Below are positions 1 through 36,535 of a stretch of DNA of 36,535 nt, one piece after another. The notes beneath the pieces were generated by a model. It saw only the letters and a list, made by a program, of their open reading frames with translations, did not search any database and had not been told where the DNA came from. The translations under genes were made by a program, and so were the position numbers. This stretch comes from a virus. The first letter of the stretch is position 1; the number at the start of each line of letters is the position of its first letter. The stretch covers positions 1 through 36,535 of IMG/VR virus record IMGVR_UViG_3300030451_001009. The stretch is one strand, 5' to 3'.

Positions 1-2
1 AT

Positions 3-55
3 AGGTTGAACGAGTTCTATACTGTTTGTACTAAAGTTACAAAAATGTGTCAAGA
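3..55. repeat. Left copy of imperfect end repeat
   Basis: Three sequence blocks occur here in the same order as near the right end of the window: AGGTTGAACGAGTT (3-16), ACTAAAGT (30-37) and GTCAAGA (49-55). The right-end copies lie at 36460-36473, 36477-36484 and 36508-36514. The 14-base block is identical; the spacing between blocks differs. The rest of bases 1-69 is non-coding and lies downstream of the last leftward gene. On the minus strand, TTGACA (53-48), a 17-base spacer and TACAAA (30-25) form a weak leftward promoter-like pattern. Confidence 0.6.
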
Positions 56-69
56 AAAATCACATTACT

Positions 70-219
70 TCATCGCATTGAAGCAAATTTGTGGTAAACT
101 TCGATGTGTGTTTCACAGTTAGGACAGGATAAATTTGTAACAATATCAAATTCTTCACTATCTTCTATATCGTGGTCACCACCCCATATTAACTCTGTAT
201 TGCAATGCCAACAATTCAT
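70..219 (-). CDS. 49-aa zinc-ribbon protein (Com-like spacing)
   Basis: The ATG overlaps the stop of the upstream gene (TAATG), and the frame runs 49 codons to TGA. Two CxxC pairs (C3-C6 and C32-C35) make a complete zinc ribbon, with an acidic, aromatic stretch between them that includes WGGDHD. This pattern is common in small phage zinc ribbons. It also resembles the layout of Mu Com, the zinc-finger translational activator of mom, and a Mom-like gene lies two genes upstream in the same operon. The Com comparison is inference; a generic nucleic-acid-binding ribbon is the safer reading. It is the last gene of the leftward arm. Confidence 0.75.
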   Translation of the reverse strand: MNCWHCNTELIWGGDHDIEDSEEFDIVTNLSCPNCETHIEVYHKFASMR

Positions 220-425
220 TACATTCCTTCTGCTTCTAACACAGGAACTTCAATAGTAGCTTTTTGTTTAGCTCTAACAGATAATTCAACTTCAGAGCTA
301 AAGAATTTATTTAATGCAGTTTCAAATACAGATACTGTATCTTCTAAAGTCCAGCTATGTTTATCTTTAACACCTACTACTTCTGTTTCATCTTCTATTG
401 TTATTTTAATCACTCTTTTCTCCAT
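219..425 (-). CDS. Hypothetical protein, 68 aa
   Basis: This 68-aa protein is not recognised. It starts inside the last codons of the upstream nuclease gene (16-base overlap) and its stop overlaps the next start (TAATG), so it is probably translated by coupling. The N-terminal third is beta-like (KRVIKITIEDETE), followed by a predicted helix with EDTVSVFETALNKFF, and the C-terminus is rich in small residues. There are no cysteines or membrane segments. Position and overlap show it belongs to the leftward operon. Confidence 0.75.
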   Translation of the reverse strand: MEKRVIKITIEDETEVVGVKDKHSWTLEDTVSVFETALNKFFSSEVELSVRAKQKATIEVPVLEAEGM

Positions 426-922
426 TTTTTGTGATTTAATTTTAATATATCTTTCATCTTAACTTGTGTTATTAAATCTTTCCAACCTTTTCTCGTATAT
501 CCTTTGTATAACGCCTGATCAGCTCTTTCAACCACATCTCCAATATTACAAATCTTATCTGCCATTTTCTGTAAATCTTCTCTATGGACCAACACAAAGT
601 GGTCATCTTGCTCGAAGGCAATGATGTCAACCTCTGATAATAACCAACCTGTTTGTCCAATGGTGTTTCTGTATTCAAGCCATACAATTTCAGATTGAGG
701 CTCTTTATCTTTCCTATTGATTTTCTTTCTTGCTTTAACATCAATAGTTCCGAATTTTGTAATAAAATCGATGTGTTTAAATTGTTCAACTTGACTTGAT
801 CTTTGTGCATTTTCATCCCTTCTCAATAATATTTTATAAAAATAATCTTCTAAATTTTGTCCTCGCTTCCAGCTTTCTAACTTGCGTTTATTTTTATAGC
901 TGAATTTATTTTTCATACGCAT
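410..922 (-). CDS. PD-(D/E)XK family endonuclease
   Basis: The protein has the restriction-endonuclease-like active-site layout: E26 in an N-terminal helix (GQNLEDYFYKIL), D52 in HIDFITKFG, then D61-V-K63 on the next strand, followed by basic residues. At about 170 aa it fits a small phage resolvase or repair nuclease more than a restriction enzyme. Its place beside Mom-like, methyltransferase and HNH genes suggests recombination or host-DNA attack. There are two possible starts: ATG at 922, or the third codon ATG at 916, which gives the ATGA overlap with the upstream stop used elsewhere in this operon. Neither has a clear Shine-Dalgarno. Substrate is unknown. Confidence 0.7.
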   Translation of the reverse strand: MRMKNKFSYKNKRKLESWKRGQNLEDYFYKILLRRDENAQRSSQVEQFKHIDFITKFGTIDVKARKKINRKDKEPQSEIVWLEYRNTIGQTGWLLSEVDIIAFEQDDHFVLVHREDLQKMADKICNIGDVVERADQALYKGYTRKGWKDLITQVKMKDILKLNHKKWRKE

Positions 923-1533
923 ACAATAATTGGTTTAATATATTCTCCTAAAACATAATTTTTATTTTCATTTTTAGGATATGGTTGTATTTTATAATTT
1001 AAATTATTTAACATTTTCTTTTTTTCATTTTTAGTTTTTGCACAAAAATATATATATCTATGCTTGCTGCTTCTTACTTTCCTTCTGCCATTTTGATTAT
1101 CATTAGAATAATGTCTTGAATGCTTATTACCTTCTACATATTTATCTGTTCTTGATTTTGTTGCACCAGTATAAATCCAGTTAGTCGCTTGATATATATA
1201 TCCATTGTGATTCATAGATGTATCTGCATAAGAAATAATAATCCAATTCTTTTGTTTTAGCTGCTTTAAACAGTAAGAAACAAACTTTGATAATGGTTTA
1301 TTAAAATCATCTGTTCTGCAAAGTCTGTTTAGCTCATATACATTTTTTGTGTATTCTTCTCCACATACTCCTTTACATAAAGAGTTACTAGCTGGTTTTC
1401 CAAAACTACATACTGCTTTTAATTCTTCATTATCAAACCAACCATAAGCTATACTTATTACTGGTTTTCTACCTGAATAATGTCTAGGTAAAAGAAAGTC
1501 TATAGCTTGCTTGTATGTAATTTCTTTTATCAA
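913..1533 (-). CDS. Mom-like DNA modification protein
   Basis: The protein matches the Mu Mom family, an acetyltransferase-fold enzyme that adds a carbamoylmethyl-type group to adenine to block restriction. Family landmarks seen here are RHYSG (residues 17-21), AYGWFDNEELKAVCSFG (29-45), YELNRLCR (66-73), and SYADTSMNHNGYIYQATNWI (101-120) followed by YTG. The first codon is TTG at 1533, whose last two bases overlap the stop of the 28-aa gene upstream (TTGA). No ATG exists in this frame upstream, although the frame stays open, so translation is probably coupled. Its neighbours include two methyltransferases, giving a DNA-modification block. The exact modification cannot be read from sequence. 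Confidence 0.82.
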   Translation of the reverse strand: MIKEITYKQAIDFLLPRHYSGRKPVISIAYGWFDNEELKAVCSFGKPASNSLCKGVCGEEYTKNVYELNRLCRTDDFNKPLSKFVSYCLKQLKQKNWIIISYADTSMNHNGYIYQATNWIYTGATKSRTDKYVEGNKHSRHYSNDNQNGRRKVRSSKHRYIYFCAKTKNEKKKMLNNLNYKIQPYPKNENKNYVLGEYIKPIIVCV

Positions 1534-1616
1534 AGTATCATTTCCATTAATGCAACAAATATTAATGCACCCATAATCATTATCATTCCATAGTATAACA
1601 TTGTTTCTTCATCCAT
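1530..1616 (-). CDS. 28-aa membrane peptide coupled to Mom-like gene
   Basis: This short ORF has a good ribosome-binding site (AGGAG, with the usual GAATAAA spacer before ATG at 1616). It begins MDEETMLYYG, followed by a hydrophobic, methionine-rich segment long enough to span a membrane once (GMIMIMGALIFVALMEMIL). Its TGA overlaps the TTG start of the Mom-like gene. It may be a functional membrane peptide, or mainly a leader that brings ribosomes to the weak downstream start. The strong ribosome-binding site supports translation; the function is unknown. Confidence 0.6.
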   Translation of the reverse strand: MDEETMLYYGMIMIMGALIFVALMEMIL

Positions 1617-1625
1617 TTTATTCTC

Positions 1626-2252
1626 CTATAACAATATTTGTTGTTGTTGTTCTTTTTTTAATCTATCTAAAGCTAAAGTATAATAATCTTTATTTATCTC
1701 ATAACCTTCAAATTGATAACCCATTTGGTGACAAGCTATAGCACTTGCTCCACTTCCTAAATGTGTGTCTAAAATTTTATCTTCTTGATTAGCATAATTT
1801 TCTAATATCCATTTATATAAATCTATAGGTTTTTGTGTTGGATGTATTTTATTTCTAACTGCAGTTGTTGAATATCTAAATATTCTTGCAACACAATCAA
1901 AACTGGTCCAAGCCATTTCCCATGCAGAAAAGTTGAGCCAAGGTTGTTTTTTATCCCAACAAATAATACCTCTACTTTTTCCTAAATAATCACCAAAATA
2001 ATTACCACCCCAAATAATTTGATTTTTTGATACTCTAAATAACTCATTAAAATATTCTTTTGTTGGTGCTATATCCCAACCTAATTTGTGCATTTCTTGT
2101 ATTTTTCTATTTGATAATTTTCCTGCACCTTGTCCACTTCGTTTAGGTAATTCGTATGGTGGATCGACAATAGCTAAATCAAATTCATTATCTTTCATAT
2201 CTTTCATTGCTTCCATACAATCAATGTTATATATATTTATTGCATTATCCAT
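1626..2252 (-). CDS. DNA (adenine-N6 or cytosine-N4) methyltransferase
   Basis: This is a compact 208-aa beta-type amino-methyltransferase. Catalytic motif IV DPPY is at residues 30-33 and the SAM-binding motif I is near the C-terminus (LDTHLGSGAS, about 161-170), followed by an acidic residue in FEGYEI. The central HPTQKP segment (about 137-142) is also typical. The ATG lies within the upstream HNH gene's -1 reading frame end, and after the stop only nine bases separate it from the 28-aa gene. It probably protects phage DNA or modifies it together with the Mom-like enzyme. The recognition sequence is not predictable here. Confidence 0.9.
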   Translation of the reverse strand: MDNAINIYNIDCMEAMKDMKDNEFDLAIVDPPYELPKRSGQGAGKLSNRKIQEMHKLGWDIAPTKEYFNELFRVSKNQIIWGGNYFGDYLGKSRGIICWDKKQPWLNFSAWEMAWTSFDCVARIFRYSTTAVRNKIHPTQKPIDLYKWILENYANQEDKILDTHLGSGASAIACHQMGYQFEGYEINKDYYTLALDRLKKEQQQQILL

Positions 2253-2255
2253 TTA

Positions 2256-2672
2256 TTAGGTCCTTAATAACTTCATAGTATTTTTTTCCATAATCACTTC
2301 CATCAGCTTTGGTGTTTTTATGTAATTCTGCAAGTATGATAGTAGGAATTTTAATTTTTTTTTTGCTATTTCTTTTAAATAAAAGTATCTATCTGGAAAC
2401 TTTTCATTAAACCATTCAGCAGCTTCTAAAGGATTCTTATGCCACCAAGACAAGTGACAAGGCATACCACATAATACTTTCATATTGCTTGGATCAAGCT
2501 CAAGAGATTTGTATGCACCTACATTTAAAATATGAGAAGCGTGACAATTAGCTCCTTCAACAACTTTACCACATCGCTGACAAGTCCAATTATCACGCTC
2601 TTTAACACAACGCTTGGCTTTCTCAACTAACTTCTTGAGATACCAAGTTCTGTTGTGTGGAAGTTTAGGCAT
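2256..2672 (-). CDS. HNH / NinG-like nuclease with apparent -1 shift
   Basis: Zinc and HNH-type landmarks are C31-x2-C34, CHASHILN (43-50), DPSNMKVLC (60-68), PCH (71-73) and WWH (76-78). This resembles NinG/Rap-type HNH nucleases of phage recombination. At codons 103-106 an A10 run (plus-strand T at 2355-2364) contains A_AAA_AAA in frame. In the zero frame the protein ends with an unnatural-looking 32-aa tail. A -1 shift instead gives a 36-aa tail beginning IKIPTIILAELHKNTKADG and ending at TAA 2247-2245, total 142 aa, overlapping the next start by eight bases. I regard the shifted C-terminus as the biological one, whether by slippage or because one A is missing from the assembly. Confidence 0.78.
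   Translation of the reverse strand: MPKLPHNRTWYLKKLVEKAKRCVKERDNWTCQRCGKVVEGANCHASHILNVGAYKSLELDPSNMKVLCGMPCHLSWWHKNPLEAAEWFNEKFPDRYFYLKEIAKKKLKFLLSYLQNYIKTPKLMEVIMEKNTMKLLRT
2355..2364 (-). other. A10 slippery run in HNH gene
   Basis: On the coding (minus) strand this is ten consecutive A after GC, read GCA AAA AAA AAA TTA. It includes the heptamer A_AAA_AAA in the zero frame, a classic -1 ribosomal slippage site, and is long enough for transcriptional slippage. No clear upstream Shine-Dalgarno stimulator or downstream hairpin was seen. Confidence 0.6.
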
Positions 2673-3286
2673 TAAAAAGGAATTTCCTCTCTTTCAACTG
2701 CATTAAACTTTTCTATGATTTTATCTTTACCACTTTGCGTACCAGTAAAGTCCATAGCTACCTCATACAAAAAATTTTCATGTTCTTCCCAATCCCACTT
2801 CTCAACACCTTTAACAGTTTTCTTTATTGGTGCTGGTAGGCCATTAGGATTTTCTTTTGTATAAGCAAACTTAATGTTTTCACCTTCTTGCCTAATAAAT
2901 AAAAAGTTAGATTCTTTTTCTTTATCCCATCCTAAACCTAAAAACAACGCTTTAGATTTATCAATGTTAGGCATACGTTTTGCATATTGTCCAAAGAATT
3001 TAGAATCCAAAGATATTTGTAATGAAAATTTAGAACCTTCATCATCTTCTAATTCTGTTACAAAGTTAGCACCATACTCTGACTCGTCTACATAACAAGA
3101 TTGTATTTTACCTTCAATACCTGTATATTGTAATTCTTTAACGAGTTTGCCAGCATTTGGTCCAGCTTTTAATTCTCTTTCTATTGCGTTTGGATCTTCT
3201 GAATCATCTGATAAACGTATTGTAAATTTACCATTTGATATTGTTACTATTTTACTATTGTTACTACTACCATTTGTTAATCCCAT
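2672..3286 (-). CDS. Single-stranded DNA-binding-like protein
   Basis: The 204-aa protein ends in an acidic tail with a terminal hydrophobic pair (EREEIPF), the protein-interaction tip seen in SSB and T7 gp2.5-type proteins. The middle is beta-rich with alternating aromatic and charged residues, compatible with an OB fold, but no family signature is decisive. It has a strong ribosome-binding site (AGGAG before ATG 3286) after a 29-base gap, one of the few non-overlapping junctions in this part of the operon. Its stop overlaps the HNH start (TAATG). Placement between helicase/initiator and nuclease genes supports a replication or recombination role. Confidence 0.65.
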   Translation of the reverse strand: MGLTNGSSNNSKIVTISNGKFTIRLSDDSEDPNAIERELKAGPNAGKLVKELQYTGIEGKIQSCYVDESEYGANFVTELEDDEGSKFSLQISLDSKFFGQYAKRMPNIDKSKALFLGLGWDKEKESNFLFIRQEGENIKFAYTKENPNGLPAPIKKTVKGVEKWDWEEHENFLYEVAMDFTGTQSGKDKIIEKFNAVEREEIPF

Positions 3287-3315
3287 AAGTTTCTCCTTAT
3301 AATTAAGATTTTATT

Positions 3316-4311
3316 TTACATATTTAATGACATTTGTAAACCTGATAATCTATGTTTTATAATATCAACATATCTCTCATTTAATTCACAAAGTATTGCA
3401 TTTCTATTATTTTGATTGGCAACCAGAGCTGTTGTTCCAGCACCACCAAATGGATCAAGAACTGTACCACCAACTGGACAACCAGCTAGAATACATGGTT
3501 CTATTAACTTGACTGGATATGTTGCAAAATGAGCTTCCTTGTAAGGTTTAGTATTTACAATCCAGACACTTCTTTTATTTCTTTTTCCATCAAACTTTTT
3601 GATACCAGCAGTATGTTTAGCTCCTATTGCAGAGTAACCTCCAGACTCATGTTTTGGTCCAGTCATACATGGTTTTTCTAATCTTTTTTTTGTTGCTTCT
3701 GGATTAACACTATTCTCTTTAATAGCTTCATGGTCGTAATAATATTTAGATGATTTGCTTAATAAAAATATATACTCATGTGATTTTGTACAACGATCTC
3801 TAACTGACTCTGGCATTGGATTAGGTTTATGCCATATTATATCTTGTCTTAAATACCAACCATCTTGTTGTAATGCAAGAGCAGTACGAAATGGTATACC
3901 TAATAAATTTTTATTGTTGTCGTATGTATCTCCAAGATTTAACCATAATGTTCCATCATCACGCAGCACTCTTTTTACTTCTCGAAATACTTTAACCATT
4001 GTATTAATAAAATCTTCAGGACTTTCTTCTAATCCTATTTGTTCATCTATTCTTTTTGCACCACATTTTTTGCATACTTTCCAAGTAGATGTGCCTTGTC
4101 CATTATTATTAGTAGATTGCATATAAGTATTTTGTCCACGATTTTGATATGGATCAATGTGGTCGCAATCTGGATTACCACCTTCCCATTCAGCAGTACC
4201 ATAATCTCTTAATCCAAAATATGGAGGAGATGTTACACAACAATTAACAGATTTATCTTTTAATGTTTTAAGAGTATCTAAACAATTTCCAACAAGTATT
4301 TCGTATTTCAT
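3316..4311 (-). CDS. Site-specific DNA methyltransferase (SPPY type)
   Basis: This 331-aa beta-class amino-methyltransferase has motif IV SPPY at residues 28-31, in the context TSPPYFGLRDYG found in a widespread phage and bacterial family. Motif I is near the C-terminus (LDPFGGAGTT, about 285-294). A zinc-knuckle-like insertion lies between about 49 and 82 (CDH, then CKKCGAKR). The ATG overlaps the helicase stop (ATGA). With the second methyltransferase and the Mom-like gene it forms an anti-restriction/DNA-modification group. Whether the target is adenine N6 or cytosine N4 cannot be told from the sequence alone. Confidence 0.92.
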   Translation of the reverse strand: MKYEILVGNCLDTLKTLKDKSVNCCVTSPPYFGLRDYGTAEWEGGNPDCDHIDPYQNRGQNTYMQSTNNNGQGTSTWKVCKKCGAKRIDEQIGLEESPEDFINTMVKVFREVKRVLRDDGTLWLNLGDTYDNNKNLLGIPFRTALALQQDGWYLRQDIIWHKPNPMPESVRDRCTKSHEYIFLLSKSSKYYYDHEAIKENSVNPEATKKRLEKPCMTGPKHESGGYSAIGAKHTAGIKKFDGKRNKRSVWIVNTKPYKEAHFATYPVKLIEPCILAGCPVGGTVLDPFGGAGTTALVANQNNRNAILCELNERYVDIIKHRLSGLQMSLNM

Positions 4312-5591
4312 TCAATCCATCCATTGTGTTCAAATGTTTGATAATTTTTATTAAAACTTAATTTAGCTGCTGGACTTATACCTTGTCTATTTTTTGTAAA
4401 CTTACAAACAACATCTTGATCATTGGTTTCATAGTCAGGTGTTACTGGTATACCATTTACATCCATACCATCGTTAGGAATATTGATTAAGAATAAAATT
4501 GTATCAGCTAGGTTTTCACAGTTAGAGCTATAAGCAACCTTATCGCCAGTTGGATGACAAAGTATTACTATTGGTATGTTTAATTCATCTCGTAAATCTT
4601 TAAATCTTGATATTATGTAATCATAAAATATGGTCCTATTAACATAGTCATTAGATCCTGCACTTATAGTAAGTAAGTTATCAACAAACAATGCGTCTAA
4701 CTGTCCTTTCCTAGATTCTGATATACAGAAAGAACGTATATCATCAACGCTCATACCTTTGTCTTTAATACAAAAATTTAAATCTTTTATTTGTTTAATT
4801 GCTTTAGTTGACTTTTGTATTTCATCTCTTGTTGCATGACCTCTTGTTCTCATATTCCAAGTATCTACTTTTCCACCATAAGCAATTAATCTAGGCAACA
4901 ACTCTGCTCGTAACATTTCAATACTAGCAAAAGCAACTCGCTTACCTTCTTCATGTAACTTCCATATCCATTGTAAAGTAAGAGCAGTTTTACCAGTAGA
5001 GCGTGGTGAGTTTAAAAGCACAAGTGGTGCAGTTGATGATGAATCCATCATACCAAGTTTTTTATTCCAACTATCGCACCACCATGACAAGTGACCACAG
5101 TTTCCAGACGAACAATCTTCTACAAACTTTTCTGCCATTTTATCAAGTGGTATATTATCTTCTTGATCAGAATCAGAAGTTAAATTACTGATAACCTGAT
5201 CGGCTGCACCATCTTCCCAATTATATAAAGAGTTTAAACCTTTTTCTAAAATAGAAATATCTTTTCTTAAATTATATGCTTCTTCAACTTTCTTTGCGTA
5301 GTGTTGAGAATGAGCAGCAATAAGTGTTGAATCCATAAGTTTAAATAAATAATTTTCGCCACCAGCTTGTTCTAATCTATCTTTTTCAATTAAGTATTGT
5401 CTAATAAGCAAAGTGTCCATAGTCATATTATTTACATACATTTCTATTAAAGACTTATATAACACTTGATGGTGTGGATGATAAAAATATTCTTCTCTAA
5501 TATATGAAACTTTTCCAATCGCATCAGGATCTAATAACATACTTCCTAATAACCCTTGTTCAGCTTTGTCAGCTATAGGTAATTTTTTCAT
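4308..5591 (-). CDS. DnaB-type replicative helicase
   Basis: The N-terminal part (residues 1-110) looks like the DnaB N-domain (AEQGLLGSMLLDPDAI). The RecA-like core has Walker A SPRSTGKTAL (about 195-204), a catalytic glutamate in FASIEM (E225), Walker B LDALFVDN (D304), a VILCHPTG strand, and the arginine-finger region FTKNRQG near the C-terminus. At 427 aa it is close to the normal DnaB length. The ATG overlaps the upstream initiator-like gene by four bases. It should unwind the phage replication fork, presumably with host DNA polymerase, since no polymerase gene is seen in the window. Confidence 0.9.
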   Translation of the reverse strand: MKKLPIADKAEQGLLGSMLLDPDAIGKVSYIREEYFYHPHHQVLYKSLIEMYVNNMTMDTLLIRQYLIEKDRLEQAGGENYLFKLMDSTLIAAHSQHYAKKVEEAYNLRKDISILEKGLNSLYNWEDGAADQVISNLTSDSDQEDNIPLDKMAEKFVEDCSSGNCGHLSWWCDSWNKKLGMMDSSSTAPLVLLNSPRSTGKTALTLQWIWKLHEEGKRVAFASIEMLRAELLPRLIAYGGKVDTWNMRTRGHATRDEIQKSTKAIKQIKDLNFCIKDKGMSVDDIRSFCISESRKGQLDALFVDNLLTISAGSNDYVNRTIFYDYIISRFKDLRDELNIPIVILCHPTGDKVAYSSNCENLADTILFLINIPNDGMDVNGIPVTPDYETNDQDVVCKFTKNRQGISPAAKLSFNKNYQTFEHNGWIE

Positions 5592-6202
5592 ATACTCAAC
5601 CTCTCTGTTTCTTTTTCTATAATTTCATCCTCCCACATTCTGTTTGCTGGATTAATCCAACCTTCAAAATTTTTAAGATATTGTCTTTCTCGACTTCGTA
5701 CATATTTTGGTATGATAGTACGAATGGCCTTTTTATCTTCTTCTGATAACGATTTCCAATAACGATACGCCTTTGCCTTTGTGCCTTTACGAGTAAATAA
5801 TTCCCAACACTCATTAAATAGAGTATCTTTTTTAATATCTTTTTTAGTATCTTGTATAGGTTGCTCAATATTTAAACTTCCATTGTTTATATTTGAACAA
5901 TCGAGATTTAAAGTATACCACTTCGTTTGGTCATATCCAATCTTATTATAACAACCTGATATAATTAATCCAGCTGCTTCCATATCTCGTAACATTCTAC
6001 TAATCTTTTGCCTAGACCAGTATGGATAATGTTTAGCCATATCTTGAGCTGATTGAAACATCCACACTTTACCATCTCGTTCACAACCTTTTTTGTTTTT
6101 ATTTTGTTTGGTCCAGAAACGAATATGTTGCAAGAGTATAGCTTTATCTACACCATACTTCTCTGCTTCATCAACATTAAATGCGTGACAATCCTTACTC
6201 AT
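5588..6202 (-). CDS. Winged-helix replication initiator/helicase loader
   Basis: The N-terminal 90 residues have a winged-helix pattern typical of phage replication proteins (VDKAILLQHIRFW, SAQDMAKHYPYWSRQKISRM, LRDMEAAGLI). The C-terminal part carries a YRYWKSLSEEDKKAI to FEGWINPANRMWED segment, as seen in DnaD/DnaT-like and phage O-like loaders. It sits directly upstream of the DnaB-type helicase (ATGA overlap), the usual pairing for an origin-binding or loading protein. Start and stop overlap neighbours. Exact family assignment is uncertain; an O-protein-like origin binder is an alternative. Confidence 0.7.
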   Translation of the reverse strand: MSKDCHAFNVDEAEKYGVDKAILLQHIRFWTKQNKNKKGCERDGKVWMFQSAQDMAKHYPYWSRQKISRMLRDMEAAGLIISGCYNKIGYDQTKWYTLNLDCSNINNGSLNIEQPIQDTKKDIKKDTLFNECWELFTRKGTKAKAYRYWKSLSEEDKKAIRTIIPKYVRSRERQYLKNFEGWINPANRMWEDEIIEKETERLSI

Positions 6203-7185
6203 TAGTACAAATCTCTAATGTATGCACCTACACAATCAAGAGCTTTTCTTATATGTGTTAATGCTTGGTAATTAGATTCAATTTGTTCCCTGTCAATGTA
6301 AGAAGCTGAAAACTTTTGTTTAGTTTGAGAACCAAAAGCAACAACTAATACACCTTCAATAGGCTCTCCATCTATATCATTATTCATTGCATAAAATGAT
6401 CCTTGAATAAGATGTTTAAGATGAGGTTTCTTGCTGCTTTTCCAGTCAACAACAACTCGTTTTCTTTCTCCTTTAATGGTAACATAACCAACCATATCAC
6501 ATTGGCCAGTAACCATAAGATCGTTATCAAACTTTCTAATCTCTAAATATGGTTTATTATCTCTATAAGCAATTTCAGGTTGATATTTTTTAACAAAGTT
6601 ATCCCATCCTTCTGGCAAAGCACTACCTCTTGTTCCATGCAATAACATTTCTTCAATATGCAAGTGCATCTTTGTTCCATCATCCATAACTTGTTGTTGT
6701 CTTTCTCTGTACAAATCAAATGATGAACCTTCTTGATCCTCTATCTTGCCAAGATCAAATGCGTATTTCATAAGTCCAAAACCATCTGACATATATGGAT
6801 CAAATGCTTTAATAAAACTAGTAATCCTCACATAATCTCCACCATAGATACGACCATTGTTATCAACATCTGTTGATCCAATTTGAAATGTCATAGCTTG
6901 GAAATCTCCAATATGCTTTTCATTAAAACCACAGTCAGGATCGAAGTAAGCATAGGAAACAATCTTTGCAGTTTTATGTTTCAATGCTTGTTCTTGAGCA
7001 ATCTTTTCTGCTGGAACAAAACCTATATGAAAGTTTTTATACCAAACTTCAATTGCATTTTCATCATGTTTTAAAACTTCAGGATCAACTGACTTAACAA
7101 AAGAAACTGATCCTTGTGGTCTTAATTTCTTAATTTCAGTATTATAATCGGACCGAAATGTTATACCTTTTAATCTAACTAACAT
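6202..7185 (-). CDS. HIRAN domain fused to PD-(D/E)XK (RecB/Cas4-like) nuclease
   Basis: Residues 1-95 fit a HIRAN domain, a module that binds DNA ends in HLTF/Rad5: start KGITFRSDYN, core HDENAIEVWYKNFHIGFVPA (40-59). Residues about 110-327 fit a RecB/Cas4-like exonuclease: H175/H177 in KMHLHIEEML, D230 in GQCDMVGY, D247-W-K249 in VVVDWKSSKK, and the Q261 helix (LIQGSFYAMN). ATG 7185 is eight bases from GGAG; an alternative GTG at 7188 gives a GTGA overlap. It is followed by the initiator and helicase genes, so it is likely a recombination or host-DNA-degrading exonuclease. No iron-sulphur cysteine cluster is evident. Confidence 0.8.
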   Translation of the reverse strand: MLVRLKGITFRSDYNTEIKKLRPQGSVSFVKSVDPEVLKHDENAIEVWYKNFHIGFVPAEKIAQEQALKHKTAKIVSYAYFDPDCGFNEKHIGDFQAMTFQIGSTDVDNNGRIYGGDYVRITSFIKAFDPYMSDGFGLMKYAFDLGKIEDQEGSSFDLYRERQQQVMDDGTKMHLHIEEMLLHGTRGSALPEGWDNFVKKYQPEIAYRDNKPYLEIRKFDNDLMVTGQCDMVGYVTIKGERKRVVVDWKSSKKPHLKHLIQGSFYAMNNDIDGEPIEGVLVVAFGSQTKQKFSASYIDREQIESNYQALTHIRKALDCVGAYIRDLY

Positions 7186-7487
7186 CACTCACACTCCAAT
7201 CTAGGATAATTTGCGTCTACCATTCTGTCGTTTACTTCGTCTTGTGTAAGATAAGTTTCAGTAACAGTACCATCAATTCCTTGTATCGTGTTAAGCTCTG
7301 GAAAAGACATTTGCAGCTTCTCCAGGTCTGATATTAATTGCATTAATTCAAAAGCATTTAAATCTACTTTTTCTAACATAGTCATGGTAGATTTGTGAAA
7401 ACCTACCATTCTTCTAATGCTTAACTGTGGTGTTCCATCATGTGATGGATCGTAAGATACAACTTCAATATGTGATTGTGGTTTCAT
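7185..7487 (-). CDS. Hypothetical protein, 100 aa
   Basis: Not recognised. The start overlaps the stop of the coiled-coil gene (TAATG) and the stop touches the HIRAN-nuclease start. The first half is beta-like (HIEVVSYDPSHDGTPQLSIRR), and the middle is a helix rich in leucine and methionine (LNAFELMQLISDLEKLQM). No cysteine motifs and no membrane segment. Because it is tightly coupled to the nuclease, a partner role is possible but unproven. Confidence 0.75.
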   Translation of the reverse strand: MKPQSHIEVVSYDPSHDGTPQLSIRRMVGFHKSTMTMLEKVDLNAFELMQLISDLEKLQMSFPELNTIQGIDGTVTETYLTQDEVNDRMVDANYPRLECE

Positions 7488-7654
7488 TACTCCACCTCAC
7501 TATCTTCAGCTATAACTTGTTTATTAAGAGTGATTCTGTTTTCAATCATCTCTAACTCTAATGTTTGTTCAGCTAATCTTTTTTTGGTCCACTTTATGTC
7601 ATTTTTCTTTTCTTCTAACAATTTTTGTAATATTTCTAGTTCTTCATTTATCAT
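7487..7654 (-). CDS. 55-aa coiled-coil protein
   Basis: This small gene fills an otherwise empty stretch. ATG 7654 overlaps the upstream stop (ATGA), and its TAA overlaps the next start (TAATG). The product is almost entirely heptad-like helix (MINEELEILQKLLEEKKNDI, then KRLAEQTLELEMIENRI), strongly charged, with an acidic C-terminus. A short dimeric coiled coil is likely. Its function is unknown; the precise fit at both ends makes it a convincing real gene. Confidence 0.8.
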   Translation of the reverse strand: MINEELEILQKLLEEKKNDIKWTKKRLAEQTLELEMIENRITLNKQVIAEDSEVE

Positions 7655-7881
7655 TTTTTACCTTCTCTTTCTTTGTTATAATTATTATTTGTTTTAAATT
7701 GTCTTTGTTCAGGTGGATAACATTTATATTTATCATTACCTTTTAGCTCTGTAATAAATCCTCGTTTTAATCCTAAATTAATTAGTTGATTTTCATCATA
7801 TTCAAAATTAAAACTTGGAACACAACGATGCCAAAATTGATCTCCAGACAGTATGATATCTTTTCTTCCATCTATAATCAT
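7651..7881 (-). CDS. Hypothetical protein, 76 aa
   Basis: Not recognised. ATG 7881 has AAGGA upstream at a workable distance, and its stop overlaps the coiled-coil gene start (ATGA). It overlaps the 3' end of the upstream gene by 74 bases, far more than other junctions here. One alternative is that the two are one gene split by a single-base shift at the A6 run just upstream. The sequence has an aromatic central part (DQFWHRCVPSFNFEYDENQL) and a basic, asparagine-rich tail. Confidence 0.65.
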   Translation of the reverse strand: MIIDGRKDIILSGDQFWHRCVPSFNFEYDENQLINLGLKRGFITELKGNDKYKCYPPEQRQFKTNNNYNKEREGKK

Positions 7882-8059
7882 TAATTTTTTCCTTATTTAA
7901 TGCTTCTTGAATTGCTTCTTGTACATCTTCTATTAACTGTGCCGATATATTTTCAGTAATTCTAACCTCATATCCATCGTCATCTTTGTAATCCCAATCC
8001 CAAACATCATCAAGTAATGTTTCAAAACACTTCTCAATCTTTTTAATCGACCTTCTCAT
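7808..8059 (-). CDS. Hypothetical protein, 83 aa (C-terminus uncertain)
   Basis: Not recognised. The start immediately follows the upstream stop (TAAATG). Residues 1-56 look like ordinary protein with an aromatic-acidic patch (WDWDYKDDDGYEV) and a helix (QLIEDVQEAIQEALNKEK). The last 27 residues overlap the next gene in another frame and look like out-of-frame reading (many W, R, S, C). The true C-terminus may therefore be shorter, or joined to the next gene by a +1 shift. Confidence 0.6.
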   Translation of the reverse strand: MRRSIKKIEKCFETLLDDVWDWDYKDDDGYEVRITENISAQLIEDVQEAIQEALNKEKINDYRWKKRYHTVWRSILASLCSKF

Positions 8060-8305
8060 TTATTTACCCTCACTTTCTAATTGATCTGCTACAAAGTTGT
8101 CATAGAGATAATCTTCTTTACCACCTTCATAATCTCTAGCTTCTTTATCTTCGTCGTATTCTTCTTCATCTCCTGATGCAATATCAATAGCCAATTTATT
8201 TTCTTTTAATTCATAACCATTAATAAATAAAAATTCCTCTAAATTTTGAGTTAAATTTATTTCTTCTTTAGTTTCTTTATCTATAATTATAATATCTTTT
8301 TCCAT
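8060..8305 (-). CDS. Acidic hypothetical protein, 81 aa
   Basis: The start has the standard AAGGAGAATAAAAATG signal of this arm. The product is very acidic, especially residues 44-72 (SGDEEEYDEDKEARDYEGG region), with no cysteines and no membrane segment. Highly acidic small phage proteins sometimes mimic DNA or bind host nucleic-acid proteins, but nothing here proves that. It lies just downstream of the lytic transglycosylase gene. Confidence 0.75.
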   Translation of the reverse strand: MEKDIIIIDKETKEEINLTQNLEEFLFINGYELKENKLAIDIASGDEEEYDEDKEARDYEGGKEDYLYDNFVADQLESEGK

Positions 8306-8337
8306 TTTTATTCTCCTTTTTTCTATTAAATAATTTA

Positions 8338-8694
8338 TTATAATGCGTTCAATCTTTCAAGTTCTAATTTAATTTTTTTCCAGTAATATAATGTAGTATC
8401 TTTCTTATAACCATTTGGTCCACCATTATGAATACGAGCAGCATTTTGATAAGTATAATTCAGATCTCTTTTATCTAACCAGCTACTAATATATAACTTA
8501 ACTATTTCTTCAGCAATTACTGGATTCCATGCGTCATCTAATGTATAGCTGGTGTTGTGCATACGATTTACATCATCAATATAAATTTGCCTTAATTGAT
8601 ATAATCCTATTGCATTTTCTTTTTTATTGATTGCTGCTGGATTACCTGATGATTCGATCATGCTTATTGCAAGTAATAATATTTTCCAATTCAT
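8338..8694 (-). CDS. Lytic transglycosylase (lysozyme-like fold)
   Basis: The 118-aa protein begins with a short hydrophobic stretch and then the catalytic helix AISMIESSGNP, with E14 as the acid. NAIGLYQL (27-34) is the family's GLMQ-like motif, and NAARIHNGGPNGY (about 84-96) is the substrate-loop region. The family cleaves peptidoglycan. A proper signal peptide is not visible because the catalytic glutamate is so close to the N-terminus. It is the first gene after a terminator-plus-palindrome cassette on the early arm, away from the membrane proteins on the late arm. It could be the endolysin, or act during entry, since the gp16-like protein lacks a visible transglycosylase domain. Confidence 0.82.
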   Translation of the reverse strand: MNWKILLLAISMIESSGNPAAINKKENAIGLYQLRQIYIDDVNRMHNTSYTLDDAWNPVIAEEIVKLYISSWLDKRDLNYTYQNAARIHNGGPNGYKKDTTLYYWKKIKLELERLNAL

Positions 8695-8724
8695 TTTTAT
8701 TCTCCTTTTGTTGTGCTGGGTTTT

Positions 8725-8735
8725 ACTATGATAGT
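8725..8735. promoter_or_regulatory. Palindrome ACTATGATAGT (copy 1)
   Basis: A perfect inverted repeat (ACTAT-G-ATAGT) lies about 30 bases upstream of the transglycosylase start and downstream of a leftward terminator. The same 11-mer, with similar flanks, lies at 9999-10009. On the minus strand it contains TATCAT, one base from the -10 consensus, but no convincing -35 was found. Operator or promoter is the best guess. Confidence 0.5.
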
Positions 8736-8758
8736 ATTTTTTTTGAAAACAAAAAGGC

Positions 8759-8793
8759 CAAAAAAAAATGAACCAAACAAAAGTTTAGCTCAT
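8759..8793 (-). terminator. Rho-independent terminator (copy 1)
   Basis: In leftward reading, an 11-base-pair stem with two G-T pairs (arms 8793-8783 and 8778-8768, loop TTTT) is followed by a run of nine T. It lies just after the stop of the gene at 8807-9082. A 43-base sequence including this structure (8761-8803) is identical to 10025-10067. Confidence 0.75.
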
Positions 8794-8806
8794 TTTAATT
8801 TTTAAT

Positions 8807-9082
8807 TTATACATTGAATTTATTTAATAAATCAAATTGATCTTCTGTTATTTCTTGAACATCAAAATGTGTAATTACATCTAATCTATGACCTGATGTC
8901 CAAAAATTATTAAATTCGTCGTACTCTGGAAATCCGATATAATCAGCTAAAACATCATCATCTCTTAAAAAAGAATCTAATTGTTCATCTGATAATATTT
9001 CTGTCCATTTTTCGTTGTATTCATTTTCACCATTTTTATAAATGCAATTAAATATTGCAAATACTCTTTTTGTTTCTTTCAT
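8807..9082 (-). CDS. Hypothetical protein, 91 aa
   Basis: Not recognised. It has the standard ribosome-binding site (GGAGAATAAAAATG). The protein is acidic and rich in D, E, F and N, with ILSDEQLDSFLRDDDVL as a likely helix. It is the last gene of a short leftward unit closed by the terminator at 8759-8793. Confidence 0.72.
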   Translation of the reverse strand: MKETKRVFAIFNCIYKNGENEYNEKWTEILSDEQLDSFLRDDDVLADYIGFPEYDEFNNFWTSGHRLDVITHFDVQEITEDQFDLLNKFNV

Positions 9083-9101
9083 TTTTATTCTCCTATTTTA
9101 A

Positions 9102-9296
9102 TTATATCCACATTACATCAGCATAAGAATCTAAACCTTTATTACAATAAGATTTAGTATATCCTAATTTAGATTTACAATCTAAAATAATGTTAGTTAA
9201 TTCTTCTTGTTGTTTTTCTGTTCCATTAAAAAGTAATGGATTTCTACGAGCATTTCTTAACTCCTTTTCGTAGTACTGTTTTTCTTTATTTGTCAT
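9102..9296 (-). CDS. Hypothetical protein, 64 aa
   Basis: Not recognised. The start carries AGGAGAATAAAAATG. The N-terminal half is a charged helix (MTNKEKQYYEKELRNARRN), and two cysteines (CKSKLGYTKSYC) lie in the second half. It belongs to the middle leftward unit of small early genes between the two terminator cassettes. Confidence 0.7.
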   Translation of the reverse strand: MTNKEKQYYEKELRNARRNPLLFNGTEKQQEELTNIILDCKSKLGYTKSYCNKGLDSYADVMWI

Positions 9297-9298
9297 TT

Positions 9299-9499
9299 TT
9301 ATTCTCCTTTCAGGTTGTATTTTTTAATATTTTGTTTGGTTATTAATTTATTAATGATAACTCCTATTTTACTGATATGATTACAATATGATTCACTTCT
9401 TTTTCTTTCAGCTGCTCGAAGCACTTTGCTTGTTTGGTGATCAATTTCTTGAATTAATTTTTTATATTTAATAAGTAATTTTATTATTAATAATTTCAT
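9299..9499 (-). CDS. Basic hypothetical protein, 66 aa
   Basis: I chose ATG 9499 because it forms an ATGA overlap with the upstream stop and has GGAG at good spacing inside the upstream gene. An upstream start at 9520 would lack a ribosome-binding site. The product is very basic, with an N-terminal leucine/isoleucine-lysine amphipathic helix (MKLLIIKLLIKYKKL). No family recognised. Confidence 0.65.
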   Translation of the reverse strand: MKLLIIKLLIKYKKLIQEIDHQTSKVLRAAERKRSESYCNHISKIGVIINKLITKQNIKKYNLKGE

Positions 9500-9765
9500 T
9501 TTTTTTCTCCATTTAACCAAATATCAATATACTTACAATATTTATAAGAGTTGGGCAATCTGTCAATTACTTGTAAAAATATATCCTGAAGATCGACAGA
9601 ATTTAAAATATCTCCACATAATATAACAGTTTGTTTTATTTCTCTATCTGTAGGATATTCTCCAGATCTTTCAGCTATTTTAATTTCGTTTTCGATATAT
9701 TCAACAACTGTAGCAAGCAGCTTATCTTGATATTGAACCCAATTATCTGTTTTATTTTCAATCAT
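9496..9765 (-). CDS. Hypothetical protein, 89 aa
   Basis: Not recognised. A standard GGAGAATAAAAATG start and a TGA overlapping the next ATG make it a convincing gene. It is mainly helical (QYQDKLLATVVEYIENEI), with a glutamate/lysine-rich middle and a tyrosine-rich end (YKYCKYIDIW). Confidence 0.72.
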   Translation of the reverse strand: MIENKTDNWVQYQDKLLATVVEYIENEIKIAERSGEYPTDREIKQTVILCGDILNSVDLQDIFLQVIDRLPNSYKYCKYIDIWLNGEKK

Positions 9766-9779
9766 TTTTATTCTCCTAT

Positions 9780-9968
9780 TTATATTAAGTTTTCGTTTGC
9801 GTATTCAATTAATTGATTGCTTATTAAATTAATATCTTGCTTTTTACTATTTAATAAACTTTTAGTTAATGAATAAAACTTCTCATCATTTAAACATTCG
9901 TGAAAGCTTGCATATGTTTCGCTTTCAAAATTTCCAATAACTATATTTAAAAATATATCTTTTTCCAT
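9780..9968 (-). CDS. Hypothetical protein, 62 aa
   Basis: Not recognised. It is the first gene after the second terminator/palindrome cassette (9999-10067), with the standard start signal. The sequence is predicted to be helical and mildly acidic (FHECLNDEKFYSLTKSLLNS). It opens the small-gene unit that ends at 8807. Confidence 0.7.
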   Translation of the reverse strand: MEKDIFLNIVIGNFESETYASFHECLNDEKFYSLTKSLLNSKKQDINLISNQLIEYANENLI

Positions 9969-9998
9969 TTTTATTCTCCTTTATATTTTCTTGGTTAA

Positions 9999-10009
9999 AC
10001 TATGATAGT
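9999..10009. promoter_or_regulatory. Palindrome ACTATGATAGT (copy 2)
   Basis: Same 11-base perfect inverted repeat as 8725-8735, again placed between a leftward terminator and the first ribosome-binding site of the next gene group. The repetition of position and sequence argues for a bound regulator or promoter element rather than chance. Confidence 0.5.
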
Positions 10010-10016
10010 ATTTTTT

Positions 10017-10057
10017 TTTGGTTCAAAAAAAATGAACCAAACAAAAGTTTAGCTCAT
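10017..10057 (-). terminator. Terminator (copy 2) with competing hairpin
   Basis: Leftward reading gives the same 11-base-pair stem as copy 1 (arms 10057-10047 and 10042-10032, loop TTTT) followed by eight T. Here the 3' arm can instead pair with downstream sequence: TTTGGTTCA at 10017-10025 and TGAACCAAA at 10033-10041 are exact complements separated by seven bases. Copy 1 lacks this second pairing. Confidence 0.72.
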
Positions 10058-10071
10058 TTTAATTTTTTTAA

Positions 10072-10575
10072 TTATGTAACAGATACTGGGAATTTATAGC
10101 TGGCAGGAATCCTGCAGCTTATACTTAACCAATATTTTTCCTCGTTGCTATATTCAATAATCATATTATCAATAATATCCATTAATTGACTTTTAAAGAA
10201 AATTATTTTTTCATCCCACAAATAATAATCTTTACCACGAGAAACAGAGTTATAATATATACCAAGATAACTAATGGCTTCATTAATTATTTTATCTCCG
10301 ACAATATAACAAAACATATTTGCTACTTTTTCAGGATCGCTGAAAGGCGTTGATATATTGCCAAAATAATTTTGCTCATAGTCTTTTATTATATTAATAA
10401 TATTAAAAACTTCATCGCCACAAAATTGCTTTGCTCGTTCTGTTCCAATGATAAAATAATCTTCATTACAACAAAGTTGATGTAATTCATCCAAATTATT
10501 ATTTAGCAAATTTGTATCACATTCATCAATTTTGTCATATATATAATCTTTTATTTCTTTTAATTGTTCATTCAT
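10072..10575 (-). CDS. Hypothetical protein, 167 aa
   Basis: Not recognised. It has a strong ribosome-binding site (GGAG then A8). Largest of the early unknowns and mostly helical, with an acidic N-terminal half and several cysteines (CDTN, QLCCNED, FCGDEV, MFCYIV) that do not form a regular zinc motif. The C-terminus is beta-like (YWLSISCRIPASYKFPVSVT). It ends right before the copy 2 terminator and is the last gene of the first leftward unit. Confidence 0.75.
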   Translation of the reverse strand: MNEQLKEIKDYIYDKIDECDTNLLNNNLDELHQLCCNEDYFIIGTERAKQFCGDEVFNIINIIKDYEQNYFGNISTPFSDPEKVANMFCYIVGDKIINEAISYLGIYYNSVSRGKDYYLWDEKIIFFKSQLMDIIDNMIIEYSNEEKYWLSISCRIPASYKFPVSVT

Positions 10576-10585
10576 TTTTTTTCTC

Positions 10586-10936
10586 CTAATCTAACGCAAT
10601 TGCGTCTTTATGTAATTTATCAATTTTATTTTCTTTTGTTTCTAATAACATATATATATAAAAATGCGATTTCCACGAATTACCACCAATATTCCAATTT
10701 GTAACTTCTGTATAATGGATTCCTTCATCTTCTCCTAAATATATTTTATTTTGTTTCCAATCGTAAATAGTTGCAATTATTCCATCATCAAATTCAATTC
10801 CCCATTCACAAGAAGTTTTATAATCATCTCCACTAGAATGTTGTTCTCCAAATATTGAAACTAAATCTTGATAACTACAATTTACATTCCCTTGTAAACT
10901 TGTTCCACAAATACTATCTGTCTTTTTCCAATTCAT
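10586..10936 (-). CDS. Small beta-rich phage protein, 116 aa
   Basis: The pattern GTSLQGNVNCSYQDLVSIFG, then EWGIEFDDGIIATIYDWK, then WNIGG resembles a small protein found in many marine phages, which I know only as a conserved hypothetical. It has a good ribosome-binding site. It lies second in the leftward arm, so it is probably expressed very early, when host take-over proteins are made. The function is unknown. Confidence 0.75.
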   Translation of the reverse strand: MNWKKTDSICGTSLQGNVNCSYQDLVSIFGEQHSSGDDYKTSCEWGIEFDDGIIATIYDWKQNKIYLGEDEGIHYTEVTNWNIGGNSWKSHFYIYMLLETKENKIDKLHKDAIALD

Positions 10937-10955
10937 TTTTTTTCTCCTTTTAATT

Positions 10956-11225
10956 TTAAACTATATATCCAAAGAATTTTTTAAACTCTTTTTTAGCGTT
11001 TTCTAATTCTCTTTTTGGTAATTCATTTTCTATCTCAATGATAGTAGAGTATATTCTTTCTTCTTTTCTAGCTAATGTATGATTACTAGATAATTCATAT
11101 TCATTCTCTAGAGTAGAAATATCATTTGTAACACTAATATAATTATATTGTTGTTTAATCCATTTATTAATTAATGTTTGATAATCTTTATTGATTGCTT
11201 TGATCGTTAGTTTTTCTTTTATCAT
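10956..11225 (-). CDS. Hypothetical helical protein, 89 aa
   Basis: First gene of the leftward arm, with AAAGGA upstream of ATG 11225. It is predicted to be mostly alpha-helical with a charged C-terminal helix (LPKRELENAKKEFKKFFGY). No family recognised. Being first after the divergent control region, it is likely among the earliest products. Confidence 0.72.
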   Translation of the reverse strand: MIKEKLTIKAINKDYQTLINKWIKQQYNYISVTNDISTLENEYELSSNHTLARKEERIYSTIIEIENELPKRELENAKKEFKKFFGYIV

Positions 11226-11328
11226 TTTTATCCTTTCATGCCAGTGGCAATGGTTATTTTCTATAAATAAAAATCTACATAAATTATTTAAATATGTAAA
11301 GCATATATATAAACAAATATAAAAATAT

Positions 11329-11356
11329 TTTACGCTGCGAGTACAGGAGCTATAAT
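11329..11356 (+). promoter_or_regulatory. Rightward sigma-70-like promoter
   Basis: TTTACG (11329-11334), a 16-base spacer and a perfect TATAAT (11351-11356). The -35 matches the consensus at only four of six positions. A transcript from here would have a leader of about 300 bases before the small terminase. Confidence 0.4.
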
Positions 11357-11465
11357 AAAAGATAATAGTAAAAAAAGTTTACAGTTTTTTTTAGGCCATG
11401 AACACCAGCTACACACGCACACGCATGAGAGATTCATTTAAAATGATTTCTATTAAATGCCTATT

Positions 11466-11502
11466 GTAAGTAAGGATTTAATTACTTATTAATTGTAAGT
11501 AT
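11466..11502. repeat. GTAAGTA repeat/inverted-repeat cluster
   Basis: Three related sites lie in alternating orientation: GTAAGTAA (11466-11473), TTACTTA (11482-11488) and GTAAGTAT (11495-11502). The first two form a perfect 7-base inverted repeat with an 8-base loop. The 13-mer TGTAAGTAAGGAT starting at 11465 recurs at 36380. A protein-binding site, possibly origin-related, is inferred. Confidence 0.5.
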
Positions 11503-11630
11503 TATAGATATATGTATTTTATATATATTTTTGTATTGATATATGGGTATCAAATCAAGGGTAGGCATCGGAAGTCAATGTGTGTCGTGTCGTAATATAT
11601 AGACCTCTACCAACTTTTCAAAAATTTGAC

Positions 11631-11659
11631 TTGCAAGCAGACCTATTAAAGACTATAAA
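11631..11659 (+). promoter_or_regulatory. Promoter next to the TerS start codon
   Basis: TTGCAA (11631-11636), 17-base spacer, TATAAA (11654-11659). The expected start of transcription is within about two bases of the ATG at 11666, and no Shine-Dalgarno precedes that ATG, so a leaderless mRNA is possible. Confidence 0.4.
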
Positions 11660-11665
11660 AAATAT

Positions 11666-12004
11666 ATGGACACAGCAGAAGCTATATACGCTAGACTACA
11701 AGACGCAGACAACAAACAGAAGTGGGCATTTGCACAAGAGTTGCACGCTGCGAATAAAAAACTTGCCAAGATCGAATCTAAATTAAAAGCAAAGGTGCAA
11801 GGTAATGTGGACCTTAAAGACAAAGAGGGTTTGCGAACAACTGTATTAGAACACCTATTTGCAGAATCAGCTAAAGGCAACGCTCAAGCGTCAGACAAGT
11901 TAGCCAGACTTGCTGGTCTTGGAGAAGAAACGCAAGATATTATTATTGAGATTGTGGATTATAAACCAAAGAAAGGCAAAAAAAAATTAACTGGGAAGAA
12001 ATAG
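11666..12004 (+). CDS. Putative terminase small subunit
   Basis: The assignment rests on position (first gene before TerL) and character: 112 aa, helical, basic, with a pattern like small terminases (ASDKLARLAGL near residues 76-86) and a lysine-rich end. At codons 105-107 the frame enters an A9 run (11978-11986). The zero frame ends soon after (TGKK), while the -1 frame continues for 53 codons into a zinc ribbon (next entry). No Shine-Dalgarno precedes the ATG; a promoter lies directly before it. TerS would recognise phage DNA and regulate TerL. Confidence 0.65.
   Translation: MDTAEAIYARLQDADNKQKWAFAQELHAANKKLAKIESKLKAKVQGNVDLKDKEGLRTTVLEHLFAESAKGNAQASDKLARLAGLGEETQDIIIEIVDYKPKKGKKKLTGKK
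11978..11986 (+). other. A9 slippery run in TerS gene
   Basis: Read GGC AAA AAA AAA TTA in the zero frame, it includes A_AAA_AAA in the correct phase for -1 slippage. The downstream -1 frame encodes a complete zinc ribbon whose first CxxC precedes any ATG in that frame. Confidence 0.6.
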
Positions 12005-12147
12005 CAAAAATATTGCCAAACTTGACGTACTATAAATGTTTTAGTTGTCAAAATTATTTCTTCATACACGAAATGCCTATGGGATTGAATGATCCAAAGT
12101 ATTGTCCATATTGTGGCACAAAATTTGAACATGAGTTGGAAATTTAA
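11986..12147 (+). CDS. Zinc-ribbon extension of TerS (-1 frame)
   Basis: Reading on from the A9 run in the -1 frame gives 53 residues: a helix (INWEEIAKILPNL), then C18-x2-C21 and C40-x2-C43 with YCPYCGTKFEHELEI at the end. This is a textbook zinc ribbon. The only in-frame ATGs lie after the first CxxC, so independent translation would need a TTG start without a good ribosome-binding site. I therefore favour a TerS-zinc-ribbon fusion of 160 aa made by slippage, or a single gene with one A missing from the assembly. Its end overlaps the next ATG by 17 bases. Confidence 0.7.
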   Translation: MNWEEIAKILPNLTYYKCFSCQNYFFIHEMPMGLNDPKYCPYCGTKFEHELEI

Positions 12148-12364
12148 AAAAGGCACGAGAGTGTTAGTAGAGTGGGAGGACATTGTAGCCGACCTTCATA
12201 GCGAAGATGAAATAGAGCCTTGTAAGGCCGAAAGCGTGGGTTGGGTAGAAAGTTGGACCAAAAGATATATAAGACTTATAACTTGTAGGTATTTAGATGG
12301 AAGCAAAACAGCAGACAGAATAGTAATACCAATAGGATGTGTAAAAAATGTCGAAAAAATCTAA
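12131..12364 (+). CDS. Conserved small phage protein, 77 aa
   Basis: I chose ATG 12131 (MSWKFKKGTRVLVEWEDIV) because the frame upstream only shadows the zinc ribbon. The sequence is beta-rich with a WEDIVADLHSEDE segment and a C-terminal IPIGCVKNVEKI, a pattern I recall from small hypothetical proteins near phage terminase genes. No function is known. It overlaps both neighbours by about 17 bases. Confidence 0.72.
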   Translation: MSWKFKKGTRVLVEWEDIVADLHSEDEIEPCKAESVGWVESWTKRYIRLITCRYLDGSKTADRIVIPIGCVKNVEKI

Positions 12365-12515
12365 AAAGCGAATAAAAAGCTGCGAGGAGTGTTGTTGTAT
12401 AGATTCAAAAGACAACCCAATCCTTGAGGAGTTTGAAGGCGACACGCTTGTTAAATGTTTATGTATGATGTGTTATGCAGATAAAATAGATGAAATTGAG
12501 AATCCCAACCATTGA
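12348..12515 (+). CDS. 55-aa cysteine-rich zinc-finger protein
   Basis: ATG 12348 lies in the end of the previous gene and the stop lies 26 bases inside terL. A lysine-rich start (MSKKSKKRIK) is followed by C12-x2-C15 with two more cysteines (C16, C17), an acidic middle, and C37, C39, C42 (CLCMMCY). The CxxC pairs suggest a zinc-binding mini-protein. It is the second zinc-type module directly before TerL. The function is unknown; a packaging or nucleic-acid accessory is possible. Confidence 0.68.
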   Translation: MSKKSKKRIKSCEECCCIDSKDNPILEEFEGDTLVKCLCMMCYADKIDEIENPNH

Positions 12516-13920
12516 GCCAAGAGATTATCAAGTGCCTTTTCTTCAAGCATTTGATTCTGGCATACAATATTCTGTTATATCGTGGCACAGACGAGCTGGC
12601 AAAGATGTGACTTCATTCAACGCTATGATTAAGCGTGCTATTCAAACACCTGGTAACTATTACTACCTATTTCCTACTAGAGCGTGGGCTCAAAGAGCGT
12701 TATGGGATAACATATGTGAGTGGGCTGGTGGTGTTAAGCTTATAGACTTGTTATGTCCTAGCGAAATTGTAAAACGCAAGAACAACTCTGACTTTTTTCT
12801 TGACTTAATCAATGGCAGTAGGATAAAGATTGATGGCACAGACAACTTGAACTTTGTAGGTCAAGGAGGTTCAGGTTATGTATTGTCAGAGTTTTCTCTG
12901 CATAAAGAAGAAGTGTCTGGTTTCCTTGCACCTATATTAACTGAAGGTAATGCGTTTGTAATATTTAATGGCACATTACGAGGAAAATCAAATCATCTAT
13001 GGAGATTATATGACAAAAATAAAGAAAATTCTAACTGGTTTACTCAATGGTATCAACTCGGCGATACAAAAACTGCGTATTGGATTGGTAGCGATATGGA
13101 AATCAATCCAGAACTTGTTGGCAAAATTAGTCCTTATGATAAAAAACCTTATAAAAACATTCAAGAAGACGTAGATTCTGGTATAATATCGTACTCTATG
13201 GCTCGTCAAGAATACTTGAACGAAGCTGTATCACAAGTTGAAAACTCTTATTATGGTCACGAACTTGAAATATTAAAGAATGAAAATCGCTTCGGTAATA
13301 TACAAAATAGTTCTGTACCTGTATTTACTTTTTGGGATCTTGGCACTTCTGACGCTACAGCAATAGTGTTTGCACAAATTGTAGATGGCAAACCTATTAT
13401 AATAGATTTTCACGAGTCTAGTGGTAAGAAGATAGAAGATTACGCTATAATTATAAATAGTAAAGGGTACAAGTATGGTGGTCATTATGCACCACATGAT
13501 GTATCCAAGCGTATGTTGTTTGGTGATTTAATAACAAGAGCTAAAGAAGTAGGTATAGATTTTCGTAGAGTACCAAAAACCAACTCTGTATTACAAGATA
13601 TAGAAATATGTCGTAGAATGTTAAGTAAAGTATACATACACGATAGATGTGAGGACCTTATAGAACATTTAATGCACTATAGAGAAGCACCAAGTGGTAA
13701 ACCAGTACATGATACTCATTCTCACGCAGCCGATGCGTTTAGAACTATGGTTATGGGAATACATTTAAATCTAGTAAATCAATATTTAAGTACAAAAGAA
13801 TCAATAAAGTTACCAAATATGGTAGGGAGGGCAGAAGGATATGTTGACTGGGATGCCAATCCAGAAAGCGAAACTCCATTATGGAGAAGATTTCGAGGAT
13901 CTTCTGGATTATTATCTTGA
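12490..13920 (+). CDS. terL: Terminase large subunit
   Basis: This ATP-driven packaging motor and nuclease is 476 aa, normal for the family. The ATPase has a Walker A variant SWHRRAGKD (31-39), FPTRAWAQRALWDN (61-74), and a Walker B region GYVLSEFS with E134. The C-terminal RNase H-like nuclease has TFWDLGTSDAT (D283), IIDFHESSG (305-313) and HDTHSHAADAF (407-417, D415). The start is internal to the zinc-finger gene and has no obvious strong ribosome-binding site, suggesting coupling. It is the best marker that the window is a tailed-phage genome. Confidence 0.97.
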   Translation: MKLRIPTIEPRDYQVPFLQAFDSGIQYSVISWHRRAGKDVTSFNAMIKRAIQTPGNYYYLFPTRAWAQRALWDNICEWAGGVKLIDLLCPSEIVKRKNNSDFFLDLINGSRIKIDGTDNLNFVGQGGSGYVLSEFSLHKEEVSGFLAPILTEGNAFVIFNGTLRGKSNHLWRLYDKNKENSNWFTQWYQLGDTKTAYWIGSDMEINPELVGKISPYDKKPYKNIQEDVDSGIISYSMARQEYLNEAVSQVENSYYGHELEILKNENRFGNIQNSSVPVFTFWDLGTSDATAIVFAQIVDGKPIIIDFHESSGKKIEDYAIIINSKGYKYGGHYAPHDVSKRMLFGDLITRAKEVGIDFRRVPKTNSVLQDIEICRRMLSKVYIHDRCEDLIEHLMHYREAPSGKPVHDTHSHAADAFRTMVMGIHLNLVNQYLSTKESIKLPNMVGRAEGYVDWDANPESETPLWRRFRGSSGLLS

Positions 13921-14182
13921 AAATGGTGTTGTTATTAGTGATTATTACTGTTTTGTAATGGCTTGTTTAGTAAATAAAGATGACATTATGAATAATAATA
14001 ACTTTGAGCTTGACACTTATAATGCTTGGTATGTACATTACGCAGTAGGGGACATGAAACGTATATACGATTTAGCTCCAGTAGAAACAGAATGGGTTAT
14101 CTTTGAAAGAGGTGAATTTAAACCCATGAAATGTTACAAATATGAAAGATTAAGGAGATTGGTGTATGAGTGGAGGTGGTAG
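13841..14182 (+). CDS. Conserved hypothetical protein after TerL, 113 aa
   Basis: The sequence WYVHYAVGDMKRIYDLAPVETEWVIFERGEF, with the RLRRLVYEW end, resembles a small protein I recall downstream of TerL in other podoviruses, of unknown role. The frame overlaps terL by 80 bases from ATG 13841; an internal ATG at 13853 shortens this slightly. Homology-like content (HYGEDFEDLLDYYLENG) already begins within the overlap, so the overlap appears real. It is acidic-aromatic with no membrane segment. Confidence 0.72.
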   Translation: MLTGMPIQKAKLHYGEDFEDLLDYYLENGVVISDYYCFVMACLVNKDDIMNNNNFELDTYNAWYVHYAVGDMKRIYDLAPVETEWVIFERGEFKPMKCYKYERLRRLVYEWRW

Positions 14183-14672
14183 AGGTAGAAGATTTAACAA
14201 AGCCTATAAACCAGGTTCTGATATAGCAAGAGTTGCTCCAAAAAGAAGAAAAGTCGAAGGAACACTAGTAACTCCAACAATTCAACAAGCACAACTTGCT
14301 AGAAGCAGACGAGGTGCATATAGAACTAGAGGTCAAATGCTTGGAGCTGGTGGGCAAGTATTAGGAGCTGGTCCTATGGAATTAGCTGATATTACAGAAT
14401 CATTAGGTATTGATGAAGCTTTTTCTCCTATGGGTCAAAAAGAATTTGAATCAGTTACTAAATATCAAGGTAATAAAACTTATCAAGATGTATTAACAGC
14501 AAGAAAACCAAGTAGTAAATTTTTTGGTGGTAGTGCAAGAAGAAGATTTAAGAAAAGATTAAGAAATGCAAGAACAGCTGCTGATAGAGCGTATAAAGAT
14601 TATATAGCAAACTATAAACAATCTCAAGCATACAAAGATGCAATGCAAAGACAAAAAGGACAAACAGTTTAA
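14166..14672 (+). CDS. Basic structural-region protein, 168 aa
   Basis: A very good ribosome-binding site (AAGGAG) precedes the ATG. The protein is strongly basic and low in complexity: a glycine/arginine-rich start (MSGGGRGRRFNKAYKPG), a central ARSRRGAYRTRGQMLGAGGQ segment, and a helical, arginine/lysine-rich C-terminus. It lies directly before the portal gene (TAATG overlap). It may be a minor head or DNA-associated protein; no family recognised. Confidence 0.7.
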   Translation: MSGGGRGRRFNKAYKPGSDIARVAPKRRKVEGTLVTPTIQQAQLARSRRGAYRTRGQMLGAGGQVLGAGPMELADITESLGIDEAFSPMGQKEFESVTKYQGNKTYQDVLTARKPSSKFFGGSARRRFKKRLRNARTAADRAYKDYIANYKQSQAYKDAMQRQKGQTV

Positions 14673-16342
14673 TGAACGCAGATGCTTTGATTAGGATGTA
14701 CAAAAGAGAAAAGTCTAGCTCTGAAAGATCAAATTTTGAAGACCTTTATCAATCAGCAGCAGAGTTTTGCAATCCTTCAGCAGATAACATACAAGATCGT
14801 AAGTCAAAAGGACAACGAGATGACAATCAACGAGTAACAGATGTTGGTATAAAAGCAAGACGTATGTTTACTGCTGGTATGATGTCACACTTATTTCCAC
14901 AAGGACAAAACTGGTTACGCATTGTAACACAAGATAGAGAGTTAATGAAGTTAGATAATGTTACTAGAGCCTTAACTTCAGTTACAAAAAAATTTGTAAG
15001 ATGTATAGAAGATTCTAATTTTTATGAAGAAATGGGTCAATGTATAGACCATTGTGGATATATAGGCACAACAGCATTGTATTGCGAACCTTCTAAAAAA
15101 AGAATGTTAAACTTTCGTTCACACTATATAAATCAATTTTATTTTTGTGAAAACTATCTTGGTGAAGTAGATACTGTTATTCGTGAGTTTAAACTAACAG
15201 CAAGACAGGCCATGCAACAGTTTGGAGAAAACTGCACAGAAGAAATACAAAAAATAGCAGAAGATCCAAATCAAAACACAAGAGAATATACATTTGTGCA
15301 TATAGTTATGCCTAGAGAAGGTGCAACACCTGATACAGATGTTAAACAAAATAAAAAAGTTGCTTCATATTATATTGATTTAAAAGCAAAACAAATAATT
15401 TTAGAATCTGGATTTGATGAAATGCCTTATGCAGTAGGTCGTTTTTATAAAACAAACTATGAAAAGTATGGTCGTAGTCCAGCATTAGAAGTATTTACTA
15501 CATTTCCTTTAATTAATAGAATGGAAGTTGCTCGTATTCGTAGTGCTGAAAGAGTATCTAACCCACCTTGGCTCGCACCAAACGATGGTAGTGTAAGAAG
15601 AATATCTAACGATCAAGGGTCTATAATTTATTACAATGCAAGTAATCCATTATCTAAACCAGAACAATTATTACCAGCAGATCAAGTTATGGTAAACGAT
15701 CAAATGATTGAAAAAAAAGAAATGGAAGTAATGGAAGCTTTTTATATTCCACTATTTAATCCATTACATAATAAAAGGAATATGACTGCTTTTGAATCAC
15801 AAGAACGACTTAACTTATCATTACAATTTCTTACTCCAGCAGTAAATCGTATTAATAAATACTTTGTAGTACCTATTTTAGAAAGAGCATTTTCAATATT
15901 ATTTAGAGAAAATATGTTTGAAGAATTAAAAATACAAGAATTAGGTGGCCAATCACTTGAGTTTGATTTAGTTGGTAAAGCTTCTATAGCTTCAAGACAA
16001 ATAGAATTATTTGGTACTATGACTGCTATGCAACAAATTATGCAAATAGCACAATTTAAACCTGACATATTAGATAACATTAATGCTGATGAAACAGCTA
16101 GGTTTATACAAGAAGTAAATATGGTTCCAACTGCATTACAAGCAAGTTTAGATCAAATTGAAGAAATTAGAAGTCAAAGAGCAGAAGCTGCACAACAAGA
16201 GCAAGCTAATAGATCTACTCAAATATTAGGAGATGTATATTCTAAAACTGCTAAAACACCAGAAGAAGGTAGTGGTGCAGCTATAATTGATCAAGTGTTA
16301 GGTGGAGCTGAAAATGAATTACCTATGGAAGATATGGAATAA
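14672..16342 (+). CDS. Portal (T7-like head-tail connector)
   Basis: 556 aa, the usual size for podoviral connectors. Typical features are ERSNFEDLYQSAAEFCNPSA near the start, GIKARRMFTAGMMSHLFPQG (about 60-79), NWLRI, FPLINRMEVARIRSAER, and the FNPLHNKRNMTAFE region followed by helices of the stem and crown. The C-terminus is acidic and glutamine-rich. The protein forms the dodecameric ring at the capsid vertex through which DNA is packaged. Order portal, scaffold, capsid, tail tubular A and B matches T7-type phages. Confidence 0.95.
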   Translation: MNADALIRMYKREKSSSERSNFEDLYQSAAEFCNPSADNIQDRKSKGQRDDNQRVTDVGIKARRMFTAGMMSHLFPQGQNWLRIVTQDRELMKLDNVTRALTSVTKKFVRCIEDSNFYEEMGQCIDHCGYIGTTALYCEPSKKRMLNFRSHYINQFYFCENYLGEVDTVIREFKLTARQAMQQFGENCTEEIQKIAEDPNQNTREYTFVHIVMPREGATPDTDVKQNKKVASYYIDLKAKQIILESGFDEMPYAVGRFYKTNYEKYGRSPALEVFTTFPLINRMEVARIRSAERVSNPPWLAPNDGSVRRISNDQGSIIYYNASNPLSKPEQLLPADQVMVNDQMIEKKEMEVMEAFYIPLFNPLHNKRNMTAFESQERLNLSLQFLTPAVNRINKYFVVPILERAFSILFRENMFEELKIQELGGQSLEFDLVGKASIASRQIELFGTMTAMQQIMQIAQFKPDILDNINADETARFIQEVNMVPTALQASLDQIEEIRSQRAEAAQQEQANRSTQILGDVYSKTAKTPEEGSGAAIIDQVLGGAENELPMEDME

Positions 16343-16345
16343 TAT

Positions 16346-16615
16346 ATGGATATAATAGATAAAGTTACCTATGATTTTGAATGGGATAACGAGAAGGATT
16401 TATCAGAAGAAACCAGAAAAGCTTTTGTAAACCTTTTTGATCCAACAAACAATGACGCATTATTAGTGGCTAAATTTTTAACTAACATTTGTAAATGGCA
16501 AGATATGACAGAATATAATGATCCTGTCATTGAAGCAAAAATGAATGCGTTAAGAAATGTAATAGTTAATATTAAAAATCAAATAAATATGAAACCCATA
16601 GAGGAGGAAGTATGA
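16346..16615 (+). CDS. Small conserved head-region protein, 89 aa
   Basis: It lies between portal and scaffold and ends in an ATGA overlap with the scaffold gene. The segment FVNLFDPTNNDALLVAKFLT and ICKWQDMT resembles small proteins at the same position in related podoviruses (a Bbp19-type protein is possible, from memory). The C-terminal MKPIEEEV provides the GGAGGA ribosome-binding site for the next gene. Function unknown. Confidence 0.72.
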   Translation: MDIIDKVTYDFEWDNEKDLSEETRKAFVNLFDPTNNDALLVAKFLTNICKWQDMTEYNDPVIEAKMNALRNVIVNIKNQINMKPIEEEV

Positions 16616-17481
16616 GTGAAGAAGAAGTAGTAGAGTCTACTGAAGAAGTAGTAGAAGAAGTTGCAGAAGAAACTCCAGTTGAAGAATCATCCACATCATT
16701 TGTTGATAATATGTTGTCACAAATTGACAATGAAGATGTTAAATCTGCTGGCTTTTGGAAAAACCTAGAAGGTAAAGATGCTAATGAAGTTGGACAATAT
16801 ATTAAAGAACTTCAGAGCTTTGCAGGTAAAAAAGGTGATATTCCAAAGTCAGATGCTTCGCAAGAAGAATGGGATGCTTTTTATCAAAAGCTAGGTAGAC
16901 CTGAAAATGTTGAAGGTTATGATTTTGAAGTTGGAGATAACTTTAAAGAAATAGCTGGAGAAGAAACTCCATTTTTTGAAAACGCTGTTGAAGGATTTAA
17001 ACAAAAAGCTTTTGAATTAGGAGCTAGTTCAGAACAAGCAGAAGGTTTAGTTGACTGGTATTTAGAAATGGTTGCTAATAACATTCAAGAAAACAACACA
17101 TCTTTTGATGATTTTAATAAAGAACAAGATCAAGAACTTCGTAGAGAATGGGGTGAAGAATACGATGGTATGTGGAGAGGTATTGAATCTATGTTAGTAA
17201 CAAATGGTATGCCACAAGAAAATTACGATATGTTAAAAGAAGCTGGTATATTTAATGATCCAAATATAGCTGTTGCGTTAGGAAACATAGCAAGTAAATT
17301 TGCAGATGATCCAGAAATAGGTCATCATCAAACTAAAACACTAGCTGGTATTAATGATCAACTGTTTGATGTTGAACAAGAAGTTAAAGAATATCTTAAA
17401 ACAGGAACACCAATACCTACTCATATTAGAGAAAAAATGGATTATTTGTATAAAGAAAAGTTTAAAAGAGAAGAAAAATAA
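16612..17481 (+). CDS. Capsid scaffolding protein
   Basis: 289 aa, very acidic N-terminus with repeated EEVVE motifs, then QEEWDAFYQKLGRPENVEGYDF (residue 86 onward), the characteristic segment of scaffolding proteins in marine and T7-like podoviruses. The C-terminus is helical and basic, as needed to contact the capsid protein. It directly precedes the major capsid gene, has a strong ribosome-binding site (GGAGG), and would be expelled or degraded after head assembly. Confidence 0.88.
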   Translation: MSEEEVVESTEEVVEEVAEETPVEESSTSFVDNMLSQIDNEDVKSAGFWKNLEGKDANEVGQYIKELQSFAGKKGDIPKSDASQEEWDAFYQKLGRPENVEGYDFEVGDNFKEIAGEETPFFENAVEGFKQKAFELGASSEQAEGLVDWYLEMVANNIQENNTSFDDFNKEQDQELRREWGEEYDGMWRGIESMLVTNGMPQENYDMLKEAGIFNDPNIAVALGNIASKFADDPEIGHHQTKTLAGINDQLFDVEQEVKEYLKTGTPIPTHIREKMDYLYKEKFKREEK

Positions 17482-17498
17482 TTTTTTTATAATTTGTC

Positions 17499-17510
17499 TT
17501 GACATATAAT
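17499..17510 (+). promoter_or_regulatory. Possible promoter before capsid leader
   Basis: A perfect TTGACA (17499-17504) is followed immediately by TATAAT (17505-17510). Neither has its partner at normal spacing: 17 bases after TTGACA there is only GTAAGT, and 17 bases before TATAAT there is a T run. Promoter activity is plausible because the high-demand capsid gene follows, but the exact boxes are unclear. Confidence 0.35.
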
Positions 17511-17545
17511 ACCTACATTTAGTAAGTCTTTATAGCAACGAAAGA

Positions 17546-17678
17546 GATAACCTATTTTAGACCTCTGTAAGTTATCGTCAACCCAGACGTAAACTGGCAG
17601 GCAAGACCTCCTTTGGAGATAATCAGAGCCGATTAGTCGTGTAAATTAATTAGCCAATTATTAAAAAGGAGATATAAA
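17546..17678 (+). promoter_or_regulatory. Structured capsid mRNA leader with anti-SD copy
   Basis: This is the untranslated leader before the capsid gene. GATAAC (17546-17551) can pair with GTTATC (17571-17576). ACCTCCTTT (17606-17614) equals the 3' end of bacterial 16S rRNA, and its CTCCTTT is exactly complementary to the capsid Shine-Dalgarno AAAGGAG (17665-17671). The same CTCC can pair locally with GGAG (17615-17618), with a TTT loop. Alternative pairings could switch the ribosome-binding site on or off. The 12-mer ACCTCTGTAAGT (17561-17572) recurs at 36375. Confidence 0.5.
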
Positions 17679-18665
17679 ATGGCTTCAACAAATATTACTA
17701 CTGCATTCGTAAAGCAGTATGGTGCTACTCTTGATCTTCTTACTCAAACTATGGGTGGAAAATTCAAAGGCACTCACCTCGAAGAATCTATCGAAGGTGA
17801 AGAAAAATATTACGATCAGTTAGGATCAGTTATTGCTGACGAGGTTACTTCTCGCTATGCTGATTCTCCTGAAAATGACATATCTCACGACAGACGTAGA
17901 GTTACAGCTACTGCGTATGACGTTGGGTTGATGTTAGATAAGTTCGATAAAGTTCAAATGCTTGTAAATCCTGAATCAGAATATGTTCAGCAACAAGTAA
18001 CTGCACTTATGCGTAAGTATGACATTGAGTTCTTAAAAGGATTATTCGGTACTGCACAAACTGGTAAAACAGGAAGTGGTACTGCTGATCTAGCTGCTGC
18101 TAATAAGATTGCTCATAACAATACTGGCTTAACTATTGATAAGATTGCTGAAGCAAGAGAAATTATGGAAACTAATGGTGTTGATCTTTCTGATCCATTA
18201 AATAAACCATATCTTGCTGTTAGTCCTAAAGCTCTACAAGACTTATTGACTAACACAACTGTTGCTTCTATTGACTTCAATAATATTAAGTCTTTAGTTA
18301 GTGGTGATATGAATACATTCTTTGGATTCGAAATCATCAAGTCCAACCAACTTCCATTTGTAAATGATGCAAATGATGCTGATGGAACAAATCACATTGC
18401 AAATCTTTCTTGGGGTGCATCTGATGATCTTCCTGTTGCTGCAAGTGGTGGATCAACTACTGCTGGTAAGAGAGCTTGTGTTGCTTACACTCGTTCTGCT
18501 GTACGTCAAGTTATGAATCCTGCAATTCAAACAGAGATTAGCAAACGTGACGATAAGAGATTTAACTACTATGCTTACTCTTGCATGAGAACAGGTGCTG
18601 TTCGTATGGAAGAAAAGAAAGTTGTTCAAATCGGTGTTAAAGAATCAGGTGCTGACGCATCATAA
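17679..18665 (+). CDS. Major capsid protein
   Basis: 328 aa, after scaffold and with the best translation signals of the window (AAAAAGGAG). It has the profile of podoviral major capsid proteins: FKGTHLEESIEGEEKYYDQLG, a DRRRVTATAYDVGLMLDKFD strand-helix region, FLKGLFGTAQTG, and a C-terminal SAVRQVMNPAIQTEISKRDD stretch followed by YYAYSCMRTGAVRMEEKKVVQI. These features agree with the HK97-fold capsids of marine podoviruses. Codon use here contains more C and G at third positions than the neighbours, consistent with high expression. Confidence 0.92.
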   Translation: MASTNITTAFVKQYGATLDLLTQTMGGKFKGTHLEESIEGEEKYYDQLGSVIADEVTSRYADSPENDISHDRRRVTATAYDVGLMLDKFDKVQMLVNPESEYVQQQVTALMRKYDIEFLKGLFGTAQTGKTGSGTADLAAANKIAHNNTGLTIDKIAEAREIMETNGVDLSDPLNKPYLAVSPKALQDLLTNTTVASIDFNNIKSLVSGDMNTFFGFEIIKSNQLPFVNDANDADGTNHIANLSWGASDDLPVAASGGSTTAGKRACVAYTRSAVRQVMNPAIQTEISKRDDKRFNYYAYSCMRTGAVRMEEKKVVQIGVKESGADAS

Positions 18666-18678
18666 AGGAGGTAATTAA

Positions 18679-19137
18679 ATGGCAACATTAAATTCTAACG
18701 AGATTACTCGTGTTTATGGCTCAACTACTTCTATTGATGCAACTACAGAGCGAACAGGCGATTATGCTTTCGCTGCTAATGGTGGCTTACAAGTAGCTAA
18801 CTTTTCTTTTACTTCAACTGCTGCTGGTAGTGGAGGAGATGTTATTAACTTAACTTGCCTTCCTAAAGATGCTGTTGTTGTAGGAATAGCTGTTCAGCCA
18901 GGTGCTGGTTTTGGTGGTCATGCAAGCTCTGCTATAACTTTAAAAGTTGATTCAGTAACTGTAGGTTCTGCTCTTACTATTAATACTAGTAGTAGTTCAG
19001 TAACAAATGGTTATTTTTCAGGAAATGGACTTAAAGTTAGTGGTGCAGGTCTTGTTACTATGACACAAAATGCACAAGCTTTTGCTGCTGATATAGCAGT
19101 AGAAGGACAAGTTTTCTATTTTGTTGATGGAAAATAA
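18679..19137 (+). CDS. Capsid decoration-like protein, 152 aa
   Basis: It follows the capsid gene after 13 bases with a perfect AAAGGAGGT ribosome-binding site. The product is small-residue-rich and beta-stranded (many S, T, G, A, V), ending EGQVFYFVDGK, with no cysteine-based motif beyond a single LTCLPKD. Its location and composition suggest a head decoration or minor capsid protein. No family signature is recognised. Confidence 0.65.
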   Translation: MATLNSNEITRVYGSTTSIDATTERTGDYAFAANGGLQVANFSFTSTAAGSGGDVINLTCLPKDAVVVGIAVQPGAGFGGHASSAITLKVDSVTVGSALTINTSSSSVTNGYFSGNGLKVSGAGLVTMTQNAQAFAADIAVEGQVFYFVDGK

Positions 19138-19149
19138 TAAGTAATATCA

Positions 19150-19198
19150 GTAGGCATTTAACTTACCTTCTCGGTTAATGTAAGTCCTACATTTTTTT
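19150..19198 (+). terminator. Terminator/attenuator before tail genes
   Basis: GTAGG (19150-19154) pairs with CCTAC (19186-19190) and ACTTAC (19161-19166) with GTAAGT (19180-19185), leaving a six-base left bulge; seven T follow (19192-19198). An alternative stem can form between 19155-19162 and 19074+100 (19174-19180). The AGGAG site of tail tubular protein A follows the T run directly. It would lower tail-gene expression relative to capsid. Confidence 0.62.
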
Positions 19199-19209
19199 AG
19201 GAGTGAAGT

Positions 19210-19830
19210 ATGGCTTTAAGCAAAATTGATTTATGTAACCAAGCACTTTTAAAAGTAGGTGCAGAAACTATAGCTTCACTTGATATAAACCAAAATGATT
19301 CAGAACCAGTAATACAAAGTGCAAAGCTTTGTAATATTCTTTTTTCACAAGCACTAGAAGAAGTATTAAGGTCCTATAGATGGAATAGTGCTACAAAAAG
19401 AGTACAACTTACACAACTTTCAACAACTCCATCTTTTAAATGGAAGTTTCAATATCAACTACCAAACGACTGTATTAGAGTAGTTAACGCATACGAAACA
19501 ACTGATGCTATTGATGATGGAACAACTTATGTCATAGAAGGAAAAACTCTTTTAACAGATTATAATACAGTATTTCTTTTATATATTTACAACCCAGAAG
19601 ATTTAAGTGTATTAGATCCTTTGTTAAGAAAATGTATTATACAAAATCTAGCAATAAAATTATCTGTTCCTTTACAGTTAGATTTAAAAATGCAAAACAA
19701 TTTAATAGAAGAATATAACACTACTATTCTACCAGAAGCAAGGAGTGTAGATACACTTGAAAATAAATATTGGGATATGGAAGAAAGTAATTTTATAACA
19801 TCAAGATATAATAACTCACCAATAATTTAA
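19210..19830 (+). CDS. Tail tubular protein A (gp11-like)
   Basis: 206 aa, typical length of T7 gp11-like adaptor proteins. The start KIDLCNQALLKVGAETIASL matches the family's N-terminal helix, followed by FSQALEEVLRSYRWNSATKRVQL and FQYQLPNDCIRVVNAY, conserved features of tail tubular A. It forms the ring attached below the portal. The gene follows an AGGAG site after the terminator-like hairpin and lies four bases before tubular protein B. Confidence 0.93.
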   Translation: MALSKIDLCNQALLKVGAETIASLDINQNDSEPVIQSAKLCNILFSQALEEVLRSYRWNSATKRVQLTQLSTTPSFKWKFQYQLPNDCIRVVNAYETTDAIDDGTTYVIEGKTLLTDYNTVFLLYIYNPEDLSVLDPLLRKCIIQNLAIKLSVPLQLDLKMQNNLIEEYNTTILPEARSVDTLENKYWDMEESNFITSRYNNSPII

Positions 19831-19834
19831 TGAC

Positions 19835-22723
19835 ATGGCTATATCCTATATACAATCTTTTAATCAAGGCCAAATATCTGGAAAGTATGATGGTAGATCA
19901 GATTTAGCTGCATATAAAAATGGTTGCAGACAACTTGATAACTTTTATGTTTTACCACAAGGTGGTGTAGAAAGAAGAACTGGATCAGAGCATATAGCAT
20001 TAACTAAAGGTGCAAGTGCTGCTGGAGATCAACCAGTACGATTAATACCTTTTGATTTTTCTGCTCAAGTAAATTATATAATTGAGTTAGGACCTAAAAC
20101 TACATCAACTGCTGGTTATGTTCGTATATATAATTCTACATTAGAAAATTTTAGTAGTGGACAAAATTATGTAGATGCAACTTTTGCAAATGATGTAGAG
20201 GGTAATCCAACTACAATTAATTATAGTGCAACAGAAATATTTGAAGTACAGTTTGTAAGAAGATTTGATACTATTATTTTAACACATCCTAATCACGAAA
20301 CATTAAAGTTAGTTCGTACAACCATTGCACCAGCATTTGAAATATCAGAAGTAGATTATATTTATCCTCCAACATTAGATATGAATTTAACAGCTAAAGC
20401 AATTTTAGCTAGTGGTACTACTGGTGAAATTACTTTAGAATCAGATACTACTACTACAAGTGGCGTTGAAACAACTGGTGTATTTTTTGATGGTCATCAA
20501 AACTCTCGATGGGTAATGAATGTTCCAAGAGGTAATGCTGAAAGAATTGTAAGTGTAGATGGTATTACTGCTGATCATACTGGTTCGTCATCACAAGAAT
20601 TAGATGTTAGTTTTACAAATTTTAGTGTTTCAACAACTGGAACATATAGAGGGTTATTAATTGTTCAAAGAAATATAGATGGTGCTGGTTTTGTAGATTA
20701 TGTTGTATTACAAAATACTACTAGTTTAACAGCAGAACAAGTTGAATTTACATCAACAGAAACACAAGGAAAAAATACACAAGTAAGAATAAAATTTATT
20801 GATGATGATGGCACACTTAACTATAAGCTTACTACAGATGCGTTATATCAAAGAGGTATTGTACAAATACTTAAAAATGGTACAAACTCTATAGGTATAG
20901 GTAAATCAGTATCAAGTGTTAGTTATAGCTCTCCAACTCTTACTGTAACTGCAAATGGTCACAATCTAGTAAATGGAGATATGGTAGATATTACAGGTGT
21001 TACATCTGATTCAGGAGCAGAGGTAATAACTAATAAAGAAATATCAAATAAAACAGCTAATACTTTTGACATAACAATTACTGCTAGTTTATCTAATGTA
21101 GATGTAGATAGTGACGCAGTTATTAGTGGATCTTCAAAAGTAAAAGCCACAGTCTTATCACCATTAGCATCTAGCATGACATCTACTCTTATAACTGGTT
21201 GGTCTGAAGCTGCTTTTTCAGATTATCGAGGTCATTCAGCATCAGCAGAGTTTTATGAAAATAGATTGTTTTTTACTGGATCTGTAAGCGAACCATCAAC
21301 AATATATGGAAGTGTTGTAAATGATATATATAGTTTCTTATTTGATGCTAGACTAGATGGCACTTCTATTAAAAGAGTAGTTGATTCACCAGAAGAATCT
21401 AAATATATTCTTGGTAAGAAAAATTTATTTATGGGTACAGATGGAGGAACAATATCTATAAATTCAGTAGATGGTGACGCATTAATTACTCAAGCAAATA
21501 TAAATACACAAGTAGAAAACTCCTATGGATCATCTAATGTACAACCAGCTATAGCAAATGATGTTATTGTGTATGTGCAAAAAAACAAAAAAAGAATTAG
21601 AGAGTTAATATATAGTCGTGAACAAGATGTTGTGCTTGGTGTTGATTTAAATATGCACTCGGAAGATATTTTAGAAACTGGTGTGAATAATATATTTGTA
21701 CAAAAAAATCCATACCAAGTTATTTGGTGTATAAAAGAAAATGGTAAAATGTGTGCATTAACCTATGATCGTGTTGAAAGATTACAAGGTTGGGCTAATA
21801 TAGAAACAAATGGAACATTTATAAGTGGTATATCTTTATCATCTACAAATGAAGATTTAATTGTATTATGTGTAAATAGAGGAACAACAGCATCACCAAA
21901 GTATTGTTTAGAAAAATTTAGGTTTAGAGAAGATTTAAATTGGTATGTTGATGGTGGTGTTCAAATAGATCATAGTACAAATCAATATACAACAGTAGAA
22001 CTTAATTTATTTACAGGTGGTGGAGTACAAAAATTTAAAATAGGTAAAGATAATGTAAGTGGATTAGTTGAAAATGATTTAATAAAAATATCAGGATTAA
22101 CTGATATACCTATATTAAACAACAAAGTATTTAAATTAGTAAACTTAAATTCAAATGATTGGATTCTTAAAACAATAGATGGTTCGTCAGAGATACGACC
22201 ACCTGCTGGAATTACTGATCAAAACTATAGCGTATCTGTAAAAAAAGTAGTTAATACACTTACTGGATTAAGTCATTTAGAAGGTAAAACTGTACAAGTA
22301 ATAGGTGATGGTAGTTTTATAAAAGAAGAAACAGTATCAAGTGGACAAATAACAACAGACGCTTACTATAATAAATTACTAGCTGGTTTAAAATTTACAT
22401 CTACTTTAAAACCAATGCCTATAGAACCACAACTTGCAGAATCAACATCGCAATCAAGAAAGAAAGTATTATCAAAATTAAATATAAGATTTTTAAAATC
22501 AAAAGGAGCTAAAGTTGGTGAAGATGGCCAACAACTTACAAACTTACCAGTTGTTAAAACAAGTGATGTTGCTGGTCAAGAAATATCTTTAGTAACTGCT
22601 GAAAGAAGATTTTTTATAGGATCAGACTACGAAAGAGAGAAACTTATTGAAGTCAGTCAAGATTTACCTTATCCTATGACTGTGTTAAGTATAGCAATTA
22701 ATATACAACTGGAGGGTTCATAA
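19835..22723 (+). CDS. Tail tubular protein B (gp12-like nozzle)
   Basis: 962 aa. The N-terminus (SYIQSFNQGQISGKYDGRSD, then YKNGCRQLDNFYVLPQGGVERRTGS) is the hallmark of T7 gp12-like nozzle proteins. FRVSQVNYI-like strands, SASAEFYENRLFFTGSVSEP (about 467-486) and EESKYILGKKNLFMGTDGG are further family traits. The extra length compared with T7 gp12 is due to inserted beta domains around residues 180-400. It forms the tip of the tail that carries the fibres. Confidence 0.95.
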   Translation: MAISYIQSFNQGQISGKYDGRSDLAAYKNGCRQLDNFYVLPQGGVERRTGSEHIALTKGASAAGDQPVRLIPFDFSAQVNYIIELGPKTTSTAGYVRIYNSTLENFSSGQNYVDATFANDVEGNPTTINYSATEIFEVQFVRRFDTIILTHPNHETLKLVRTTIAPAFEISEVDYIYPPTLDMNLTAKAILASGTTGEITLESDTTTTSGVETTGVFFDGHQNSRWVMNVPRGNAERIVSVDGITADHTGSSSQELDVSFTNFSVSTTGTYRGLLIVQRNIDGAGFVDYVVLQNTTSLTAEQVEFTSTETQGKNTQVRIKFIDDDGTLNYKLTTDALYQRGIVQILKNGTNSIGIGKSVSSVSYSSPTLTVTANGHNLVNGDMVDITGVTSDSGAEVITNKEISNKTANTFDITITASLSNVDVDSDAVISGSSKVKATVLSPLASSMTSTLITGWSEAAFSDYRGHSASAEFYENRLFFTGSVSEPSTIYGSVVNDIYSFLFDARLDGTSIKRVVDSPEESKYILGKKNLFMGTDGGTISINSVDGDALITQANINTQVENSYGSSNVQPAIANDVIVYVQKNKKRIRELIYSREQDVVLGVDLNMHSEDILETGVNNIFVQKNPYQVIWCIKENGKMCALTYDRVERLQGWANIETNGTFISGISLSSTNEDLIVLCVNRGTTASPKYCLEKFRFREDLNWYVDGGVQIDHSTNQYTTVELNLFTGGGVQKFKIGKDNVSGLVENDLIKISGLTDIPILNNKVFKLVNLNSNDWILKTIDGSSEIRPPAGITDQNYSVSVKKVVNTLTGLSHLEGKTVQVIGDGSFIKEETVSSGQITTDAYYNKLLAGLKFTSTLKPMPIEPQLAESTSQSRKKVLSKLNIRFLKSKGAKVGEDGQQLTNLPVVKTSDVAGQEISLVTAERRFFIGSDYEREKLIEVSQDLPYPMTVLSIAINIQLEGS

Positions 22724-23589
22724 TGTCTAGTTACGAAAACGAAGGTGCTGTATCTGGTTTAGTTTCTGGAACAGCTACTGCTGCTAGTTTAGGATATGCT
22801 TCAATCGCAGCAACAAGTGGTATGGCAGCTGCTGGTAGTGCTGGAATAACTGCTGCACTTGGTGCTGCTGGACCAGCTGGTTGGGCTTTGATAGCAGCAG
22901 GTGCATTGCTTGGATTTGGATCTGGTAAAGCAAAGAAAAAAGAAGAAAAAAGAAAATTAGCTATTGCTAAATATAATGCTAATTTAGTTAGAGAAAGAGC
23001 AAATAGAGAAGCAGATATAATTAGTGAACAAGCACAAGAATTAGGTGAGCAACAATATTTTTTAAATAATATAAATGAAATGAGTGTAACTAGCAGAGGT
23101 GGTTTGTTAGGCACAGGAAATGATGCGTTAGCTATAACTAATCAAGTTGTTAAATATGTTAAAGATCAAAATAAAATGGCTTATAATAAAAAAATAACTT
23201 TACTTCAAGGTGAAGAAACAGCACAACAAATTATGCGAGGTGCAGAAGCAGAAGCAGCAGCTAATAGAACAGCTTCTAAATATTCAATGTATAATAATAT
23301 TTTAAATGCTGGAGCTAATATTGCTATGACACCAATGACTTATGCAAACAACGCTAAATTCTTACAAGAAAGTAGAAGTATAGCAGCAATGCAACCTTCA
23401 TCTTCTACTAGTTTTTATAAAGATTTTATGTTAAGGAAATCAATACAAGGATTAACACCTTATGATACTGGTCCTTTAGGAGATTATTGGAGAATGTCTA
23501 TGTTTTCAACAAATAATAATCGACCAGCAGATTTAGCTCCTCCAGGTTTTAAGCTTATGTCTGATGGATCGTTAGAGAAAGAGGATTAA
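22723..23589 (+). CDS. Internal virion protein (gp14-like)
   Basis: 288 aa, in the gp14 position between nozzle and the two large internal proteins. A glycine/alanine-rich hydrophobic segment (about 25-66, ATSGMAAAGSAGITAALG to ALIAAGALLGFGSG) could insert into a membrane, followed by a basic, helical body. This fits proteins ejected first to build the channel across the outer membrane. The start overlaps the nozzle stop, with GGAGG upstream. Confidence 0.8.
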   Translation: MSSYENEGAVSGLVSGTATAASLGYASIAATSGMAAAGSAGITAALGAAGPAGWALIAAGALLGFGSGKAKKKEEKRKLAIAKYNANLVRERANREADIISEQAQELGEQQYFLNNINEMSVTSRGGLLGTGNDALAITNQVVKYVKDQNKMAYNKKITLLQGEETAQQIMRGAEAEAAANRTASKYSMYNNILNAGANIAMTPMTYANNAKFLQESRSIAAMQPSSSTSFYKDFMLRKSIQGLTPYDTGPLGDYWRMSMFSTNNNRPADLAPPGFKLMSDGSLEKED

Positions 23590-23594
23590 TAGTT

Positions 23595-25802
23595 ATGGCT
23601 TTTAAATTACAAAATTATAAATCAGTTGTATCAGAAACAGCAGAAATAGGAAAATTACCTATTGATCCAAGAACAGATGCTACTGTATTAGAAAGTCAAG
23701 TTAGACAAAAAGGATTTGAAGCTATTCAAAAAACAGTTTCAGGAATAGGTGATGCTTTTGTAGAATTACAAGGTAGAGAAGCAGAAAGAACTGAAGAATT
23801 AAAAACTAAAAGACTTGAACAACAGCGAGCTATACAAAAAGCATTAGAAGAAGCTAGAGAAAAAGCACATAATAATTCAAGAAGTATAGCATATACAAAA
23901 TATACTAACGCATTAGAAGAATATGGAAAAGCTTATGCTATAGCTTCAAAAACAACAAATTCAGATGTTTTAGGAATCTTAAAAGAAGATGCTATACCAG
24001 TTATAGATAAAAATGAAAATAGTAAAACTTTTGGACAACAAATAGATAGTCTGTATGATATACCTTTAGATGTTTACAGAACAAATATAGATAAAGCAAA
24101 AAACGCATTTAATGTAACTTTATATCCAGAATTTGAAAATACAATAAATGAAGATGCTAGACACGCACTTTCAGTTTCATCTTTATCAGCTATAGAAAAT
24201 TCTATAGAGGGTCAAACATCTTTAAATATAGCTACTATAAATGCTACTACAACTCAATTAGCAAATGGTGGTAAAATTCAAGAAGCATTAAATATACATC
24301 AACAAAATCGTTATATATATGAAGCATCAGGTAAGGAATCTGATTTGGTAAAATGGGTAGAACAAGGAAATAAAATTTTACAAATAGGACAAGAATTAGA
24401 TTTTACAAAATTAGCCGAAATAAATCCATTAAGAGCTATTGAAATTGGAAATGCTGTTATTAATGGAACTTATAATGATATGTTATTTCAACCTTTTGAA
24501 GTAGAGTATCCTACTCAAGATGGTAAAATAGCAACTTATTCATCTGAAGATGTAAATAAAGTATTAGATTCAACAATATTTAATTTTTATAAATCAGCTA
24601 TAGAAGATTTTATGCTTAATGAAAAGTCTACAGCTGAAGAAAAAAAATTAGTAAAAGAAGAACTTGCAAAAATAACAGACATAAATGTAGTTAAAGAAGA
24701 TTATATGTCATATTCTTCTGATGTAAAAAAAGCTTTATTAGAAATGGTAGAAATTGAAATTCAAGATATGCCAGAAGAAACAGAAGAACAAAAAAAAGAA
24801 AAATATATTGCATTAAATGTTATAGGAAAAGAAAAACAAAATATTCTATTTGCTCCATCTCTGGATTTACTTGGAATTACTAAATTAAGATCAATTATAG
24901 GTATTGCAGAAACTCAATCAAGAGAGGATGCAGATAAAATATTAGATGAAACATATAGAAGTGAAAAATATCTTGATATGTCTGTAAATGAAAAAATCAA
25001 TTACTTAAATGATTTAATTGATAAAAATCCAGATGACGCAGCTTTTGTAGATTTAGCTTCTTCAACAATTCAATCATTATCAGATAAAGAACCTGATATG
25101 ACTGCAGAAGAATGGGAAGAATATACAAGATATTCTGTTAAAATGGAGGATGACACTTTAGATAAAGGTGCAGTATTTATGGCGTATACAAAAAGTCCAT
25201 TATTTCATTCAACAGGTGCAAGTTTATTAGCAACTAAAATAGATGATAAAATAGAATTTACTGCAATGGTTACATCACAATTAAAAGCAAGAAAAATAGA
25301 CTTACAAAAACTTGCAGATGATGGAAAATTATTAACAGTAGAAAATATTTTAGAAAGACTACAATTAGGTGATCTGCCTAATTTGTTTTTTAAAAAAGGT
25401 GATAATAGTATTAATGCAAATGAAGATTTTGCTAAATTAAGCTTTGATGAACAAATACAAATTGTAAATAGATTAAATCAATTTGCTTTATTAGAATTTA
25501 GTGAAAGATACCAAAAAAGAATTAAAAATTTAACAAATGAAAAAGGATTACCAAGACCACCTACAGATGATGAAGCAGTAACAATAGCTTCTCAAACTTA
25601 TAATGAAATAATTGCAGAATTTAATAATGAAAATGCTAATATGTTACGAGCTAAATATATACTTGGTAATGAAGTTGGAAACTATTTTAGTCCAGAGGAT
25701 ATTCCTGATATTTTTAAGTTAATAGATAGTCCAGAATTATTAAAAAAATTTAAAGATCTTATAAGAGATGTTGAAGCAACTATACTTTTAAACGAGGAGT
25801 AA
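23595..25802 (+). CDS. Internal virion protein (gp15-like)
   Basis: 735 aa, almost entirely helical and acidic, rich in lysine and glutamate, with N-terminal coiled-coil-like segments (EAERTEELKTKRLEQQRAIQ). Assignment to the T7 gp15 role rests on size, order and character; sequence similarity to T7 itself is not evident. Such proteins are stored in the inner core and ejected ahead of DNA. The ribosome-binding site is weak. It overlaps nothing and is followed by the gp16-like gene after one base. Confidence 0.75.
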   Translation: MAFKLQNYKSVVSETAEIGKLPIDPRTDATVLESQVRQKGFEAIQKTVSGIGDAFVELQGREAERTEELKTKRLEQQRAIQKALEEAREKAHNNSRSIAYTKYTNALEEYGKAYAIASKTTNSDVLGILKEDAIPVIDKNENSKTFGQQIDSLYDIPLDVYRTNIDKAKNAFNVTLYPEFENTINEDARHALSVSSLSAIENSIEGQTSLNIATINATTTQLANGGKIQEALNIHQQNRYIYEASGKESDLVKWVEQGNKILQIGQELDFTKLAEINPLRAIEIGNAVINGTYNDMLFQPFEVEYPTQDGKIATYSSEDVNKVLDSTIFNFYKSAIEDFMLNEKSTAEEKKLVKEELAKITDINVVKEDYMSYSSDVKKALLEMVEIEIQDMPEETEEQKKEKYIALNVIGKEKQNILFAPSLDLLGITKLRSIIGIAETQSREDADKILDETYRSEKYLDMSVNEKINYLNDLIDKNPDDAAFVDLASSTIQSLSDKEPDMTAEEWEEYTRYSVKMEDDTLDKGAVFMAYTKSPLFHSTGASLLATKIDDKIEFTAMVTSQLKARKIDLQKLADDGKLLTVENILERLQLGDLPNLFFKKGDNSINANEDFAKLSFDEQIQIVNRLNQFALLEFSERYQKRIKNLTNEKGLPRPPTDDEAVTIASQTYNEIIAEFNNENANMLRAKYILGNEVGNYFSPEDIPDIFKLIDSPELLKKFKDLIRDVEATILLNEE

Positions 25803-25803
25803 T

Positions 25804-28800
25804 ATGGCAGAAGGTTCAATAAAATTACCATCAGTAACAAATTCTCCAGCAAAAGTTGTTAATGAAGAAATTGATAGTTTAAAAATTAATAATCCTTTAA
25901 GTAAAAAAGAATTACAAATACCACAAGTAAATCAATATTCAGATGTAAACGCACCAATAATTAAATCAACAAACTTAAAAGAAACAGATAATTATATATT
26001 ACAAGATAATCCTCCATCTGAAGATGGTGTTCCTATTTCAGATGAAACATTTACAATAATGACTAATTATGATAAAGAGTTAGCTAATAGAATAGAAACT
26101 GATCCTGATTATTATAACATTACAAACAATATTCCATCTGTAGCTGCTAATGAAATACCAGAGTTATTAAATATTGATTATAGTAATCGTGCAAAAGAAT
26201 TATTAAGCAATATAAAGTTTTCAAAGTTTGAAAAAAAAGATGATGGTAAAATATATGCAAATATTGTTACAGATGATGGTATTACTTTAGATACACAAGA
26301 TTGGGTTAAATTTAATGAAAATTTAAGTGATCCTAGCACTTACAGTAATTATGAATTAGAACAAGATTTTAATAGAGGTGAGTTTGCATACGAAATAGAT
26401 ATGGATCCTGAAAGTCCTACTTATTTACAACCAATGATTTATTCAAGAGATCAAGAAAGACAAATACAAAAATTTCAAGATAAGTTGAAAAAAAATGGAT
26501 TACGACATGACAGAGAATATGCTGTATTTATTATGGCAAACAATAATAAACTTCCTTTAAGACCATTTGATTTTTATGACATGAAAGTTAGAGTAGGATT
26601 AAGAGAAGATATTTTTGAAGATATTTATGAAATTACTGATGATGATCAATATAAAATAGATATAGAAAAAGCTAAACTAGAACTTATACAACAAAGTAAA
26701 GAGTATAATAATGAATTAATGTTAGCATCTTTTGGAAGTTATAAAGTATTAGGAAGTGAAAAAGTTGGTAAATTTGTTGAAAAACAATATCAAGATAATC
26801 CATTATTTACTTTTGCAATGTCTGTAGGTGAAGTTACTTTTGATGATGTTGGTGGTTTAATTAATTTATTTGGAGGATCAGAAGATAATATAGCATCTAA
26901 ACAAGCTCGTAAATGGCAAACAATTACTCAAAAAGGAATAACAGAAGCTTTGCTTATTGGAGATAAAAGTCTTTATTGGGGTAGAAGTTTAAATGGTATA
27001 GGCTCTGATATGTTTGGTAATGTTTTGGTTTTACAAAAATGGATTAAACTTATTAATGGCTGGAAAGGAGGAAAAAGTCTTTCGTTAATTGCAAAAGGTA
27101 AAACATATAAAGAATTATTTAAAACAGTTTCTTTAAGATCAATGTTTATGAGTGCATATACTTATGTAACAACAAATGGATCACAAGAAGAAAGGAGAGA
27201 AGCAGCTTTATGGGCAATGGCTTATTCTATGACACCAGCTATTTCTTCATTATCTAAAGGTGATTGGAGAGCTATAGGAAAAGATATAGTAATTAATGGT
27301 CTTATGACTTTTTCTGATTTAGATAATAGAGTTGTAAAACCAGCTCAACAAGAAACAGAATCTATTTATGGTCCAAGAACAGCAGAAAATTCAAAAGAAT
27401 GGGATGAAGCATATTCAAGTTTTTATGCAACTAGAATGGTAGGTGCTTTTACACCTGATGTTGTATTTGGTTTATTTACTAGAGCAGTACAAGGAGATAC
27501 TAGAATACCTAGTAAAATACCAGTTATAGGTGGTTGGCAGTTTCCATCAAAAGCTTTACAAGGACCTAATATAAATAACAAAACAAGAAGCACTTTAATA
27601 AAAGAAAAAGTAAATAAACTTAAAGATAACCAAGTGTTAAAAGAAACAGAAGGAATACTTAATTTAATTCTTAATAATAAACCTACTAAACAAGATTTTT
27701 CTACTGGTATTAAAGATCCAGAAACAGTTACTAACACATCACCTATGTCAACAGTAAGACGTATAGCTAAAATATATAATATTAAAACTGGTGGAAGAAA
27801 AAAAGCAGATATTGTTGCTGATATTAACAAAGCACAAAAAAAGATAAATTTAGGTCAGCAATTTAATAAAGAATTAAACAACATAAAAAGAAAAGCTGCT
27901 AATGAAGCTAAAAAAACTATGCCACCTAAAAAGTTTTCAGATAAAGCTGATCCAGGTGCAAAGCAAGTTAAAACATTAGATGAAATAAAAAGAATTGTAA
28001 AAACACCTTTTACTATATTAAAAAGATATAATGAAGTTTTTAAACTAATGACATATCGTGCTGATGATATGGATGGTGGTTTAGGTAAACAAAAAGGATT
28101 TTTTCACGATATATATGTAAAAAATATTAATAATGGATGGGCTAATTATCATAGAAATTTAGAGATAAGACAAAATGGTTTTATAAAATTATTAAATACA
28201 CTTAAAGTATCTCAAGGCCTTTTAAATAAAAGATTTCAATATCATAAAGATATGACATTAAGGTTAAGTGAATTAATAGGTATATATGTAAAAGTGCGTC
28301 AAAAAGGTGGTTATGAAGCTATTTTAAAAAATAATTTTGTTGTTGGTGATCCTAAAAAGAAAATGTATGACACAGCAGCTTTAAATTCAGCCATACAATT
28401 TGTAGCAAATGTTCCTACATATAAAAAAATAGGTGATTATTTATTATTAGATTATGCTAAAAACTATGGAAGATTAAGGCAAACTTATGAAGCTATAACT
28501 GGTAAAAAATTAGAAGTAGTTGATTTTTATGCACCTCTATTTAGAGTAGGAGATATAGATGCAAAATTAAAAGATATTGATGATACTACTAAATTAATGG
28601 AAACACCATTAGGACAAATATTTAAAGGTGATTCTAAAAAGAAAGGAAGATCAGTATCAACTCAAAGCACTTTTAACAGAACAGAAGATGCGAGAGGTAA
28701 AGTTGAATTAGATATTGTTGGCGAATGGTGGAGAACAATAAGTAGTCAAGAGTATTATATAGCTCAAGCAAAAAATGTTAAAACAATGGATGCTGTAACT

Positions 28801-30069
28801 AAAAAAATTGGTAAACAGTATGCAGAAAAATTTGGTAGAAATGAATTAGATGCAGTAAAAAAATATATATCAATAGCAGCAAATCCATATAAAATGTGGA
28901 GTTCTTTAGATTTAAATGCAAGAGAGTTAGAAAAAATGAGTAGGTTTTTAAGACAAAACTTTTCTATTGCATATTTAAGTTACAACACAACAGTAATGTT
29001 AAAACAGATTCCTTCTATACTTTTCTTTTTACAAGAATTAGGTGGCACTAGAGAAGGATTAGGAAGACTATTTACTAGTTTAGGTAGAATAACTTTAGGA
29101 ACACGAATTGAATTTAAAAAAGTAAAAGGTGTTAATATTCCTTATTTAGGAAATGCACTTATGCGTACTTTACAAACATTAGATCCTATTTTAAAAAGCA
29201 CAAATCCAAATAGAGAAATAGAAGAAATGAGAACTAGTAATCCAAGACTTTATAATAAATTTATAAATGGTTTTCAAAATGTAAAAAATACTAATGCTAG
29301 AATTGGATTTATGGGTATATTATTTTTTGATAAAATTGTAAGACACGCAGGTTTTGATGCTATTTTAAATAAAGCATTACAAGGTGGAGCTGATGTTGAT
29401 ACTGCTGTAAGTGTTGCTAGAGATGCAATAGCAAGATCACAGCCAACAAATAGAGCAACTGATCTTGCAAATATATACGCAAATGGTGGTGAACCAGCTA
29501 GATGGTTATTACAATTTAGTAACCAGTTACTTAAAATACAAAACATGATTTACAATCAACTACCTAGATTAATGAAAGTAGAAAATTTAAAAACAGTTGA
29601 GGGTAGAGAAAAATTAAGTGGTTTAGTATGTAGTTTAGCTGTTACTGCTATCTATATGTGGACAGTTACTAATGGTAGACTTCCTGAAACAGATGAAGAA
29701 TTTTTAGATGCCATTGCAAGTCAACTTGCTGCTGGTAGTGGTCCAGTAGGAAGTATAGTCGGTCAAACTCGTCAAGGATATGATTATGACTTACCAGTAG
29801 GTGAGTTAGCAACAGAAACTATTGAAACATTTGAAAAAGTTTTTGATGATGATATTAATACAAATTGGAGTTGGAAAGATTTTGATGATACACTAGGTGG
29901 AGTTGTAGGATTACCAACTACTGCATTAAATAGAGCTAAAAAATATGGAGAAAGTGGAGATTTAAAAGATTTATTATGGAAACAACCAAAACCAACACAA
30001 GGATATGAAACACCTAGATTAGATGGTTTTGAAAATATATCACCATTTCCAGATGTAGATCCATTTTAA
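25804..30069 (+). CDS. Large internal virion protein (gp16-like)
   Basis: The longest gene, 1421 aa, with GAGGAG before ATG. Position and size correspond to T7 gp16. No transglycosylase motif is visible at the N-terminus, unlike T7 gp16; a separate transglycosylase gene exists on the other arm. The C-terminal third has a segment typical of large injected proteins (FDKIVRHAGFDAILNKALQG, ARDAIARSQPTNRATDLANI, RWLLQFSNQLLKIQNM) and a hydrophobic helix (LSGLVCSLAVTAIYMWTV). It is presumably ejected into the host with DNA. Confidence 0.8.
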   Translation: MAEGSIKLPSVTNSPAKVVNEEIDSLKINNPLSKKELQIPQVNQYSDVNAPIIKSTNLKETDNYILQDNPPSEDGVPISDETFTIMTNYDKELANRIETDPDYYNITNNIPSVAANEIPELLNIDYSNRAKELLSNIKFSKFEKKDDGKIYANIVTDDGITLDTQDWVKFNENLSDPSTYSNYELEQDFNRGEFAYEIDMDPESPTYLQPMIYSRDQERQIQKFQDKLKKNGLRHDREYAVFIMANNNKLPLRPFDFYDMKVRVGLREDIFEDIYEITDDDQYKIDIEKAKLELIQQSKEYNNELMLASFGSYKVLGSEKVGKFVEKQYQDNPLFTFAMSVGEVTFDDVGGLINLFGGSEDNIASKQARKWQTITQKGITEALLIGDKSLYWGRSLNGIGSDMFGNVLVLQKWIKLINGWKGGKSLSLIAKGKTYKELFKTVSLRSMFMSAYTYVTTNGSQEERREAALWAMAYSMTPAISSLSKGDWRAIGKDIVINGLMTFSDLDNRVVKPAQQETESIYGPRTAENSKEWDEAYSSFYATRMVGAFTPDVVFGLFTRAVQGDTRIPSKIPVIGGWQFPSKALQGPNINNKTRSTLIKEKVNKLKDNQVLKETEGILNLILNNKPTKQDFSTGIKDPETVTNTSPMSTVRRIAKIYNIKTGGRKKADIVADINKAQKKINLGQQFNKELNNIKRKAANEAKKTMPPKKFSDKADPGAKQVKTLDEIKRIVKTPFTILKRYNEVFKLMTYRADDMDGGLGKQKGFFHDIYVKNINNGWANYHRNLEIRQNGFIKLLNTLKVSQGLLNKRFQYHKDMTLRLSELIGIYVKVRQKGGYEAILKNNFVVGDPKKKMYDTAALNSAIQFVANVPTYKKIGDYLLLDYAKNYGRLRQTYEAITGKKLEVVDFYAPLFRVGDIDAKLKDIDDTTKLMETPLGQIFKGDSKKKGRSVSTQSTFNRTEDARGKVELDIVGEWWRTISSQEYYIAQAKNVKTMDAVTKKIGKQYAEKFGRNELDAVKKYISIAANPYKMWSSLDLNARELEKMSRFLRQNFSIAYLSYNTTVMLKQIPSILFFLQELGGTREGLGRLFTSLGRITLGTRIEFKKVKGVNIPYLGNALMRTLQTLDPILKSTNPNREIEEMRTSNPRLYNKFINGFQNVKNTNARIGFMGILFFDKIVRHAGFDAILNKALQGGADVDTAVSVARDAIARSQPTNRATDLANIYANGGEPARWLLQFSNQLLKIQNMIYNQLPRLMKVENLKTVEGREKLSGLVCSLAVTAIYMWTVTNGRLPETDEEFLDAIASQLAAGSGPVGSIVGQTRQGYDYDLPVGELATETIETFEKVFDDDINTNWSWKDFDDTLGGVVGLPTTALNRAKKYGESGDLKDLLWKQPKPTQGYETPRLDGFENISPFPDVDPF

Positions 30070-30071
30070 AC

Positions 30072-30101
30072 TTGACAAGGTTGTCAACAATTAAATATAA
30101 A
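30072..30101 (+). promoter_or_regulatory. Tail-fibre promoter with overlapping palindrome
   Basis: TTGACA (30072-30077), 18-base spacer, TATAAA (30096-30101), 18 bases before the fibre ATG. The -35 box lies inside a 16-base inverted repeat, TTGACAA-GG-TTGTCAA (30072-30087), so a bound protein could block it. It separates fibre and late accessory genes from the virion-core genes. Confidence 0.6.
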
Positions 30102-30118
30102 TATATAAAGGGTTAATT

Positions 30119-31675
30119 ATGTCTTTATCAAATACAGAAAATAAAATTACTTATAGTCCATCAACAGCTACGACTTCATTTTCGTATCCTTATGCGTTTT
30201 TTGATGACTCAACTATAGATACACCAAATGGTAAAGTAGGAGATATAAAAGTTACATTATTGTTAACTTCTACTAGTACACCTACAGCATTAGTGCCAAC
30301 AGCGTCTGATTCTCCAAGTGCTGGTGAGTTTAATGTTAGATCTACTAATGGTGATCCAGCACAAGGTGCAGTAATAACTACTGGTACATCGTATACATCA
30401 GGTGCAACTATAAGTATAGAAAGAGAAGTAAAACTTACACAAGATTATGATTTACAAGAAGGTGCAACTATTGATCCTACTGCATTAAATAAAGCATTTG
30501 ATAGAGTAGTAGCACAAAATCAACAACAACAAGAAGATATAGCAAAAGCTATTACATTTCCAGATTCTGATTCTGGTATAACTTACAACATTACTGATTC
30601 AGCAGCTAACAGAGCTGGTAAAGTTATAGGATTTGATGCTAATGGTAATGTAACTCCTTTAGCAGTATCTAGTGTAACTACTGGTAGTGGTACAACTTTA
30701 GCTGGTGGTAATGGTATAACAGTAAATGGTGGTACAGTAAGTGTAAATAATGATTCGGACCATTTAGGTTTTGATGGTAGTGGTAAATTAAAAGTAGTAA
30801 CAGATGGTATAACTGCTACAGAAATAGCTAATGACGCAGTAGAAACTGCTAAAATAAAAGACGATGCAGTAACACCAGCAAAGATTTCTTCTGTAACTGG
30901 TACTGATGCTAATATAGTAACTGGTACTGCTGGAACAAATAGCAATTTACTTAAATGGGATGCAAATGGAGATGCTATTGATTCTGGATTTAATATTACT
31001 GATAACGATAGTTTAGGAGATAGTGATACTACATTAGCTACTCAAGGTAATATTAAAGCTTTTGCTAACTCATTAATACCTAGATGTATTGTATTAGATG
31101 GTAGTGGAGCTGTAACTGTTGGAGGTCAAACAGGTGTATCAGGTGTTACTGATATAAGTTCAAGTGCTATATCTTCTGGCAATTATGTAGATTACGCTAT
31201 ACAAACTTCAGGCTCAGGTGCTATTGATATGTTGGTTTCAACTTCAGCATCAAATGGTCAAATATTAACTGTACCTTTAAGTGGATTAACAAGTTCAGTA
31301 GAAACAATAGTTTCCAGTAATATAATAGGTATGTGGGTAAGACCACAATTACAAGTAGATGCACATGATGAAACAGGTATAATTGACGCTAATAATCCTC
31401 AAGTAAAAATAGAATATTATATGCCTAGAGGACAAGACAATGTATCTACATTAAATGATACAAACTATAGATATGATGCTATTGGTTGGAGGAGAGAATC
31501 AGAGGGTGGACAATTAAGTAATATAAATGCAATGGTTTATATACCAGTAAATGCAAGAAGTGGTGGACAACCAAGTGTACAATTTAGATTTCAATTAAAA
31601 GTTAAAGCTGGATCAAATCCATTTAGAGCTGGAATTACCCTACACGCAGTAAATGTAGTAGGATTAACAACATAA
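30119..31675 (+). CDS. Tail fibre (T7 gp17-like N-terminus)
   Basis: 518 aa. Residues 1-140 resemble the T7 fibre attachment domain: SFSYPYAFFDDSTIDTPNG, a strand-rich middle, TISIEREVKLTQDYDLQEG, then NKAFDRVVAQNQQQQEDIAK. After that come low-complexity beta-rich repeats with S, T, G and D, as in trimeric fibre shafts, and a distinct C-terminal domain (from about 400) rich in aromatic strands that should bind the receptor. The gene has its own promoter and a weak GGGTTAATT site before ATG. Confidence 0.88.
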   Translation: MSLSNTENKITYSPSTATTSFSYPYAFFDDSTIDTPNGKVGDIKVTLLLTSTSTPTALVPTASDSPSAGEFNVRSTNGDPAQGAVITTGTSYTSGATISIEREVKLTQDYDLQEGATIDPTALNKAFDRVVAQNQQQQEDIAKAITFPDSDSGITYNITDSAANRAGKVIGFDANGNVTPLAVSSVTTGSGTTLAGGNGITVNGGTVSVNNDSDHLGFDGSGKLKVVTDGITATEIANDAVETAKIKDDAVTPAKISSVTGTDANIVTGTAGTNSNLLKWDANGDAIDSGFNITDNDSLGDSDTTLATQGNIKAFANSLIPRCIVLDGSGAVTVGGQTGVSGVTDISSSAISSGNYVDYAIQTSGSGAIDMLVSTSASNGQILTVPLSGLTSSVETIVSSNIIGMWVRPQLQVDAHDETGIIDANNPQVKIEYYMPRGQDNVSTLNDTNYRYDAIGWRRESEGGQLSNINAMVYIPVNARSGGQPSVQFRFQLKVKAGSNPFRAGITLHAVNVVGLTT

Positions 31676-31688
31676 TAAGGATAATGAA

Positions 31689-31988
31689 ATGTCAATAGAA
31701 GCACAAAAATTCCCTAACACAGGGGAAAGTATTCAAGTCGGTGGTATGACTGTATTAGGTAATACTAATGCTAATCAATCTATTAGTGCAAATACCATTA
31801 TAGAAGTATGTGACACTAGTGGAAGTGGGTCTTATGTATTATTAAGTACATCAAGTATTGGTAGTGCAGTAGATAGTTCTACATCAGGTGCGTTTTACAT
31901 ACCTCCATATGGTACAACAAGACCATTTAAGACTGGAGATAATACTAATATTCGTGGCGAGAATGTAATTAATATACGAGAGTTGTAA
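31689..31988 (+). CDS. Accessory tail protein, 99 aa
   Basis: Follows the fibre gene after 13 bases with AAGGA upstream. The protein is beta-rich with many S, T, G and N. It overlaps the next gene by one base (TAATG). It could be a fibre tip or chaperone, or a small baseplate-like protein; no signature is recognised. Composition matches the fibre and the following gene. Confidence 0.65.
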   Translation: MSIEAQKFPNTGESIQVGGMTVLGNTNANQSISANTIIEVCDTSGSGSYVLLSTSSIGSAVDSSTSGAFYIPPYGTTRPFKTGDNTNIRGENVINIREL

Positions 31989-32791
31989 TGCAAAACTTAC
32001 GTTTAGGTAGTATAACTACGCATTTTAATATGCCAAAGTTTTGTGGCTCTGTAGATGCAGGTACTCAACATTCTGGTAGTCAAACTGCTGTTGGTTTAAA
32101 CTGTAATGGTGTATGGGAATTAAAACATACTGCTCATGGTGTATCAGGTTACTATGATGATTATTGGTATGAAATATATGCGTGGACCAACAACTCATCA
32201 TTTGCTACAAAGATGTTAAGAAAGACTAGTGATAACACTTGGTTAATGTTACAAGGATCAACTATAAGATATACTAATCCATCAAAGTCTTCTGCACCAC
32301 CAACATCGGGTTGGGTTACTACAGGTGGAGCAGGTGCTTCTCCTGTACCACAGATTACATTTAAATCAATAATACACGAACATTCTTCATTATCTCTTAC
32401 TAATTGTACTCTCGTTGATAATTCTGCATTAAATAGCATTGTTATTAGGTCTGACTCAAGTACTAATACAAAAGATATAATATTTGGAACAAACACATTA
32501 AGTGTTAATGATAAAATTGCAGTGGGATTTAAGTTAGAAACTACAGGTGTAAATAATAATGCAGCAGCTAATTTACTATTTGGTGGGTCAGTTATTAATG
32601 CTTCATTTAATTTTGATTCAGTAGATGAAGGTACTTTTAGAAATCATTCATTCGACCAAACAGTTGGAAAAACTTACAATAATGCTGATTACACTCCTAA
32701 CTCTACAGGTTTACAAATGCAAAATTATACAAACGTATTTCCTGTTAATGCTACTGTAGAAATAAAAGATTTAAGGGTATTTGTATTATGA
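31988..32791 (+). CDS. Putative receptor-binding/tail protein, 267 aa
   Basis: Not assigned to a family. It is beta-rich with aromatic clusters (YYDDYWYEIYAW, residues about 56-67), a central GGAGASPVP turn, and a C-terminal strand region ending IKDLRVFVL. It follows the fibre and the 99-aa gene and overlaps both neighbours by one or four bases. A second tail-tip or carbohydrate-binding role is plausible, but only from context. Confidence 0.65.
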   Translation: MQNLRLGSITTHFNMPKFCGSVDAGTQHSGSQTAVGLNCNGVWELKHTAHGVSGYYDDYWYEIYAWTNNSSFATKMLRKTSDNTWLMLQGSTIRYTNPSKSSAPPTSGWVTTGGAGASPVPQITFKSIIHEHSSLSLTNCTLVDNSALNSIVIRSDSSTNTKDIIFGTNTLSVNDKIAVGFKLETTGVNNNAAANLLFGGSVINASFNFDSVDEGTFRNHSFDQTVGKTYNNADYTPNSTGLQMQNYTNVFPVNATVEIKDLRVFVL

Positions 32792-32979
32792 CATATGAAA
32801 TAAATTTTAATGGTGAAACTATAACAGTAATTAATGAAGATAATTATATAAAATTAATTCATGGTGATGCTTTTTCTATTCTTAATAAAGAATCATATAA
32901 TAATGATGATTTACAAATATTATTAGATAGCACAGATGAAATAAAGATAGCTGAAGGTAGAGCGTTGTTAGATGAGTAA
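32788..32979 (+). CDS. Hypothetical protein, 63 aa
   Basis: The ATG overlaps the upstream stop (ATGA), and its stop lies eight bases inside the next gene. It is acidic with an N-terminal strand (YEINFNGETITVINEDNYI) and a C-terminal helix. No family recognised. It is probably translated by coupling with the tail gene upstream. Confidence 0.68.
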   Translation: MTYEINFNGETITVINEDNYIKLIHGDAFSILNKESYNNDDLQILLDSTDEIKIAEGRALLDE

Positions 32980-33577
32980 AAAAGGTAAAAACGTAACTAT
33001 TAAAGGTGTACTGTATGAAGATGGTATGTTTGACCATTCTACAGAAGATGACATTTATTCTTCAAAAGATAAAAGTAAACTTCCAAAGTTTGATGAAGCA
33101 GCAAAAGAAACAGTTGCTACAGAAGTAGCTAGTCAAACTACACAAAGTGGTATACAAGCTGTGGTTGCACAAGTGCAAACTCAAGCAGCTAATCTTGGTG
33201 CATCTGGATTAATAGCAGTAGGTAGTGCTGGTGCATTTCAAGTAGAACACATGAATGATAACTATGAAGCTGCAATGGAAATTGCTACACCAATAGTTGC
33301 AGAGTTGGTAGAAACTGGAACTATATCACAAGAAACTATTGCAACAGTTTTGCCAGCAGATTCAAAATTTCAAGGTAAAGAGTTACCAGTAGCAGAAACA
33401 GTATTAGGTAAACCTGTAGGTGAATATAAAAAACAAATTGATGCTGAAAAAAATAAATCAGATGAACAGAAAGCAATAGAAGAAGCTATTCAAAAAGCTA
33501 CATCTCCTCCTAATCCAAGCGATGGAGAAAAAGATGGAAGTATGACTTTTATCGAAAAGAATAGGAGTGCAACATGA
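32972..33577 (+). CDS. Hypothetical protein, 201 aa
   Basis: Not recognised. A basic start (MSKKGKNVTIKGVLYEDGMF) is followed by an alanine/glutamine-rich helical centre (QSGIQAVVAQVQTQAANLGA, about 76-95) with the weakly hydrophobic SGLIAVGSAGAFQV. The C-terminal part is charged (EKNKSDEQKAIEEAIQKA). It lies between tail genes and the lysis-type block. A minor structural or fibre-related role is possible, without direct evidence. Confidence 0.7.
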   Translation: MSKKGKNVTIKGVLYEDGMFDHSTEDDIYSSKDKSKLPKFDEAAKETVATEVASQTTQSGIQAVVAQVQTQAANLGASGLIAVGSAGAFQVEHMNDNYEAAMEIATPIVAELVETGTISQETIATVLPADSKFQGKELPVAETVLGKPVGEYKKQIDAEKNKSDEQKAIEEAIQKATSPPNPSDGEKDGSMTFIEKNRSAT

Positions 33578-33723
33578 TTTATTTAGAAGTTATATGGCAA
33601 GCAATAAAAGCTAATGCTATTGGTATATTAATTGGTTTAGGTGGTTTAATATGTACGTTGAGTATGTTTATGCCAAGACATTGGAAAATATTTAAAATTA
33701 TTAGTTGGATAAAAAAGAAATGA
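33574..33723 (+). CDS. 49-aa single-pass membrane protein (holin candidate 1)
   Basis: The ATG (ATGA overlap with the upstream stop, AGGAG at good spacing) opens a 49-codon frame. It has a short N-terminal part (MIYLEVIWQAIKAN), one membrane segment (about 15-31, AIGILIGLGGLICTLSM) and a basic tail (PRHWKIFKIISWIKKK). Such small proteins with one membrane span and a lysine-rich end are common as class III-like holins or holin regulators. Its stop overlaps the next ATG. Confidence 0.68.
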   Translation: MIYLEVIWQAIKANAIGILIGLGGLICTLSMFMPRHWKIFKIISWIKKK

Positions 33724-34301
33724 GAAAAAAATTCGCTGGATATTCTATGATAGTAGTCGCTTTTTTGTATTGGGTTTTGTTGTTTACAGCTTCTGTTACG
33801 CAAGCAGATTTATATGTGTATGATTTACAGGCCAATCTTTCAGAAAGTAATGTTACCTATGTGGACCAAGAGCCATTCTATTATGATATATTTCATATAC
33901 AAACAGATGGGTATGCGACATTGGCCTTTGATAACTATGACGCTGATTTAGGTAGTAGTAATCCTAACTATGACTTCAATGACCCATATCTTTATTTGTA
34001 TACAATAGAACAACCTTCATTTGTTGGATTTGGTAGTGGATCTGTACAACTTACATTGTTTGATGAAGATGACGATGGCAACGAAGACAGTCCAGAAGGA
34101 TTATATTTTTATCTAGATGATGTACAGATACATAATCAGTTAGTAGCAATAGTATCTAGTTATGATCCATACGTTGTAGGAACAGTAGATTTTACAGTAA
34201 CAAGTGATCAACCATTAAGTATTATACCAGAGCCACAAGCTATAAGTTTGATACTACTAGGTGGTGCAAGTTTATTAATAGCTAAAAGGAAGATGTCGTG
34301 A
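33720..34301 (+). CDS. Secreted PEP-CTERM protein
   Basis: ATG 33720 gives the ATGA overlap; an upstream TTG (33705) is less likely. Residues 1-29 form a signal peptide (MRKKF, hydrophobic 9-24, then SVTQA before D30). The body is acidic and aromatic (YDAD, EDDDGNEDSPEG, DDVQ). The C-terminus has the full sorting signature: PEP at 170-172, a hydrophobic helix (ISLILLGGASLLI) and KRK. In bacteria such proteins are processed by exosortase and sent to the cell surface or matrix. No exosortase is encoded here, so the host must supply it. The gene sits between two small membrane proteins. Confidence 0.85.
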   Translation: MRKKFAGYSMIVVAFLYWVLLFTASVTQADLYVYDLQANLSESNVTYVDQEPFYYDIFHIQTDGYATLAFDNYDADLGSSNPNYDFNDPYLYLYTIEQPSFVGFGSGSVQLTLFDEDDDGNEDSPEGLYFYLDDVQIHNQLVAIVSSYDPYVVGTVDFTVTSDQPLSIIPEPQAISLILLGGASLLIAKRKMS

Positions 34302-34450
34302 ATGATTGTATTGAGAAAAGTATGGTTGGAACAATAGGATTTATAAGTAGCTGGAATCTACAAGTAATTAATCCTTTGTTGTCGCTTATTATATCTGTAT
34401 TAACTATAGTATATTTAGTTATAGGCATTAAACAAAGATTAAGTAAATGA
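34298..34450 (+). CDS. 50-aa membrane protein (holin candidate 2)
   Basis: GTG start at 34298, overlapping the upstream stop (GTGA), with AAGGAAG about six bases before it. The frame has 50 codons: a polar start (NDCIEKSMVG), moderately hydrophobic GFISSW, and a clear membrane segment (about 26-43, PLLSLIISVLTIVYLVIG) with a basic tail (KQRLSK). Its stop overlaps the next ATG (ATGA). Together with the 49-aa protein it brackets the PEP-CTERM gene. A holin or antiholin role is an inference. Confidence 0.65.
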   Translation: MNDCIEKSMVGTIGFISSWNLQVINPLLSLIISVLTIVYLVIGIKQRLSK

Positions 34451-34668
34451 GGAATTACAGACAAGAATATGATCGTTATCAAGGTCTTGCAAAACAAAAA
34501 AAAAGACGAGCTGGTAGAAATAAAGCCAGACAAATGATGATTAAGAAAGTAGGTAAAAATAAATTAGTTGGTAAAGATGTGGACCATAAAGATCGTAACC
34601 CAAATAATAATAACCCTAAAAATTTAAGAATGATTAAAAAAAGTACAAATAGGAGAAGAAATGGCTAA
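34447..34668 (+). CDS. Mini HNH-type protein, 73 aa
   Basis: A very basic N-terminal half (YRQEYDRYQGLAKQKKRRAG) is followed by DVDHKDRNPNNNNPKNLRMI (about 44-63), which matches the core of HNH nucleases (the H of VDHKDRNP, the asparagine-rich turn and the NL motif). The first H-containing strand of larger HNH enzymes is short or missing, so it may be a minimal nicking enzyme or a DNA-binding remnant. Its frame extends eight bases past the start of the next gene. Confidence 0.72.
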   Translation: MRNYRQEYDRYQGLAKQKKRRAGRNKARQMMIKKVGKNKLVGKDVDHKDRNPNNNNPKNLRMIKKSTNRRRNG

Positions 34669-34837
34669 ATCAACAGTTAATAAAGCTGGAAACTATACTA
34701 AACCTGGAATGCGTAAAAGATTATTTCAACGCATAAAATCTTCAGCTAGTTATGGTACTGCTGCTGGTAAATGGTCAGCTCGTAAAGCTCAAGCATTAGC
34801 TAGATTATACAAGAAGAAAGGTGGTGGGTATACATAA
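34661..34837 (+). CDS. Basic protein, 58 aa (DUF5872-like part)
   Basis: A perfect AGGAGAAGAAATG start. The protein has YTKPGMRKRLFQRIKSSA followed by GKWSARKAQALARLYKKKGG, a pattern I recall from the first half of DUF5872-type proteins of bacteria and large viruses. It is strongly basic, likely nucleic-acid-binding. Stop and next ATG overlap (TAATG). It was not long enough to stand out by length alone, but both signals and composition support it. Confidence 0.75.
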   Translation: MAKSTVNKAGNYTKPGMRKRLFQRIKSSASYGTAAGKWSARKAQALARLYKKKGGGYT

Positions 34838-35079
34838 TGAGTATGTTAAGAAAACCACAACAATCTTTAAAAAACTGGGGAAAACAAAAATGGCGTACTA
34901 AATCTGGTAAGAAGTCATCTGAAACTGGAGAAAGATATTTGCCAGAAGCAGCAATCAAGTCTTTGTCTAGTCAAGAATATGCAGCTACGACTAGAGCTAA
35001 AAGAAAAGATAAAGCTAAAGGTAAACAACACAGTAAACAACCAAAGTATATAGCGAAGAAAGTGAAACAGTTTAGATGA
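34837..35079 (+). CDS. Basic protein, 80 aa (DUF5872-like second part)
   Basis: Contains SLKNWGKQKWRTKSGKKSSE, ERYLPEAAIKSLSSQEYAAT and KQHSKQPKYIAKKVKQF, a conserved layout that I recall as the second half of DUF5872-type proteins, here on its own gene. It is directly coupled to the 58-aa gene upstream, so the two may act as a split form. Highly basic; a DNA-associated function in late infection is likely, but unproven. Confidence 0.75.
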   Translation: MSMLRKPQQSLKNWGKQKWRTKSGKKSSETGERYLPEAAIKSLSSQEYAATTRAKRKDKAKGKQHSKQPKYIAKKVKQFR

Positions 35080-35354
35080 AAAAATATACTAAAAAAAGAG
35101 TTAGTGTTAATATGACTAAAGCAGATAAAAATCCTACTGGTGGATTATCTGAAAAAGGTAGACGTAAATACAACAGAGCTACTGGTGGTAACTTACAACG
35201 ACCAGTAACAGGTAAAGTTAAAGCTGGTAGTAAGGCTGCTAAAAGAAGAAAATCATTTTGTGCTAGAATGAGTGGAGTCAAAGGACCTATGAAAGATAGC
35301 AAGGGTAGACCAACGAGAAAAGCGTTGGCATTAAGAAAATGGAAATGTAGTTAG
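35076..35354 (+). CDS. Basic protein, 92 aa (DUF6321-like)
   Basis: The frame starts at an ATGA overlap. GGLSEKGRRKYNRATGGNLQ, KAAKRRKSFCARMSGVKGP and a C-terminal RKALALRKWKC match what I recall as DUF6321, frequent in marine phages. It is strongly basic with two cysteines. It belongs to the same cassette as the neighbouring basic proteins. Function unknown. Confidence 0.78.
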   Translation: MKKYTKKRVSVNMTKADKNPTGGLSEKGRRKYNRATGGNLQRPVTGKVKAGSKAAKRRKSFCARMSGVKGPMKDSKGRPTRKALALRKWKCS

Positions 35355-35363
35355 GAGATAATT

Positions 35364-35474
35364 ATGCCAAAAGTAGGTGGAAAGAAATTCAAGTATACAA
35401 AAAAAGGAATGGCTGCTGCAAAAAAAGAAGCCAAGAAGTCAGGTAAAAAAGTTAAAATGATGAAAGGATATTAA
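35364..35474 (+). CDS. 36-aa lysine-rich peptide
   Basis: A perfect TAGGAG site precedes ATG 35364. The product (MPKVGGKKFKYTKKGMAAAK, then a lysine-rich tail) matches a tiny protein often seen next to the DUF6321-like gene in marine podoviruses, in my recollection. With about 40 percent basic residues it should bind nucleic acid. It is one base from the next gene. Confidence 0.7.
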   Translation: MPKVGGKKFKYTKKGMAAAKKEAKKSGKKVKMMKGY

Positions 35475-35475
35475 A

Positions 35476-35616
35476 ATGCCAGGTACTAAATATTCAGCAA
35501 AACAAATGAAGATTGCAAAAATGGCTGGAGATCCAAACAAGATTGATGCTGCTGATTTTGCAAAACTTAAAAGTAAAAAGAAACGTAAGTTTACCAAGAA
35601 AAAAGGTATGGCTTAA
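35476..35616 (+). CDS. 46-aa basic peptide
   Basis: ATG 35476 follows the preceding stop by one base; AAAGGA lies upstream within the preceding gene. The sequence contains YSAKQMKIAKMAGDPNKIDA, then LKSKKKRKFTKKKG. Its stop overlaps the start of the next gene (TAATG). A nucleic-acid-binding role is suggested only by composition. Confidence 0.7.
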   Translation: MPGTKYSAKQMKIAKMAGDPNKIDAADFAKLKSKKKRKFTKKKGMA

Positions 35617-36044
35617 TGCCTATTGAGTTAATATCATTAATAACTGGTAATGTTTCTGGATTTGTATTTAAACTAATTGCTAGTCAAGTAGAAGGCCAAC
35701 AAAGACAACAAGAAATGTTGTTAAAAAAACAAGAAGCAGCAGATAATAGTGCAGATAAAGCAGCACAACGTGGTGGCGAAAGTGGTGCTTGGGTTCGTAG
35801 ATTTATTGTTATAATGGTTATGGTGGGAGTAATTATATTTCCATTTATCCTAGCAGTATTAGGTGGATCAGTGACAATAGAAGAAGATGTACCTAAAGGT
35901 GGTCTTTTTGGATTTCTAGGATTACACAGTAAAGAATTATTAACTGTAACTGGCTCCTACTTCATTTTACCAGAGATCAGGTCATCTGTGCTGGCAGTGG
36001 TCGGATTTTACTTTGGCTCAAGCTGCTTTTCTAACAAAAAGTAA
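35616..36044 (+). CDS. Membrane protein, 142 aa (holin-like)
   Basis: The N-terminus has an amphipathic LISLITGNVSGFVFKLIASQ, then a coiled, glutamine-rich QQRQQEMLLKKQEAADNSAD linker, a strong membrane segment (about 62-85, RFIVIMVMVGVIIFPFILAV) and a second hydrophobic region near the C-terminus (SSVLAVVGFYFGSSC). This pattern recurs in marine podoviruses, usually without an assigned function; holin is a fair guess. It is the last gene of the main late transcript before the promoter at 36054. Confidence 0.72.
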   Translation: MPIELISLITGNVSGFVFKLIASQVEGQQRQQEMLLKKQEAADNSADKAAQRGGESGAWVRRFIVIMVMVGVIIFPFILAVLGGSVTIEEDVPKGGLFGFLGLHSKELLTVTGSYFILPEIRSSVLAVVGFYFGSSCFSNKK

Positions 36045-36053
36045 ATTTTTTTC

Positions 36054-36081
36054 TTGATAAGATTTCTTAATTATATACAAT
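36054..36081 (+). promoter_or_regulatory. Sigma-70-like promoter
   Basis: TTGATA (36054-36059), 16-base spacer, TACAAT (36076-36081); each box has five of six consensus bases. Start of transcription would be about 36088, giving a leader of about 115 bases before the last small gene. Confidence 0.6.
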
Positions 36082-36099
36082 GATGCTTCTTATAAGTTA

Positions 36100-36177
36100 G
36101 AAAGTTAACTTGGGGTAATCATACCTTTTCTTCGTTGCGTGACTCAACGATAAAACTTTCAAGTCACATTTTTTTTT
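36100..36177 (+). terminator. Terminator/attenuator with competing hairpins
   Basis: Structure A: GAAAGTT (36100-36106) with AACTTTC (36154-36160), enclosing TCGTTG (36132-36137) with CAACGA (36145-36150). Structure B: GTGACT (36139-36144) with AGTCAC (36162-36167), followed by nine T (36169-36177). B uses the loop of A and would end transcription; A would prevent B. It can terminate the late operon and also control the small gene at 36204. Confidence 0.55.
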
Positions 36178-36203
36178 ATCATTAAACCACAAGGAGTTTG
36201 TCT

Positions 36204-36356
36204 ATGTATCGTATTGTTCACAAAGAATCTGGAAAAGAAGCAACAGTTGAAGTAAAAGGTTTTGATAGGGATGAGATGATAAGACAAGCTAGTGAAAAAA
36301 TGGGTATAAAAATATGCCCTACAAGTGTAGGACATATACGCATACTACCTCTTTAG
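36204..36356 (+). CDS. Small protein, 50 aa
   Basis: ATG 36204 has AAGGAG at good spacing and its own promoter and leader. The product (MYRIVHKESGKEATVEVKGF, then DRDEMIRQASEKMGIKICPT) has a beta-beta-alpha character and ends HIRILPL. No family is recognised. A separate, conditionally expressed gene at the end of the late arm suggests a regulatory or early host-directed role, but this is inference. Confidence 0.72.
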   Translation: MYRIVHKESGKEATVEVKGFDRDEMIRQASEKMGIKICPTSVGHIRILPL

Positions 36357-36431
36357 GATTTTCTTGTACGCTACACCTCTGTAAGTAAGGATAACTTCCA
36401 TTGATGACCTCCAATGTTAAAGCGTTCCTTC

Positions 36432-36444
36432 GGTCACTGTGACC
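36432..36444. promoter_or_regulatory. 13-base palindrome (operator-like)
   Basis: GGTCAC-T-GTGACC is a perfect inverted repeat in a GC-richer patch of an AT-rich non-coding region. The stem is short and no T run follows, so a protein-binding site fits better than a terminator. Confidence 0.45.
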
Positions 36445-36459
36445 TACTTCCGACCATAC

Positions 36460-36514
36460 AGGTTGAACGAGTTATAACTAAAGTCCTTATAGGATTTAAA
36501 CAAAGAAGTCAAGA
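36460..36514. repeat. Right copy of imperfect end repeat
   Basis: AGGTTGAACGAGTT (36460-36473), ACTAAAGT (36477-36484) and GTCAAGA (36508-36514) repeat the three blocks found at 3-55 in the same order. If the genome is joined at its ends, the two copies lie about 78 bases apart as tandem imperfect repeats. Confidence 0.6.
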
Positions 36515-36535
36515 TTAAAAAAAAACTAGTTTTTA

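Follow-up and report, generated by a model that had tools for sequence, protein, structure and literature searches.

A phage PEP-CTERM protein in a recurrent gene cassette suggests viral use of host exosortase sorting

Exosortase sorting is a poorly understood host system that directs bacterial proteins to the surface by means of a C-terminal tag, and the locus studied here raises the question of what a protein bearing such a tag is doing in a phage. The window, i.e., the whole stretch of DNA analysed, comprises one virus record (36,535 bases) of podovirus-like layout, whose portal, head and tail-tube proteins have their nearest counterparts in pelagiphages of the HTVC010P kind (about 28–38% identity). 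The PEP-CTERM genes described for the exosortase (EpsH) system (models TIGR02595 and PF09721) are cellular and lie mostly in single-gene operons (Haft 2006, PMC1569441). The gene described here differs from them in being phage-encoded, in belonging to an overlapped cassette and in having no exosortase alongside. Indeed, a search of the phage record found no exosortase, so that processing of the protein would depend on the host. We found no publication on phage use of exosortase sorting in a literature search that lacked most subscription journals.

The gene (33720–34301, plus strand; ATG at 33720, stop codon at 34299–34301) encodes 193 amino acids and is the third in its cassette. PEP-CTERM proteins have a signal peptide, a near-invariant Pro-Glu-Pro, a hydrophobic helix of about 14–16 residues after it and a basic cluster at the extreme C terminus, and all of these are present, as the initial annotation had observed. 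By inspection, residues 1–29 (33720–33806, plus strand) form an N-terminal signal peptide, in which MRKK is followed by a hydrophobic stretch and ASVTQA^D, and the relatives likewise have hydrophobic N termini with small residues at the end. The C-terminal tail, IIPEPQAISLILLGGASLLIAKRKMS, contains PEP at residues 170–172 (cca gag cca; 34227–34235, plus strand), within the stretch matched by TIGR02595 (residues 169–191). It continues with the 16-residue hydrophobic segment QAISLILLGGASLLIA (34236–34283, plus strand; mean hydropathy 2.0), and its translation finishes with the basic end KRKMS (34284–34298, plus strand). The helix is 16 residues long in 18 of the 19 tails compared and 17 in one, and the motif reads PEP in most homologues and PEA in L001, L002 and L007.

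The top profile match of the window protein is NCBIfam TIGR02595 (PEP_CTERM) at 14.8 bits, 1.2 bits short of the curated cut-off of 16 bits, with an E value of 0.038 for the 18,950-model library, equivalent to a single-model expectation of about 2e-6 (0.038/18,950). Pfam PF07589 gives no report for this protein, and an LPXTG anchor was rejected, since the model matches stay below the LPXTG cut-off. Nine homologues at the same locus exceed the TIGR02595 cut-off (L030 at 24.2, L117 at 23.8, L010 at 22.9, L119 at 21.0, L063 at 20.8, L012 at 19.2, L094 at 18.4, L081 at 17.5 and L008 at 16.8 bits), others fall below it (L096, L116, L108, L005 and L004, at 12.3–15.4 bits), and L007 is unreported. 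The profile match that the initial annotation had anticipated is found in these nine homologues and narrowly missed in the window protein itself. A scan for the motif-helix-basic pattern at the C termini of ORFs of at least 60 amino acids picked out 1 of the 112 window ORFs and 14 of the 873 ORFs of 15 related contigs, each at the cassette locus; 12 control tripeptides gave 0 matches among the 873 ORFs, and PEA gave one (L007). A chance likeness of a hydrophobic C terminus to PEP-CTERM, for which the window score just below the cut-off might speak, is contradicted by the nine homologues and the empty control scans and is scarcely credible.

Relatives of the PEP protein were found in 11 viral contigs by protein search, in L012 by a further search with an alignment, and in L063, L030 and L081 through a DNA pattern for IPEPAT; the BFVD library holds an unnamed viral relative, A0A516MBN4 (56% identity). 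A search of bacterial genomes with alignment A1 returned no relatives, and isolate phages gave either no match or weak, chance-like ones to the PEP protein and gene A. The protein bodies are under strong purifying selection, with dN of 0.03–0.07, dS of 0.38–0.70 and dN/dS of 0.05–0.12 between the window body and six relatives. The tail of L008 is far more diverged (dN 0.36, dS 0.99), yet PEP, helix and basic end are kept. Among eight representatives, the podo/sipho bodies clearly form one family, L081 and L119 pair with each other at 30% identity, L116 is marginally similar, and the T4-like L117 has no significant similarity to the other bodies. The L117 tail is nevertheless identical to that of L081 at 17 of 23 positions and to that of L119 at 16 of 23. 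A tail shared by unrelated bodies is a hallmark of PEP-CTERM proteins and typical sorting-signal behaviour, and the phage protein, with its signal peptide, PEP, helix, basic end and diverse bodies, is like the substrates of the cellular system. The gene thus recurs in other phages with its tail retained, and conservation of the body under a variable tail, the pattern named in the initial annotation as speaking against its reading, was not found: even an unrelated body carries the conserved tail. A conserved tail under a replaceable body would also be expected of a decoy or inhibitor whose tail is the active part, that is, a late, abundant PEP-CTERM protein that saturates the host exosortase and stops host surface-protein display. 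A simple decoy would have no need of the purifying selection on the bodies and would leave genes A and B and the barrel described below unexplained, and we regard it as improbable. PEP-CTERM proteins with bodies unlike those of the cassette also occur in viral contigs L023, L042, L075, L027, L056, L080, L084 and L089, which may be prophage or host DNA.

The cassette opens with gene A (32972–33577, plus strand; 201 amino acids, conserved core GASGLIAVGSAGAFQ), which overlaps gene B by 4 bp; gene B (33574–33723, plus strand; 49 amino acids, one likely membrane helix) in turn shares 4 bp with the start of the PEP gene. Scanning viral contigs with gene A and then reading the downstream ORFs, we find the order A-B-PEP in about 30 viral contigs, a count that includes a few (e.g., L093 and L115) in which the PEP gene is cut by the contig end and the tail is unseen. 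The cassette is common to three phage types, a point missing from the initial annotation. These are podovirus-like phages, the window's own kind; HK97-type siphovirus-like phages (L063 with portal, protease, head and tail proteins; L096 and L108 by layout), where the cassette is located between tail genes; and T4-like phages (L091 and L081, with family B DNA polymerase, clamp loader and clamp), where in L030 and L091 it lies beside ribonucleotide reductase genes. After the PEP gene, six T4-like contigs (L081, L119, L113, L116, L117 and L118) carry an outer-membrane barrel; the search for it covered the relatives, and the window phage has none. Podovirus-like contigs whose PEP proteins are 77–88% identical to that of the window have little or no similarity to the window's internal virion proteins over the stretches compared, suggesting that the cassette moves between phages. 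Furthermore, seven contigs (L099, L101, L105, L107, L109, L110 and L112) carry A-B without a PEP gene, which is thus dispensable in some phages.

Overlapping the PEP-gene stop is a gene for a small membrane protein of 50 amino acids (34298–34450, plus strand), a candidate holin. A similar small membrane protein comes after genes A-B in L105, where its gene adjoins that of a phage lysozyme; in the window, a scan of ORFs that took in part of the small ones revealed no lysozyme. This arrangement, the late position near small membrane proteins and the occurrence of PEA variants would suit a lysis-adjacent module with a plain type I membrane anchor, in which the helix fixes a periplasmic protein in the inner membrane independently of exosortase and this protein aids envelope breach at lysis. 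Neither PEP nor a helix of constant length is required of such an anchor, yet these two features persist in all three phage types and beneath an unrelated body. In addition, the L030 and L091 cassettes lie beside ribonucleotide reductase genes rather than a lysis module, six T4-like contigs add the barrel, and the PEP protein contains no cysteine and hence lacks the lipobox of a unimolecular spanin. Together, these features make a type I anchor unlikely. The position among late genes, and between tail genes in siphovirus-like contigs, could instead indicate a virion-associated adhesin or structural protein; a signal peptide and C-terminal anchor are unexpected for a cytoplasmically assembled virion component, and we consider this very improbable. 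The window also encodes a small HNH endonuclease-like protein (PF13392) just downstream of the cassette (34447–34668) and, on the minus strand at 913–4311, a Mom-like DNA modification protein and two DNA methyltransferase-like proteins. A 142-amino-acid protein with hydrophobic segments (35616–36044; phrog_38283, a phrog whose function is not known), possibly a holin, recurs in the majority of the podo- and siphovirus-like contigs with the cassette that were tested.

The mature body (33807–34220, plus strand) is predicted to be a beta-sandwich like the PPC-like and collagen-binding domains. A first structure model (pLDDT 37) was set aside, and the AF2 model that took its place (pLDDT 77.9, pTM 0.78) resembles the Tk-SP C-terminal domain (Z 9.4, rmsd 2.5 and 16% identity, aligned over 102 residues) and the ColG collagen-binding domain (Z 8.1, 10% identity), with Z values not far above what this common arrangement can yield. 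Foldseek found no match in the PDB at E 0.001, and a sequence search of solved structures gave no credible relative. Although the fold may be shared, the phage body, unlike these domains, is not joined to an enzyme, and the identities are low. The DEDDDGNED loop (34062–34088, plus strand) is like the calcium-binding D-x-D-x-D-G loop, its DEDDD and NE are invariant in the first 11 homologues, and it may have a calcium role.

The barrel bears on the host. The L081 barrel matches TIGR03016, 'PEP-CTERM system-associated outer membrane protein', with E 3.4e-5 and a score of 23 bits, far below the cut-off (90.85), and no credible family match is seen for the barrels of L116 and L117. A search with the six-barrel alignment found relatives in 25 of 289 Verrucomicrobiota genomes (best 1e-29), in none of 246 Planctomycetota and in none of 252 Gammaproteobacteria; Verrucomicrobiota is the phylum of a Pontiellaceae genome. 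Reading the genomic context in four regions (L161–L164), we find that the L161 relative (PF10082; partial TIGR03014) is followed by a Wzz/AAA_31 protein and then an SLBB export protein, and that L162–L164 have the same two neighbours (Wzz/kinase and SLBB export), judged by sequence and order. The T4-like barrel is related over its full length to Verrucomicrobiota barrels, among which one matches BBP2_2 and partly EpsL, and is linked by sequence to polysaccharide-export loci of this phylum. It is like the outer-membrane proteins of exopolysaccharide loci (TIGR03016, TIGR03014 EpsL and PF10082 BBP2_2), although the phage barrels score far below the curated cut-offs or are unscored. An association with exopolysaccharide genes is a further likeness to the PEP-CTERM/exosortase system.

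The initial annotation had taken the tail as a hint to the host, naming methylotrophic betaproteobacteria, planctomycetes and verrucomicrobia as groups that include exosortase carriers, and had proposed comparing tails and looking for exosortase in candidate hosts. PEP-CTERM proteins with tails resembling the phage tails are encoded in each of six genomes that have barrel relatives, and exosortase is present in both of the two tested. The barrel gene after the PEP gene points to Verrucomicrobiota rather than to Planctomycetota or Gammaproteobacteria; for the window phage this link is indirect, because it carries no barrel and its virion genes are closest to those of pelagiphages. The window contains no tRNA that could indicate the host, and exosortase occurs in 38 of 318 Alphaproteobacteria genomes, among which the share of SAR11 is not separable. 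A host-dialect DNA pattern, a lead only, picked out 17 genome contigs of mixed phyla, 6 of them with a matching C-terminal tail, including two Pontiellaceae.

A second parallel concerns gene A, which ends in [DEM]ATPI in ten contigs (L012, L030, L081, L093, L095, L113, L115, L116, L117 and L119) and in EKNRSAT in the window, and which has no relatives in the 289 Verrucomicrobiota genomes. The gene immediately upstream of the barrel relative encodes, in seven Verrucomicrobiota loci, a protein with the end [DE]ATPE. Such upstream proteins are seen among genomes L155–L165 and L207, and in L160 a different body has the same end. The ATPI and ATPE ends may be a shared C-terminal recognition tail.

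The PEP protein is probably an exosortase substrate. The reading that it acts as such within a phage envelope cassette is favoured by the nine homologues over the cut-off, the recurrence of A-B-PEP, the four-base overlaps in the window, the L117 tail match, the helix length, the dN/dS values and the barrel context. It is weakened by the sub-threshold scores of the window tail and several relatives, the three PEA motifs, the lack of exosortase in the phage record, the pelagiphage-like virion genes, the seven A-B contigs lacking a PEP gene and the single weak curated match among the phage barrels. As an exosortase substrate, the protein would cross the inner membrane by means of its signal peptide. 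Its C-terminal helix and KRK would anchor it there so that PEP faces the periplasm, and host exosortase would recognise the motif and cut. The outer surface or exopolysaccharide layer would then receive or display the beta-sandwich body, altering what other phages or cells can bind. On balance, we favour a Sec-exported host-exosortase substrate in a phage envelope cassette (A-B-PEP, with a barrel in some T4-like phages) that remodels the infected-cell surface. Surface remodelling is the leading but unproven use; the purpose may be superinfection exclusion, decoy or release. The late display or release of a surface protein and the blockade of the sorting system put forward in the initial annotation are likewise conjectural. 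More tentatively, and with somewhat less than even confidence, we propose that an exchangeable envelope cassette common to phages of exosortase-bearing bacteria hijacks the host PEP-CTERM/exopolysaccharide pathway. It would supply replaceable exosortase-sorted surface proteins, helpers A and B (A often ATPI-ended, mirroring the ATPE end of the host protein encoded beside the host barrel) and, in T4-like phages, an export-type barrel of their own, and its use would be a changed infected-cell surface.

Together, these observations suggest that viruses exploit host exosortase sorting. A phage cassette that keeps its tail and can change its body offers compact natural substrates for probing how exosortase acts and where its products go. 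The cassette also provides a genomic marker by which to recognise phages of bacteria that bear exosortase; these may include Verrucomicrobiota, few marine phages of which have been reported (PMC3861242).
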